From assembly GCA_022799495.1 (NCBI GenBank), contig JAAWON010000004.1, positions 1 through 64,000 of the forward strand: 64,000 bases of DNA, given 5' to 3'. Below the pieces are notes generated by a model. That model saw nothing but the letters and a program-made list of their open reading frames with translations. It made no database searches and was not told the DNA's origin. Each line of letters starts with the position of its first letter. The stretch's first letter is position 1. This DNA is from Erysipelotrichaceae bacterium. GTDB lineage: Bacteria > Bacillota_I > Bacilli_A > Erysipelotrichales > Erysipelotrichaceae. Shown in pieces: positions 1 through 64,000 of this stretch. A program made the translations under genes and the position numbers.

Positions 1-2644
1 AGTTGCCACTGGGATCATGGCTCGTCGCTTCGATCACTACCTTACCGATTTGGGTATTCATAGAGGCATTGAGAATATGAACCAAGCCATCCGGATCGAC
101 ACTGATCACATCGGTTGGACTACCTGCCTTTAATTGATAGGTTACTGTGCTTCCGGTTGGATTGCCGGTTGTATAGACATAAAATGTCTGATTGGATTGA
201 TACGTTTCTTTCAATGCTTCATACTTATCACCGTTTTTTGGTTGCTCTGTCGTCAAGGTGGAATCGGTTGTATAAATGAAGTTTTGTGTTCCTGCGATGA
301 CAGTAAGTGTTAATACCGCTCTAGCGTCTGCTTGACCACTGGCGCCTTGTTTCGTTGCTTCTATCACCACCGTACCTGTTCCTTTGATTGTGAGTTCCCC
401 GCTGTTTGGATTCACATCAATCACATTGGTTGGTTCTCCTGCTTGAAGCGAATAAATTACAGGATTCGTATTGGTGCTACCTTTCACCGTCGCAAATACA
501 CTGGTATTGGTATCGGTGAAATTTATTGTTTTTGTATTGATCACCGTATTTGAGGTTTTATTTTCATAAAACCGCAGATCTTCTGAATTGGCCATCTCTA
601 CTTTGATCGTTACCGGTATTTCTTGTGTGCTCCACTGGTCACTCACCGTAACTGTGATTTGATAGACTCCAACGGTTGAAGATAAGTCAACTACAGCCGA
701 AATCACACCAGAATTTGGATTTACGCTGAAATAGGCATGATCTCCTTCTGGTTTTAAACCATAACGATAAGTTGTACCACCGCTTGTCACTTGATCCGGT
801 GTTCCCATACTTCCGACTATGGTTCCTATCATACCTCCGGGAGTGATATTGGTATCATTCGTTTTAAAGGTAGGCGTATTTCGATCAGAAGAAGCGGCAT
901 CTGGAGTTACACTTCCATCCACCTCACGATAGATAACAATTTCTTTTGTGGTATCTGCCGGCAAGAAATCATTGTATCCACTGCTTGGATCATCATCCGC
1001 TGTCGCTTTGATCTCCACTTTTCCAAAACCGGTACCGCCGCTATAACTGATCGCACCGGTATCAGGATCAATATTGATTAAACCAATACTGCCGCCACTT
1101 TTGCTATAGGTCACTTTTGTACCTTGTCCGGGAGTAGTACTTGCAATTTCGCTCCATCCGGCAGTAGCCTGAGCAATCGACTTCTTCGTTACTCCCACAT
1201 TATTGAAAGCAACGGATAATGTGGTCGCATTTACTACAATATGAACTGTACCGCTTGCTACTCCACCAACAGGATCACCATTCGCATCAACAGCACTCAC
1301 TTGCAAATAATAATCACCTGCATGAAGGCCATTTGCTTCATCAACCACAATTTGATTACCTGATAGACGAAACTTTTGATAATCAGCACTATGTCCCGAC
1401 ACGCTTGTATCACTAATTAACGTATAGGAAATCGGCGCTACTCCACCGTTGCAAGAGATCATTGCCACGGGATCTCCTTGGTCTACATTCACTGAGGTAG
1501 TTAAATTCGCATTTCCACTCACCGAGATATTTATTGGTTCCACGATTTCTAACGATAATGGTGAACTGATTAAACTACTGTCCGCAGGTGTAATGGAACT
1601 CTCATTATAGGCTTCATTTACCACTGCGATTTTATAGCGTCCTGTCGGAATACCACTCAAATCAAACGCATATCGTGAAGTACCGTTCGCAGCAGCCAAT
1701 GGCTGATAATAAACAAATTGACCACTATCATTAAAAACCAAAGCCGAAATTGTATAGATGCCGCCATTTCCATCATTTCCTGCATTCGCAGACGCATTGA
1801 GATAAACGGTACTATCTTTCAGCACTTTACTGATTTGATTGTTGTTTTTGTTTTCAATCGCATTGAGTTGTGCAGACATTGATGAATTTTCAAAGCGTGT
1901 TTTCATAGAATCATTTTGACTGGAAGTGATTTGACCGATGGTCGATGAATTACCCTTAGAAACAGAAAAAACAACATCCGATAAATCCCAATATACAAAA
2001 GGATGTATTTCATTGGTATTTGACATCAAATCATAACTACTTATCGTATGCCACCACTTCTCTCTGGTGCCATATACAGTCCCCATCCATCCTTGAAACG
2101 TAAAAATCGGATCTGTCCGTGAAATTCCAAGTGCATCGAATTCCGCAACTGTTGGAAGAAAAAACTGAACTTCGTTGGGATCTTGTTTTTGATAGTCGCC
2201 AGTACCCCATGAAAGATTTATTGTTCGAGGAACTAAGATTCTGCTTTCCAACGGATAGGATATCAGTCTGTTATTCAAAATATCAACGACTGCTTTCATT
2301 TTGGAATTTCTATAATAGAAAAGTGCCATATTTGAAAGGTCATCCATGGCATTAGTTGATCCCATAGATTCTATTGAGGCACTCATCCAAGTCTTACTTG
2401 TGGAATTATAAACTAACAACCAAGTGAGAGGTTGGCTCGTTGTACCTTGGATATTAAGAATGAACTTATCTCCCTTCGCCAATGCCGAGGTGGATAGACC
2501 TGCTGGTGCCTTATTCACTCTGCCTGTTAGATTTCCACCTGACTGATATCCACCGGCCGCATCCATCTGAAACGCATAATAGCCACATACAATGGAAGAA
2601 ACACTAAGCAATGTAACTGCTAATATCAGTAATCTTTTCCACAT
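1..2644 (-). CDS. Large secreted/surface protein with Ig-like/cadherin-like repeats (C-terminus runs off the window)
   Basis: Reverse-strand ATG at 2644 preceded by AGGAGGGTGATAAGTT. N-terminus MWKRLLILAVTLLSVSSIVCGYYAFQMDAAGG is signal-like. Frame spot-checked as open at both ends of the region. Repeated motifs of the type TYxLKAGxPTxVIxVDPxxG and 'NPNSGVISAVVDLSSTVGVYQITVTVSD'. Not in the ORF track because no stop lies in the window. Confidence 0.8.
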   Translation of the reverse strand, partial: MWKRLLILAVTLLSVSSIVCGYYAFQMDAAGGYQSGGNLTGRVNKAPAGLSTSALAKGDKFILNIQGTTSQPLTWLLVYNSTSKTWMSASIESMGSTNAMDDLSNMALFYYRNSKMKAVVDILNNRLISYPLESRILVPRTINLSWGTGDYQKQDPNEVQFFLPTVAEFDALGISRTDPIFTFQGWMGTVYGTREKWWHTISSYDLMSNTNEIHPFVYWDLSDVVFSVSKGNSSTIGQITSSQNDSMKTRFENSSMSAQLNAIENKNNNQISKVLKDSTVYLNASANAGNDGNGGIYTISALVFNDSGQFVYYQPLAAANGTSRYAFDLSGIPTGRYKIAVVNEAYNESSITPADSSLISSPLSLEIVEPINISVSGNANLTTSVNVDQGDPVAMISCNGGVAPISYTLISDTSVSGHSADYQKFRLSGNQIVVDEANGLHAGDYYLQVSAVDANGDPVGGVASGTVHIVVNATTLSVAFNNVGVTKKSIAQATAGWSEIASTTPGQGTKVTYSKSGGSIGLINIDPDTGAISYSGGTGFGKVEIKATADDDPSSGYNDFLPADTTKEIVIYREVDGSVTPDAASSDRNTPTFKTNDTNITPGGMIGTIVGSMGTPDQVTSGGTTYRYGLKPEGDHAYFSVNPNSGVISAVVDLSSTVGVYQITVTVSDQWSTQEIPVTIKVEMANSEDLRFYENKTSNTVINTKTINFTDTNTSVFATVKGSTNTNPVIYSLQAGEPTNVIDVNPNSGELTIKGTGTVVIEATKQGASGQADARAVLTLTVIAGTQNFIYTTDSTLTTEQPKNGDKYEALKETYQSNQTFYVYTTGNPTGSTVTYQLKAGSPTDVISVDPDGLVHILNASMNTQIGKVVIEATSHDPSGN

Positions 2645-2899
2645 AACTTATCACCCTCCTCATTCTCTATCCAACTTCATGCGAATAACATCGAGAGTCT
2701 AATCCTACACAGTGAAAACCACAAAGATAGATATCAAAAAAATAATTTCATGTGCACCCACCAAAGTATCCAAGACTGATCTCAGATTATAACTCTGACA
2801 CCGCTCTATATTGAAAAGTTTTAATAAGTTTCAAAAAAATACCAAAAATTTAATCATCCTTACCGAAAAGGACAACAACAGACAAAAAATGCCAATCCA

Positions 2900-3934
2900 T
2901 CAATAGGAATGCTCATAGCACATTTCAAAATCAGCTGCCCAATGTTCCCTCACTAAGCGCTCATAATAACGTGAACCACTTTGCCGCAACTGCTCATAGA
3001 GAGGAAGGACTTGTTCAAAATCGTCTTTGCTTTTTAATTCCATATCCTCTTTGCAGCAAGCCCAATCCATCAGTGTAAAATAAAACTCGCGATCCTTTTG
3101 CTTTTCTGAAAGCGTTTGATGTTGGGATACATTGTTCGCATAAGCGGGACGTGCATCCTGAAAAGCAAGATAAGCCATTGTCGCAAATCCACAAACCGCT
3201 GTACTTAAAACCACACAAGCGCCATTCAAAAAAGCGTTGTTATAATTTGTACGCCATTTCAATTTCGGCAGAAACAATGGTGCCGGAATCACCACCCCCT
3301 GCTCATACAGATGCAAAAACAACAGGGATAATGATGCCCCCTCCAGATGAAAATCCAATTTTGTATCATTCGCCGCTTCATAATCCAAAATCATCTTCTT
3401 TAAATGATTTTTTCCATACATCAGCCTTGTCTTTACTGTGCCTTCCGGAACTTCTAAAACCTCCGCCATTTCTTTCATGCTCATATGTTGAAAATAGCGC
3501 ATGATCAAAACTTCACGCTGAGATATACTTAAACACCCCAGCATTTCATGAATGATTTGCTGATCACTACGTTCATGCAAATTCGCTTCCGGCAACATAT
3601 ATCTGCGCTCCTCATTCACATGGTATTGATACCATAAATCATCCCGATCCAAATCCACATGACGGCGGGAGCGAAATAAGTTCTTACATTTATTGATCAC
3701 AATGCGATTCAGCCATGGCTTGAATCTTTCTGTGTCCTGTAAACTACGGATGGAACGGCGTACCTGTAAGAAAGTATCCTGCAAGATATCCTTCGCATCC
3801 GCATCACTGCGAGTCAATTCATATGCGATAAAATAAACCAGGCGGTAATAACGTTCATACAGTTCATTAAACGCATCTTCACTACCGGATTGTACCGCAT
3901 GTATGAGCGCTGTTTCTCCATGGTCTGCCATCAT
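2900..3934 (-). CDS. ECF-type RNA polymerase sigma factor with C-terminal transmembrane segment and extracytoplasmic tail
   Basis: Sigma70 region 2 (NELYERYYRLVYFIAYELTRSDADAKDILQDTFLQV) and region 4 (LSISQREVLIMRYFQHMSMKEMAEVLEVPEGTVKTRL), then hydrophobic NAFLNGACVVLSTAVCGFATMAYLAF. SD AGGAGGTGGTG before ATGATG. Confidence 0.85.
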   Translation of the reverse strand: MMADHGETALIHAVQSGSEDAFNELYERYYRLVYFIAYELTRSDADAKDILQDTFLQVRRSIRSLQDTERFKPWLNRIVINKCKNLFRSRRHVDLDRDDLWYQYHVNEERRYMLPEANLHERSDQQIIHEMLGCLSISQREVLIMRYFQHMSMKEMAEVLEVPEGTVKTRLMYGKNHLKKMILDYEAANDTKLDFHLEGASLSLLFLHLYEQGVVIPAPLFLPKLKWRTNYNNAFLNGACVVLSTAVCGFATMAYLAFQDARPAYANNVSQHQTLSEKQKDREFYFTLMDWACCKEDMELKSKDDFEQVLPLYEQLRQSGSRYYERLVREHWAADFEMCYEHSY

Positions 3935-4306
3935 CACCACCTCCTATTTTAAATCATATATGAATTAAATGTTAATGTCAATGCGAATATTTTTAATTTT
4001 TGTTTATTTTTAATTATTTTATTATATTTTTGCGATTTATTAGTAAACTATTAGATTATATAGAAAGTGTCATAAGATTGAACCGTGATTCTGTTTTCGA
4101 TCATCTCATAAAATCATCAGTGAAACAAATGAAAGAATGCGTCTTTTTTAGGGCAAATACGACATGTAAAAGCGATTTTCTGATACAGTGAACCAAGCCA
4201 TGCGTAACTCTGTGGGAAATTGTGGGAAATAGGGTTAGAACAATAAAAATTCATGGCATTTCCAAGATTTCTATATTATAATAAAGGCCAATGAGGTGTA
4301 TAATTC

Positions 4307-5884
4307 ATGAAAAAGAAACCAAAACGCCGTTATACTCGGCTGATTGATTTGATATGCAATATCATTTTATTGGTGCTTTGTCTCAATACAATCGGTAAGG
4401 CACTTAGTTTGGCTATGTTGCCAACCAACTGGCTGATCATGATAATTGCGATTCTACTACTCATCTTTGCGATATACTTTGTATTGATGCTCAAACGATT
4501 ACCGAATTGGGCTGTGATCGCCAAACGTATCGTATTGGTGGGATTATGCTGGGGCATTTGGTTTGCCGGCAATACAATGGGCAATATGGATGCCGCTGTA
4601 ACCCAGATATCAACACCGGAGGCAGCGAGTGACGTCAAGATTTATGTTTTGGCACATAAAGACAGCGCGATTCACACCAGTGAAGATTTGCGTGGGGCAG
4701 CGATCGGAGTTCAAAATGGCACAGATGCCGCATACAGTGCTTATGCACGCCAACAGTTGGATCAGACAATGGCCGATCAAATCATCTATCAAGAAGAACT
4801 ATCTTATGCTTCCTTGGCTAGTTTATTTCTAGCCAATATGCTGGATGGGATGATTATCTCCGAAGACTATTTGAATATGCTCAATGCCAATGAGGAATCC
4901 TTTCAGGACAGTTATCAGATTATTGAAACCTATAAACGGCAACGTATGGATAGCGGGGTTGGAAACAAAGATGTGACCAAGGAAGGTTTTACCTTGTTAA
5001 TCAGTGGTGTAGATGAAATGGGCGCAGCGGATATGACGTCCTTGTCCGATGTCAATATCCTATTATTTATCAATCCGATTACCAACTCAATCACTATGCT
5101 TTCCTTGTCGCGAGATTCCTTGATGCCACGCTACTCTATGAATCAAGTGAATGATAAATTAACTCATACCGGATGGAATGGCATTGAGGATACCAAAAAG
5201 ACAATCGAAAATTTCTTTGGCATTGAAATCGACTATTATGCCAAAGTATCCTTTTCCTCCTTGATTGCCATTGTAGATGCGATCGGTGGAATTGATATAG
5301 ATGTCGAAATCGCCTTTAGCGAACAAGATGAAAACCGCAGTTTTGCGGATGAGGATTTGATCACTTTAGAAGCCGGCTTCCAACATATCAATGGCAAACA
5401 GGCACTTGCTTATGCCCGCCATCGCAAAACCGAAGGGTATGACACGGCCGGTCGCGAACGTGCACAAGAACGCATCATCAAAGCGATTATTGATAAACTT
5501 TTAACCCCGGAAGGAATTACCGTTTATGTGAATCGCTTGATGGAAACAGTACCAAAGTATGTCGTTACCAGCATGCCCGGAAAACAGATCACTGCGTTTA
5601 TCAAAGGTGAGTTAGAGGATTTAAAACCTTGGAGTATCCAATCCATCACAGTCGAAAACGGCATCTTCGATACACGTGCTGTTCCCAATATTCCCGGCGG
5701 CGCAGATTGTTATTTATGGAATCGCTATGACTATGCACATGTGCTGGATGCCTATGAGGCCAGCAAGAAGGTCAATGACTTCCAAAGTTTCAATTTTAAT
5801 TTTCATGAGTATATGAAATATTTACCTGAGCCTTCCGATAACCCCAATATCGTATGGGATTTCTTGGCGATTGATCCGCATTAA
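4307..5884 (+). CDS. LytR-CpsA-Psr (LCP) family protein with N-terminal TM helices and SBP-like insert
   Basis: LCP motifs SDVNILLFINPITNSITMLSLSRDSLMP, NDKLTHTGWNG, GKQALAYARHRKTEGYDTAGRERAQERI. Confidence 0.9.
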   Translation: MKKKPKRRYTRLIDLICNIILLVLCLNTIGKALSLAMLPTNWLIMIIAILLLIFAIYFVLMLKRLPNWAVIAKRIVLVGLCWGIWFAGNTMGNMDAAVTQISTPEAASDVKIYVLAHKDSAIHTSEDLRGAAIGVQNGTDAAYSAYARQQLDQTMADQIIYQEELSYASLASLFLANMLDGMIISEDYLNMLNANEESFQDSYQIIETYKRQRMDSGVGNKDVTKEGFTLLISGVDEMGAADMTSLSDVNILLFINPITNSITMLSLSRDSLMPRYSMNQVNDKLTHTGWNGIEDTKKTIENFFGIEIDYYAKVSFSSLIAIVDAIGGIDIDVEIAFSEQDENRSFADEDLITLEAGFQHINGKQALAYARHRKTEGYDTAGRERAQERIIKAIIDKLLTPEGITVYVNRLMETVPKYVVTSMPGKQITAFIKGELEDLKPWSIQSITVENGIFDTRAVPNIPGGADCYLWNRYDYAHVLDAYEASKKVNDFQSFNFNFHEYMKYLPEPSDNPNIVWDFLAIDPH

Positions 5885-5895
5885 ATAACAAAAGG

Positions 5896-5945
5896 AAAAT
5901 GAAGCACGAAGTGAAATAAGTGAGAAGCACAGTGCTTCATTTTTT
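5896..5945 (+). terminator. Intrinsic terminator
   Basis: ATGAAGCAC...GTGCTTCAT followed by TTTTTT, just after the LCP stop. Confidence 0.7.
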
Positions 5946-6183
5946 ATATATAAAATCACAATAATTATTACATAAGAGTTTATAATCCTTGTAGTAAAAA
6001 GATCATTTATGCCCATAGAATCGCTAATCTATTACTGCCGGTTTTATCGTTATGTTCCATATCTTTTTGTAGCGACAATATGATTCCATCCGCATTCTTT
6101 CATCCCAACAAATTTGTAATTTTACCTTTGCGCTATTTACGTTAGGTAGAAAAAAAAGTATAATTAAGTAGTAATTGTGAGGT

Positions 6184-8556
6184 GTGGATATGGAACAAAA
6201 TACGGAACCAAATACGGAAATCCGCAAGGATAATGAACCAATGGAAGATGAACAAGAGCCTATCGCAATAAAGACACAGGAATCCGATCATCAGGATACA
6301 TCCTTGCCAGAAACTACTGCAATAAATGAACCAAGTCATGAACCAAAACATGCCAAGGCAGAACCGCAAACAACACAATCCCCATCAGCCAAAGCAGATG
6401 CGTTACACAGCGAACCGCCACATGAGGAATCCTTCAAAGAAAGCGAGGAGCCTGATGTCGCAATGACTGATGGCTTTAACTATGAGCAGTTTCATAATGA
6501 ACTGCTTTCCATTATTGAAGAACCCTGCATTCCTCAACCCAAACAAACGGAAACAACGCATATACAAAACGAGGAAACTGAAGATGAGAGCAGAGAACAA
6601 ATAGAAGACAGTTTCACTTCAGAATCAGAAACATTCGACACTGAAACCATAGAAGAGACAAGCGAAGAACTCCCACCACAAGACGAGTCCATAACGGATC
6701 CTGTCCCTGTATCAACGCAATCGACTCGAATGAATTGGTGGATGCATCAAGGTTGGGATTATGGATTATCCTTCCTGTTATTTGCGCTCTCTGCTTTTCT
6801 CACCTATCGCTTATATGATCTTTCTTTGTTATCCGGTTGGATTTGGAAAATCGGTGTTGTCTTATTGATTATCAATCTATTATTCGCGCTCACATTATTG
6901 CGCAAATTACCCAATTGGCTAATCTGGTTGCGCCGTTGTATCATCCTATTATTGTGTGCACTGCTTACCTATGGAACAATCTTTGCGAATACCCTGCAAG
7001 AATCTTTAGAAGCGATTACGAAGCCGGAAACCGCAACGACCATCAATGTATCGCTTGTGACAAAGCGCGATGGTGGAGCAATGCAGCTTGCTGAACTCAG
7101 CGGCAAAAAAATCGGGATTCAAACTGCCAATGATAATGAAAACAGCAGTTATGTGAAACAACAATTAAGCAAAGAAAGTGACTTAAAGAATGTCACCTAT
7201 GTGGAGGAAATTGATTACGACAGTCTTTATCAACAATTGATGAAGGAAGAAATTGATGCTTTGATCATTACCGATTATTACTTCAAAACACTGCTAAAAG
7301 AGCATTATCCTACCATAGAAGATGATATTTTCATCCTAAAAAGCTACCAAAAAGAAAAAAGTGTAAAGCAATCTTCCAGCAATAAAGATATACGTTATGA
7401 AACCTTTACCGTGTATATTGCCGGTGTGGATGAAGGGGATGATCCAAGCATTGATGCACGCAGTGATGTAAACATCGTCTTGATTGTCAATCCTTTGGCC
7501 AATCATATCAAAATGGTTTCCATTCCCCGTGATTCTTTTGTCCCCAATCCAGCATTAGGCTATGCCAATGATAAATTAACTCATTTGGGTCTCAATGGCG
7601 TAGAAAATTCCATGGAGGGACTCGAAGAAGTATTGGGCTTTGAAATCGACTATTATGTGAAACTGAATTTCTTCTCTGTCATTGAAATTATTGATGCGAT
7701 CGGTGAAATTGAAGTAGAGGTACCGATTGCCTTCTGTGAACAGGATGAAAATCGCAGTTTTGCGGATGAAGATCTCATTTGTTTGAATGAGGGCAGACAA
7801 ACCTTAAATGGCAAACAGGCGCTTGCTTTTGCCCGTCATCGTAAATCCTATACGGATGTCATGCGTGGCAAAGCCCAGCAAGAGGTTATCAAAGGCACGA
7901 TCAATGCACTGACAAGCACTGCCGGTGCCCTAAATATTAATAATGTTCTAAAAATTGCATCCAAGGCAGTAAGCACCAATATGCCGATGGAACAAGTGAC
8001 GAACTTTGTCTCAGCACAGTTGGACAATTTGAAGCCTTGGACAATTGAATCAATCATCTTGGAAAATGGAGTGGATGCCTCACTTGTGACCGCAAGCATG
8101 CCTAGTGTGGAACTTTATGTGATGCTTTTAAATCCGATTGATATTCAAGCGGTATACACAGCTTACCAAGAAATGATGAATCAAATGGAATTTGCATCCT
8201 TTACGTTCCATTTAGATCATTTAGAGGATCGAAACGCTGAATTACCTTATAATCCAAATATTCTTTGGGCAGGTTCAGACACCGGCAATTATCATCTGCC
8301 CGACAGTGAACAAGCACCTGATGATACCATAGATGTACCTGATGAAACACAGCCGGATCAGCCAGAAACACCAAGCATTCCGGATAGTGAACCGGAACAA
8401 CCGGATGACAATGATCCCAGCACACCTACGGATCCGGATCAGCCTACCAATCCCGATCAGCCAACCCCTGATCCTGAGCCTAATCCTGATCCATCCCCTG
8501 ATCCCAATCCGGGGGATGGAGGCAGTACTCCGCCCAATCAAGGTGAAACAAATTAA
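6184..8556 (+). CDS. LCP family protein with acidic N-terminal extension, SBP-like insert and Pro/Asp-rich C-terminal tail
   Basis: SDVNIVLIVNPLANHIKMVSIPRDSFVP, NDKLTHLGLNG, GKQALAFARHRKSYTDVMRGKAQQEVI. Tail PDQPTNPDQPTPDPEPNPDPSPDPNPG. Confidence 0.9.
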   Translation: MDMEQNTEPNTEIRKDNEPMEDEQEPIAIKTQESDHQDTSLPETTAINEPSHEPKHAKAEPQTTQSPSAKADALHSEPPHEESFKESEEPDVAMTDGFNYEQFHNELLSIIEEPCIPQPKQTETTHIQNEETEDESREQIEDSFTSESETFDTETIEETSEELPPQDESITDPVPVSTQSTRMNWWMHQGWDYGLSFLLFALSAFLTYRLYDLSLLSGWIWKIGVVLLIINLLFALTLLRKLPNWLIWLRRCIILLLCALLTYGTIFANTLQESLEAITKPETATTINVSLVTKRDGGAMQLAELSGKKIGIQTANDNENSSYVKQQLSKESDLKNVTYVEEIDYDSLYQQLMKEEIDALIITDYYFKTLLKEHYPTIEDDIFILKSYQKEKSVKQSSSNKDIRYETFTVYIAGVDEGDDPSIDARSDVNIVLIVNPLANHIKMVSIPRDSFVPNPALGYANDKLTHLGLNGVENSMEGLEEVLGFEIDYYVKLNFFSVIEIIDAIGEIEVEVPIAFCEQDENRSFADEDLICLNEGRQTLNGKQALAFARHRKSYTDVMRGKAQQEVIKGTINALTSTAGALNINNVLKIASKAVSTNMPMEQVTNFVSAQLDNLKPWTIESIILENGVDASLVTASMPSVELYVMLLNPIDIQAVYTAYQEMMNQMEFASFTFHLDHLEDRNAELPYNPNILWAGSDTGNYHLPDSEQAPDDTIDVPDETQPDQPETPSIPDSEPEQPDDNDPSTPTDPDQPTNPDQPTPDPEPNPDPSPDPNPGDGGSTPPNQGETN

Positions 8557-8581
8557 GTAAGTTAAACCATAAGCATACAAT

Positions 8582-8632
8582 AAAAACCATGAACCAAATT
8601 GAAATGATCACTTCCAATGGCTCATGGTTTTC
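8582..8632 (+). terminator. Intrinsic terminator after LCP gene
   Basis: AAAACCATGAACC ... GGCTCATGGTTTT stem followed by T-rich sequence. Confidence 0.65.
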
Positions 8633-8683
8633 TTTATTGTTTTTTTGTTTTCTTTATTGTTTTCTTTATTGTTTTCTTTATTG
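8628..8683. repeat. Short tandem repeat, 12-bp unit TTTTCTTTATTG (4 copies, with an 8-nt interruption after the first)
   Basis: Units at 8628-8639, 8648-8659, 8660-8671 and 8672-8683. Confidence 0.9.
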
Positions 8684-8698
8684 TTTATACTCGTTTTT

Positions 8699-9949
8699 TT
8701 ATGCTTGTGTTGGCGTTGGCTCATCCATCTGACAACGAATATGGCGAATCTGTTCCAGCACCTGTTCTACATTGGCAGAAGGCAGCACATAGGCATCTAA
8801 CCACAAGCAGTGTTCCTGAACACGAAGATACGCAGTGATATGCGTATGATCTTCCTGTGCTTTAAGCATCACGCTCCCTTGAATTTGCTCATCCATAAAG
8901 GCAAAAGGTTCTTCCTGCATCGCATCATTTGTCAGAAACTGCTGCTCCTTTTCCTCATCATACGCTACTGTATGCATGCGATACATCCATTCCCATGGAG
9001 ATGCCTCATCGTAATATGGGCCGATGATATATAAAACATCACCATCTTGTTCTAAACTACACTGGGCAAAGCCACTGGCCTCAATCCACCAGCACCCAAA
9101 GGGAAATTCTACCATGCCCTTGCGATAACCGATCGTCGTCACATCACGCATCATCTCACCTGTATGGATCAATGCCTCACGCCCACGCACATTACATAAT
9201 TGATGATATTCATGCAAAGGCAGTGGCAGGCTTGCATCCTTGGCATAGGCAAGTTCCACCAAATCAATGATCGTATCCGCCTGTTTCATCGTATATTCAT
9301 TCATATTGGAATAAGCGAACCAGCATTCCTTCCATAAAAGGCTTAACGCGCTATTGCGATAAAATAAGGCATCCCGTTCCCGCTCATTCCATATAAAAAA
9401 ACGCTGTGCCAGTTCATGTGGTGTACTGTGGGTAAATTCCTCTATACTGATATACCCTAACGGTGTCACCAACTGTCCCGGTTGTTCCATCGGCTTATAG
9501 TAAGTGAGTGGCCACGCGATACATAGTGACTCCATCTGGGTGCTGTTTGTTTCGATATAATTGCCCAAATCTCGCAGCCAACGTTCAAATACACCACTGC
9601 GCAATTGCTCAAAATCTCGGGAATTATAATAGTTGCTAGGATCTGTTACACTCAGGGGTATTGGACTCATTTCAGCGATCTTAGCGAAAAAATCACAGAC
9701 AAATGCATGATAACCGGGGCCTGCCACATTGGTCTGAGTGGCAATGCTGAGATAAGGCTCTAGATAATTGATCTCAATAAATCCTTCCGGACATACTTCA
9801 ATCTGTGCATACTCCTCAAACTCTTCCATTTTTAAATGCCATTCCTGAGCAAGCTGGGCAATCATACGAATAAATCCTTGAAAATCGCTCGCTTCCTCCA
9901 ATTTTCCTTCTGCGACTACCTCAATAGCCATATCTGCTCCTCCTTTCAA
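8699..9949 (-). CDS. Hypothetical protein (416 aa; internal start at MAIEVVAEG likely)
   Basis: Long ORF with AAAGGAGGAGCAGAT SD region; no family recognised. Confidence 0.75.
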   Translation of the reverse strand: MKGGADMAIEVVAEGKLEEASDFQGFIRMIAQLAQEWHLKMEEFEEYAQIEVCPEGFIEINYLEPYLSIATQTNVAGPGYHAFVCDFFAKIAEMSPIPLSVTDPSNYYNSRDFEQLRSGVFERWLRDLGNYIETNSTQMESLCIAWPLTYYKPMEQPGQLVTPLGYISIEEFTHSTPHELAQRFFIWNERERDALFYRNSALSLLWKECWFAYSNMNEYTMKQADTIIDLVELAYAKDASLPLPLHEYHQLCNVRGREALIHTGEMMRDVTTIGYRKGMVEFPFGCWWIEASGFAQCSLEQDGDVLYIIGPYYDEASPWEWMYRMHTVAYDEEKEQQFLTNDAMQEEPFAFMDEQIQGSVMLKAQEDHTHITAYLRVQEHCLWLDAYVLPSANVEQVLEQIRHIRCQMDEPTPTQA

Positions 9950-9964
9950 AAAGGACAGATGCGC

Positions 9965-10579
9965 TTAATTCGCTCCGTCCTCTACTGCGATTACTCGATA
10001 TACTCCATCTAAATTGATGACTTGAACTGCCATTGTACTCTTTAGCCCATCTACCGGCAATTTACTATCCGCATATTTCAATGTCAACTGAACGATAAAA
10101 CCATCATACATCAACTGGCCATACGGCAGTTGTTCCTCATGTATATCGTTCACTTCATGCAGGATGACATTGGGCAGATCCTCTTTGCTGTATTGGGTAA
10201 TCACTGCCTGATAATTATTATAATAATGCATCATCGCATAAGCACGAAACGCCTCTTGTTCCTCCTCAGGCAGAAACATCAGACCACCGATATCTTCCTT
10301 CCCGCTTTTCTGATACAACGTAAAGAATTGATAGGCAAAATTCACCGCGACAAGTTCCGCAACTCGCTGCGCATCACCGTTTTCATTTAATACCTGTGAT
10401 AATTCATTGTACACCTTAATCTGTTCCTGGGTAGGATTGCTTGGTGTCGCATACACCGCATTTTGAATCAGCGTGTATTCCGTGTCTTGCACTTCTGTAT
10501 CCTCTTTCGAACAGCCACTTGCCAAAACACAGAAACAGGCACAAAGGCATAACAGGATTTTTGTCATTATTTTTTTCAT
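9965..10579 (-). CDS. Putative lipoprotein
   Basis: N-terminus MKKIMTKILLCLCACFCVLASGC shows a lipobox (LASGC). Confidence 0.8.
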   Translation of the reverse strand: MKKIMTKILLCLCACFCVLASGCSKEDTEVQDTEYTLIQNAVYATPSNPTQEQIKVYNELSQVLNENGDAQRVAELVAVNFAYQFFTLYQKSGKEDIGGLMFLPEEEQEAFRAYAMMHYYNNYQAVITQYSKEDLPNVILHEVNDIHEEQLPYGQLMYDGFIVQLTLKYADSKLPVDGLKSTMAVQVINLDGVYRVIAVEDGAN

Positions 10580-10609
10580 ACTGACCTCCGACTCAACAGT
10601 ATAAGTATA

Positions 10610-11791
10610 TCACAATTGCGACAGCTTTTGTATGTCTTTTACATAATCCGCCAATGCTTTTGTATAAACTCCTCCCCCTTGGGCCAAGTGCGCATTCCCA
10701 CCACCCCGCAGTTCAAAGTCCGCTGCGAATTGGGCAAACACATTGCGCGCATCCACATCACTTCCTTGTGGAGAACTGATCACCAAATGACACTGATCAA
10801 ATATCTTTGCCAATAGGATACAAGGCTTATGTAGATGCTGGGTGAGATACTGCGCTGCCTGACTCAGCGATTTCGCATCCAAGTCATCAAAAATGCGTAC
10901 AATGGTAGATGCATTCTCATCTTGATAACGCTCTGCCAAAAGCGCAATATACTTCTGTTTCCAAAGCATGACATCTCTGTTCAGTGCTTTTTGTTCATTG
11001 ATGATTTGCTGGATACCGGTATTCAGATACAGATGCGACAGCGATAAGCTTTGACATGCTTCATCCAATACTTGATAACGTTTATTGACACAATCCAATA
11101 ATTGATCACCGCATAGATAACGAATCTTATACCCTCTGCTTGTTTTCTCATAACCGCTGATAAAAACCATCTGAAGATAGCGAAGGCTAGGCACATGCAT
11201 ACAGCCGCACAAGTTATAATCCAATTGTGCAATTCGTACCACCCGTAATGTTTCATGATTCGCTTTCACTAGTGGCACATGCCGGAGCGCCTCCTGTTCA
11301 CTTGGATATTGAATTGTCACTGCCAGATCATCGCGAATAAAGCCATTGCACATAACGCTTAACTCTGATGCCATCTTATCATTGAAATGATCCAAGTTAA
11401 ATTCAATCTCATTCTCCTCATCCCCCACATGATGTGAGATGGTATCCGCATGATAGATGTTGGCAATCAATGCCGAAATCATATGTTGGGTTGTATGGAT
11501 CTGACATTTGCGAAAACGCTCATGAAAATTGATGCTCATAAAAGCCTTTTCCCCTACTTCAAGCGGCTCTGCCAATAGATGCCATTGCTTGCCATCCGCC
11601 CATTTCATCGCCAATACCGGCTGTTGATTGATGGTACCGATGTCTTCTGCCATGCCGCCCCCTCCCATATAAAAGATCGTCTCCTTAAATGCATGCCAAT
11701 GGTGATCATTCTCTGCGCACACCGCACTGACACTGGTGGTATATTCACTTAAGAAGCAGTTGTCCAATAATTGATTGATCATATTGCTCAC
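10610..11791 (-). CDS. Alanyl-tRNA editing protein (AlaX-like, AlaRS editing plus DHHA1-type C-terminus)
   Basis: HTTQHMISALI (zinc/editing-site HxxxH), CGCMHVPSLRYLQ, C-terminal RGGGNAHLAQGGG DHHA1 glycine motif. Confidence 0.8.
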   Translation of the reverse strand: MSNMINQLLDNCFLSEYTTSVSAVCAENDHHWHAFKETIFYMGGGGMAEDIGTINQQPVLAMKWADGKQWHLLAEPLEVGEKAFMSINFHERFRKCQIHTTQHMISALIANIYHADTISHHVGDEENEIEFNLDHFNDKMASELSVMCNGFIRDDLAVTIQYPSEQEALRHVPLVKANHETLRVVRIAQLDYNLCGCMHVPSLRYLQMVFISGYEKTSRGYKIRYLCGDQLLDCVNKRYQVLDEACQSLSLSHLYLNTGIQQIINEQKALNRDVMLWKQKYIALLAERYQDENASTIVRIFDDLDAKSLSQAAQYLTQHLHKPCILLAKIFDQCHLVISSPQGSDVDARNVFAQFAADFELRGGGNAHLAQGGGVYTKALADYVKDIQKLSQL

Positions 11792-11966
11792 CCTTTCTGA
11801 ATTTCATATGATGCACATACAAATCCATATTCTTAGCATATTGTATCATACATTTCGATGCTTTTGACAGTGATGAACTGTAATTCTATGGGAAAGAGAT
11901 AGGAATCTGCTAAAAACATGATATAATATGCGTTAGTCAACCGAAGGATGAAACAGGAGGAATCAC

Positions 11967-12842
11967 ATGAATCAGATCGCAGATGCATGGCAAGATTATG
12001 AATGCTTGGATATTGGCAACAAGGAAAAACTGGAGCGATGGGGCAATATTGTATTACGCCGTCCCGAACCACAAGCAATATGGCCAATTCAAGGAGAAGA
12101 TCCATTATGGCGTCATCCGCATGCACATTATCACCGTGCAAAAAGTGGTGGAGGCGCTTGGGAATATCATAAGCAGTTCCCAAAAAGCTGGACCATCCGC
12201 TACAAAGATTTATGTTTCAAAGTTTCCCCGACCGGTTTCAAGCACACCGGCTTATTCCCGGAACAAGCTGCCAACTGGGATTTTTTACGTGAGCAGATCA
12301 GCCAATGTGATGAAAAGGTGCGCATATTAAATTTGTTTGCTTACACAGGTGGTGCCACAATGGCGTGTGCCAAAGCAGGTGCTGATGAGGTGGTTCACGT
12401 AGATGCCAGTAAAGGCATGGTACAATGGGCAAAGGAAAACATGGCATTATCCAATCTGAGCGATCATAAAATCCGTTTCATTGTCGACGATGTGTTTAAA
12501 TTCGTAGCACGTGAGAAACGACGTGGAAGAACGTATCATGGCATCATCATGGATCCGCCCAGTTATGGTCGTGGTCCCAACAAAGAAGTGTGGAAAATTG
12601 AAGAGCAACTCTATGACTTTATTCTGGCCTGTCTGGATATTTTAGATGAACATCCCTTGTTTTTTCTGGTCAACTCCTATTCCACCGGTTTTTCTCCTAC
12701 ATTATTAAAACAGTTACTTCAACTCAGTATTGGTAAAAAGTACCCACAAGGAGTGATGGAAGCAGGGGAAAACAGTCTGCCGATCACCCGCAGTGAGTCT
12801 TTATTGCCATGTGGCATCTATGGTCGCTGGGTGCGTAAATAA
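11967..12842 (+). CDS. Class I SAM-dependent (rRNA-type) methyltransferase
   Basis: NLFAYTGGATMACAKAGADEVVHVDASKGMVQWAKEN and IMDPPSYGRGP motifs; SD AACAGGAGG. Confidence 0.88.
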   Translation: MNQIADAWQDYECLDIGNKEKLERWGNIVLRRPEPQAIWPIQGEDPLWRHPHAHYHRAKSGGGAWEYHKQFPKSWTIRYKDLCFKVSPTGFKHTGLFPEQAANWDFLREQISQCDEKVRILNLFAYTGGATMACAKAGADEVVHVDASKGMVQWAKENMALSNLSDHKIRFIVDDVFKFVAREKRRGRTYHGIIMDPPSYGRGPNKEVWKIEEQLYDFILACLDILDEHPLFFLVNSYSTGFSPTLLKQLLQLSIGKKYPQGVMEAGENSLPITRSESLLPCGIYGRWVRK

Positions 12843-12948
12843 AAAAACAAAGTCAACACACCAACGTATTGTCTTAAGATAGTGCAACTGTTTTTATCCT
12901 ATTGAGCAACAGTTATACGGCATGGAAAAAGCCAACAGCATGGCGCCA

Positions 12949-13041
12949 TTATAGCGAAATCTGTGAATCAGGTTTCGCTTTTATTATTCGTGTATTTACA
13001 CAAAATAAATTCTTCGCTACATCAATACCGAGAAGATAGAT
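12949..13041 (-). pseudogene. Short remnant of an IS110-type (DEDD) transposase N-terminus
   Basis: Reverse-strand reading IYLLGIDVAKNLFCVNTRIIKAKPDSQISL*. LGIDVAKN is characteristic of IS110-family N-termini. Only ~30 residues remain. Confidence 0.35.
12953..12985 (+). terminator. Intrinsic terminator-like hairpin
   Basis: AGCGAAATCTG tgaat CAGGTTTCGCT followed by TTTATTATT. Confidence 0.5.
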
Positions 13042-13084
13042 ATACAAAAATACCATCAAACACATCCATTTTATTCACCTTTTA

Positions 13085-14137
13085 CTATACCTTAATATAT
13101 CGTGTTGCCCTTGATTTGCCAATTCGTTGTATCATACCGCTTTTCACCATAGCACCAAGAACAACTTCAACAGTAGTTGGACTTACATCAGGAAGAATCT
13201 TACATATCTCCGCTTTAGAAATCGGTGTTAGACTATTTAATACCGTAGCCTCAATACGGCCTTTCTTTGTAATCTTTTTCCCATGAACAACAGCGAAGCG
13301 CTTGTCAAGTTCCTTATAGCACATATAAAGCATAGATAAAAAGTTTTCGATAAACGGGAAATAACTGTTTTCACCGGATTCCCAGCCATTGGAAGATTGA
13401 AAGAGAGATTCATAATAATATACTTTGTATTGATTGATCTGTTCCTCAAAGGATACATATTTTCCTGCATCAAAGCCATTCTTGTATAAAAGCAACAAAG
13501 AAAGCAGACGTGACATTCTGCCATTACCGTCTCGAAATGGGTGTATACAAAGAAAGTCCAAAATAACACAGGGAATTAATAAAAGTTGATTTATATTTGC
13601 ATCGCTGCGAGCCTCCATATATGCAAGTTCTAATTGCTCCATTGCTTTCTCTGTTTCAGATGCGGGAGTAGGGTGGAACCGAATGCGTCTATTGCCATCA
13701 GTGTCTATCTCTAAAATTACATTGTCATCAGTTTTGTAGCGGCCACCATATTCATATCCGGCAAAAGACATCATGATTTCGTGCAAACGAAGTATATCGC
13801 GATTTCTGAAATCAATATGTTCAAAGCCTAAATGAATTTCATTTAATGCATCCCTATAACCTGCGATTTCTGCTTCATTATGATTAAGAGGGGCGCTATT
13901 TTGATTTACAATGGCGGCGATACGTTCGTCACTTGTAACAATTCCTTCTATCGCATTAGAACTTTTAATAGACTGCACCTTTGCGACGGCTTCAAGTTCA
14001 GTAAAAATCCGCTTGTATTCGTCCTTTCGTACACCTGCCATAGTCTTTAGAGAAGATATGTTTGCGGCTAAATTTACCAGATTCGCAGGTAATAAACCGT
14101 TATTTAAAAAAGAATAATCAAATTTCCTCATAGAATT
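13085..14137 (-). CDS. Fic family protein (class II, N-terminal inhibitory motif; C-terminal winged helix)
   Basis: HPFRDGNGRMSR active site; SSNAIEGI fits the [S/T]xxxE[G/N] inhibitory motif; C-terminal ISKAEICKILPDVSPTTVEVVLGAMVKSGMIQRIGKSRATRY. Start taken at MRKFDYSFLN. Confidence 0.9.
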   Translation of the reverse strand, partial: NSMRKFDYSFLNNGLLPANLVNLAANISSLKTMAGVRKDEYKRIFTELEAVAKVQSIKSSNAIEGIVTSDERIAAIVNQNSAPLNHNEAEIAGYRDALNEIHLGFEHIDFRNRDILRLHEIMMSFAGYEYGGRYKTDDNVILEIDTDGNRRIRFHPTPASETEKAMEQLELAYMEARSDANINQLLLIPCVILDFLCIHPFRDGNGRMSRLLSLLLLYKNGFDAGKYVSFEEQINQYKVYYYESLFQSSNGWESGENSYFPFIENFLSMLYMCYKELDKRFAVVHGKKITKKGRIEATVLNSLTPISKAEICKILPDVSPTTVEVVLGAMVKSGMIQRIGKSRATRYIKV

Positions 14138-14141
14138 CCAT

Positions 14142-14206
14142 CCTTTCTGCACAAAATCATACTATAGTATATGCAGAAAAACAAGACATCTGGCATATTT
14201 CTGCAT
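14142..14206. promoter_or_regulatory. Putative operator of the fic gene: repeated TGCAGAAA/TTTCTGCA motifs
   Basis: ATGCAGAAA (14171-14179) and TTTCTGCAT (14198-14206) form a 9-bp inverted repeat; TTTCTGCA recurs next to the start codon near 14142. Confidence 0.4.
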
Positions 14207-14701
14207 AAAAATTGCTTAATAATATGCAGGTAATGTTAAGTATACAAAAATTGTCATTCTTTTATCCTATAGATAAAGCGCTTATCTTTTCAGATAGAAA
14301 ACGCTGTTGGCATCCCCTTTTAAATTGGACTTTGGTACGCTAATAGGACAGCATGTCAACGAATCCTCTTGAACGTGTAAATAGCGGATAAATATTATGT
14401 TTTTAACCGCACTTTATAAAAATAATCTATGTTCGTTCCTTTCCCTTATTGACATAAGCAAAGATATCATGCTCATTATTTTGACTCTTGTAAACAAGTG
14501 GATGAAACCGATTGAAATGAATCCATAGGATGTCGCATAATATCAGCGTATGCAAGAAAAAATTCAATCACAAAAAAACAGAAGAATCCAATCTTTCATT
14601 ATAGAATGGAATCCCTCTGCCTTTAAGGTAAGTATGGTAATTCTTCTTACGCCTTGAATGATTTCGTTCAAAACCTGCTTTTGACATCCTTGTAACAAAT
14701 A

Positions 14702-17700
14702 CTAATCATTACGCAAGGCTGCGACAGGATCTTCCTTCGCTGCCTTTTTGGATGGCAATAATCCACCTAATAAAGTTAAAATCACGCTGAGTAACACCAA
14801 GATAAGTCCTGCCACCGGCGGTAAATACGCATTGATATCACTGTTTCCGGCAAGGGCGTGAATAAATGCATTGCCCGGTATCAGCAAAAGCAAAGTGATC
14901 AAAATACCCATTGCGCCGGCCGTAAAACCAATGATAAAGGTTTCCGCATTGAATACCTGTGAGATGTTTTGTTTGGAAGCACCAATGGCCCGTAAAATAC
15001 CGATTTCCTTTTTGCGTTCCAAGACGGAGATATAAGTGATCACACCAATCATAATCGAAGAAACAATTAGCGAAATTGCGACAAAGGCAATCAGCACATA
15101 GCCAATGACATTGATGATATCGGTCACTGAGGACATCAGTGTACCGACAAAATCAGTATATGTGATCACTTTGGATTCATCCGTTGCCTTCATTCTTTCA
15201 TTATAATCATCCAGAATGGACAATACCTGCGCCTTACTTTCAAAATCCTTAGGATACAAATCAATCTGCGTGGGTTCATTGAAATCCGCGTAACCTAGTT
15301 TTTTCAGATTCGTATCATAGGAGGTGATCTCACGTGTCATCATAGTGGTAAGCAATTGTGCCAATTCTTCCTCACTCATATGAAATTCCAAGGCATTGGC
15401 AAATGTCTGTGCATCAAAATGAATCGCCTGTGCAAACGCTGCGCCAAGCTGATCCATATGCGATGCCATGGCTTGTTCCAGTGATTGTGCCATATTGTCC
15501 ATGGCTTCACTCATATAATTTTGTAAATAAGCATTCAACTGCTCTTCCAACTTGATTTCGCTCATCAATTCCTTGAAGGCTTCCATGATAATGGCTTTGG
15601 CCTGTGGGGAATTGAGATAATCACTAAAACTGTCATTGAATGCATTCAGCATCGGTAAATCATTCACTTGTGCATAAGCATCATAGCCACTCATCAATGC
15701 GGCAATCAATTCACGCATGATTTGCGCTGTCAGTTGCGGATCATTACCTGAGGCGATGATTTCACCCATTGCCTTACCAATCAATGCTGTGGCTTGCGGT
15801 GTTTGTAAATACGCTTGAAATCCCGCTTGTAGACGATTGATATCGGCATCCGGATGATCCTTGATATACTCCTCATAGCCTTGTGACAATGCGCTGATCA
15901 ACTGTTCTATCTGCGCATCATTGATATCAATTTGTATATTGGCAAATAGTTGTGCAAGATCCAAAGGCGGCAGTGTAACTTCTGCCATGACATCACGCAA
16001 CAACGCAGAATCTAACATCAATTTGCTAGGATCAATTTGAAACGCTGATTGCAGGAGTGCAGTATTGATTGAGAACAGGGATTCCATACTGAAATCGGAA
16101 CGCTCCCGATCATCAAACCCTTTACCGGTAAAGACATTGATCTGGGGATGATCCAGTTGAGCACGCACAATATCACTTGCCTGTGCTTCCTCAATCACAT
16201 GCGTAGTAAGTTCCGCCGGATAACAAAGTCCCATCCGTAACATCGTCGCGTTGGCTCCATCCTTAGGCTGCACAATCCCAACGATGCGCAATTCTTCACC
16301 GTTTTGAATCAATTCACGCATATAAGCACGATCATCTGATTTATCCGTATAAACACCATATTCCTCATCATAAACATAGTAATCTGCGGCATTTACTCGC
16401 TGAAAGGTAATTCCCAAAATCTCATCGTAATCATAAGCTCGAATATCTTCCGGTGCCGCCACTGCCTCCTCGTTCGCAAACTGTTTAACCATTTCATCCA
16501 ATTCCTTGGGATCACGCAGTCCTAACGTATAAAGTAAAAGATCACTCATCCGTCCACTTTTAGATAATACCAATACGCACTCTTGATAAGAGGTGGGCCA
16601 ATGCCCTGCTTTCACTTCATATTGGTTCTCATATAGGGAACGATTTGCCGGCATCGGAAAGAATACATCGGTGCTCATCATCATGGACATCATGGAATTA
16701 CTGCTTGCGGAAGATCCAAAACCTAAACTTTGAAAAGAGGTATCAGGATGAACCTGTCGGTACTCCTCCTTCTCTAAGCGAAAGAGCTGTGGCATGATAT
16801 TGTATTGATACTCAATCGCATTGGTATATCGGTTGATATCATTGTCAGGTTGTTCTAAAAAGCGTTTAAAAGCACCTAAATCATTGGAGCCTATTTTAGA
16901 AAACATCTTTGTGACCATCTTAAGGACAGCCACATCACCTTCCTGCTCTTCATTGACTTCTGTGCCCTCTTCAACGACGCCCATCATCATGGCACTAATA
17001 TCAATACCGGTGCTTTGAATCTGTAAAGGATATTCCGAAAGAGTATCCTCTTCGATGGATTTGATATAGGCATTCACTCCCGTAGACAAAGAAAGGATGA
17101 GCGCGATGCCGATGATACCGATGGAACCGGCAAAGGAAGTTAGAATCGTGCGCCCCTTTTTGGTTTTGAGGTTATTAAAACTCAAGGAAAGTGCCGTTAA
17201 AAATGACATAGAGGATTTACCCATGTTTTGGTGAATGGGTGGCTGTGTATCATCGTGTGGGGTATAGGGATCGGAGTCATCCGTAATCTTACCATCCTTT
17301 AGTCTGACAATGCGAGTCGCATACTGTTCGGCCAATTCCGGATTATGCGTTACCATCACAACCAAACGCTCCTTAGCTACCTCTTTTAATAGGTCCATCA
17401 CCTGAATGCTGGTATCTGAATCCAATGCGCCGGTCGGTTCATCCGCCAATAATATATCGGGATCATTCACCAAGGCTCTAGCAATCGCCACTCGCTGCAT
17501 CTGCCCGCCCGATAACTGTGCCGGTTTTTTATGACATTGTTCCAAAAGGCCAACTTGTTGTAAGGCATGGCGTGCCTTTTCTCTACGCTCCTGTTTGGAA
17601 ATACCGGAGATGGTCAAAGCCAATTCTACATTGGCCAATAAGGTTTGATGTGGAATTAAATTATAACTTTGAAAGACAAAACCGATGGTATGATTGCGGT

Positions 17701-17947
17701 AGGAATCCCAATCTCGATCCTTGTACTGTTTGGTTGAGATGGAATTGATGATAAGATCTCCGCTATCATAGCGATCCAATCCGCCAATGATATTCAATAG
17801 TGTGGTTTTACCGGAACCACTCGGCCCCAGAATTGCCACAAATTCATTATCGCGTAAATTCAAACTCACTTCATCGAGTGCCTGTTGCACCAGTTCGCCG
17901 GTTCGATATTCCTTCTTGACTTCCTTGATTGAAAGCATCGCCATCAC
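14702..17947 (-). CDS. ABC transporter, ATP-binding domain fused to MacB/FtsX-type permease with large extracytoplasmic helical domain
   Basis: [40 protein letters not shown] segments around GRTILTSFAGSIGIIGIALILSLSTG and C-terminal FtsX-like ERKKEIGILRAIGASK. Confidence 0.92.
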   Translation of the reverse strand: MMAMLSIKEVKKEYRTGELVQQALDEVSLNLRDNEFVAILGPSGSGKTTLLNIIGGLDRYDSGDLIINSISTKQYKDRDWDSYRNHTIGFVFQSYNLIPHQTLLANVELALTISGISKQERREKARHALQQVGLLEQCHKKPAQLSGGQMQRVAIARALVNDPDILLADEPTGALDSDTSIQVMDLLKEVAKERLVVMVTHNPELAEQYATRIVRLKDGKITDDSDPYTPHDDTQPPIHQNMGKSSMSFLTALSLSFNNLKTKKGRTILTSFAGSIGIIGIALILSLSTGVNAYIKSIEEDTLSEYPLQIQSTGIDISAMMMGVVEEGTEVNEEQEGDVAVLKMVTKMFSKIGSNDLGAFKRFLEQPDNDINRYTNAIEYQYNIMPQLFRLEKEEYRQVHPDTSFQSLGFGSSASSNSMMSMMMSTDVFFPMPANRSLYENQYEVKAGHWPTSYQECVLVLSKSGRMSDLLLYTLGLRDPKELDEMVKQFANEEAVAAPEDIRAYDYDEILGITFQRVNAADYYVYDEEYGVYTDKSDDRAYMRELIQNGEELRIVGIVQPKDGANATMLRMGLCYPAELTTHVIEEAQASDIVRAQLDHPQINVFTGKGFDDRERSDFSMESLFSINTALLQSAFQIDPSKLMLDSALLRDVMAEVTLPPLDLAQLFANIQIDINDAQIEQLISALSQGYEEYIKDHPDADINRLQAGFQAYLQTPQATALIGKAMGEIIASGNDPQLTAQIMRELIAALMSGYDAYAQVNDLPMLNAFNDSFSDYLNSPQAKAIIMEAFKELMSEIKLEEQLNAYLQNYMSEAMDNMAQSLEQAMASHMDQLGAAFAQAIHFDAQTFANALEFHMSEEELAQLLTTMMTREITSYDTNLKKLGYADFNEPTQIDLYPKDFESKAQVLSILDDYNERMKATDESKVITYTDFVGTLMSSVTDIINVIGYVLIAFVAISLIVSSIMIGVITYISVLERKKEIGILRAIGASKQNISQVFNAETFIIGFTAGAMGILITLLLLIPGNAFIHALAGNSDINAYLPPVAGLILVLLSVILTLLGGLLPSKKAAKEDPVAALRND

Positions 17948-18272
17948 TCCTTACAACCCTTTACTAATGGTAACTATTATACTAAAGATACAACTGAAAT
18001 AACAGTAAAACGCCGTTTTTTCCATGTTGGAAACCACACGGAATGAACGGACTTCATAAATCTAAAGCATCGTATTCACGACAGTTATATCATATTTTCA
18101 ATCGCACTATGCTTATCTTACATTTTTGATTGTTATAAAAAAATAGAATACCGTTTTCAAGAAAATGAACAAGCCATCGTTTCCTATTTTCTTGTAGGTT
18201 GATACCAAGAGGAAGATCGAAAATCTACTCTCGCCTTTTTCAAATGCAATTCCGCTATCCTCTTATAAAAAG

Positions 18273-18306
18273 AAAATGGTACAGCGTTAGCGCCCTACCA
18301 TTTCCT
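18273..18306 (-). terminator. Intrinsic terminator of the DUF378 operon
   Basis: AAATGGTA...TACCATTT inverted repeat directly downstream of the gene. Confidence 0.55.
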
Positions 18307-18312
18307 ATATCA

Positions 18313-18510
18313 TCATTCATCACTTAACATTGGGTAAAACAAGATCAACGCAAGACCGCATAATCCAACTAAACCATAGACGATGCGTGATAACAAAGTC
18401 ATGGTGCCAAAGAGCCACGCAACCAAATCAAATTCAAACAGCGCAATGAATCCCCAGTTCAAACAACCAATAATTGCGATTGTCAATACAATTGCTTTTA
18501 CAAATTTCAT
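18313..18510 (-). CDS. DUF378-type small membrane protein (65 aa)
   Basis: MKFVKAIVLTIAIIGCLNWGFIALFEFDLVAWLFG...; AGGAGGTAAATGGT before the ATG at 18510. Confidence 0.85.
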   Translation of the reverse strand: MKFVKAIVLTIAIIGCLNWGFIALFEFDLVAWLFGTMTLLSRIVYGLVGLCGLALILFYPMLSDE

Positions 18511-18526
18511 ACCATTTACCTCCTGA

Positions 18527-18661
18527 TTATTCCCCGCCCGGACCATCATGGCGTTCCCGTTCATCGGGATAATATTTTAAATTTGCGTTGGTCCATTGAT
18601 TATTGCCGGCGTCTTTTTTTGCGTCTTGTACCTTCAATAAATCTTTTTTCTGTTTCTTCAT
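18527..18661 (-). CDS. Small hydrophilic protein (44 aa), likely co-transcribed with the DUF378 gene
   Basis: MKKQKKDLLKVQDAKKDAGNNQWTNANLKYYPDERERHDGPGGE; good SD TTGGAGGTAATCAA before the ATG; 16 nt upstream of the DUF378 start. Confidence 0.65.
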   Translation of the reverse strand: MKKQKKDLLKVQDAKKDAGNNQWTNANLKYYPDERERHDGPGGE

Positions 18662-18853
18662 TTGATTACCTCCAATCCTAGTATGTCTGTTTTTCGTCAT
18701 TTTATCATGGCACAAACACGAATGATTGGTATCTATGCCAATTCCACCTACACAAGATATCATTACCTTACGCAAGGCAAAAAAGCATTAAACGCAAGTT
18801 TTTGCTAAATTCGTGCTATAATAGAAATGACAAGGCAGAAACGAGGTGAAAGA

Positions 18854-19063
18854 ATGAAAACAATCACTTATCAGGTTTCCGGAATGATGTGTGCGAATTG
18901 TGAAAACAGAGTATGCAAGGCATTAAATTCAATGGAAGGTGTCATAAAAGCCCAAGCGGATGCCAAAACAGGCACGGTAAAGTGCGAATATGAAGAAACC
19001 AAGACCAATGAAGCCGCAATCAAGGCATGCATTGAGGAAGTCGGTTATGATGTTATCATGTAA
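18854..19063 (+). CDS. Heavy-metal-associated (HMA) domain protein, CopZ-like
   Basis: MKTITYQVSGMMCANCENRVCKAL has the GMxCxxC motif; SD GAGGTGAAAGA. Confidence 0.9.
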   Translation: MKTITYQVSGMMCANCENRVCKALNSMEGVIKAQADAKTGTVKCEYEETKTNEAAIKACIEEVGYDVIM

Positions 19064-19081
19064 TTCTCCAATTTAATCAAT

Positions 19082-19116
19082 GAAGCCCTATTCGTATTGA
19101 ATAGGGCTTCTTCTTT
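19082..19116 (+). terminator. Intrinsic terminator
   Basis: GAAGCCCTATTC gtatt GAATAGGGCTTC followed by TTCTTT. Confidence 0.8.
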
Positions 19117-19417
19117 GACTTGTTTCACCATTTAACCATCATAATACTGAGGCTGAACAAATTATCAATATAATCTTTACCATCCTTTGAGATAGATCTA
19201 TCTCATAATCAAATGGCAATCGTCACACTTGTTTGTTGGCAGTTCATTGATTCTTAAATTTATCTATTTGTTAGATTAAGCATTGTTTCTTTTGTTTCTC
19301 ATAGACTGGTTATAGAAAATCTCTTTCTCTCCCAAGTTTTTAACAAAAACAGGCTCCTCAAGATGTTCAAGACAGTAGTTTGATATATGTTCTTAATTCA
19401 TTCTGATTACTTACTTT

Positions 19418-19850
19418 TTATGATATTAAGTCCTCAATCGCAAAACTCTCCGTTTTTAAATCACAATAATACCTACCCTTGCTGGCAGTAAATTTCAATA
19501 CACAATAATCCGGATCCCTCACACCTTTCCTATAATAAATGATATCGCCCGGAGACCAAAGTTCTTGCTTGATCTCATTATCATGCAAGACTTCCATCGT
19601 ACCAATCAGCATAATCCCCTCATATTTGAAGCGTCCCTTGTTGAAAAAATAAATACTGGCCTTTGGATTTTTTATCAACTGTTGCGTGCGCAGCGCAGAT
19701 GTATTCGTACTAAAATAAAAACAATTCCCCCTCAATCTTGCTTGGCACAAACATCGCTTTCATATTTGGAAAACCTGCTTCATCAACGGATGCAAGCAAG
19801 GATACTTTTTGTTTTTTAATAAAATTAATCAGGTGTTCTCTAGTTATCAT
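19418..19850 (-). pseudogene. Pyridoxamine 5'-phosphate oxidase-like (PPOX) family protein, frameshifted
   Basis: N-terminal part MITREHLINFIKKQKVSLLASVDEAGFPNMKAMFVPSKIEGELF from ATG at 19850, C-terminal part YFSTNTSALRTQQLIKNPKASIYFFNKGRFKYEGIMLIG... in the next frame. Removing one base of the A5 run (plus strand 19717-19721) restores one continuous ORF. Confidence 0.75.
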
Positions 19851-20311
19851 TGGTATTTACCTCCTCTTTCGTTTGTATGCAGCGTATCAATCAAGGTTTT
19901 TAGGATACGCGCAAGATACCTTTCAAACTGTCTTTGTTCTTCTTGCGAAAAGCCTTGATAAAATAATTGATTCATTTGCTGGGATACCTTTTCATATGTC
20001 TCCTGTAAAGATTTTGCATACCCAGTTAATGACACAAGCACTTGACGGCGATTGTTTGGATTTATATTTCTTTCCACTATTCCTTTTTTTACCATTCCAT
20101 TTATAACAACCGATACAGTATTTTTGGCAAGCGATGTTTTTTCACTTATTTCACTGATTGTAAGATGATCACTTTTCCATAAAATAAAGAGAATACGCCC
20201 CTGCCCACCGCTGATTTCAATATTGTGTTCAAGCAGATAATGTTCAAAAATCCTATCTTGCAGTTGTTTGATCTGTGTTATATAAAAACCGCCCTTAGTC
20301 TCCAAACGCAT
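19847..20311 (-). CDS. MarR family transcriptional regulator
   Basis: LTISEISEKTSLAKNTVSVVINGMVKKGIVERNINPNNRRQVLVSLTGYA winged-helix; start at MRLETKGGF with SD GGAATTAAGGTG. Confidence 0.87.
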   Translation of the reverse strand: MRLETKGGFYITQIKQLQDRIFEHYLLEHNIEISGGQGRILFILWKSDHLTISEISEKTSLAKNTVSVVINGMVKKGIVERNINPNNRRQVLVSLTGYAKSLQETYEKVSQQMNQLFYQGFSQEEQRQFERYLARILKTLIDTLHTNERGGKYQ

Positions 20312-20333
20312 CACCTTAATTCCATTTAGGATA

Positions 20334-20347
20334 GTTCTATATAGAAC
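20334..20347. promoter_or_regulatory. Palindromic operator candidate upstream of marR
   Basis: Perfect palindrome GTTCTATATAGAAC 23 bp upstream of the marR ATG. Confidence 0.6.
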
Positions 20348-20576
20348 AATTATATAGAATAATTGAACTAAAGCAATATCTAATGGGAAAACTTCCAATA
20401 ATTTCATCTCAATCTATTCAAATGATAGACAAGGCCTGTAACCCTATCCATCATTCTTACTGCACGAACACTCACCGCTCCCCCTGTTTCCTTTGCCAAG
20501 CCAATCGCCCAATACCACATTAATCTCCCAAGAAAAACCAAAAAAGCGAAAATACATGTTTCCAATTATGTAAATA

Positions 20577-20596
20577 TTCTATATAATTATATAGAA
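20577..20596. promoter_or_regulatory. Palindromic operator candidate upstream of glucosaminidase gene
   Basis: Perfect 20-bp palindrome TTCTATATAATTATATAGAA, sharing TTCTATAT/ATATAGAA half-sites with the marR palindrome. Confidence 0.6.
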
Positions 20597-20617
20597 ACAA
20601 CACAAAGGAATGATAGT

Positions 20618-23563
20618 ATGAAACGAAATAAACTCATACCGGGACTCCTCCTCTGTCTGCTCATCGCTACCTTTACCATTACACATGGTGCCGATGATAC
20701 CTTCTATGTCGAGGAAATCAATGCCGATGGCACAACCCGTGTCATTGATCAAGCAAAAACCTACATCGTCGCAAAGGCAAGTTACGATGCCCATGTCGCA
20801 AATACCAACAACATCCAAATTCGTCAAGGCGATACGGTGTGGAAGATGAAATACGGTGTTCTGTTATTTCAGACTAGCGATACCTGCGATTATAACGTAA
20901 CCTATCAAAGCGATAACGGCTCCGGTTATACAAACGGATGTTATGGAATTGATGCGGCTTATATGGGCTCTTCCTCCCCCGGTTATCTGGATTTCTATTT
21001 ATCCGGTGTCTATGGCAGTGCGCAAGAAGGGGATGCGGCGCTGATGCCGATTGAAACCGCACCGAATGTATCCAATTATCGGGTAGAAGACAATAAACTG
21101 TATCATCAGATCAAAACAGATATGTCTCATCCTTATTATGCATCTGTGATTTACCTTGGCGATGCTCCGGACTATTTGACCAATGATCAGGAGTATTATT
21201 CTTATGATGGACATTACTTCTATCCTTACGGCGGTGATTTTTCCGGTTTTCATGAGATGTGTGATGATTTGCAGGATGGAACCCATAGCCATGCGATCAA
21301 TGCCGATGAACCGTTCTATCATTATTTTCAATATGCATCCCATCGCACGGCAACGAATTACAGTGAGGAAGAGTTGCGTACTTATATCGAGGATCAACTT
21401 CATATCAAGGGTTCTCTTACCACCTATCATAGTATTGGTACATCCTATCATGGGATTTTAACGCAGAGTCTGCTTAAAAACAATATCGCTCCCTTCCTGC
21501 AATATCAGGATCAGTTTGGAGCCAATGCGATGACCATGTTGGCACTGGCAATGAATGAAAGTGCGACAGGACGCAGTTATCTCGCTTATTCTCGCAATAA
21601 TCTATTTGGCCATGCGGCATTTGATTCAGCGGTGGAAGAAAATGCATCACGCTATGACAGCGTATCCAAAAGTGTTTATTCTCACGCCCTGCATTACTTA
21701 CAAAACGGATATTTTAATCCAGAGAATCGCTCTTGGCATGGAGCTTATTTCGGCAATAAAGCAAGCGGTATGAATGTCTCGTATGCTTCCGATCCTTATT
21801 GGGGAGAAAAGGCAGCGCAGTATTATGTACGTATGGATGAGGCTATGGGTGGGAAAGACTGGCAGGCACACCCACTTGCAGTTCCCACATATCCACATGA
21901 AATTTCTATATATAAAGAAGCCAATACAAACAGTGAAGTATTGTATACAACCGGCAGTCTGAGTGATTTTGCCTTTTTGGTTCTGGAATCAGACAAGGAT
22001 GGTTTTTATAAAATCCAAAGTGATCCGGCTTTGAACACAGGGGATTCCTATTCCTTTAGCGAAAGTGTAGGATATATCCAACAAAGCGATGTGCGCTTGA
22101 TCGGTGAAGCGCCTAAGCACTCACCACAGCGTTACACCATTCGCTTTGACGCAAAGGAAGGTCACTTTGAGGATGGCTCTTCTTCGCTTAACCTATCCTG
22201 TCGCGAAAATCAGATTCCCAGTGTTGTCGCACCAATTCAAGAAGGCTGGCTGTTTATGGGTTGGAATGAGGAGGTCATTGCGGCGAATGGCAATCGAACC
22301 TATGAAGCGCAGTATGCCAAAATTCAGGATATTGAATTAACACCGGTACCCAAACAAGAGTATCATGTAGGAGAGCAGCTAGATGTGAGTGGCGGCATAC
22401 TGTCGATTACCCTCGCCCAAGATGTGGTAAAAAACATTCCTTTAGATAGTACAATGGTCTATGGCTATGATCCTGAAACAAGCGGTAAACAAACCATTCA
22501 TATCCGCTATCAAGGGGCAACGCTTTCCTATCCGATTGAAGTTAAACAAGAAGATGCGGCAGTTCAAAGTTCAACGTTGCCGCGGATTCAATCCATATTG
22601 GAGAATTACTCGATATTTGATGCATTGAGCGAAGAAACCACAAATGAGTTGTTGGCAATAAAAGAAGCCATGGATTATAGTGGCATCCCCGATTTAAGCA
22701 ATGACGGTATTCGCTTGCTTGATACCTTTATCCAAAAGGCATATGGTTCTTCCCTACAAATTAAAGTATCGGATGATGGAAGTGGCGTCAGTGTATCCGG
22801 ACTTACGATCGTCGCTCCACTTTCTAAACCTTCCATTTTCCCTCAATCCATCAACTTCTCACTTTCTAAGGGCATCGCCAATGAAAAGGAAGAACTGTTG
22901 AAACAGGTAGCATTGGGCAATGGATATACTTTGGATACTTGTTTTTCCTTATCCATGAGCGGATATGATGATGAGGCAGAACTGCCCAACCGTCTCTTAA
23001 TTGCTTATCCTAAAAATCAGGAATTGCATGAAAATGCTCATTATATGTTGCTGCGCTATGAAAATGATGAGGTTTATCAAGTACCAATTTCCCAAAGTGA
23101 AACGCTGTTAAGTTTTACAACGGATCGCATGGGTGATTATGCACTGGCATATCGTCCAAGCAATCAAACTTACAACGGAAACGATATCGTGGAGAATAAC
23201 TCTGTGGAAACCAATGGCTGGTCATTGATGGACTTTCTATTTTGGGTAGGGATCGGTGGTGTTATCATCGCCTGCATCGTGTTTACGATCATGGTCAGAA
23301 GAAAACGCAAACACCAAAAAAATCAGACACCGACGCAAAAAGACCCACGCAAAGGTAAAAAACAGCGCAGACGCAAAGGCAAAAAAGAAACAATGGCAGA
23401 ACAAATGCCTGCACAAGAAATGCCTTATCAAAGGCAGGGACAGGATCCCTATTATAATGATCCACGTTATCAGGATCCTCGCTACCGACAACCATATTCC
23501 AATCAAGATCCTTATGGCAATTATCCCAATTATTCGCAAGAGGATTATAATCAGCGCCGTTGA
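20618..23563 (+). CDS. Secreted/membrane-anchored N-acetylglucosaminidase (GH73-like) with C-terminal TM and Tyr/Pro/Gln-rich tail
   Basis: Signal peptide; FLQYQDQFGANAMTMLALAMNESATGRSYLAYSRNNLFGHAAFDSAVEENASRYDSV; C-terminal TM VGIGGVIIACIVFTIMVRRKRK followed by a KKQRRRKGKK stop-transfer and DPRYQDPRYRQPY tail. Confidence 0.85.
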   Translation: MKRNKLIPGLLLCLLIATFTITHGADDTFYVEEINADGTTRVIDQAKTYIVAKASYDAHVANTNNIQIRQGDTVWKMKYGVLLFQTSDTCDYNVTYQSDNGSGYTNGCYGIDAAYMGSSSPGYLDFYLSGVYGSAQEGDAALMPIETAPNVSNYRVEDNKLYHQIKTDMSHPYYASVIYLGDAPDYLTNDQEYYSYDGHYFYPYGGDFSGFHEMCDDLQDGTHSHAINADEPFYHYFQYASHRTATNYSEEELRTYIEDQLHIKGSLTTYHSIGTSYHGILTQSLLKNNIAPFLQYQDQFGANAMTMLALAMNESATGRSYLAYSRNNLFGHAAFDSAVEENASRYDSVSKSVYSHALHYLQNGYFNPENRSWHGAYFGNKASGMNVSYASDPYWGEKAAQYYVRMDEAMGGKDWQAHPLAVPTYPHEISIYKEANTNSEVLYTTGSLSDFAFLVLESDKDGFYKIQSDPALNTGDSYSFSESVGYIQQSDVRLIGEAPKHSPQRYTIRFDAKEGHFEDGSSSLNLSCRENQIPSVVAPIQEGWLFMGWNEEVIAANGNRTYEAQYAKIQDIELTPVPKQEYHVGEQLDVSGGILSITLAQDVVKNIPLDSTMVYGYDPETSGKQTIHIRYQGATLSYPIEVKQEDAAVQSSTLPRIQSILENYSIFDALSEETTNELLAIKEAMDYSGIPDLSNDGIRLLDTFIQKAYGSSLQIKVSDDGSGVSVSGLTIVAPLSKPSIFPQSINFSLSKGIANEKEELLKQVALGNGYTLDTCFSLSMSGYDDEAELPNRLLIAYPKNQELHENAHYMLLRYENDEVYQVPISQSETLLSFTTDRMGDYALAYRPSNQTYNGNDIVENNSVETNGWSLMDFLFWVGIGGVIIACIVFTIMVRRKRKHQKNQTPTQKDPRKGKKQRRRKGKKETMAEQMPAQEMPYQRQGQDPYYNDPRYQDPRYRQPYSNQDPYGNYPNYSQEDYNQRR

Positions 23564-23675
23564 AATAAGATGAAGCAAAGAAAGATGAAATGGCTTATGT
23601 GTGCGTAACATTTCCTCTTTCTCTCATATAAGATCAATGATTGGATACAAATCATTTAAAAGAAAGGAACACGTT

Positions 23676-24209
23676 ATGGAAAAAAGAGACCTTACGATTC
23701 GCCGCTTGGGTGCTGATGATGCACAAGCGGTATTGGACTATATGAAAATTATCGGAGGACAGAGTCATAATTTAACGTTTGGAGCTGAAGGATTACCGTT
23801 TCATGTCCAAGCAGAAGCAGAGTTTCTAGATCGTTATGCGAAACATCCCACGAATGCGCAATGGGGTGTATGGGATCAAGCAGAACTGGTCGCAGTTGCC
23901 TCCTTTGATACGCAAGAGCGCAAACGCATGGCACATCGGGGTGAAATTGCTTTGTCTGTTCGCAAAGATCATTGGCACTGCGGCATCGGTACGCTTCTTA
24001 TGGAGACAATGCTTGCCCATGCCCACACCATCCCTGCCTTGAATATCCTCACGCTTACTGTTATCACCGATAACACACGTGCCATTGCACTCTATGAACG
24101 CTTTGGCTTTGTCATATGCGGCTGCTGGCATCGCTTCTTTTGCGTGGATGGTACCTATTATGATGCTTATTCTATGGAATGTGATCTGAATACGCAAAAG
24201 AATCTATAA
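23676..24209 (+). CDS. GNAT family N-acetyltransferase
   Basis: GEIALSVRKDHWHCGIGTLLMETMLAHA...LTLTVITDNTRAIALYERFGFVICG; SD AGAAAGGAAC. Confidence 0.9.
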   Translation: MEKRDLTIRRLGADDAQAVLDYMKIIGGQSHNLTFGAEGLPFHVQAEAEFLDRYAKHPTNAQWGVWDQAELVAVASFDTQERKRMAHRGEIALSVRKDHWHCGIGTLLMETMLAHAHTIPALNILTLTVITDNTRAIALYERFGFVICGCWHRFFCVDGTYYDAYSMECDLNTQKNL

Positions 24210-24282
24210 TTCAGCTAGTTTTCTTTCTATCTTACTCCTAATATACTACTATTTTATTGAAATTATCTCTTTTATCATTTAT

Positions 24283-24323
24283 GAAAAAAAGTCATGAAGA
24301 CGATCCTCCTCATGGCTTTTTTC
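24283..24323. terminator. Bidirectional intrinsic terminator
   Basis: AAAAAAAGTCATGA...TCATGGCTTTTTT between converging genes. Confidence 0.75.
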
Positions 24324-24329
24324 ATAACA

Positions 24330-25340
24330 TCATTTCAGTAACATCATCGTACTGATCGGAAAGGTGATATGAATCGTAGTACCAACCCCTTCCATGGAAG
24401 AAGCTCGCAAATCCAAATTCAATTTATCACACAATAACTTGCATAAATACAATCCCATTCCGGTCGCTTTTTCATTGATCCGTCCATTTTTACCGGTAAA
24501 CCCTTTATCAAAGATTCGCGGTAAATCGCTCAAGGCAATTCCGATCCCCTCATCCTGAATGCTTAGGGTCACACTCTCTTTGCCTTTTTGTGTTGTGATA
24601 TGAATACAACTTTGATCCTCACTGTATTTCAGCGCATTGGATAAGATCTGATTAAGAATAAATTCCAACCATTTCGCATCACAGTATACCGTTTCATCTA
24701 AGTTCTGTGCATCCAGTTTAATCTTACGGTAAATAAACTGCTTGGCATGTTTACGAATCACTTTATTCACAGTCGGTTGTAAAGGCATTTCCTTAATGAG
24801 ATAATCCTTTTCCAACGTAGTGGAGCGGGCATAATACAGCGCCTGTTCCACAAAGTCCTCTACCTTATCCACTTCCTGTGCCAAATCCTGTGTCAATTCA
24901 TTTTCATGATTGCTCATCATCAATTTTAAGGCTGCCAGGGGTGTTTTAATCTCATGAACCCACATCTCAATATAATCGCGGTAATTCTCCTCCCGTTTAC
25001 GATAATCATTCACATGTTCCAACATGCTTTTGTCTGACTGCCGCAATACATCATACAAAACCGCTCCATCCATGAACTGTGGTTCCTCCATAATCTCACT
25101 CACCAAATATTTTTGATCCAGTTCATCCATAATCTCATAGAGGGAAACATAAAAACTTCTGCGTCTCATATATTCCACCATCATAATAGCGAAAGATTGG
25201 CTCCAAAACAACACACTGACAATGATAATCAACTCTGTCTTACAGCGCATCGCACTCATAAATAATAAGATGATAATCCATAGAATTGCGCCTAATAGTA
25301 ACAGATACGCCTTATCTCTCACATAGCGACTAATTTTCAT
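24330..25340 (-). CDS. Sensor histidine kinase, intramembrane-sensing (BceS-like)
   Basis: Two TM helices with a very short loop; H-box WVHEIKTPLAALKLMM; ATPase motifs NQILSNALKYS, DEGIGIALSDLPRIFDKGFTG, GMGLYL. Confidence 0.9.
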   Translation of the reverse strand: MKISRYVRDKAYLLLLGAILWIIILLFMSAMRCKTELIIIVSVLFWSQSFAIMMVEYMRRRSFYVSLYEIMDELDQKYLVSEIMEEPQFMDGAVLYDVLRQSDKSMLEHVNDYRKREENYRDYIEMWVHEIKTPLAALKLMMSNHENELTQDLAQEVDKVEDFVEQALYYARSTTLEKDYLIKEMPLQPTVNKVIRKHAKQFIYRKIKLDAQNLDETVYCDAKWLEFILNQILSNALKYSEDQSCIHITTQKGKESVTLSIQDEGIGIALSDLPRIFDKGFTGKNGRINEKATGMGLYLCKLLCDKLNLDLRASSMEGVGTTIHITFPISTMMLLK

Positions 25341-26007
25341 AGATGATATACCCCATCCCCCGTTTTGTCTGAATCACATCATCCAAGCGCAGATACTCCA
25401 ATTTTTTACGCAGGCGATTGATATTCACGGTCAACGTATTATCATCCACAAATAATTCACAGTCCCACATATGTTTCATCAATTCCTCACGGGATACAAT
25501 GCTATTTTTGTTTTGAAAGAGACAATGCATAATGCGCAACTCATTCTTGGTCAAATCAATACTTTCCCCATGATAACTCAATGTGCTTTTGCCAATGTCC
25601 AAGGTGATATCATTGATCATTAACTGATTGGCACTACTGCTTTCATAGGCACGATGCAACACACGTGCAATACGGGCCAATAGTATTTGCAGGTTGTATG
25701 GCTTGGTGATGAAATCATCCGCACCTAGATTCATAGAGATTAATTCATCCATATCGGAATCGCGACTCGTTACAATGATGATTGGCAGTTCTTTGTTCTC
25801 TTTGCGCACCTCTCTACAAATATAATATCCATCATATACCGGCAGATTGAGATCCAGCAACAATAAATCCGGCTTTTGTATACGGATCTGATCCAATACA
25901 TGTTCAAAGTCCTCAACGCCGCTACATGCGTATCCATTCTTATGTAAAAAGTCACATAACTCATTTCTGATTTTATCATGATCCTCAATTACCATAATCC
26001 GATACAT
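25330..26007 (-). CDS. OmpR-family response regulator (BceR-like)
   Basis: Receiver MYRIMVIEDHDKIRNELCDFLHKNGY...LLLLDLNLPVYDGYYICREVR; C-terminal wHTH LTKNELRIMHCLFQNKNSIVSREELMKHMW. Confidence 0.92.
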   Translation of the reverse strand: MYRIMVIEDHDKIRNELCDFLHKNGYACSGVEDFEHVLDQIRIQKPDLLLLDLNLPVYDGYYICREVRKENKELPIIIVTSRDSDMDELISMNLGADDFITKPYNLQILLARIARVLHRAYESSSANQLMINDITLDIGKSTLSYHGESIDLTKNELRIMHCLFQNKNSIVSREELMKHMWDCELFVDDNTLTVNINRLRKKLEYLRLDDVIQTKRGMGYIIYEN

Positions 26008-26659
26008 CTCAATTCCTCCTTTGCGAATAAAATTCAATCTGTTCATCATTTGCACTTATCTTCATGTAGGATGCATTTTCTGATATCTTTGTTTTTACCT
26101 TCATCCAAAGACGCACTTATTATACAAGAAAATAGATAAAAATAACAGCGAATGCGGCTTGTTTTTCTATCACGCTTTCTCTCATCATGAACCATGAGAA
26201 CACTTATGAATCCTTGATCCTGATCAATTTCCTTGTGTCAAAAGGTACACCTTGCAAGATGAGTGACAGAACAAATAAAATGTATGCTTATAAATAAAAA
26301 GTACGCCTTTTAAGAGAAAAAGCGTATGTTTGTTTAAGTGTACATTTTAGGATCAACAATGTCTATTTTGTATCCTTGACATATTTTACCATGGGATGAT
26401 GCGCGAATGCAAGTAATAATTATTATCAATCATAATGTAAGGAGTTCATCGTTTTTCACTTTACCTACGTGATGATTTTACTAACATAAGTGGAATGACA
26501 AAGTCTGATGTCAAATGTGTGTGTGGTATCTTTACTTTATATCATTTTCATAATGGTTAAGCAAACGAATAGGCAAAATGAATAAGCAAGGATGTTAGTT
26601 GTATTCGTAAGGAATCGTTGATCTATTCAGACCACAAGATTACTTGGTTCATTTTATAT

Positions 26660-26688
26660 TTGACAAACCATATAAAAATCCTTATAAT
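26660..26688 (+). promoter_or_regulatory. Sigma-A type promoter for the T-box/lysS transcript
   Basis: TTGACA (26660-26665), 17-bp spacer, TATAAT (26683-26688). Confidence 0.8.
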
Positions 26689-26695
26689 CTATGCA

Positions 26696-26942
26696 TACAG
26701 GGCATTGAAAAGAAGCAGTAGGCTGTGTGAGACTGAAAGAGAATTGTATCCATAGGCTGTAAGATACAAGCAGATAAGACAGTTGAATCAAAGAGCTTGG
26801 AGCCCTCCGCATGCGGACGTGTTCTCGCGTTAAGAGATTGCTTGTATCTAAGCAGTGAAGGCTGTATATGTGAATATACAGTGAAGCAGGGTGGTACCGC
26901 GAAGTAATCTCTCGCCCCTCATAGGGGTGGGAGTTTTTTTAT
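26696..26942 (+). promoter_or_regulatory. T-box riboswitch leader of lysS
   Basis: Canonical AGGGTGGTACCGCG T-box sequence at ~26888-26901, followed by terminator CTCTCGCCCCTcatAGGGGTGGGAGTTTTTTT and the lysS start. Confidence 0.9.
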
Positions 26943-26951
26943 GAATGATGA

Positions 26952-28454
<1,503 letters not shown>

Positions 28455-28570
28455 TCTGTTGACATTCAAATAACACGATATATAAAGGGTTTTTGCTTTG
28501 TGACAGCATAAACAGATAGGATGGATACATCTAATTTACACCCATAGGAACAAGACAGCTACCAAAGGAT

Positions 28571-28607
28571 AAAAAAGAGAAATTCTATTACGAGTTTCTC
28601 TTTTTAA
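28571..28607 (+). terminator. Intrinsic terminator downstream of lysS
   Basis: AAAAAGAGAAA...TTTCTCTTTTT. Confidence 0.65.
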
Positions 28608-28826
28608 ATATATTAGATGATAGATTGCTTTTAATCATTCCTGTACTTAACGAATCTACAATCATTTTGAACCCTTCAAACTTAAATACTGTCAGTACGG
28701 ATAACGATAATGTAAGGAATACAAAATGCAATCAAATTTGCAAAAATACCGCAAAAATGTCTGTAAAAGCAATGAGGTATCATTTCCTATTTCAATTAAA
28801 AAAATATTATTTTTTATAATATCATA

Positions 28827-28925
28827 TTGAAATATTTTCCCTTTTTAGTATAATATGAGTAGTTATTAGGGATAGATATGGAAATAACCGCTCTTGCTCC
28901 ATCGGATAAGGGCGGTTGTTTTCAT
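28827..28925 (+). ncRNA. Candidate small RNA with promoter (TTGAAA-16-TATAAT) and terminator-like hairpin
   Basis: TTGAAA 28827-28832, TATAAT 28849-28854; AACCGCTCTT (28886-28895)/AAGGGCGGTT (28908-28917) hairpin followed by GTTTTC. No same-strand gene follows. Confidence 0.35.
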
Positions 28926-29019
28926 TCTCTTTTCCATCCTGCAAATAAGTGTTTTCCATATGCATAAAATCAAAGCATCATTCATCTATCCACAAACAAA
29001 ACAATAGATAAAGCAAATA

Positions 29020-29721
29020 CTACTCATCCACCGGCAGGATAATCGCTGTGGCATCATCCGCTTTACACAAGGTATATAGGGATTGACGATGTAAATTGAT
29101 TGTTTCAAACAGAAAAACACTTTGCTTTGCATGTGCCATAATTGCCATACGCACCTCACTTTGACGTGCATCCGCATCGCTGATGATCCCATCATCGGAA
29201 TACGACTGAGTGGAGAAAAAAGCCACATCCACATTCAAGCACATTGCCTCTTGTTTTGCCATTGTGCCAATCAAACACATATCATGCTCATGATATTCAC
29301 CGCCTAACAGGATACAGGGAATATGATATTGTGATGCACAAAGCAGTGATTTCACCGAGTTGGTAATTAAAGTAATCCCTTCATACTTTCTCATATATGG
29401 AATGATATAAGTTACAGTAGAAGAACTGTCCACAAATACATTGATATGATTGCTTAAATATCGTTCCGCTTTCTTTGCCAACACTCGCTTTTCAGCTTCA
29501 TCCACATACATACGTTTGGATATCGGAAGTTCCTTCCCTTCTATTTTAGATACCGCGCCACCGTGATAGCGTTTTAACAAACCCTTTTTCTCCATCTCCC
29601 CAAGATCTCGTCGTATGGTCATTTCTGAAACATATAGGACTTGTGACAAGCGTTTTACACTGACCTTGCCATCTTTTTGTATCCATTCAAATATTTGCTG
29701 CTGGCGCTCATTCAGTACCAT
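29020..29721 (-). CDS. DeoR/GlpR family transcriptional regulator
   Basis: RQQQIFEWIQKDGKVSVKRLSQVLYVSEMTIRRDLGEMEKKGLLKRYHGGAV. Confidence 0.92.
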   Translation of the reverse strand: MVLNERQQQIFEWIQKDGKVSVKRLSQVLYVSEMTIRRDLGEMEKKGLLKRYHGGAVSKIEGKELPISKRMYVDEAEKRVLAKKAERYLSNHINVFVDSSSTVTYIIPYMRKYEGITLITNSVKSLLCASQYHIPCILLGGEYHEHDMCLIGTMAKQEAMCLNVDVAFFSTQSYSDDGIISDADARQSEVRMAIMAHAKQSVFLFETINLHRQSLYTLCKADDATAIILPVDE

Positions 29722-29843
29722 AATTTCCTCCTAAAACGATCTATAAAATGTTCGTTTTTCAATCATTCAAACATGAATTGACATCTCTTTGTTTATTTAA
29801 TATCATTATAGCACAACAAGTAAAACAATCAAAGGAGATTATT

Positions 29844-30404
29844 ATGGAACTATTGATACAAGGATTTGGCATAATCGGTATCATCAGCGGTGTTGGCGCA
29901 TATCAAAGCAACCATCACAAAAGAATCCTAACCCTGCGAATTATAAATGAACTTTGCTTTGCGATTCAATATGTACTGCTTGGCTCAATAGCGGCATGTA
30001 TTGTGAATCTGGTGGTCTGCGTTCGTAATGTGGCATTTCGCAGTTACATACAAAAAGGAAAGTGCACAAAAGGACTGATTATTCTCTTTACCTTGTTGTT
30101 CATCTTGATCACCGCAATGAATTGGCCCGGTCCCTCCGGTTTTATAATTATGGCGACAAAGGCATTGTCTACGATCGCATTCGGCAGTCATGATCCAAAG
30201 CAACTGCGATTATTGAATCTGGCTTCTTGCTTTCTATGGCTTGCCTTCAACCTTGTCATCGGTTCTTATGCAGGAGCATTCTGTGAAATACTATCTGCTA
30301 TTTCCATACTTGGTGCAATCATTCGCTTTGACCTCTTGCCTGCATTTCATTTCAAACAGCGGTTCCTACACAGAGGTACAGCCAATGCTATACGAAAAGT
30401 CTAA
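29844..30404 (+). CDS. YgjV-like multi-TM inner membrane protein
   Basis: MELLIQGFGIIGIISGVGAYQSNHHKRILTLRIINELCFAIQYVLLGSIAACIVNLVVCVRN; SD AAAGGAGATT. Confidence 0.75.
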   Translation: MELLIQGFGIIGIISGVGAYQSNHHKRILTLRIINELCFAIQYVLLGSIAACIVNLVVCVRNVAFRSYIQKGKCTKGLIILFTLLFILITAMNWPGPSGFIIMATKALSTIAFGSHDPKQLRLLNLASCFLWLAFNLVIGSYAGAFCEILSAISILGAIIRFDLLPAFHFKQRFLHRGTANAIRKV

Positions 30405-30489
30405 TATCTGAAAACGTTCTTATGTATACAAATAAGACGCAATACCATAAAGCAAGAGAAAACGAGTTCAACACTCGCTTTCTTTTTTA

Positions 30490-32361
30490 TTATTTACGCT
30501 GACTGGAACAAATCAAAGTTTCTATAAATCCCAATGCCGAGATTAACAATAAAACGATGATCAACATAGAACCTTGTGTCGTATCACCGGTTTGTGGTGA
30601 ACGCTCTATGGAATCTTGCCCACTTTGATTCGGATCCTTCTTTTCGCCATCCGCTAAAATATAATTCGGATCTTTTGCACCACATTCTGTACAAGCTCCA
30701 TCCACGAAGTGATGGGCTAACTGAGGCAATACCTTACCTGAGCGAAGCACCTCATCACACGCCTCGCATACGATATCTCCGCTGTATCCTGCTTCAGCGC
30801 AGCTAGGTGCTTTCGCATTTACCGCATCTTTCTCAATATGAGCACTTTTTTCAATCATTACATCCGCCTTGTTCAGTTCATTCATCAACGCCGCATCCGC
30901 AAAGTAGCGATCGCATACCGGACAGTGCCAATGCGCTAAATGCCCCGCTTCTTCACATGTCGCTGCCTTTTCCATAACTTCCACTGCCTGATGAGCAGCC
31001 AATGGAAGCACCACATCCTCCCGTGTTACCTCATTTGTCAAAGCCTGATCGCTGAAATATCCATCGCACTGATCACAATGCCAATGCATAAGCGCACCTT
31101 CCTCCAAACAAGTGGATGCCTTCTCTTCCACCTTGGTAATGGAGTGACCACTTGTTGCTAGAATGGTTTTATCTACCGTAATTTCATTCACGAGATTTGC
31201 ATCGGTATAATAACGATTTAATTGTGTCCAATATTCAATGTGTCCATCCTCTACACAAGTAGGTGCCAAATAAGCATAATGCGTTGTAATACCTGCGACA
31301 TTATCTTTCTCATTATGACTGCCCTTATTATCACCTGTGACTAGATTATCGCTCAAAGTCGGTGTTTGGGCTCCGGATGCGCGTGATACACCATACATGT
31401 ATCCGGCTTTTGCATATCTTTTTAAGTTATCCGGAATAACAAACTCAATATTTTGAACTGTCGATAGCCGTATCTCACCAAGAGGTGTATGAGAATTAAA
31501 GACACCGATCAAACCGCCCAGCCCCATAGAGGAAGAAGAAAGAAGTGCATATCCGGTACTCGCATTTGTTTCAATCACGACATTCTTCACCTGACAATGT
31601 TCAACGTTATTGCTTAAAAATGCAGCACCAATCAATCCCCCCAATTTACGCGTACCGCTGATGTTTAGATTTTCAACACCACAGTTTTGGATCATATTGC
31701 TGCCTTCTCCCCGCAGTCCAATCAATCCGCCAATGTTATCGCCTTCACTGTTTGACCCATTATAGATGCCTTTCACATAACTTCCCTCATTGCCTTTTAC
31801 ATGACAATCGATAATCTTGGAATAATGATCTCCTGCCAAACCACCTACCATAAAAGTACCGCTGATATGGATATCCCCGATGATATGGCAATTCGTTGTA
31901 GGTACCACCATATAGCCGCCTAATGCTCCAACTGTATGATTCGCTTCAATACTTACATTCTCCAATGTCAAATCAGCAATGACACTTGCTGATCCGCCCT
32001 GTGCATTGCCGAAGAAACCGGCATCATTCAATTCATTGTTTGTAATGCTCAAATTGCGGACTACTTTATGATTTCCTTGAAATGATCCTTTAAAGGGCGC
32101 ACTGCTTGTTCCGATCGGAATCCATTCCTCAAAATTCAAATCAATATCCGCAGCCAATGTAATTGTTTTCCCTATAAACGTCTTACCACCATTTACCATA
32201 TCGCGAAACGCATACAGTTCATCTTTATCAGAAATCGTAAATTGAGACGCCACATCATAGTCCCATCCCCATGCTTGCTCATTCGCTCTTACAAAAAAAG
32301 CAGAGGTATTCAAGATCAATAATAATAATGCACTGCCCCATACCGCCGCAATTCTTTTCAT
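30490..32361 (-). CDS. Cell-surface protein with GLUG-like repeats, Cys-rich repeats and LPXTG-like anchor (SPQTGD)
   Basis: Signal peptide; repeated GGLxG/GGLIG segments; repeats ATCEEAGHLAHWHCPVCDRYFADAALMNE; C-terminal SPQTGDTTQGSMLIIVLLLISALGFIETLICSSQRK. Confidence 0.85.
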   Translation of the reverse strand: MKRIAAVWGSALLLLILNTSAFFVRANEQAWGWDYDVASQFTISDKDELYAFRDMVNGGKTFIGKTITLAADIDLNFEEWIPIGTSSAPFKGSFQGNHKVVRNLSITNNELNDAGFFGNAQGGSASVIADLTLENVSIEANHTVGALGGYMVVPTTNCHIIGDIHISGTFMVGGLAGDHYSKIIDCHVKGNEGSYVKGIYNGSNSEGDNIGGLIGLRGEGSNMIQNCGVENLNISGTRKLGGLIGAAFLSNNVEHCQVKNVVIETNASTGYALLSSSSMGLGGLIGVFNSHTPLGEIRLSTVQNIEFVIPDNLKRYAKAGYMYGVSRASGAQTPTLSDNLVTGDNKGSHNEKDNVAGITTHYAYLAPTCVEDGHIEYWTQLNRYYTDANLVNEITVDKTILATSGHSITKVEEKASTCLEEGALMHWHCDQCDGYFSDQALTNEVTREDVVLPLAAHQAVEVMEKAATCEEAGHLAHWHCPVCDRYFADAALMNELNKADVMIEKSAHIEKDAVNAKAPSCAEAGYSGDIVCEACDEVLRSGKVLPQLAHHFVDGACTECGAKDPNYILADGEKKDPNQSGQDSIERSPQTGDTTQGSMLIIVLLLISALGFIETLICSSQRK

Positions 32362-32557
32362 TTGCGTGATTCCTTTCCCTTACTGAATCCAAATTCCATA
32401 TCATAATTCTTATTACATATATTGTTTATACATATTTTAAGGTACTATGGCAAATTTTACAAGTAAACTTCATCTTTTATCATAAATATGCAAGCATTAT
32501 GCATCATCTACTGATGGAACTTTCGTTTTCAAATAACTCAACATCTTCTCAACGCAT

Positions 32558-32587
32558 GAAAAAAGCCTTTGTTTAAGGCTTTATTTA
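32558..32587 (-). terminator. Intrinsic terminator downstream of tRNA-Glu
   Basis: Minus strand AAAGCCTTAAACAAAGGCTTTTTT. Confidence 0.7.
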
Positions 32588-32592
32588 CATAT

Positions 32593-32668
32593 TGGTGACG
32601 CGTACGGGATTTGAACCCGTGAATGCATGCGTGAAAGGCATGTGAGTTAACCGTTTCTCCAACGCGCC
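32593..32668 (-). tRNA. tRNA-Glu (UUC), CCA encoded
   Basis: Reverse strand GGCGCGTTGGAGAAACGGTTAACTCACATGCCTTTCACGCATGCATTCACGGGTTCAAATCCCGTACGCGTCACCA; anticodon loop CTTTCAC. Confidence 0.95.
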
Positions 32669-32835
32669 ATGTTTTCATTCATTCACACATCTATCAAAAG
32701 ATGTGCTGAATTGCTTTAATATAATATCATCCCCGTTGCCATATGTCAACGTTTTTTTTACTGATTAAGCGAAAAAGGCGCCTAAATCCATATAAAATGA
32801 TTATCCCTCTTCCTCTCATCAACCAAGCCACCAAA

Positions 32836-32874
32836 AAAAGGCATCGAGAGGGCAACCCCATCCCGACACCTACA
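32836..32874 (-). terminator. Intrinsic terminator at the end of the polyamine operon
   Basis: Minus strand GGTGTCGGGATGGGGTTGCCCTCTCGATGCCTTTTTTT (10-bp stem with wobbles). Confidence 0.65.
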
Positions 32875-32886
32875 TCAACTAAATTC

Positions 32887-33000
32887 CTAAAACTGTAAAA
32901 TACTCAGAAACATCATAATCACCACAATCGAAATAATCACTGTACGATATAAATACAATTTCCATTTCTTTTGTTGCTGCGCCTTACTGCGTGTACTCAT
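32887..33000 (-). CDS. Small single-TM protein (37 aa) immediately downstream of potCD
   Basis: MSTRSKAQQQKKWKLYLYRTVIISIVVIMMFLSILQF*; SD AAAGGTGG at the potCD stop; below the ORF-track size cutoff. Confidence 0.65.
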   Translation of the reverse strand: MSTRSKAQQQKKWKLYLYRTVIISIVVIMMFLSILQF

Positions 33001-33012
33001 ACTCGACCACCT

Positions 33013-34914
33013 TTACTTTGCAATTTTTGCCTTCGTCCATAACTCAGACATAATTTTACGCGCCTGCTCATTGTAATGAAAGAGTTCATCCAATTCATAA
33101 TCAGAACGCGGTAGATAAGCCGCATTCCCCGCAAACTCTCCGCCCTCTGCGCTCAATTCTTCCAATACCTCTTCATTGCTGGAAGTATAGCCCACATAGA
33201 GCGAATTACTGCGGCTATTTTCATATGCTAAGATGAAATCAATATAAGCATGTGCCAAAAGCGGATTATCAGCATTTTTGGGAATCACCATAGCATCAAC
33301 CCACAAATTGGTTCCCTCCTTTGGCATAAAATACTCCATTTCCTCATTCTGCGAATGAATATAAGCCGCATCTCCACTATAAACAACCGCAAGATCTTTA
33401 TTTCCGTTGATCATCGCATCAATTACCTCATCGGTCACAATCTCCGGCTCCATACTTACCATAATATCTCGCAGCCATTCATACGCCTCATGTAGTTGCG
33501 CTTCTGCATCACTGTTCATTGAATATCCCAGTGCCTTCAACGCTATCATAAAGGAATCCCGTTCCGAATCATATAAATACAATCTTCCCTTATATTTAGG
33601 ATTCTTGAGAATATTGTATCCCTCTTTTTCTAAATCCGCAAGTGCTACTTGCGATTTATTATAGACAATTCCAACGGTTCCCCAGAAATAAGGGATAGCG
33701 TAACTTTGCGTTGGATCAAATGCCAAACCTTGTAATTGTGGAGCAAGCAATTGCTCGTTGGGAATCAGCGAATGATCCAGCGGCTGAAGATAATCCTCCT
33801 GAATCAAGCGCTCAATCATGTAATCACTTGGAACCAAGACATCATAGCGCTCCCCACCTTGTAGTTTCGTATACATCAGTTCATTGGAATCAAATGTATC
33901 ATAAATAATCTTGACGCCATAACGTTCCTCAAATGCTTCATTGATTGCCGGATCAATATATTGACCGGCATTATAAACCTTTAATGTATCACTGCCAAAA
34001 GCGGCAATCGCATCACTGGAATCCATACTGCGCTTTGTGCCGTTTTTTAACCATGCCAACCCGCCTGCCAAAAACAGCACCACACACAGTGAAATTACCT
34101 GCAACACACGCTTTGACAAAGGGTGATGATGTTTTTCCGCCTTCTCCTTGATAATTGGAAGTAGATTCACCATAACCAAGGTAATCGTAATCATCAAGAC
34201 AATAATAGCCGACAGCGCATTGATGCTTGGATTGATGCGCTTACTCATGGTCCATACCAATGTGGAAATATTTTTCACCCCATTGCCGGTCACAAAATAT
34301 GATATTGTGAAATCATCAAAGGACATTGTAAAGGCAATCAGTGCTCCCGACACAATCCCCGGCATCAGTTGTGGAACAATCACCTTTTTCATTGCCTGAA
34401 ACGGCGTTGCGCCCAAATCCATAGCGGCCTCTGCCAAATTATCATCCAAAGAACGCAGTTTTGGCATCACGCTTAAAATCACATAGGGTATACAGAATGC
34501 AATATGTGCCAGCAACATTGTCATAAAGCCTTTTTCCATGTGAATGGAAACATAAAACAGCATCATGCCCACCGCAGTCACAATCTCCGGGTTCATGATC
34601 GGCAAATTATTGATCTGCGAAACCACCTCGCGAATGATGCGCCGTGATTTGCTTAATCCAATCGCGGTCAATGTCCCGATGAACGTTGCGACAATCGTTG
34701 CGATGATCGCTGTCACAAGTGTATAGTAAATTGCTTCCAGCATACCGGCATCATGAAACATTTTGTCATACCACTGTAACGAGAATCCGTCAAAATGTGT
34801 CAATGAGCGGGAATCATTGAAGGAAAACACCAGCATGTACAGGATCGGAAAGTAGAAAAACAGAAAAGTGGCGCCCAATAATATGCGCCGCATCATTTTA
34901 TGCGTTCGCATCAT
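33013..34914 (-). CDS. potCD: Fused spermidine/putrescine ABC transporter permease (PotC) and substrate-binding protein (PotD)
   Basis: N-terminal permease with EAAMDLGATPFQAMKKVIVPQLMPGIVSGALIAFTMSFDDF; C-terminal SBP LKVYNAGQYIDPAINEAFEERYGVKIIYDTFDSNELMYTKLQGGERYDVLVPSDYM. Confidence 0.93.
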   Translation of the reverse strand: MMRTHKMMRRILLGATFLFFYFPILYMLVFSFNDSRSLTHFDGFSLQWYDKMFHDAGMLEAIYYTLVTAIIATIVATFIGTLTAIGLSKSRRIIREVVSQINNLPIMNPEIVTAVGMMLFYVSIHMEKGFMTMLLAHIAFCIPYVILSVMPKLRSLDDNLAEAAMDLGATPFQAMKKVIVPQLMPGIVSGALIAFTMSFDDFTISYFVTGNGVKNISTLVWTMSKRINPSINALSAIIVLMITITLVMVNLLPIIKEKAEKHHHPLSKRVLQVISLCVVLFLAGGLAWLKNGTKRSMDSSDAIAAFGSDTLKVYNAGQYIDPAINEAFEERYGVKIIYDTFDSNELMYTKLQGGERYDVLVPSDYMIERLIQEDYLQPLDHSLIPNEQLLAPQLQGLAFDPTQSYAIPYFWGTVGIVYNKSQVALADLEKEGYNILKNPKYKGRLYLYDSERDSFMIALKALGYSMNSDAEAQLHEAYEWLRDIMVSMEPEIVTDEVIDAMINGNKDLAVVYSGDAAYIHSQNEEMEYFMPKEGTNLWVDAMVIPKNADNPLLAHAYIDFILAYENSRSNSLYVGYTSSNEEVLEELSAEGGEFAGNAAYLPRSDYELDELFHYNEQARKIMSELWTKAKIAK

Positions 34915-35759
34915 GCTTTCCCTCGCTTTCTTCCTTGCACATCATCACTTTTATCCAGTTTTCTAGTCACATACATGGATATCATAATAATACAAGCCAT
35001 CACCATGGAAATGGCACTGCCAAAATTCCATTCCCCTACCGTAATAAATTGATTTTCAATCACATTTCCGATTAGCATATAGCCTCCACCACCCAATAGC
35101 TTCGGGATGACAAAACTAGATACCGCCGGCAAAAAAACAAGTGTGATGCCGGATATGACTCCCGGCAGGGAAAGCGGCAAAGTAACCTTAATAAAGCGCT
35201 GAAAGGCACTCGCCCCCAAATCATCCGCCGCATCCAGCAAAGATCGATCCATCTTAGCCAATTGTGATTCAATTTGTAAAATCATGAAAGGAATAAAATT
35301 ATAAACCATGCCAAGAATCACCGCAAAATCGGTATACAACAATTTTTGTGGCGCAATGCCAAGCCATTGTAGGATTGAGTTCACCAAGCCATTATCGGAC
35401 AAAATACCGATCCAAGCATAAGTGCGAACCAACATATTGATCCACATTGGCAAAGTTATGAAAAGAATATAGAGATTGCGCCGCTTTTCGTCACCGCCGG
35501 CAATCGCATAAGCGATCGGATAACCGATCAAGATACATAAAATCGTCGTAATCAAGGCAATGCGCAAAGACAGCCACAATGTATGCAGAAAATCCGCATC
35601 GGTAAAGAAATGCACGAAATTTTCCAAGGTGAATTGCACAGTTGCGACTTCATTGCCTGCTTTTGTAAAGGCATAAAGGAGAATCAAAGCCATCGGAATG
35701 ATGATCATGATACTCATCCAGATCAGATATGGATAGGTTAAACGCTTAAAAGTGTTCAT
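34911..35759 (-). CDS. potB: Spermidine/putrescine ABC transporter permease
   Basis: Multi-TM permease with LLDAADDLGASAFQRFIKVTLPLSLPGVISG EAA-like loop; overlaps potCD by 4 nt. Confidence 0.92.
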   Translation of the reverse strand: MNTFKRLTYPYLIWMSIMIIIPMALILLYAFTKAGNEVATVQFTLENFVHFFTDADFLHTLWLSLRIALITTILCILIGYPIAYAIAGGDEKRRNLYILFITLPMWINMLVRTYAWIGILSDNGLVNSILQWLGIAPQKLLYTDFAVILGMVYNFIPFMILQIESQLAKMDRSLLDAADDLGASAFQRFIKVTLPLSLPGVISGITLVFLPAVSSFVIPKLLGGGGYMLIGNVIENQFITVGEWNFGSAISMVMACIIMISMYVTRKLDKSDDVQGRKRGKA

Positions 35760-35763
35760 TTCC

Positions 35764-37350
35764 TTAATACCCCATCTTACTCATGACATGGATATCCTCA
35801 GGACGGAAGTCTAACGCAATCTCTGCGCCTTCCTCACTGTTATGCGTGGTATGTACCTTGAACACACGCCCTTTGGTCGCAAACGATACTTCATATACAC
35901 CGACTTCAATTGTATCAGGATCAAAATCGTATTCTACATCCTCAATCTCCACATCACTTTCATCACTGAGTTTCCACCCTTGCGCATTGGCCCATGTTTT
36001 CAGATCGGTGTCAATTGCCACACTCTCCTTGATCTCATCTACGCTCTTAAAGAAATTAAAGGCAGAAATCGCTTCATTTTTCTTGGGATTCTCCACATAC
36101 TTCTGTTCTACCGCCATGATATTGACCGTGATACTTGTGCCATTGGCCGTAGCGAATGTGACCGGATAGTTACCGACTTCCTCTTTTAATTCATATTCGA
36201 TTCTAGATATCGACAAGTATTCATTGGTCATCGGATCCCATGCCTGCGCATCGGCACGAGCGATGATCTCCGCATCATTGAGCTCCTTGATATCGGCCAA
36301 GTCCACATAAAAACTATTGGCGGATATGCGCTCCTTCGCATCACTAGATGCCACATCATGCGGCTTCGTCACATGCATTTTAACACTTACCTTAGTCCCG
36401 GGTACAGTTTCCACCATGATCTCATAGTGAACCCCTTTAAACAGTACCGATTTTACGACACCATTCAATTTCCCCTCGTGTTCCTTTACAATATCTAAAT
36501 CCTCGGGACGAATCACCACATCCACTGCTTCCTTTTCCTTAAAGCCAAAATCGACACAGGTAAAATCCTGATCATCAAATTGGACTTGATAATCGCAAAG
36601 CATCACCCCGGGAATGATATTTGATTCACCGATGAAATTTGCCACATAGCGATTCTGCGGTTCGTTGTAAATATCAATCGGTGAACCAACCTGCTGGATT
36701 TCGCCATCCTTCATTACCACGATCTTATCACTCATGGTGAGTGCTTCCTCCTGATCATGCGTTACATAGATAAAAGTGATACCGACTTCTTGTTGGATAC
36801 GCTTCAATTCATACTGCATTTCCTTGCGCAGTTTTAAATCCAAAGCGGCCAATGGCTCATCCAACAATAAGACCTTTGGTTCATTCACCAATGCACGGGC
36901 AATCGCAATACGCTGTTGTTGGCCTCCGGATAGCAATGTCACATCGCGTTTTTCAAACCCCTCTAAATTGATCAGTTTTAGCATCTTCATCACCTTTTGC
37001 TCAATGACATCTTTGCTCATCTTTTTAATTTTTAAGCCAAAGGCAATATTTTCATATACATTCATATGTGGAAACAACGCATACTTTTGAAACACCGTAT
37101 TCAATTCTCGCTTATAGGGAGGCAGATCACTGATCTCTTTTCCATCAAAAATCAATCGCCCCTCACTCTGTCGCAAAAAGCCGGCCAAGATCCGCAACAG
37201 TGTAGTTTTGCCACAACCCGAAGGTCCAAGCAAAGTCACAAATTCATTCTCATAAATATCCAACGATATCCCTTTTAATACCAACTGTCCGTCAAAATCC
37301 TTAACGATATTCTGAAATTGAATCAATCTGTTTGTTTCATTGATTTCCAT
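35764..37350 (-). CDS. potA: Spermidine/putrescine ABC transporter ATP-binding protein with large insertion in the C-terminal TOBE region
   Basis: [63 protein letters not shown] halves [19 protein letters not shown] and [14 protein letters not shown] separated by ~173 extra residues. Start at MEINETNRL. Confidence 0.93.
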
Positions 37351-37361
37351 TGCTTTTCCTC

Positions 37362-37895
37362 CTAGAACATGGGCGGTGTGCTTACCCATAAAAGGGAAGC
37401 CTCATGTTTACCGCTGTTTTTGATATAATGAGTGTTGCGTCCGCTGATATAAAAGGTTTCCCCTTTTTTCAGCGTATACTCCTTATCACCGTTGACCAGT
37501 GTAATCCGTCCCTGCAATACATAGCCAAACTCCTCACCGATATGAGGATCGATGGTATGAGAGACCCCTTGTGGATTCAAGGTTAAAATCATCGGTTCCA
37601 TCTCATTTTTTTGTGCATTGGGAATGATCCAGTGAATGGTAAAATCCTCCTGTTCATCCACAAAAAAATCGTCTTGATGAAAGACGATCTGTTCCTCACT
37701 TGCTTCCTTAAAGAATGCGGCAAGATCCGTTCCCAGTGCCGCCAATATATCCTCCAGTGTTGATACGGAGGGTGAGGTCAGATTTCGCTCCACTTGGCTT
37801 AAAAACCCTTTGGTTAACTCACTGCGACTCGCAAGTTCCTCCAATGTAAGATCCTTGCGAATACGCAACTGCTTTAGTTTTCGTCCTATGTCCAT
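37362..37895 (-). CDS. XRE-family regulator with C-terminal cupin (PuuR-like)
   Basis: [53 protein letters not shown]; cupin [49 protein letters not shown]. Confidence 0.93.
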
Positions 37896-37927
37896 ATACT
37901 TTTCTCCCTTCTATCCCTTTGATCCGA

Positions 37928-38035
37928 ATGTTTAGTATTAGTAAACATCCTGTATCATATTTGAAACTGATATAATTATACAGGTTTTCTCAATATATGC
38001 AATATATTTAAAACAAAATGTTTAATATTTTAAAC
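37928..38035 (-). promoter_or_regulatory. Promoter of the XRE-pot operon flanked by two related inverted repeats
   Basis: Inverted repeats ATGTTTAGTATTAGTAAACAT (37928-37948) and GTTTAATATTTTAAAC (38020-38035); between them, minus strand, TTGCAT (38002-37997), 16-bp spacer, TATAAT (37980-37975). Confidence 0.6.
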
Positions 38036-38218
38036 TAAACAGTTGAAAGAAGCCCCCAGAGCGATGGCATATCTTTTTGCCCTCATACTTTTTTTGCTCG
38101 CCTGTCCTTACATCCCATATATAAAAGAATAAGAAATAGGGAAAAGGCATAGCCATGCAAAGCAAACTATGATAGGATAAATAGCGTATCTTACTTGTTA
38201 GACAAAGGAAGTGAACCT

Positions 38219-39133
38219 ATGAAACACAAAAAGAAACTTGTCACAGTTGCCACCGCATTCGGTATTACCAGTGCCGCAGCGCTCTATGCGGAACGTAAAA
38301 TCCTCTCCTCATTATTTGAGCGCGATGATCAGTGGATGAAAGGAGCACGTGACGGGAAGCGTTACGCCTATGAATGGTTTGATGACAAAGGAGCGAACCA
38401 CCGCTATATCGAAGCACACGACCATGTACGCCTACATGCATATGAATTGCCACAATCCATTCCCACGCACCGCTATATGATCATGTTACATGGCTTTCAT
38501 GGGTATGTGAAAGAACTCAGTTATGAGGCAAAGCATTTTTATGAAATGGGTTATCATCTCATTTTGCCAAGCATGCGAGCACACGGAATGAGTGAAGGGG
38601 CAATGATTACGATGGGCATTTTGGAACATCTGGATGTTTGTCGTTGGATGGAAGAAGTACGCCGCACAGATCCACAAGCACAAATCACCCTGTATGGAGT
38701 ATCTATGGGTGCGGCCACAACTCTTTTGACTTTGGCAAAGCCGCAAGGTGAGTGGGTTCGTGCAGCCATTGCCGACTGCCCTTATGCGCGAGTAATAGAC
38801 GTCTTTGATTATTATTTATCGAAGCGGCTGCATCTTCCTTATCGTTGGTATTTGTATGCCTGTAATGAATTGGTATATCATAAATCCCATATTTCATTGA
38901 AGGAAGCACGTCCGATTGATGTGGTGGATCAAATTAAAACACCGCTCTTATTGATTCATGGCGATGCGGATGACTTGGTTCCTTATTCCATGATGGATGA
39001 ACTTTATCAAAAAGTGAATGGCCCTAAACAAAAACTGACCATTCCCCATGCAGGCCATGCGCTTTCCTCCAGTTATGATCCTGATACCTATTGGCAATGT
39101 GTGGATGCATTTCTTAAGCGGTATTCGCTATGA
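38219..39133 (+). CDS. Alpha/beta hydrolase
   Basis: MLHGFHGYVKE, YGVSMGAATTLL nucleophile elbow, LLIHGDADDLVPY, GHALSSSY; SD AAAGGAAGTG. Confidence 0.9.
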   Translation: MKHKKKLVTVATAFGITSAAALYAERKILSSLFERDDQWMKGARDGKRYAYEWFDDKGANHRYIEAHDHVRLHAYELPQSIPTHRYMIMLHGFHGYVKELSYEAKHFYEMGYHLILPSMRAHGMSEGAMITMGILEHLDVCRWMEEVRRTDPQAQITLYGVSMGAATTLLTLAKPQGEWVRAAIADCPYARVIDVFDYYLSKRLHLPYRWYLYACNELVYHKSHISLKEARPIDVVDQIKTPLLLIHGDADDLVPYSMMDELYQKVNGPKQKLTIPHAGHALSSSYDPDTYWQCVDAFLKRYSL

Positions 39134-39235
39134 TCAGCGCATTGTGAAACTTTTCATAAATCATGATACCTCGTACAAGGTGGTTGTATATCATTGAAGC
39201 GATCACACCCATAACATCTGATATTTGCTTTATAA

Positions 39236-39548
39236 TAAAAAAACAGACCGCTTTCACAGTCTGTCTTTTTGTGGGTATCCTTACGGATACAAACCTTGAG
39301 GGGATCAAGGATCAAATCAGGTGTTGGGCATAGGTCAGATTAAAGGTTATTAGGATAGAGATATTTCCATTCCCTGGAATTGGAGGAATGGGCAGAGAAT
39401 CTGCCTATGACCCGAATCGCGGTTGCGACAACACCCGTGAGTACCCACCCATTTCATCTCCCCGCAAGCCCTTGCACGATTATGTATGCGATAGTCAGGT
39501 CAACCTATAAGTCCCGATTATCATGAAAAGTCGAGCATTTCTTTTCAC
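39236..39548 (-). ncRNA. Candidate free-standing structured RNA (~310 nt), family not identified
   Basis: Minus-strand promoter TTGCGC (39583-39578), 17-bp spacer, TATTAT (39560-39555); terminator ACAGAC...GTCTGTTTTTTT; nested helices listed in findings; no plausible ORF on the strand; lies between asnS and a convergent hydrolase gene. Confidence 0.65.
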
Positions 39549-39689
39549 AACATAATAATAAACGAAATTTTAAAATTGCGCAATACTCTTTGCGCAACTT
39601 GGAGATGAAATGAAAAACCTGCGATTATCGCCACTTTTTGAAAATGTACGCAATTCAAATTTGCCTGTTTTTTGCCTTTCCGACATGAA

Positions 39690-39718
39690 AAAAAGCCCAT
39701 AACTAAGGGCTTTTTTGA
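39690..39718 (-). terminator. Intrinsic terminator of asnS
   Basis: AAAAAAAGCCC ataactaa GGGCTTTTTT. Confidence 0.75.
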
Positions 39719-39814
39719 AGGTGTAAAAATGGCAAAATGGCAAAATTCGCATGACCGAATTTTTCACGTTTTTTACCGCCTTTTTCATCTCTGATTTTAA
39801 CAAAATCAAAAAAT

Positions 39815-41200
39815 TTAAAAAATTAGATTGCGCGGTGTACGCGGAAATGGTTCCACATCGCGGATATTACTGATGCCACTCACATACATCAAAAAACGAT
39901 CAAAGCCTAGTCCAAACCCGGCGTGCTTACATCCGCCATAGCGGCGCAGATCCATATACCACTGCAAGCCTTCCTCCTGCATCCCCATTTCCGCCATACG
40001 CTGTTTCAGCACGTCGTAGCGCTCCTCACGCTGTGAGCCACCCACTAATTCACCAACACCCGGCACTAACAAATCACAAGCGGCAACGGTCTTGCCATCA
40101 TCATTGATCCGCATATAGAACGCCTTGATATCCTTCGGATAATCAATCAAAAACACCGGTCCATTGACAACCTTTTCACACAGATAGCGTTCATGTTCAC
40201 TCTGTAAATCCATACCCCACTCTATATGATTGTTTTCAAACTTTACATCCGCCCGCTTTAACAACTCAATCGCTTCTGTATAGGTCATGCGCTTAAACTC
40301 ACTGTTGCGCACCGCAGTGATGCGTTTGATACATTCGGAATCAATCATCTTTTCAAAGAATCGCATCTCTTCCGGTGCATTCTCTAACAGATAATCAATA
40401 CAGTATTTTACCATATCCTCAATCAAATCCATATCATCCTCTAAATCAGCAAATGCGATTTCCGGTTCAATCATCCAAAACTCACTGGCATGACGTGTCG
40501 TGTTGGAATTCTCTGCTCGAAACGTAGGTCCAAATGTATAAACATCACGGAAAGCCATCGCAAAGGCCTCCACATGAAGTTGACCGGATACCGTCAAAGC
40601 GGCGTGTTTACCAAAGAAATCCTCCTCGTAATTGCCATCTGTGCGAGTGGTAACATTGAAGCATTCACCGGCCCCTTCCGCATCATTGCCGGTGATAATC
40701 GGTGTATGCACATAAACAAAGCCCTGATTCTGAAAAAACTCATGAATTGCCATGGACAACACCGAACGCAGACGAAAGATGGCATAAAACGTGTTTGCCC
40801 GTACCCGCAAATGCGGCAGTTCACGCATATACTCAAAACTATGGCGCTTCTTCTGCATCGGATAATCGTTTGCACAAGCCCCCTCTAGTACAACCTCACG
40901 CACTGCGATTTCAAAAGGCTGCTTGCCTTGTGGCGTGGAAACAAATTTTCCCATAACCGTAATGGCTGTACCGATGGTATATTTCTCAACCTCGTTAAAG
41001 TTCTCTAAATCGCACTCATAAACCAACTGTGCATTGCGAAAATAAGTACCGTCATTCAACTCAATGAAGCCCAGTTTTCCACTGGAGCGATTGGTTCTGA
41101 TCCAACCCTGTAACTGCACATATTCCAGCGTGTCTAATTCCACCGGATTATTCGCAAATACAACCTCATACAACTCACGAATCGTCATAAATTCAAACAT
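39815..41200 (-). CDS. asnS: Asparagine--tRNA ligase
   Basis: [107 protein letters not shown]. Confidence 0.97.
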
Positions 41201-41269
41201 CGTTATCCTCCTTTGCCTATGATAAGGGAATCACCTTTTTACTTTACGTATTTTTCCATCGTTTCGCTA

Positions 41270-41495
41270 ATAAAAAAAGCGCTCCCGTTTTTTCAGGAAC
41301 GCATAATTTGCGCGGTGCCATCCTGATTCGTCAGATCATGATCCAACGCACCTTGTTTCTTTTTGATGCATAACGCCGCATCTTGCGAAACCGTCTACTA
41401 TTGTTCTCCGGTTTAGCTCGGCAGGTGTTCTCTGCGGATGCCACGACCGCATTTTCACCAACTTGCGGTTCTCTTTTTTCGCTTTCTTCGCATCG
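41270..41495 (-). promoter_or_regulatory. T-box riboswitch leader of asnS
   Basis: Minus strand GGATGGCACCGCGC (41325-41312) T-box sequence followed by terminator GCGTTCCTGAAAAAACGGGAGCGCTTTTTTT, directly upstream of asnS. Confidence 0.88.
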
Positions 41496-41502
41496 TCCTG
41501 CG

Positions 41503-42132
41503 TCATTGCTTTGTCGTCAGGGAATTTGTTTCAAATACAAGTTCCTGTATAGATGATACCACATCTACCGTCTTTAATACAACCCCTTTTGGCACTTGAA
41601 TATGTTCATGGGTAAAATCCACGAGGCCAATGATGCCACAATTGATTAAACGATCCACACTGCCTTGAATATCCTCGGAAATAGCGAGAATGGCGATGCG
41701 GCAATCAGCGGGGATACGTTCTTCCAGCTCTTTCATATCATAAACCGGGATGCCAAAGCGTACCCCTTGGCGATCGGGATTGATATCAAAGGCACAGGCA
41801 ATTTCACCTACCACATAATCCCATTTGTTATATTTCATCAATGCACGCCCCATATTACCGGCTCCTACCAAAATGATCTTTTCTTCAAAATCCATGCCTA
41901 ATTGAGCGTTGAAAATCTCAATCAAGCGATCAATTTCATAGCCGAATCCCTGTTTGCCCAAACTGCCCAAAAAGGAAAAATCACGACGAATGGTGGTTGG
42001 TTCAATATTCACTACATCGGCCAATTCTTTGGACATGATGCGCTGAATACCATTTCGTTTCAGTTTGCGCAAGGCTTTCAAGTAGACCGGATAGCGCTGT
42101 AAGGTTGCCTTGGGAACATTTTTATTTGCCAT
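41503..42132 (-). CDS. rex: Redox-sensing transcriptional repressor Rex
   Basis: VPKATLQRYPVYLKALRKLKRNGIQRIMSKELADVVNIEPTTIRRDFSFLGSLGKQGFGYEI and GAGNMGRALMKYNKW. Confidence 0.95.
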   Translation of the reverse strand: MANKNVPKATLQRYPVYLKALRKLKRNGIQRIMSKELADVVNIEPTTIRRDFSFLGSLGKQGFGYEIDRLIEIFNAQLGMDFEEKIILVGAGNMGRALMKYNKWDYVVGEIACAFDINPDRQGVRFGIPVYDMKELEERIPADCRIAILAISEDIQGSVDRLINCGIIGLVDFTHEHIQVPKGVVLKTVDVVSSIQELVFETNSLTTKQ

Positions 42133-42361
42133 AGTATCACCGTGCCTATTATAGCATATCTATCTTTGATTGTGAATAATTTAATTTTTTTAACTTAAGC
42201 AATCAAGAGAAGATAAGAAGTTGAGGAGTAGGGAATGTGGTGGATTGCGTTTGATTCCCATGCATTGTCGAAATGGCATTATATTTGAAGCATCGCTGCC
42301 AAAGAAAAAGCAGCAGTTACCTGCGCTTGATCATGGCTTTCACAATTTATATATGAGCCGT

Positions 42362-43387
42362 TTATCCCTGTATATGTTCCCCTAAGATGAAACCCGGATC
42401 GGCGCTGAGTGAAAAATCACCACGTACTCCATGACGATAAGCGACACTGCCTGCCACCGCAATCATTGCGGCATTATCCGTGCAGCATGACAAAGGTGGA
42501 ATGATAAATTCCGTATGGGGATAAGTAGGGGCAATTTGGGTTTGTATTAACTCGCGCAGCCGTGAATTGGCCGCCACTCCACCTGCCAACACCATCATCT
42601 TTGGCTGATAGTTTTGTAAGGCTTTTTGAGTGGGCGCTAATAATGCCTGTAAAGCGCATTCTTGGTAGGAACAAGCCAAATCCGCCGCCTTGAACGGTTC
42701 ATGATTTCGTTCACAACGAGCAATAAACTGTAATACACTGCTTTTTAAACCACTGAAGGAAAAGTCATATTCCCCTTGTACTTTTGGTTTTGCGAGTGGA
42801 TAAATATTTTGTCCCTCTTTTGCCAAACGATCGACATACACGCCACCGGGATAGGGCAGTTTCAATACCCTGCCCACTTTATCTCCCGCTTCGCCAATCG
42901 CATCATCCTGTGTTGTCCCAAGAATTTCAAAACTCCATTCATCCCGCATATAGACAAGCTCCGTATGGCCTCCGCTGACCACCAGTGCCAATAAGGGAAA
43001 GCGCAGTTTTGTGACAAAAGCATTCGCATAAATATGACCGGCAATATGATGTACCGGAACCAATGGCTTATGATAAGCCCATGCCAGTGTTTTTGCCGCT
43101 TGTACCCCAACGTGCAGCGATCCGATCAATCCCGGACCTTGGGTAACGGCAATCGCATCTACCTCCGCACAAGTCATATGCGCCTGTGATAAAGCCTGTG
43201 CAATCACCATCGAAATCTGTTCGACATGAATGCGACTCGCTACCTCTGGCACAACACCGCCAAATTCCTTGTACACATCAATTTGCGTTGCGACTACATT
43301 TGCCAACAATTCGCTGTCTCCACGCACGATTGCCGCAGCTGTCTCATCACAACTGGATTCAATTGCCAATATTACTGTATCACTCAT
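42362..43387 (-). CDS. tsaD: tRNA threonylcarbamoyladenosine biosynthesis protein TsaD
   Basis: LAIESSCDETAAAIV, GPGLIGSLHVGVQAAKTLAWA, HHIAGHIYA, VSGGHTELVYM, AGGVAANSRLRELI. Confidence 0.97.
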   Translation of the reverse strand: MSDTVILAIESSCDETAAAIVRGDSELLANVVATQIDVYKEFGGVVPEVASRIHVEQISMVIAQALSQAHMTCAEVDAIAVTQGPGLIGSLHVGVQAAKTLAWAYHKPLVPVHHIAGHIYANAFVTKLRFPLLALVVSGGHTELVYMRDEWSFEILGTTQDDAIGEAGDKVGRVLKLPYPGGVYVDRLAKEGQNIYPLAKPKVQGEYDFSFSGLKSSVLQFIARCERNHEPFKAADLACSYQECALQALLAPTQKALQNYQPKMMVLAGGVAANSRLRELIQTQIAPTYPHTEFIIPPLSCCTDNAAMIAVAGSVAYRHGVRGDFSLSADPGFILGEHIQG

Positions 43388-43833
43388 ACATAGTTACCTC
43401 CCAAAGGCTTTATCATTAGATAAGCATCACATCCATCCTCATAATAACCTTTCCGCACAGATGCTTTTATAAAGCCGTAATGCTCATAGAACGATATCGC
43501 CCTTTGATTTTTCACATGCACCTCTAATGAAATCGTCTCACACAATTCCTTGTCACAGATATCCAGCATTTCATTCATCAACAATGAGCCTAAGCCCTGA
43601 CGCTGCCTACTTGTTTCAACAGCAATGTTAGCTAACTGCGCTGTTTCAAAGGTAATCCAAAAGTCAAGAAAACCAATGATTTTATTCTCCTCTTTTAGCA
43701 CATATATTTGAGCAAACGGATTATCGTTTAACTCAGATACCAACATATCTCGATTCCAATTCGGCTGAAATTCACCGGCCTTCAGTTCAAGAACCTCATC
43801 AATATCATTCTTGCTCATCCTGTGTATCATCAT
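43384..43833 (-). CDS. rimI: Ribosomal protein alanine N-acetyltransferase RimI-like GNAT
   Basis: AQLANIAVETSRQRQGLGSLLMNEMLDICDKELCETISLEVHVKNQRAISFYEHYGF; position between tsaB and tsaD. Confidence 0.9.
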   Translation of the reverse strand: MMIHRMSKNDIDEVLELKAGEFQPNWNRDMLVSELNDNPFAQIYVLKEENKIIGFLDFWITFETAQLANIAVETSRQRQGLGSLLMNEMLDICDKELCETISLEVHVKNQRAISFYEHYGFIKASVRKGYYEDGCDAYLMIKPLGGNYV

Positions 43834-44432
43834 TTCACCTTATATGCATCATTATCCTTCAAATATCGCGGTGTTAAACTATGAATATTGTCTATTTTAC
43901 GTGCATATGGAAGCAAGTCACAGAAGTTTTCAGCTAGTGACACGCTCTTTTTTTCCTGATGCAGTAAGTCTACATCACCAACCACTCGATATGGCGCAGC
44001 GGATATCCTATGCGTTATATCATCTAATGTAGTTACGATTTCATCACCAATCGCTTTTCCCAAGTGATAATGAGCAAAATATGCCCGTTTACTGCGTGCA
44101 TCTAATAATACATAGGTATGCTCACTGAGTCCCGCATATAGTTGCAGCGTGGAAATGCAGGATAACGGTATGTTTTTACTTGTACACAGTACCTTCGCAA
44201 CACTCATTGCGATTCTTACGCCGGTATAACTTCCCGGCCCATCACTGATAACTACCTCATTGACATCATCGACACTCCACCCTGCATTTTGAAAACAATT
44301 CATCAGTTCGGGAAAAAGCGTCTCACTTTGTCTTTTCCAGCATTCCTTTTCAAACGCAGCCTTGATTTGTCCATCCTCGATTAAAGCAATCACAAGATGC
44401 TTATGCGCTGAATCCATACATAAGGTTTTCAT
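43830..44432 (-). CDS. tsaB: tRNA threonylcarbamoyladenosine biosynthesis protein TsaB
   Basis: DGPGSYTGVRIAMSVAKVLC; in the tsaE-tsaB-rimI-tsaD cluster. Confidence 0.92.
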   Translation of the reverse strand: MKTLCMDSAHKHLVIALIEDGQIKAAFEKECWKRQSETLFPELMNCFQNAGWSVDDVNEVVISDGPGSYTGVRIAMSVAKVLCTSKNIPLSCISTLQLYAGLSEHTYVLLDARSKRAYFAHYHLGKAIGDEIVTTLDDITHRISAAPYRVVGDVDLLHQEKKSVSLAENFCDLLPYARKIDNIHSLTPRYLKDNDAYKVK

Positions 44433-44879
44433 TTATAATGCCTCCACAATTTTTTCATATTCCATTCCTTTTGGAATCATATCAAACGTGCGTGCTTCAT
44501 CCTCTGTAATTGAAATAGAAATCATTAAATAGTGTTCAGGAATGAAATCTTCGATAAACTTCGGCCACTCTATTACGCAAATCCCCTCATCTAATAGATC
44601 CTCAAAACCCAAATCCTGATGTACTCCCTCTAAACGATATGCATCAATATGATGCAGAAAATTTCCGTTGGGTAACGAATAACTTTTCAGTATCGTAAAA
44701 GTAGGGGAATTGATTGTTTTCGTTATCCCTAAAGCCTTGCCTAATTCCTTTGTGAAGGTTGTCTTTCCTGCCCCCAGATCGCCGTTTAACAAAAGACATG
44801 CGTTTTCCGGAAGCAAGGAAGCTAAGCGCCTCGCTAAATCTTTTGTATCCTGCATCGAACAAATATTTATACTTTTCAT
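44433..44879 (-). CDS. tsaE: tRNA threonylcarbamoyladenosine biosynthesis ATPase TsaE
   Basis: LLNGDLGAGKTTFTKELGKALGITKTINSPTFTILKSY, HIDAYRLEG, VIEWPKFIEDFIP. Confidence 0.95.
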   Translation of the reverse strand: MKSINICSMQDTKDLARRLASLLPENACLLLNGDLGAGKTTFTKELGKALGITKTINSPTFTILKSYSLPNGNFLHHIDAYRLEGVHQDLGFEDLLDEGICVIEWPKFIEDFIPEHYLMISISITEDEARTFDMIPKGMEYEKIVEAL

Positions 44880-44890
44880 TATATTTACCT

Positions 44891-46105
44891 CTATTTTTTG
44901 GTGCCTCTTAACTTACAGATACGATACAGCCATTCGCTCAAACGATAGAGCAATCTATTAACAGGTAAATCAAACTCACCAATAAATTCATTGATATACG
45001 GATTAAAATTAGCCTTAAATTTAGTCAATCCATCCGCTAAATCACCTTCCACGCCTCCCATGTTCGCAAAAGAACAGCCGTGAGAAAAAGCGTATTTCAT
45101 GTTTTCTGTATATAAATAATACTGCGGCATAAATTTCTTAAAACGATCATCCATACCTGCATAAAGCATTTCCATCGTATTACCGTATTTGATTGATAAT
45201 ATACCGGCGATTACCGTAGGCTCAAGCGAGCCATCATCAAAAGCTGAAATTTCGGCAATGTCTTTTTCCAATGCGCGTTTTATATCCTCTAAACGGCGTT
45301 TTTTCTTAGGTGAGCCTTCCTTCAGACATTTTAATTCTTGTTCATTTTCCGCATATTCTTTTTTCAATCGCTTCATAGTGTCTGCGATATTCACTTCTGC
45401 TAAAAAAAGATAGGCATCATCCTGATAAATATCCATTAACTGCTCAAAATACGCTCTGTTTCGTAAATTAACATGCTTACGCTGCTCTGTCAATGAAACC
45501 ACATCGCTAAATTCATCAATCCTAGAACGATCTGCTTTCACAACCTTAACATCACGCTTCAACGCATCTCTTATCAGCCTTCTTGTATGTCTTGGTAAAC
45601 TTTGCTCAAACTCATCACACGCATAAACATTTGCCTGAAAACGCGGTTGAATACTTTCTTTAATATAGGTAGTAAAGCCTTTGTGTATCGCTTTGGATTG
45701 CTTCATATTATGTATAATATCTGCACAAGAAGGATAATGATGATTATTTTTTTCCGCAATTTTATAATCATTGATATGGATTCCGGGATCCATTTTTATA
45801 AATAGGCAATGATATTGTTTCGCCCATTGTTTCATGTGCTGAAAGAAAAAATTTAAAATTTCTCTGTTCTCATAATCCATAATTGGTCCGCGCGGTACAT
45901 ACATCATTGTAAAATTCAGCGGTAAGTGCTTAATGAGAACCAAAGCACTCGCTATTAACTTACCATTTTCTTTCACTCCGATAATGGCGTGACTCCAGTT
46001 TTCCTTTACACTCGCCCAAGCACTGGATTGCAGCAAATTACACAGTGGATGAGCCGCCACAAATTGATCATGCTCATGCTGCTCCACAGCGGATATAAAC
46101 TCCAT
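44891..46105 (-). CDS. FemX/FemAB-like peptidoglycan bridge aminoacyltransferase (paralog 1)
   Basis: LLQSSAWASVKENW, LTMMYVPRGPIMDYEN-type segment, FANMGGVEGDLADGLTKFKANFNPYINEFIGEFDLPVN. Confidence 0.9.
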   Translation of the reverse strand: MEFISAVEQHEHDQFVAAHPLCNLLQSSAWASVKENWSHAIIGVKENGKLIASALVLIKHLPLNFTMMYVPRGPIMDYENREILNFFFQHMKQWAKQYHCLFIKMDPGIHINDYKIAEKNNHHYPSCADIIHNMKQSKAIHKGFTTYIKESIQPRFQANVYACDEFEQSLPRHTRRLIRDALKRDVKVVKADRSRIDEFSDVVSLTEQRKHVNLRNRAYFEQLMDIYQDDAYLFLAEVNIADTMKRLKKEYAENEQELKCLKEGSPKKKRRLEDIKRALEKDIAEISAFDDGSLEPTVIAGILSIKYGNTMEMLYAGMDDRFKKFMPQYYLYTENMKYAFSHGCSFANMGGVEGDLADGLTKFKANFNPYINEFIGEFDLPVNRLLYRLSEWLYRICKLRGTKK

Positions 46106-46174
46106 TTTGCATCTACTCCTTTATATTGACTTCCTCATGGTAATAACGAAGTGCTAAATAATCACCATGAAAAC

Positions 46175-47410
46175 TTATTGAAACATGGAATACAGGCTTT
46201 TTTTGATTGGGAAATCAAATACTCCCACATATTCCTCTACAACACCGCCAAACCCCTGTTTGAATTGAAATACGCCATAATCCGCAGCCTGTTCATCAAA
46301 CTTTCCGGAGATGCCATAGAAATCATAGCGTTTGATCCCTTCTTCCAGCGCATATTGCATCATATACCAATGAATCGCATAGGGACCGTTATAGGTTCGA
46401 AAGGCATCATACGCCCCAGCTGATACATAAGTAAGCGTGTCCTCATAGCGAATGAAGAATGCGCCGGCTAAAGCGATGGTATCACCGTGTTCCTGTTGCA
46501 GCACCCGTGCTTCTTGTTCCCGCCGTTTGGCGGTTTCAATCGCTTCCAGTTGCACATTGCGCTTTTTCTGATATTTTTTGGAATTGCCATTTTCCTGCAA
46601 AACCGCTTCGATTTCAGCCAATTGTTCCTCTTCTTTTTTACGCTGTACTTGCATACGGGCAATATAGTCTTTTGTATCCAAATAGGCCAACACCGCTTTC
46701 GCATTCTCCTTTAAACAGCGCATACGCTGTTCATAATAAGCCAAAGGAAGTTTTTGAAAGTTACGTGTTTCTGCCGCATAATCTAGCATTTTCATAAACA
46801 AAGGCAGTTCATCCAATGATAACTCTCTTACTTTGATTCCTTGTTTCAGTGTCTTATTGACACACCAACGGGTCTGATGATCCATCTGTTTTAACAAACT
46901 TTCCGCTGTATGATCGCTTAAATCCAACACAAAAGACCAGCGTACCTGCTCGTTTTCCATAAAACCGGTGGTAAAGCCATGGTGATGATAACCCAGTTGT
47001 TTTAGTGCCTGTACGATATGGCTATGATCTTCTCCATGTTCCACCAATTCACCATTATGATCACGTTCGCGATAAATCACAAACGGATCACAGGTGATAT
47101 AAACGGCACGACGTTTCTTACAAAAGGCAACCAAATGCTCATGAAAGAAACGAAGCAGCGTATCATCTTCATAATCAATCAAATAGCCTCGCTGACAATA
47201 GGCATAGGTAAAGATTCGTTTGAATGGAACAAAGGCGATGCCACTTGCCGCAACGATTTGATCCGCATCGTTTTTGACACCGACATAAGCAATATCGAAG
47301 CCATTTGCGCGTTTCATCTCAAAAGCGCTTGCGGCATTGAGAAAACAACGATTCGCATGGTTCTTGGCAAAAGCATCGTATTCTTGTACGCTCAGTTCTG
47401 TGAATCTCAT
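46175..47410 (-). CDS. FemX/FemAB-like aminoacyltransferase (paralog 2)
   Basis: YAYCQRGYLIDYEDDTLLRFFHEHL, coiled-coil insert, YDFYGISGKFDEQAADYGVFQFKQGFGGVVEEYVGVFDFPIK. Confidence 0.9.
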   Translation of the reverse strand: MRFTELSVQEYDAFAKNHANRCFLNAASAFEMKRANGFDIAYVGVKNDADQIVAASGIAFVPFKRIFTYAYCQRGYLIDYEDDTLLRFFHEHLVAFCKKRRAVYITCDPFVIYRERDHNGELVEHGEDHSHIVQALKQLGYHHHGFTTGFMENEQVRWSFVLDLSDHTAESLLKQMDHQTRWCVNKTLKQGIKVRELSLDELPLFMKMLDYAAETRNFQKLPLAYYEQRMRCLKENAKAVLAYLDTKDYIARMQVQRKKEEEQLAEIEAVLQENGNSKKYQKKRNVQLEAIETAKRREQEARVLQQEHGDTIALAGAFFIRYEDTLTYVSAGAYDAFRTYNGPYAIHWYMMQYALEEGIKRYDFYGISGKFDEQAADYGVFQFKQGFGGVVEEYVGVFDFPIKKSLYSMFQ

Positions 47411-48681
47411 CGCCTGCCTCCTTTCAAACGCTGTTTACAGCCTTTTGCGACTTGATATAAACGATATACCAATGGATTTACAACCGTTTCAAATGTACCG
47501 ATCAATTCATGTATTTCCCCACCAAAGCCCTGTTTAAAACTCAATACGCCATCTTTATTATCAAAGTGGCCGCTGATTCCATAAAAGTTATAACGTTTAT
47601 AGCCATGATTACGCGCATATGCGATCATTTCCCATTGTAAGCGATACTGCGCACTATAAGTCAGTGTATCCTCATAGGAACCGCCACTGAGATAGATCAC
47701 TTCATCTCCATACAGTAAAAACATCGCACCCGATAAGACAATTTCATTGCCATGGCGCTCCTGCAAGGCTTGCACTTCTTTGGTTTTTTTATCCAGACTG
47801 GCCAAATGATCCTGACAACTTTTTACTTTATTCTGCGTTTTCTCATTGTCCCCATGCTCAGCTAATGTCTGATGAAACTGTGCCAGTTTCCTGCATTCCA
47901 CTTCCCGCTCCTTCGCAAGTTCTGCCAAATAACTAGGTACATCCAGCACAATCAACCAATACTTGATATTTCCCTGTGGTGAAAACAAGTCATACATCGT
48001 TTCATAATAGGTCAGCGAACGATCGCTAAAGCCTTTGCGCTTAGCGGTTTGGGTGATAATATCATGGAATTTCCCTAATTCCGCTTTGGACAGTTCGACC
48101 AAAGCGAAGCCTGAGCGCTGCGTTTTTTTGATACTGCGGCGGGTCAATTGATTCATATTTTTTAATAGTTCTGCCTCACTGAAATCCGCAATCGGCAAAA
48201 CATACATCCAGCGCGGTTCGCGTATTTCTTCATCTTCTTCCACATCAAAGCCCAAGTGCGTATAGCCAAGGCGTTGAAACAGCGAAACCAACGCTTCATT
48301 GTTTTCTCCATTTTCCATTAACGCACCGTATTTATCTCGCTGATGCACCATCACATAAGGATCCATACTGAAATGAATGCCTTTATTATTTTTAATATAA
48401 GCAATGACCTCATGCGAAAAGCGCTCCAGCAACGCCGTATCACGATAATCCAGTAAAAAGCCACGAATGGCCTGAAACAGCGCATAATCACCAAATACCC
48501 GATAGGAAACCAATGCACACGCCGCAATGATCGTATCCTGTTCACGCAAAGCCACATAATGGGTCTGCCAGCCATTGCTTTCACGTAAATGGCACATCAT
48601 GGTGCTCTGCCAAATATTATGATGCGGCGCGCCGGACGCATAGTGCTGAAAAGTGGTTTCATCAATCCTCACAAACTCCAT
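47407..48681 (-). CDS. FemX/FemAB-like aminoacyltransferase (paralog 3)
   Basis: FQAIRGFLLDYRDTALLERFSHEV, YNFYGISGHFDNKDGVLSFKQGFGGEIHELIGTFETVVN; start MEFVRIDETTF with SD GAAGGAGCGAGCGT. Confidence 0.9.
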   Translation of the reverse strand: MEFVRIDETTFQHYASGAPHHNIWQSTMMCHLRESNGWQTHYVALREQDTIIAACALVSYRVFGDYALFQAIRGFLLDYRDTALLERFSHEVIAYIKNNKGIHFSMDPYVMVHQRDKYGALMENGENNEALVSLFQRLGYTHLGFDVEEDEEIREPRWMYVLPIADFSEAELLKNMNQLTRRSIKKTQRSGFALVELSKAELGKFHDIITQTAKRKGFSDRSLTYYETMYDLFSPQGNIKYWLIVLDVPSYLAELAKEREVECRKLAQFHQTLAEHGDNEKTQNKVKSCQDHLASLDKKTKEVQALQERHGNEIVLSGAMFLLYGDEVIYLSGGSYEDTLTYSAQYRLQWEMIAYARNHGYKRYNFYGISGHFDNKDGVLSFKQGFGGEIHELIGTFETVVNPLVYRLYQVAKGCKQRLKGGRR

Positions 48682-48884
48682 ACGCTCGCTCCTTCCATTC
48701 GACTTAATCCTGTTTATTATAGTATAATTCCCCCAAATAAGGAAGATAAAACGAGGAAATAACAAGAAAAAAACGGCCTTATCCTTACCGGCCGATTGAA
48801 TCCATCCCATTACAATTACATTACCCTCTTTCCCCACCTAAAAGATTACCTCAAAATATTTACGATGACCCATGTAGCATTAAC

Positions 48885-49418
48885 TTATACCATATCTAAA
48901 TAACGTTCATACAGTTCCATGATTTCATCATGACAAAACGGTGATTCCTGTTTTTCGATGCGCGCAATCAACTGTGCCATCTCATGATGCAAAACCGCAT
49001 CCAGTTTTGAACCATACTGCATCTTTTTCGCATGTAAGGCATATTCATCTTCATCCAAGATGGTCCATTTTCCCTGCGGCGACACCTTTACATCCAAATC
49101 ATAATCAATGTTTTTAATCGCTTCTCCATCATACAAGCTCGGTGATGCAATATTACAGTAATAATGAATCCCGGTTTTGCGAATCATGGAGATCACGTTG
49201 AACCAAAGATCCGGATAAAAGAAGCAGATCGCCGGTTCACGCGTCACCCATTTACGCCCATCTGCCTCACTTACCAGCGCGCGATTTGTAACCAGTACAA
49301 TGCGTGATGCATTTGCCTCAATCACAAAACCTTTTGCCCAAGTGCGATGCAGGGAGCCATCATGCTTATAACTCTGTATATATACATATTCTTTCTCCCT
49401 GACATCCATCTCATCCAT
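48885..49418 (-). CDS. DUF402 domain protein (nucleoside tri-/diphosphate phosphatase-like)
   Basis: YKHDGSLHRTW, ICFFYPDLWFNVISMIRKTGIHYYCNIASPSLYDGEAIKNIDYDLDVKVSPQGKWTILDEDEY. Confidence 0.88.
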   Translation of the reverse strand: MDEMDVREKEYVYIQSYKHDGSLHRTWAKGFVIEANASRIVLVTNRALVSEADGRKWVTREPAICFFYPDLWFNVISMIRKTGIHYYCNIASPSLYDGEAIKNIDYDLDVKVSPQGKWTILDEDEYALHAKKMQYGSKLDAVLHHEMAQLIARIEKQESPFCHDEIMELYERYLDMV

Positions 49419-49760
49419 CTTCCTTTCCTGATATTTTCTGCCCTGCCTTTATGCTTTGATCGGCTGTTGCATATTGTTTAGGCTCTATATACCCTTTACA
49501 CTTCTTTATATTTGTTTCTTTATTTAGCGAAAAACAAGATACTTCATGGTTAATTATAGCATACCCATCCCAGAATAAACCAAAAAAATCCTTTGTTTTT
49601 CATCGCTCCCTTTGCCTTTCAAAGAAAAAAAGAGAAGGATATTCGTTTCATGACTTCATAAGGCTTCGATCATTTCCTTGTATAAAGCATGGTTTCCCTT
49701 CCCATAATAACAGTGTAATGAAAGGAGTGCATCATGATCATTCATTCATGATGAAAGACG

Positions 49761-49970
49761 ATGAAAGCAAAAACAAACTTTATGCTGACGCCAAAAGATG
49801 TCCTGTATATTTCGGATATTCTCGACCAGACACTCGCTTTGAATAAGCGAATCGGCAATGATGTGACAATGTTAGAAAACAAAGAAGTAAAAACTTGTTT
49901 TAAAAACGTAAACAAGGAATTATGCAAACAATATGACACGCTGTTGAAGCTGCTGGAAAGAGAGGCGTAA
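49761..49970 (+). CDS. Small protein, possible spore-coat (CotF)-like partner (69 aa)
   Basis: MKAKTNFMLTPKDVLYISDILDQTLALNKRIGNDVTMLENKEVKTCFKNVNKELCKQYDTLLKLL; 2 nt upstream of a CotF-like gene. Confidence 0.6.
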   Translation: MKAKTNFMLTPKDVLYISDILDQTLALNKRIGNDVTMLENKEVKTCFKNVNKELCKQYDTLLKLLEREA

Positions 49971-49972
49971 TC

Positions 49973-50251
49973 ATGGCAAAGAGTACCTATGGAGATCAGG
50001 AAATTTCAACGAACCTGCTTGTAACCCTGAAACATTTGAAGTCCGAATTAAACATCTTCACACAAGAAGCAAGCAATACAGAATTGTATAATACAGTCAC
50101 ACAAGTATACGAAAGTATTTCTACTTTGCAGCGAGATGTATTTGATATGATGGGGGTACAAGGCTGGTATGAACTGTGTGCTGATACAAAAGAAAATATC
50201 GCTAAGGCTTATCGCAAATTGGCAAAAAGTCAAAAAGATCTGTGTCAATAA
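49973..50251 (+). CDS. Coat-F (CotF)-like protein (92 aa)
   Basis: LLVTLKHLKSELNIFTQEASNTELYNTVTQVYESISTLQRDVFDMMGVQGWYEL resembles coat F-type four-helix proteins ending in GWY. Confidence 0.6.
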   Translation: MAKSTYGDQEISTNLLVTLKHLKSELNIFTQEASNTELYNTVTQVYESISTLQRDVFDMMGVQGWYELCADTKENIAKAYRKLAKSQKDLCQ

Positions 50252-50253
50252 CA

Positions 50254-50294
50254 CGAAAATCATCGCTTTGAAACAAGCGGTGATTTTTTATGTT
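50254..50294 (+). terminator. Intrinsic terminator
   Basis: AAAATCATCGCTT tgaaaca AGCGGTGATTTTTT. Confidence 0.75.
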
Positions 50295-50474
50295 CTGATC
50301 TTTTTCATCATTTTTTGATTTGCTTACTATGTATTTTCCATATACTTTCTCCTTATCTGTTTTCTATCTACTTTGCGTCAATGCAAAACATGTGATATAG
50401 TATGGATATGAAATAACGACCTTTATGTGTACTCATTTAGAATCCATTTTCAATAACTCTAGGAGGCAAAATCC

Positions 50475-50933
50475 ATGGAATTAACGACACGATATGAGAA
50501 CCTTTGTGAACAACTGCGCGCATTGTTACAATACGAACATGATCCGATTGCGAATATGGCCAATATGAGTGCTTTGTTATATGGGGCACTGGATAATATT
50601 AACTGGCTCGGCTTTTATCGAGTGAGTAAAGATGAATTAACGCTGGGGCCTTTTCAGGGAAAGCCAGCATGTGTGCATATTCCTTTTGGTAAAGGTGTTT
50701 GTGGTACTTGTGCCCAACAGAAACAAGTCATCAACGTTGCCGATGTTCATGCCTTTCCCACACATATCGCATGTGATGCGAACAGCCGCAGTGGACTTGT
50801 ACTTCCCATCTATAAAAACAATGCATTGTATGCCGTACTGGATGTGGATTCCCCTCGACTTGCGCGCTTTGATTCAACGGATGAGCAGGGATTTTGTGAA
50901 TTAGTACGTATTTTGGAACAATCTTGGTCTTAA
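50475..50933 (+). CDS. GAF-domain free methionine-(R)-sulfoxide reductase
   Basis: NINWLGFYRVSKDELTLGPFQGKPACVHIPFGKGVCGTCAQQKQVINVADVHAFPTHIACDANSRSGLVLPI has the conserved fRMsr cysteines. Confidence 0.92.
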   Translation: MELTTRYENLCEQLRALLQYEHDPIANMANMSALLYGALDNINWLGFYRVSKDELTLGPFQGKPACVHIPFGKGVCGTCAQQKQVINVADVHAFPTHIACDANSRSGLVLPIYKNNALYAVLDVDSPRLARFDSTDEQGFCELVRILEQSWS

Positions 50934-50956
50934 TTTCGTACATGATCTACCGTAAA

Positions 50957-50994
50957 AAAATGTACCTATTTGTGTTTGGTACATTTTTCTTTTG
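50957..50994 (+). terminator. Intrinsic terminator
   Basis: AAAAATGTACC...GGTACATTTTTC. Confidence 0.65.
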
Positions 50995-51009
50995 GTTCAT
51001 ATTCCTTAC

Positions 51010-52119
51010 TTATTGAAGTGAAAACATTTCCTCATTCAGTTTTTCATTCTCGCCATTAAGACGTGTAATCTCCGCATTTAATTCGCTGATATCATCTACC
51101 GCCTTATTGTAAGCATCATTTTTCTGTTTTAATGCATCGGCTTCTTTTTTCACTTCATTTAACTGTGTCTGCCATTGATTACGTTCTTCCAATTTCGCAG
51201 TTTGATCAAAACTTGCACAAAACTCGCTTGGATCTTCCCCATCCTGTGGAATCGTACATTCCTCTTCATATTTTTTTAATTCATTTTCCACACGGCCAAG
51301 GTCAGCCGCAACCTTGTCCACATCCTTATTTTTTTTATCCAATTCATCCTTGAATGAACCCGCATCCCTGATTTGAACCGCCTCTGCCAGTTTCTTGTTA
51401 TAGACTTCCAACTGTGCATTATTCGCACTGATCATGCCCTTGATTTCAGCGATTCGTTTGGTCTTATCAATCGAGGGATCCCCCTCATTCTCTTCCGGTT
51501 CTTTGTCCTTGTCCTTATCTTTATCCTTATCGTCATCGTTATCCTTAATAGGATCTTTTTGATCCTCTTTATCCGGTTTCTTTGGATCCTCGCTCTTATC
51601 CGCAACGGGCTCATCTGAACCCAACAATGCTTGAACGCCATAGACAATTCCAAAAAGCAAGCAGATAGAAATCACCGCGACAATTGATACAGTAACCATC
51701 TTATTCATGCGATTAGCCTCAGCACTCTGGCTTGGCAATGCATCCCGCTCTTTTCGCTCTAAAAACTCCTCTATGTCATCCTCGGTAATTTCTTCCTCAT
51801 CCACCTCACGATCTGCATATAAATAAACAGAATCATGATCATCTTCATTGGCGGAATCGCTAAAGCGACGATCATAAATCACGGTACGATCCATGATCTG
51901 CGTTTTATCAGCATCTTCTTGTTTGGACTCAGTACTTAGAAAGGAGGAGTCAGATCCACTCGCAAATGATAAGGTATCATCTTCAACCGCCTTTTGCACA
52001 TCACTTGTTTGAGTACGTTGTTTCATCGCCGCAATCTTCTTGCGCAATTCATGATCTTCTTCATATTCATCTATCATATCGGATAAATTCAATTCTTCCT
52101 CATTTCGCTTTTGTTCCAT
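51010..52119 (-). CDS. Bitopic membrane protein: acidic N-terminal region, one TM, D/K-rich linker and C-terminal coiled coil
   Basis: TM MVTVSIVAVISICLLFGIVYGVQALL; linker DNDDDKDKDKDKDKEPEENEG; heptad-like C-terminus. Confidence 0.75.
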   Translation of the reverse strand: MEQKRNEEELNLSDMIDEYEEDHELRKKIAAMKQRTQTSDVQKAVEDDTLSFASGSDSSFLSTESKQEDADKTQIMDRTVIYDRRFSDSANEDDHDSVYLYADREVDEEEITEDDIEEFLERKERDALPSQSAEANRMNKMVTVSIVAVISICLLFGIVYGVQALLGSDEPVADKSEDPKKPDKEDQKDPIKDNDDDKDKDKDKDKEPEENEGDPSIDKTKRIAEIKGMISANNAQLEVYNKKLAEAVQIRDAGSFKDELDKKNKDVDKVAADLGRVENELKKYEEECTIPQDGEDPSEFCASFDQTAKLEERNQWQTQLNEVKKEADALKQKNDAYNKAVDDISELNAEITRLNGENEKLNEEMFSLQ

Positions 52120-52239
52120 CGTTGTGCCTCCTGTCGCTCATATCATTTTGAGCATCCACCCAATTATGTATATTTTAGCATATTTTTGCTTGCTTGTATC
52201 CTTCATCTTTGTAAGTTTATGTGATTACAGTGGTGATCA

Positions 52240-54411
52240 TTACCACAAGCAACGGATATAGCGGGCATACAGCCGCTGGAGCAATGTGCATTCCTGCTTT
52301 GCTTGTTTTTGACAGGACAAAACATACTCCTTAACTTGTTTGAGTTGATCTGGATGCAAGTCATGCTTGGAGAATTTAGCCTCACTCAATATCGCATGTA
52401 TATGCGCATCCATCTTTGTTTCATCTACACCTAAGCGATACAGATACTCGCCACATGCCAACAATGCACTGCGTTCCTCATGCGCATTCATACGTCGTTT
52501 ACGACGCGCCAACAACACATAGCGACGCACTGGGATGCATGCCAATCCCATGAAACCCAACACTACATAAGGAAGATAAGGAACTGCACTGCCTTTCTCA
52601 TCATTGCCTTGTTTTGGATCTGTTTGCGGTTGCGTTTGAGTTGGTGAATCCTGTGTAGGGGTATTGGTTTGATTGCTCTGCGTCGGATCTTGAAGTGGTG
52701 GCTCCTGATTCTGCGTGGTCTGATTTTGTTGCTCACCCTGTGTAGGAGTTGAGGACCCCTGTCCGCCGGTTGCCGGTGGTGTTACTTCCAGTACGCTCCA
52801 TCCCTTGATCGGATCCAGCACCTCCGCCCAAGCATGCGCCTGTGCATCCTTCACCATTGCGACTCCATCATGGAAATCTGCGGCACTGACATAATAACCG
52901 CAGGCATAGCGAGCCGGGACACCGTAATAACGAAGCAGTGCCACAGCCGCGCTGGCATAGTGGACACAATATCCACGCTGACTATATTTCAAAAAATACA
53001 GAACGAAATCTTGATTGGGTGGTAACATCCCCGGCTGTAAAGTATAGGTACCGAAACTGCGCAAATAACTTTGGATTCCTTGTATCTTCGCTGCTTGATT
53101 TTGATAATAAGAAACATTCGGTATCTTTATATCTTCCAATTCGCGCCGAAAATGAACTTCCTGCGTGGCATAAACTGAGGTAAATGCATCCTCATATTGC
53201 CCAATGAGTCGATTTGCGTTCAATGTGTCTAAAGCACGCTCATCCCATACCTGATATACGCTTGTCGTATCATCTTCACTTCCAAACACATAAGCGTCCT
53301 GATACATAGTATAATCAGAAAAATCATCACGCACATAGTAAGGAATATATTGATAAGTATCATCTGCGTGAAGGTTCGTCACCTTTACTTCACTGACAGC
53401 TGATTCCCGCAATCCCCCTTTTTGGGCGCTGTCATTGGCAAAAGCAAAGGGATGCAGATCATTCTCCTGCATAAAGCGAATACCGCTTTGATAACGCCGC
53501 TCACCCAACTGTTTCCATCTATTATTCTCATAAATGGCCGCTGAATAAGCATGTAAATACATAGAACGAGGCTCATCGCTCTCCACCATTAAATCATCAC
53601 GATAAGTATAGATACGATTGCCCTGTGCACTAAGATCCACTTCCCCTTCTTCTTCTTTCACCCGCAGCGTGCCTCCCGGTAACTGATCCCCTACCAATTC
53701 AATGCGTAGCGCTTCGATGAACTCATCCCTGCTATACGTGTCTTCCCCTTGAAAAAAACGCACGCTAAGTACCACAAGCAGTGCGCATAACCCAAGCAGC
53801 ACACCACTGCGCAGTTTTTCCCATGCAAAGCCATGTTTGCCACTACCTGCCATTCCAACCAGCATTGCATAATACATCATTAACAATGTGAAATATAGTG
53901 GATGCGGCGGCAAAGTAAATAATAAAATCGCGCCGATAAAGGGTATTGTAACGAAAAACGCCAGAAAATAACTGTGTTTACAGCGCAGTGAGCGAATGAC
54001 CAGGGCGCCAAGAGGAATACAGACTGCTAAAAACAGCAATGTAGTCGGTAGTTTCATCGCACCTTCATAATATACAAAGGAAGGCTTTTGGAAACGAAAT
54101 GCCGAGTTGCTTTCATATACTTTTAAAATCGTTGTGATAACATAAGGTAGCGCACGCTGCCACAGTGACAAAGTAAGCAGGAATAAAACACCATACACAA
54201 TCGCATACACAAGCAATTTAGCGCGTCGCGCATCTTTAGGTAATGTGTATAAATAATATAACAATGCCAATGCCATGCCTAACAATGGCCAAAAAAGCAA
54301 GGGATAAAATTCCATGGGAAAGGCCGCAAGAAAACAGCCGATGGTGCCAAGCACACCACAGAGAATGACGCAAAGTTCACATAGGTATTCCATTCCCTTT
54401 CGCTCATTCAT
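52240..54411 (-). CDS. Multi-TM protein with transglutaminase-like domain
   Basis: YFLKYSQRGYCVHYASAAVALLRYYGVPARYACGYYVSA...AQAHAWAEVLDPIKGWSVLEVTPPA has the Cys/His/Asp core. Confidence 0.92.
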   Translation of the reverse strand: MNERKGMEYLCELCVILCGVLGTIGCFLAAFPMEFYPLLFWPLLGMALALLYYLYTLPKDARRAKLLVYAIVYGVLFLLTLSLWQRALPYVITTILKVYESNSAFRFQKPSFVYYEGAMKLPTTLLFLAVCIPLGALVIRSLRCKHSYFLAFFVTIPFIGAILLFTLPPHPLYFTLLMMYYAMLVGMAGSGKHGFAWEKLRSGVLLGLCALLVVLSVRFFQGEDTYSRDEFIEALRIELVGDQLPGGTLRVKEEEGEVDLSAQGNRIYTYRDDLMVESDEPRSMYLHAYSAAIYENNRWKQLGERRYQSGIRFMQENDLHPFAFANDSAQKGGLRESAVSEVKVTNLHADDTYQYIPYYVRDDFSDYTMYQDAYVFGSEDDTTSVYQVWDERALDTLNANRLIGQYEDAFTSVYATQEVHFRRELEDIKIPNVSYYQNQAAKIQGIQSYLRSFGTYTLQPGMLPPNQDFVLYFLKYSQRGYCVHYASAAVALLRYYGVPARYACGYYVSAADFHDGVAMVKDAQAHAWAEVLDPIKGWSVLEVTPPATGGQGSSTPTQGEQQNQTTQNQEPPLQDPTQSNQTNTPTQDSPTQTQPQTDPKQGNDEKGSAVPYLPYVVLGFMGLACIPVRRYVLLARRKRRMNAHEERSALLACGEYLYRLGVDETKMDAHIHAILSEAKFSKHDLHPDQLKQVKEYVLSCQKQAKQECTLLQRLYARYIRCLW

Positions 54412-55460
54412 GATTTACTGTTCCCTTCTATGATATGAATGCCCACAGCATCAATGAACAGACAAGTATCCGCTTGCGTGGATATTGGTAGTGTTTGATC
54501 CTGCGCCGCTGTCGCTCCATTCGCTCCTTCCACACGTTCATCATCGTTTTGTTTCGTCTTAACAGGAAGCGTGGCACCTGATAACAGGTTATACATGAAC
54601 CGCAGTAAATCCGCTTCCTCGTTAATTGAGGTTACATTTCGCTGAGTGCCATCACTGATTTCATGAGAAATGCCCTGTGCGAGCAAAGCACTTGCGGTTT
54701 CATACAGATAAGTATAAATGCGTTCCTGCTTATGCAAATCCTGTGTTCTTTCATAGGTTAAACAAATGATGGGAACACCGGATTCGCCAAATTCACGCAC
54801 CATCCAACTACCCTGTTTGGCACTTAGCTTCCAATGAATGCGCCGAAAGGCATCACCCGGCTGATATTCCCGTACACTGAAGCAATCCTGTGTGCCATCC
54901 GCACGCACGATTGTCGTTTCACTTTCCCCTTCACGCTCACGCAAAAGATGCTTCCAAGGAAGCGATGAACCATCACCTGACTGTGGCAAAACAAGCAGAG
55001 CACTTTCCTGTGTACATGCGATGCGCTTGCGAAACAAACCAAGCAGATCATAACAAACAATGTCACGCACTTGTATTTGAATCACCCCGATATGATGGAA
55101 AGACAGCACAACAGGATAGCGCTTTCCTTTTCTTCCGGCAGTTAAAAACAAACTATGGCTTAACTGTTCCTCATTGAACTCATTATGTAAACACAAGCGC
55201 ACACGAATGCAGGAGATAGGAAAATAAGCGCGGCAACTGGTCATAATATGTCCCAATACTTCCTCATGAAGCAAAACTTGTTCCAGCCAGTCAAATTGAA
55301 TCGAAACCGTAAATACTGCCAATAAAAACAGCAGCAATGAAACAAATGGTAATACCAACAATACCATTAAAATCATCCATGAGGTATAACCGGAATAAAA
55401 AACATACAGTGCAAATGCGGCAAGCAGAGCCAAGGCATAGCCGATCTGACGGCGCAGCAT
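54408..55460 (-). CDS. DUF58 domain protein
   Basis: TTIVRADGTQDCFSVREYQPGDAFRRIHWKLSAKQGSWMVREFGES. Confidence 0.9.
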   Translation of the reverse strand: MLRRQIGYALALLAAFALYVFYSGYTSWMILMVLLVLPFVSLLLFLLAVFTVSIQFDWLEQVLLHEEVLGHIMTSCRAYFPISCIRVRLCLHNEFNEEQLSHSLFLTAGRKGKRYPVVLSFHHIGVIQIQVRDIVCYDLLGLFRKRIACTQESALLVLPQSGDGSSLPWKHLLREREGESETTIVRADGTQDCFSVREYQPGDAFRRIHWKLSAKQGSWMVREFGESGVPIICLTYERTQDLHKQERIYTYLYETASALLAQGISHEISDGTQRNVTSINEEADLLRFMYNLLSGATLPVKTKQNDDERVEGANGATAAQDQTLPISTQADTCLFIDAVGIHIIEGNSKS

Positions 55461-55461
55461 C

Positions 55462-56403
55462 TTATCTCCTTAACTGCGGTGCTTCCACCGTTTGTAAGAT
55501 CAGATCAATCAAGCGATGCAAGGTAGTAAGGGAAGGACGTGCTTCTTTTTTCAAAATCAAACGATGGGCAACCACATCAAAGAAGACTGCCTTAACATCC
55601 TGTGGTATCACATAATCACGCCCAGACAGATACGCACAGGATTTCGCCAATGCGCACAAAGCCAAGGACGCACGAGGACTCGCTCCTTGTACAATCTCCG
55701 GATGTTTGCGGGTGGTATGAACCAGCATCGCAATATATTGATACATCTCATCACTGACATAACAATTCGCTGCTTCCCGCATCATTTGAAGCAATGAAGC
55801 TTCCTCTAAAATCGCCTCCACATCCGCCAAAGGATCGTGGTGATGGCGCTGTTTCATCATCATCGCTTCCTGTTCCAAAGCAGGATAACCGATAGAAAGA
55901 CGAACCATAAAGCGATCCAACTGACTTTCAGGCAACAACTGCGTTCCGGCAGAACCAATCGGATTTTGCGTGGCAATCACAATAAAGGGATGAGGAAGTT
56001 CATACGTCGTACCATCTACACTCACCTTTTGTTCCTCCATTGCCTCTAATAATGCGGATTGTGTTTTCGCAGAGGCACGATTGATCTCATCCGCCAATAA
56101 GATATTGGTAAATACCGCACCTTTTTGAAAGTGAAATGCCTTTGTATGCTCATCATACATGGTAAAGCCGACCACATCCGAAGGCATAACATCAGGCGTA
56201 AACTGAATCCGCCGGGTGGCTAAGCGAAGCACTTTTGCATATGCCATCGCCAGCGTTGTCTTGCCGACACCGGGTATATCCTCCAATAAAATATGGCCGT
56301 TTGCCAGTAACACCATCAACACCTTTTTCACAATGATATCTTTACCGGCAATCACCCGATTCACTTCATCTACAATGCGCTTCGCCTGTTCCATTTCATT
56401 CAT
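55462..56403 (-). CDS. MoxR-family AAA+ ATPase
   Basis: GHILLEDIPGVGKTTLAMAYAKVL, NILLADEINRASAKTQSALLEAMEEQKVSVDG, IATQNPIGSAGTQLLPESQLDRFM. Confidence 0.95.
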   Translation of the reverse strand: MNEMEQAKRIVDEVNRVIAGKDIIVKKVLMVLLANGHILLEDIPGVGKTTLAMAYAKVLRLATRRIQFTPDVMPSDVVGFTMYDEHTKAFHFQKGAVFTNILLADEINRASAKTQSALLEAMEEQKVSVDGTTYELPHPFIVIATQNPIGSAGTQLLPESQLDRFMVRLSIGYPALEQEAMMMKQRHHHDPLADVEAILEEASLLQMMREAANCYVSDEMYQYIAMLVHTTRKHPEIVQGASPRASLALCALAKSCAYLSGRDYVIPQDVKAVFFDVVAHRLILKKEARPSLTTLHRLIDLILQTVEAPQLRR

Positions 56404-56494
56404 CCCCTTCTCTTTTTTTCATTTATTTACTTATGTATGCATCGTCGTTAGATCCCCTTAAAAAGAGGAAGCGATGCAGTTTGCACTGTATGTT

Positions 56495-57088
56495 TTATTC
56501 AAAACAATGATTCAGTACATTCCCACTGATTGGATCAATAACAGCCTCCAACTTTAATTCATGATTTTCATAAGCAAAGCGCAGAATCATACAGTTGGAT
56601 ACAAATTGAGTACGCATTTCCTCACTTTTGGCATAGCATCTTAGCAACATCTTGCAGACACCGCCATGTGAAACTGCCAAAACACAAGTATGATCCTGAT
56701 GTTCCATGATTCCATGCAAGGTAGGAATCACCCGCTCTTTCAGCATGGTAAAACTCTCCCCACCAAATTCAACCAAATAATCATCACCGGCATTGCGTGG
56801 GAAGATATATTCTTCAATTCCCTCATATAGACCAAAGCCTTTTTCTTTGATTCCCTTTAAGCGCTGATATGGCAAATCACATACCAATTCCAATGTATCT
56901 GCGGTTCGCTCCGCACTGGAACAATAAGCATGAGTAAAGACAATTCCGTTTTCTTTAAAATAGCGACCTGCGCACTTTGCCTGTTGCATTCCCTGTTTCG
57001 TCAGCGGTGAATCACACCATCCCTGAATCTTTTTTACCTTGTTGAAGAGTGTCTCTCCATGACGCATTACATATAACGTTTGTTTCAT
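56495..57088 (-). CDS. Histidine phosphatase (phosphoglycerate mutase-like) family protein
   Basis: MRHGETLFNKVKKIQGWCDSPLTKQG...VLAVSHGGVCKMLLR. Confidence 0.92.
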   Translation of the reverse strand: MKQTLYVMRHGETLFNKVKKIQGWCDSPLTKQGMQQAKCAGRYFKENGIVFTHAYCSSAERTADTLELVCDLPYQRLKGIKEKGFGLYEGIEEYIFPRNAGDDYLVEFGGESFTMLKERVIPTLHGIMEHQDHTCVLAVSHGGVCKMLLRCYAKSEEMRTQFVSNCMILRFAYENHELKLEAVIDPISGNVLNHCFE

Positions 57089-57109
57089 TGTTTTTCCTCT
57101 TTCTCTTTC

Positions 57110-57928
57110 CTAACTTTTTTTCTGTTTGATATGATAAACAACGATTTCCGGCGGATTGCCCAAGCGCATCGGTAGACTTGTCATGCCAAAACCGCTGGAA
57201 ACATACAACAGTGTATTGCCTTTGTGGTATGCCCCCTTGCGATAGTGCTGGCCTCCTTTGGGCAATACATAGCGCCAAAGCCAAGGCAGATAAATCTGCG
57301 CCCCATGGGTATGGCCGCTCATCATCAAGTCCACTGCCTGTAAATTTATACGATCTAACACATCCGGTTCATGTGCTATCAAAATCTGATAGGACGCAAG
57401 CCGCTCATCGCAGAGATGAAGATCCTCATATCCCGCCAGCATATCATCCATACCAAAGACAGCCAAATCCAACTGCGAATAACAAATGCTTTGGTTACAT
57501 AAAACCTGAAAGCCTGCCTCTTTCATCATCAAAGGATATACATCCTTTGCCTGCCCACCGATATCGTGATTGCCATAAACACACAATTTGCCAAAGCGCG
57601 CCTCTAACTGTTTTAGATAGGGTACAAGTTGTTCCCGCAAATGCACTGAATTGGCAAAGCAATCCATCAAATCGCCGCTGAATATAATCAAATCAGGATT
57701 GCAACCCTGAATTGCCTGAATCAATCGCTGCCATTTACGCGCTGTAAGATCATGATGTACATGTAAATCCGTAAAGTGCACAATGCATAAATCAGACTTT
57801 ATTTTACCGTATAGATGAACATGGCGCTGAATGAGGCGATTGGGTTCCAGCCATAGCATATAAAACAGTCCACCGACTACCACAGCTACACAAATAATGA
57901 GTATCATTCCTAAGCCCTCCCTAGCCAT
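57110..57928 (-). CDS. Metallophosphoesterase (YaeI-like), membrane-anchored
   Basis: FTDLHVHHD, FSGDLMDC, VYGNHDIGG, MSGHTHGAQIYLP. Confidence 0.92.
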   Translation of the reverse strand: MAREGLGMILIICVAVVVGGLFYMLWLEPNRLIQRHVHLYGKIKSDLCIVHFTDLHVHHDLTARKWQRLIQAIQGCNPDLIIFSGDLMDCFANSVHLREQLVPYLKQLEARFGKLCVYGNHDIGGQAKDVYPLMMKEAGFQVLCNQSICYSQLDLAVFGMDDMLAGYEDLHLCDERLASYQILIAHEPDVLDRINLQAVDLMMSGHTHGAQIYLPWLWRYVLPKGGQHYRKGAYHKGNTLLYVSSGFGMTSLPMRLGNPPEIVVYHIKQKKS

Positions 57929-58140
57929 CCTATGGTTAGGTTGCCCCTTTGTGCCAATTTCATCGGATGAATTTTTCTTTGTCTTTTTTATTATAACATT
58001 TTCATGCGAATAATGCGAGCAGGACCACTGCCAGCACGATATTACCTATTAAAAAAGTGTGATCTTTATTTCCAAAGACCACACAATATCATCGGTAGAA
58101 TGTTCTATTTGATTCTAGTATTCACACCAAATGAAATGAA

Positions 58141-58596
58141 CTATTTGCAGGTAAATCCTCCATCTTCCAGCTCTTTTGTCATTTCATCCATACTGCTTGC
58201 ATTGAATGTCTGTTCAAAGATACTTGCTTCGGCACCGACACTCATCTTCCAGCCCTCATCATCAAATACAGAGGTAACGGTATAACCGTCATCCTCATTT
58301 AAATCCATAGTTTTCATCATCGTATCTTTCATGATCTCGCTTGCCTGCTCTTTTACATCATCACCGGCACCATCTATCATATCCTTAGTTAAACCAAATG
58401 GAGCCATTGCGGAATATGGTGCATTGATGTTCATGGCAATTTTACTGATAACATCATCTGTTCCCTCTAAATCCATAGTAATTTTAATACCCTGCTGCTC
58501 CGCCTCACAAACTTTTTTTACCGTCTCACCGCTGCCGGAACCGCCGCATCCTGCCAATACAAAGGCAGCACACAAAACAACCAATAACTTCTTCAT
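58141..58596 (-). CDS. Putative lipoprotein (YehR/DUF1307-like)
   Basis: MKKLLVVLCAAFVLAGCGGSGSG lipobox; family resemblance only tentative. Confidence 0.75.
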   Translation of the reverse strand: MKKLLVVLCAAFVLAGCGGSGSGETVKKVCEAEQQGIKITMDLEGTDDVISKIAMNINAPYSAMAPFGLTKDMIDGAGDDVKEQASEIMKDTMMKTMDLNEDDGYTVTSVFDDEGWKMSVGAEASIFEQTFNASSMDEMTKELEDGGFTCK

Positions 58597-59002
58597 TTTG
58601 TTCTCCTCTTTTCATTTCCCTGCATAACATCCACTCAGGCAAATCAAAATGTGTACCTATCAAGACAGCGAATCCGTTGTCTTTTTTTAACGCTTATCAC
58701 TGCGCAAACCAACATTTTGACCGTCTTTTTCACTGTCCATAAAAGTACACTTTACGAAACAAAAACGATAAAAAGTGTATGATTTATAAACGTGAGAGTA
58801 GTGTTATCTTTATATTTATATACTATAACAATACGGGAAGAAATGCAAGTCTTTTTGAGCGATATCACATATTATCCCAATGAATCTTACCGCTATCACC
58901 CACCACATGAGCGCTCTGTATACGCTTTATCATAATTCAACTTTTTTTCCATATACGAATACACAAAAACATGATACACTTACTGTAAAATGAGGTGACA
59001 TC

Positions 59003-60310
59003 ATGTTAGAAATGCTAGATCAGTTGATCATCTATCGCGTAGATGAAACGCATCTATTGTCCCGTTTAGCAAATGCTTTGCATGCGCAAAAGTACGACCC
59101 AAACGATCAACCGGGACAATTCTATGCTTGGCTCAAGGAATTGCTGGATCAAGCCACAAGGTGTGGTTGGAATCACAATCTTTGGCACTGCCTACTCACA
59201 GATCGCTTATTAAGCGATGAAAACTCCTATACCTTAAGCAAAGAGCGCAGAGATGAGCCATTACACGGTAGTATCACTCCCCTCTTACTCCATGATATGA
59301 AGCTTTTTCAAGCATTATTCCATTATGATTGGAATCAAACACATATGAGCGCACAAGCAAAAGAATATTTCACTTTGATCTGTGATTATACGTCAATTCC
59401 TAAGCGTGATGAGATGAGTGATTGGCAGATGGGATCGCGCATTGGCACAATCGCCAAGCGCTTGGCAAATGCCGCTACACCACAAGATATGCTGATGATA
59501 TTGGATGATTTTTATAGTCAATATGGAGTCGGTAAATTTGCCTTTCACCAAAGTTTCCGTTTAGAACAGCGAAAAGATACCTATGCTCTGGTGGCGATTC
59601 AAAATCCCAGCAGTATTACACTGGAAGATTTGATCGGTTATGAGAGCCAAAAAGAAACACTCTGTGCCAACACAGAGGCATTTCTACAAGGGAAGAATGC
59701 GAATAATGTCCTGTTATATGGTGAAAGCGGAACCGGCAAATCCTCCAGCATCAAAGCCATTGCCAATCGCTATTATGCGCAAGGATTGCGCTTGATTGAA
59801 ATTCAGAAGCATCAGTTTTCCTATTTGCCGCAGTTGATTGCCGAGATTAAAACACGCAATTACGGATTTATTCTATATATGGATGATCTATCTTTTGAGG
59901 AAGATGAAACACAATACAAATATTTGAAAGCGATTATGGAAGGTGGTTTGGAACAGCGCCCGAAACATGTCTTGATTTATGCGACTAGCAATCGCCGTCA
60001 TCTAATCAAGGAAACATGGCGGGATCGCCGTGATATAGATGAAGCACAGGATCTCCATTTACCGGAAACAATGTCAGAGAAACTTTCACTTGTGGCACGT
60101 TTTGGTGTTAGTATCTACTATGGCAGACCAACCCCGCAAGAATATCATCATATCGTACAAATGCTTGCCCAAAAAGAAGGCTTGGCTGATCTTGACGAAC
60201 AAACGCTTTGGCAGATCGCAAATGCATGGGAACTGCGCCATGGCGGTGTTTCGGGCAGATGTGCACGGCAGTTAATTGATGATCTCAATGCCAAAGGTCA
60301 TGAAACATGA
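59003..60310 (+). CDS. DUF815-type AAA+ ATPase
   Basis: LLYGESGTGKSSSIKAIANRYYAQGLRLIEIQKHQFSYLPQLIAEIKTRNYGFILYMDDLSFEEDETQYKYLKAIMEGGLEQRPKHVLIYATSNRRHLIKE. Confidence 0.9.
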   Translation: MLEMLDQLIIYRVDETHLLSRLANALHAQKYDPNDQPGQFYAWLKELLDQATRCGWNHNLWHCLLTDRLLSDENSYTLSKERRDEPLHGSITPLLLHDMKLFQALFHYDWNQTHMSAQAKEYFTLICDYTSIPKRDEMSDWQMGSRIGTIAKRLANAATPQDMLMILDDFYSQYGVGKFAFHQSFRLEQRKDTYALVAIQNPSSITLEDLIGYESQKETLCANTEAFLQGKNANNVLLYGESGTGKSSSIKAIANRYYAQGLRLIEIQKHQFSYLPQLIAEIKTRNYGFILYMDDLSFEEDETQYKYLKAIMEGGLEQRPKHVLIYATSNRRHLIKETWRDRRDIDEAQDLHLPETMSEKLSLVARFGVSIYYGRPTPQEYHHIVQMLAQKEGLADLDEQTLWQIANAWELRHGGVSGRCARQLIDDLNAKGHET

Positions 60311-60666
60311 TTACTGATTATACTCTGATGCACATTCCCCCTTTTGAGGAACCATTGCCAATTTGGCATAAAGTACCTTGGCTGGATGGCACTCAACTGA
60401 TGCGGTTGTTTCCAATGGCCAACAGTCGTTTCAAACGGCATTTGCGCTATCTTCGTACCTATCGTATGGATGCACAGGCACATACACAGATTTTCTCGCT
60501 TGTGAAACAACGAAAAATCACTGACACAGTGTATGGTGATTGGATTTATCAGGTACGCTGTTATGATCCATGGTGGATTGAAACCCTGTTAAAAGAATTT
60601 GAAGCAGAAGCCGCCCACTGCTTTTTAAACACATGGAAACAATCCATCCCCCACGCCTTACTCTAA
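60307..60666 (+). CDS. Hypothetical protein (119 aa), start overlaps the DUF815 stop by 4 nt
   Basis: ATGA start/stop overlap; no family recognised. Confidence 0.7.
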   Translation: MITDYTLMHIPPFEEPLPIWHKVPWLDGTQLMRLFPMANSRFKRHLRYLRTYRMDAQAHTQIFSLVKQRKITDTVYGDWIYQVRCYDPWWIETLLKEFEAEAAHCFLNTWKQSIPHALL

Positions 60667-60685
60667 GTGATTGAAATTTTATCAT

Positions 60686-60756
60686 GCATAAATAAACACC
60701 CCATCTTAAGTCCCGCGCCTCATTGCGAAGGACAGTATAGATGGGATGTTTTTTAA
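60686..60756. terminator. Bidirectional terminator-like structure
   Basis: AACACCCCATCT...AGATGGGATGTTTTTT between convergent genes, with an internal GTCC/GGAC hairpin. Confidence 0.6.
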
Positions 60757-60822
60757 TAGAACGTCGTATCCTTTTTGAATGAGCAAACTAATCTCAACAC
60801 TTTTTAAGCGATTGCCTTTTTG

Positions 60823-61254
60823 TCATTGATCGGACAATTTCATAGTAAACTTATAATGCTTTTGCTGAAAGCCTTCACGCTGATAAAAGCGATGCGCCGC
60901 ACTGCGCTTCACATTGCTGGAAACCTCAATCTGGATACATCCCCTTTGTCTTGCTAACTGACAGGCTGCCGCCAATAACTGCTTACCAATACCGGCAGAG
61001 CGATGGCTCCCTTTCACACTCAACTCCAAAATCTCCGCAATCCATGCAGCATGATGAAGTTGTTCTTCCAAGCGAAGATTGCAGACACCGATGATGACAC
61101 CTGCTTGTTCATATACAAGACATACATAGTGTGCATCGTCCCATTGCGTGCGCCACGCATGTGAAAAAGCCGCATGGTTCAGGTTTGTTTCCTCTAACTC
61201 ACATATCAGTTGATATAAAGATTCCTCATCCGTAAACTGCGCCATACGAATCAT
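60823..61254 (-). CDS. GNAT family N-acetyltransferase
   Basis: WIAEILELSVKGSHRSAGIGKQLLAAACQLARQRGCIQIEVSSNVKRSAAHRFYQREGF. Confidence 0.9.
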   Translation of the reverse strand: MIRMAQFTDEESLYQLICELEETNLNHAAFSHAWRTQWDDAHYVCLVYEQAGVIIGVCNLRLEEQLHHAAWIAEILELSVKGSHRSAGIGKQLLAAACQLARQRGCIQIEVSSNVKRSAAHRFYQREGFQQKHYKFTMKLSDQ

Positions 61255-61316
61255 TACACTTCACCTCATGTTTCTGTTCAAAAGCATATCACAGTCGTGA
61301 CATTCATGCAAGGTAT

Positions 61317-62294
61317 CTATTCCACCGGGATACGCTTATATGCACAATGCTGAGGATTACCGACACAAAGTGATGTATCATCCTCATCACAGCGATACAA
61401 TACCGACCATAGGGTATCCGCCGGACAATGTATTGGATACTGACACATAAAACCATACACACCTTTTAACAAGCCACGAAGCAGTTGTTCATCCCGCTTG
61501 GGATACTGATGGACCCAGTGACGTATTGTTTCCAAGCGCTCATCACTATGAAGATCGCTAAGATCCGCACGCAGGCGATATTCTTTCATCGCATCAAGGT
61601 AAAAATGATTGACACCATAGACAATACGCTCATCTCGCTGAAGTGCCACATGATCGCAGCAGCACTCCAAATATGCCAAATGATGAAAACGATCTGCCAT
61701 GATCAAAGTGAAAGAGGATCCAATCGGCAATCTTCTGCATTCCCGTACAGCCATATCCACATCCCTACAATACTTCAACAAATGCCGGATCATCATTCCA
61801 CCATGATATCCGCATGAGATGCGATGCGGGCGTACATAAGTTAAGCCAATCGCTAAACCATGATCGTTTCGACCATCCTCCAATTCTATAAAAGCGCTTG
61901 TATTGCCCCAATACTGATCGTTTATTCGCTCATGGATGACATAAGGTGCCATCTCTTTTAAAAAATCACTGTTCCTACCCAGCCATGTGCCACCTTGATC
62001 ATGTAGAGCAACACAAGTACAAAAAGCATCAGCCGTAAAAGCATACATCCCAAACAAAAAAGCACATAGTTGATCATACGGAAATCCCAATGCATCACTT
62101 AAGCCATGTATTTCCGCATTCAGTGAGGGATCATATGCCTGTGTCATTGCGGCACACTTCGCCCCATATACAAGGCGTTGTGGATGAAGTTGCGCCTGTA
62201 TACGATTTGGCGCAAATAAACCCTTTTCACGCAGTGCCATGCCACGCTGAAAACCCACTTCATAAGCGGTTCCAAACCATTGAAAATGTTCCAT
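61317..62294 (-). CDS. C45/linear-amide hydrolase-type (acyltransferase-like, Ntn) protein
   Basis: FCTCVALHDQGGTWLGRNSDFLKEM, NDHGLAIGLTYVRP, GSSFTLIMADRFHHLAYLE; start at MEHFQWFG with SD GGGAAGGTAGGA. Confidence 0.8.
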   Translation of the reverse strand: MEHFQWFGTAYEVGFQRGMALREKGLFAPNRIQAQLHPQRLVYGAKCAAMTQAYDPSLNAEIHGLSDALGFPYDQLCAFLFGMYAFTADAFCTCVALHDQGGTWLGRNSDFLKEMAPYVIHERINDQYWGNTSAFIELEDGRNDHGLAIGLTYVRPHRISCGYHGGMMIRHLLKYCRDVDMAVRECRRLPIGSSFTLIMADRFHHLAYLECCCDHVALQRDERIVYGVNHFYLDAMKEYRLRADLSDLHSDERLETIRHWVHQYPKRDEQLLRGLLKGVYGFMCQYPIHCPADTLWSVLYRCDEDDTSLCVGNPQHCAYKRIPVE

Positions 62295-62476
62295 TCCTAC
62301 CTTCCCTTTCATGTATTGCATGCGCATGTATGGATAGTATAACGGAATAAAAAATTTGATACAAGATATGGACGAAATGAAATCGTGTTACATTTTTAAT
62401 CAATCATATTTATCATCTTTATGTACATTTTTATCTTTTTGATTGAAACCCATCCTCCTTCAAGAATGAGAAGAAG

Positions 62477-62503
62477 AAAAAAATCCATGTGTTACCATGG
62501 ACT
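62477..62503 (-). terminator. Intrinsic terminator
   Basis: Minus strand TCCATGgtaacaCATGGATTTTTTT. Confidence 0.7.
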
Positions 62504-62529
62504 TATATCTTGTGTTCACCCAATTTTAT

Positions 62530-63372
62530 TTAACCCTGCACACCTTGATACTTTTCCTTTTCCAAGAATGTGGGTAAATACTCCAATTGATTGCTTACCT
62601 TTTGTAAGATAGCGTAACAATACGCTGCTTCTTCACTGCTTCCGGGCAAGAACTTCTTTCTTATGATTGCGGTATTCATTCGTTCATATGCCATTACCTC
62701 ATACAGATAAATATTATATTCCTGCATCGGGCGAATCAGCACCAATGCCTCATTTAACATCTGTTTTTTATAGTAATAAAGAAAATTAGCATACAGCGTA
62801 AAAGTATCCTGAATGGGATAACGCTCATATAACTGCTTGAATTTCTCAAATTCCTCAAAGTATAAAAAGCCGGCATATAAGTAATAGCGAGCCCCAAACG
62901 CATCAGCCGGATTCAAAGAGAGAATATCTTGAAACTGTGCCTGTGCTCTGCGCATATAGCCCACCTCATATAATGCGCAAGCATAAGCAAATTTCATATG
63001 AAAGAACACCCTTGCCTCATCCAACTCATAGAAATCACTGATCGGCTGACGAAAAAAATCACGTCCCAAATTCATCGTAGCCAGTTCCATGCCTTCTTTG
63101 TATATTTTGAGTGTTTCAAAAATATCTTGGGAATACAACCCCAATGCCAGATAGGCTTCGATACAGTCAGGGCATAAAGCCAATGCCTCACGGGCAATCA
63201 GTTTTTTCTTTTCCCAACCACGATACTGTTTCATTTCCTTTAACTTATGCAAGGCACGATCATAGTTTTGCGAACGATGAAACGTACCACGATACCCATC
63301 TTGTAAAAAGGCATCCAAAGACATCTGATAAGTGATGCCAAGTGAGGCGGTATCCCATTCCCGTTTATTCAT
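62530..63372 (-). CDS. TPR-like protein (280 aa)
   Basis: Repeated helix pairs (REALALCPDCIEAYLALGLYSQDIFETLKIYKEG; RRAQAQFQDILSLNPADAFGARYYLYAGFLYFEEFEKFKQLYERYP). Confidence 0.75.
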   Translation of the reverse strand: MNKREWDTASLGITYQMSLDAFLQDGYRGTFHRSQNYDRALHKLKEMKQYRGWEKKKLIAREALALCPDCIEAYLALGLYSQDIFETLKIYKEGMELATMNLGRDFFRQPISDFYELDEARVFFHMKFAYACALYEVGYMRRAQAQFQDILSLNPADAFGARYYLYAGFLYFEEFEKFKQLYERYPIQDTFTLYANFLYYYKKQMLNEALVLIRPMQEYNIYLYEVMAYERMNTAIIRKKFLPGSSEEAAYCYAILQKVSNQLEYLPTFLEKEKYQGVQG

Positions 63373-63376
63373 ATCC

Positions 63377-63931
63377 TCATCCCCTCTCTGCTTCCCATTG
63401 ACGTTTCAAGCGCTCATAGGTACTACGTGCAATCGCTTTGCATATCGTTGCTTGGTTATAGTGATAATCAAGCCAAATCGTTTCGCTGTCCGCATCATAA
63501 TCATGATAGCGTATATGTAGAACATCCGGATCTTTTTGTTTCAGCAGTGCTTTGATTTTCTGCATCAACGTATGATCCAAATCATCCTCACTGATAAGAA
63601 TTGCCTCTTTTAATTCCAGCGGATCATGAACCTGAACCAGCAGCGCATGAGGAAATTGTTCCTTTAACTCATGTGGCGCTTCTCCTTGTGAACTCATGTA
63701 GGCAAGGAAATGGCGCTTCGGATCGTGGTAGAGGAAATTATGCAGAAAATGCAACTTATTTTGACAGGATGGACAGGTAAACGTAAACATCGTTTCATTT
63801 AAAATCTGTTCCCGTTGACGCGGCTCAATTTCCGGAAGAATCAAAGTATGACTTTTGATATGGGTATGATAACCACATTGTCGACAAACAATTTCAACCA
63901 AAATATGACGCAACCGGATTCCTCCCAACAA
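63377..63931 (-). CDS. CpXC-domain protein
   Basis: VEIVCRQCGYHTHIKSHTLILPEIEPRQREQILNETMFTFTCPSCQNKLHFLHNFLYHDPKRHFLAYM. Confidence 0.8.
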   Translation of the reverse strand: MLGGIRLRHILVEIVCRQCGYHTHIKSHTLILPEIEPRQREQILNETMFTFTCPSCQNKLHFLHNFLYHDPKRHFLAYMSSQGEAPHELKEQFPHALLVQVHDPLELKEAILISEDDLDHTLMQKIKALLKQKDPDVLHIRYHDYDADSETIWLDYHYNQATICKAIARSTYERLKRQWEAERG

Positions 63932-64000
63932 TCCTCCTCATTATACTACAAAAACGGGGAAGAAAAAAGGCGTTCCTTGGGGAAAATACCTTGGTATGAT

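Follow-up and report, generated by a model that had tools for sequence, protein, structure and literature searches.

What is encoded in the non-coding stretch that follows asnS in this Erysipelotrichaceae genome, and does it belong to any recognised class of RNA? The window (the whole stretch of DNA that was analysed, 64,000 nucleotides in length) offers, judged from its sequence, one most likely answer, namely a structured RNA of ~300 bases encoded after asnS and unlike the catalogued families. With moderate confidence, the locus can be described as a free-standing RNA of ~310 nt with its own sigma-70-type promoter, which would be a member of a sibling family and likely a trans-acting regulator. 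The family as a whole is best read as a new, genus-restricted group of small sibling RNAs, of which some would also code for a peptide. The features of the locus are collected in Table 1.

Table 1. Predicted features of the window locus and of its sibling junctions on contig C56
Feature	Position	Strand	Basis or remark
Candidate structured RNA, ~310 nt, predicted start ~39548	39236..39548	(-)	fold z; no Rfam match
Promoter element, ~125 bp, includes GTGGCGATaATCGCAGGTTTTTCATTTCATCTCCAA and promoter	39541..39665	(-)	common to four loci of the genome
Promoter TTGCGC-17-TATTAT	39555..39583	(-)	sequence; TTGCGC 39583-39578, TATTAT 39560-39555
Double palindrome TTGCGCAA-N6-TTGCGCAA over the -35	39576..39597	strand-neutral	sole exact copy in the genome
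5'-terminal hairpin TGAAAAG...CTTTTCA	39523..39547	(-)	sequence and folds; absent from the preliminary description
GGGGAG motif	39458..39463	(-)	GGGGA 39463-39459 complementary to TCCCC loop 39304-39300
Three-way junction P2-P3-P4	39318..39437	(-)	folds; same architecture at C56:357-501 and C56:900-1058
Helix P2, GGGTGTTG/CAACACC(TG)	39437-39429 with 39326-39318	(-)	sequence
Hairpin P3, GTCGC-AACC-GCGAT	inside junction 39318..39437	(-)	fold
Helix P4, GGGtCATAGG/CCTATGCCC	39413-39404 with 39334-39326	(-)	sequence
3' hairpin CCTTGA/TCAAGG, TCCCC loop	39310-39294	(-)	sequence
3' hairpin GTATCC-GTAA-GGATAC	39290-39275	(-)	sequence
Intrinsic terminator, symmetric	39236..39270	strand-neutral	sequence and fold
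Sibling junctions	C56:357-501, C56:900-1058		folds; window-like three-way junction

The minus-strand promoter given in the preliminary description is found where it had been placed. Its -35 hexamer matches at only three of six positions and a generic promoter scan makes no call here; this weak-looking signal gains support from its collinear recurrence in the sibling copies described below. The double palindrome that overlies the -35 is not conserved in the sibling promoters and is possibly an operator of the window copy only. At the opposite end, the intrinsic terminator is indeed present, but it is symmetric and lies ~100 nt past a convergent hydrolase gene, and is thus by itself no proof of a minus-strand transcript. 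It could belong to the RNA, to the hydrolase gene or to the two together.

All the helices previously listed for the minus strand exist in the sequence at their positions, including CCATTCCT/GGGAATGG, and some details require correction. The GGTGTTG/CAACACC and GGGtCATAGG helices are both present, but C39326 had been counted in each of them. The GCAGA/TCTGC hairpin at 39392-39403 can be formed, but it competes with the longer P4, which is favoured by the energy model. Similarly, the complementarity behind the proposed GGGGA/TCCCC pseudoknot exists, while the same segments can also form a nested helix. The description of the RNA as highly structured agrees with folding statistics against dinucleotide shuffles, in which positions 39530-39236 reach a z of -3.65 on the minus strand and -2.37 on the plus strand. 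The 122-nt junction (39437-39316), whose ends were picked post hoc, has a z of about -5, the 0.5th percentile for segments of this length in the region being -4.7.

Comparison of the region with 4227 Rfam models gave no match at the gathering score and nothing sensible up to E 10, so the RNA can be regarded as uncatalogued. Neither the window RNA, nor its siblings on contig C56, nor the probably related locus in congener G004 matches tmRNA, RNase P RNA, SRP RNA, T-box leaders, riboswitches or other such models. The 6S RNA model (RF00013) likewise gives no match in the region. The genome's 6S candidate sits on contig C72 instead (C72:60998-60844, 41.6 bits), although 6S RNA resembles the window RNA in size range and in having a long irregular helix. 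The earlier view that the candidate does not match tmRNA, RNase P RNA, SRP RNA or 6S RNA is therefore sustained. The raiA-motif RNA, or ModT, is a free-standing structured RNA of Bacillota of ~200-300 nt that is read from a sigma-A-type promoter and ends at a terminator (PMC11706538), and the predicted window RNA is similar in these traits. However, the suggestion that it might be a raiA RNA finds no backing, as the region has no match to RF03072 up to E 10; none was obtained in seven genomes of the genus either, a weak negative given that the controls stayed silent too. The local three-way junction and GGGGAG set the window family apart from raiA.

The region has to be assessed together with its sister copies, since the small element that it represents occurs several times in the genome. 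A profile search with nhmmer, covering 1.64 Mb of the 1.80 Mb assembled, returned exactly four strong copies of the promoter element, located at 39665-39541 of the window (minus strand), C56:1-103, C56:607-731 and C13:8822-8698 (minus strand). The window element is 81% identical to C56:613-730 over 118 bp, 86% identical to C56:1-63 over 63 bp and 75% identical to C13:8822-8756 over 67 bp. The alignment is gapless through the promoter to the transcript start. The sibling promoters read TTGCCT-17-TATTAT and TTGTAT-17-TATCAT, and the two C56 copies have the pattern TTGnnn-17-TATnAT in positions collinear with those of the window. In the C13 copy, the promoter lies ~35 nt ahead of a gene for a TPR protein.

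The C56 copies were found because the asnS-licD synteny of relatives pointed to the DNA upstream of licD. Most relatives examined have the order asnS followed by licD, and in congeners this occurs without these RNAs. In the window genome, asnS and licD stand on different contigs, each adjoining a copy of the repeat, and licD is on C56 with both element copies of that contig upstream of it. The assembly is 87% complete and consists of 74 contigs, of which C56 begins inside the repeat. It may therefore lack additional units, and it does not allow the order of asnS, the RNAs and licD to be worked out.

Downstream of the two C56 elements lie the sibling loci. C56a (C56:~100-564) contains a 42-aa open reading frame followed by a non-coding stretch with a terminator, and C56b (C56:723-1112) is a non-coding stretch. 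Each of the two non-coding stretches folds independently into the P2-P3-P4 arrangement of outer helix, hairpin and inner helix, with the 3' arm of P4 abutting the 3' arm of P2, as in the window. The fold z values of the junctions are about -5 for the window and -4.8 and -3.7 for the two C56 siblings. The paired sequences differ at almost every position among the three, and between the window and C56a RNAs no alignable sequence is found except the GGGGAG motif. Where the window RNA has its 5'-terminal hairpin, C56b has TGTGGAAA...TTTCCACA.

A descriptor of the junction, tuned with the three structures already in view, gave 20 matches across 3.29 Mb, against a null of 5-12 per strand-genome, and most of them fell inside open reading frames. 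Three of these matches sit downstream of three of the four element copies, namely in the window, C56a and C56b, which combine the promoter element, GGGGAG and the three-way junction. None of the other matches in the genome has the promoter element or GGGGAG, and most of them lie inside open reading frames. Shuffled C56a passed the descriptor in 2 of 5000 cases (0.04%) and shuffled C56b in 13 of 5000 (0.26%), rates that are optimistic because the descriptor was shaped around known structures; even if their product is raised a hundredfold to allow for this, the joint chance stays near 1e-4. Moreover, GGGGAG occurs one to three times in each of the four RNAs (window, C56a, C56b and G004), making seven copies against ~0.12 expected, and as the best shared 6-mer it was equalled in none of 2000 shuffled sets. 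The comparative support thus comes from two sibling loci of the same genome which carry both the promoter element and the junction. Together with the Rfam result, they speak for the original proposal of a free-standing structured non-coding RNA that is no cis leader and belongs to no recognised class.

Searches for more distant relatives returned little. BLAST of the window RNA against 276 genomes of the family, phages and plasmids gave chance-level pieces only. A covariance model built from the single sequence (R1) matched nothing but itself in the genus, in 320 genomes of the order and in 397 of the class, and it missed the C56 sibling too. A pattern scan of GTDB contigs yielded 24 chance matches, none of them fitting R1. 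The DNA and R1 negatives weigh little, since the same searches miss the C56 siblings.

The open reading frame of C56a (C56 (L174) 146-274) encodes the exported-looking peptide MKKLVISALCGLCLFGAFACVSSQPAEGGEVAISRVCIATTS of 42 aa behind a good ribosome-binding site. Its homologue in G004 has 44 aa (L257 (G004:C3) 2187-2321) and is 50% identical over 36 aa (E 1e-7). Neither peptide has an NCBIfam, Pfam, phage or plasmid match. The sampled part of G004 (0.4 of 2.1 Mb) contains one full-length match to the promoter element, a weak one (E 0.011), followed by the gene of the 44-aa peptide and then by non-coding DNA that is strongly structured and ends in a terminator. This RNA shows a long central helix and GGGGAG, and it has no P3 and thus fails the junction descriptor. 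Since the element match is weak, it is chiefly the peptide and GGGGAG that link this RNA to the family. A reverse-transcriptase-like open reading frame, probably of a group II intron, lies directly upstream of this locus (L257 (G004:C3) 625-1944).

The distribution of the peptide gene bears on two other accounts of the window copy. It may be a decaying relic. On this view, the element is a peptide gene whose untranslated region is structured and which was duplicated in the genome; the peptide would be the functional product, and the window copy would have lost it. The peptide frame is intact in C56a and G004 and absent from the window and C56b, while the 5' part of C56b weakly resembles the C56a frame (11 of 1000 shuffles were as good), as such decay would predict. 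Nevertheless, the copies devoid of the peptide retain the junction and GGGGAG, and the window promoter is intact. This account is the strongest rival, because a single allele permits no selection test, yet we regard it as unlikely. The RNA could alternatively be the mRNA of a small peptide, with GGGGAG as the Shine–Dalgarno sequence for 39452-39405 (MGGYSRVLSQPRFGS) or 39457-39350 (35 aa). In the window the motif does stand 5 nt ahead of an ATG, and in C56b it precedes ATGs by 3-4 nt, but the putative peptides are not conserved and have no Pfam matches, and in G004 and C56a GGGGAG lacks an ATG at the right distance, which makes this reading quite improbable.

Two further explanations concern the nature of the RNA and its very existence. 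CsrB and RsmZ are sponge RNAs with a repeated G-rich motif, partly placed in hairpins. The window family shows a comparable motif, one to three times per RNA and some of it in hairpins, so that GGGGAG, which contains GGA, might bind a CsrA-like protein. Against this, the repeats number only one to three, the window RNA has a single one, and tblastn with one distant query identified no CsrA-like gene in the 1.64 Mb searched of the 1.80 Mb assembled; a protein sponge is accordingly a very remote prospect. We give just as little credence to the notion that there is no RNA here, and that an ordinary intergenic region with a hydrolase terminator folds by chance. The symmetric terminator after the hydrolase stop, the imperfect -35 and the lack of the sequence in congeners would suit it, whereas the recurrence of the promoter element and the junction at unlinked loci would not.

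The favoured reading thus remains a family of structured RNAs, with three members in the window genome and a probable fourth in G004. Common to them would be the promoter element, a 5' part with GGGGAG and a long, branched helix in the centre, which is shaped as a three-way junction in the three members of the window genome. The window RNA would run on the minus strand from the sigma-70-type promoter to the intrinsic terminator. Because the peptide gene comes first after the promoter at two of the four loci, the family probably descends from a structured RNA that also coded for the peptide; the window copy and C56b appear to have lost the peptide, the former retaining the RNA part alone. Because no gene lies downstream and no catalytic or housekeeping class fits, we infer that trans-acting regulation is the most likely mechanism. 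The RNA would be made under the control of an active regulator of the common promoter element, and it may act via its exposed loops and via the G-rich segment with GGGGAG, which the UCCCC loop could mask.

Known regulatory systems offer partial parallels. LhrC and Qrr are multi-copy sibling sRNAs, with several members per genome and a common promoter signal. The window family resembles them in both respects, but its siblings are similar in architecture and hardly in sequence, and no common antisense segment was identified. In another comparison, a peptide frame and a structured RNA occur together at two of the four loci and probably lie on a single transcript, which recalls RNAIII of Staphylococcus aureus and other dual-function sRNAs; unlike in those, there is no sequence or model match, and the window copy is without a peptide. 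No two-component or quorum-sensing genes were identified beside the window copy. VcdRP is a further example of a dual-function small RNA (PMC8672173).

A bolder and improbable extension is that the promoter element marks a peptide-signalling circuit, comprising the exported peptide (C56a and G004), a TPR protein as its possible receptor (C13) and the structured RNAs as its output, and that this circuit is an independently evolved counterpart of agr-RNAIII in which the RNA increases in copy number and loses the peptide gene. If real, the family would be an uncatalogued one of structured RNAs, missed by nucleotide and single-sequence covariance searches because fold and promoter were kept while nearly all of the sequence changed. 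Handles for finding the family, and for asking whether the peptide and the RNA are parts of a single regulatory circuit, are provided by the promoter element and by the peptide of 42-44 aa.

Several minor observations concern the surroundings. A perfect 12-nt inverted repeat, CATTTCATCTCC/GGAGATGAAATG (39450-39461 and 39601-39612), joins the promoter element with the GGGGAG segment; a MITE or insertion element bounded by it was considered and set aside, as no second copy has these boundaries. A pseudogene was likewise dismissed, the region having no Pfam matches in any frame. The protein behind the C13 copy (C13 (L167) 7172-8689, minus strand) has 505 aa, consists of TPR repeats almost throughout and would be driven by the RNAs' promoter element. 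The window genome departs at 39133-39815 from the neighbourhood that asnS and licD form in relatives. A PotA-like ABC ATPase of 541 aa is encoded at 35764-37389 (minus strand), with ~200 residues past its TOBE domain that match no Pfam family. Upstream of asnS, at 41292-41515 (minus strand), lies a T-box leader that scores 88.6 bits against an Rfam gathering score of 93.
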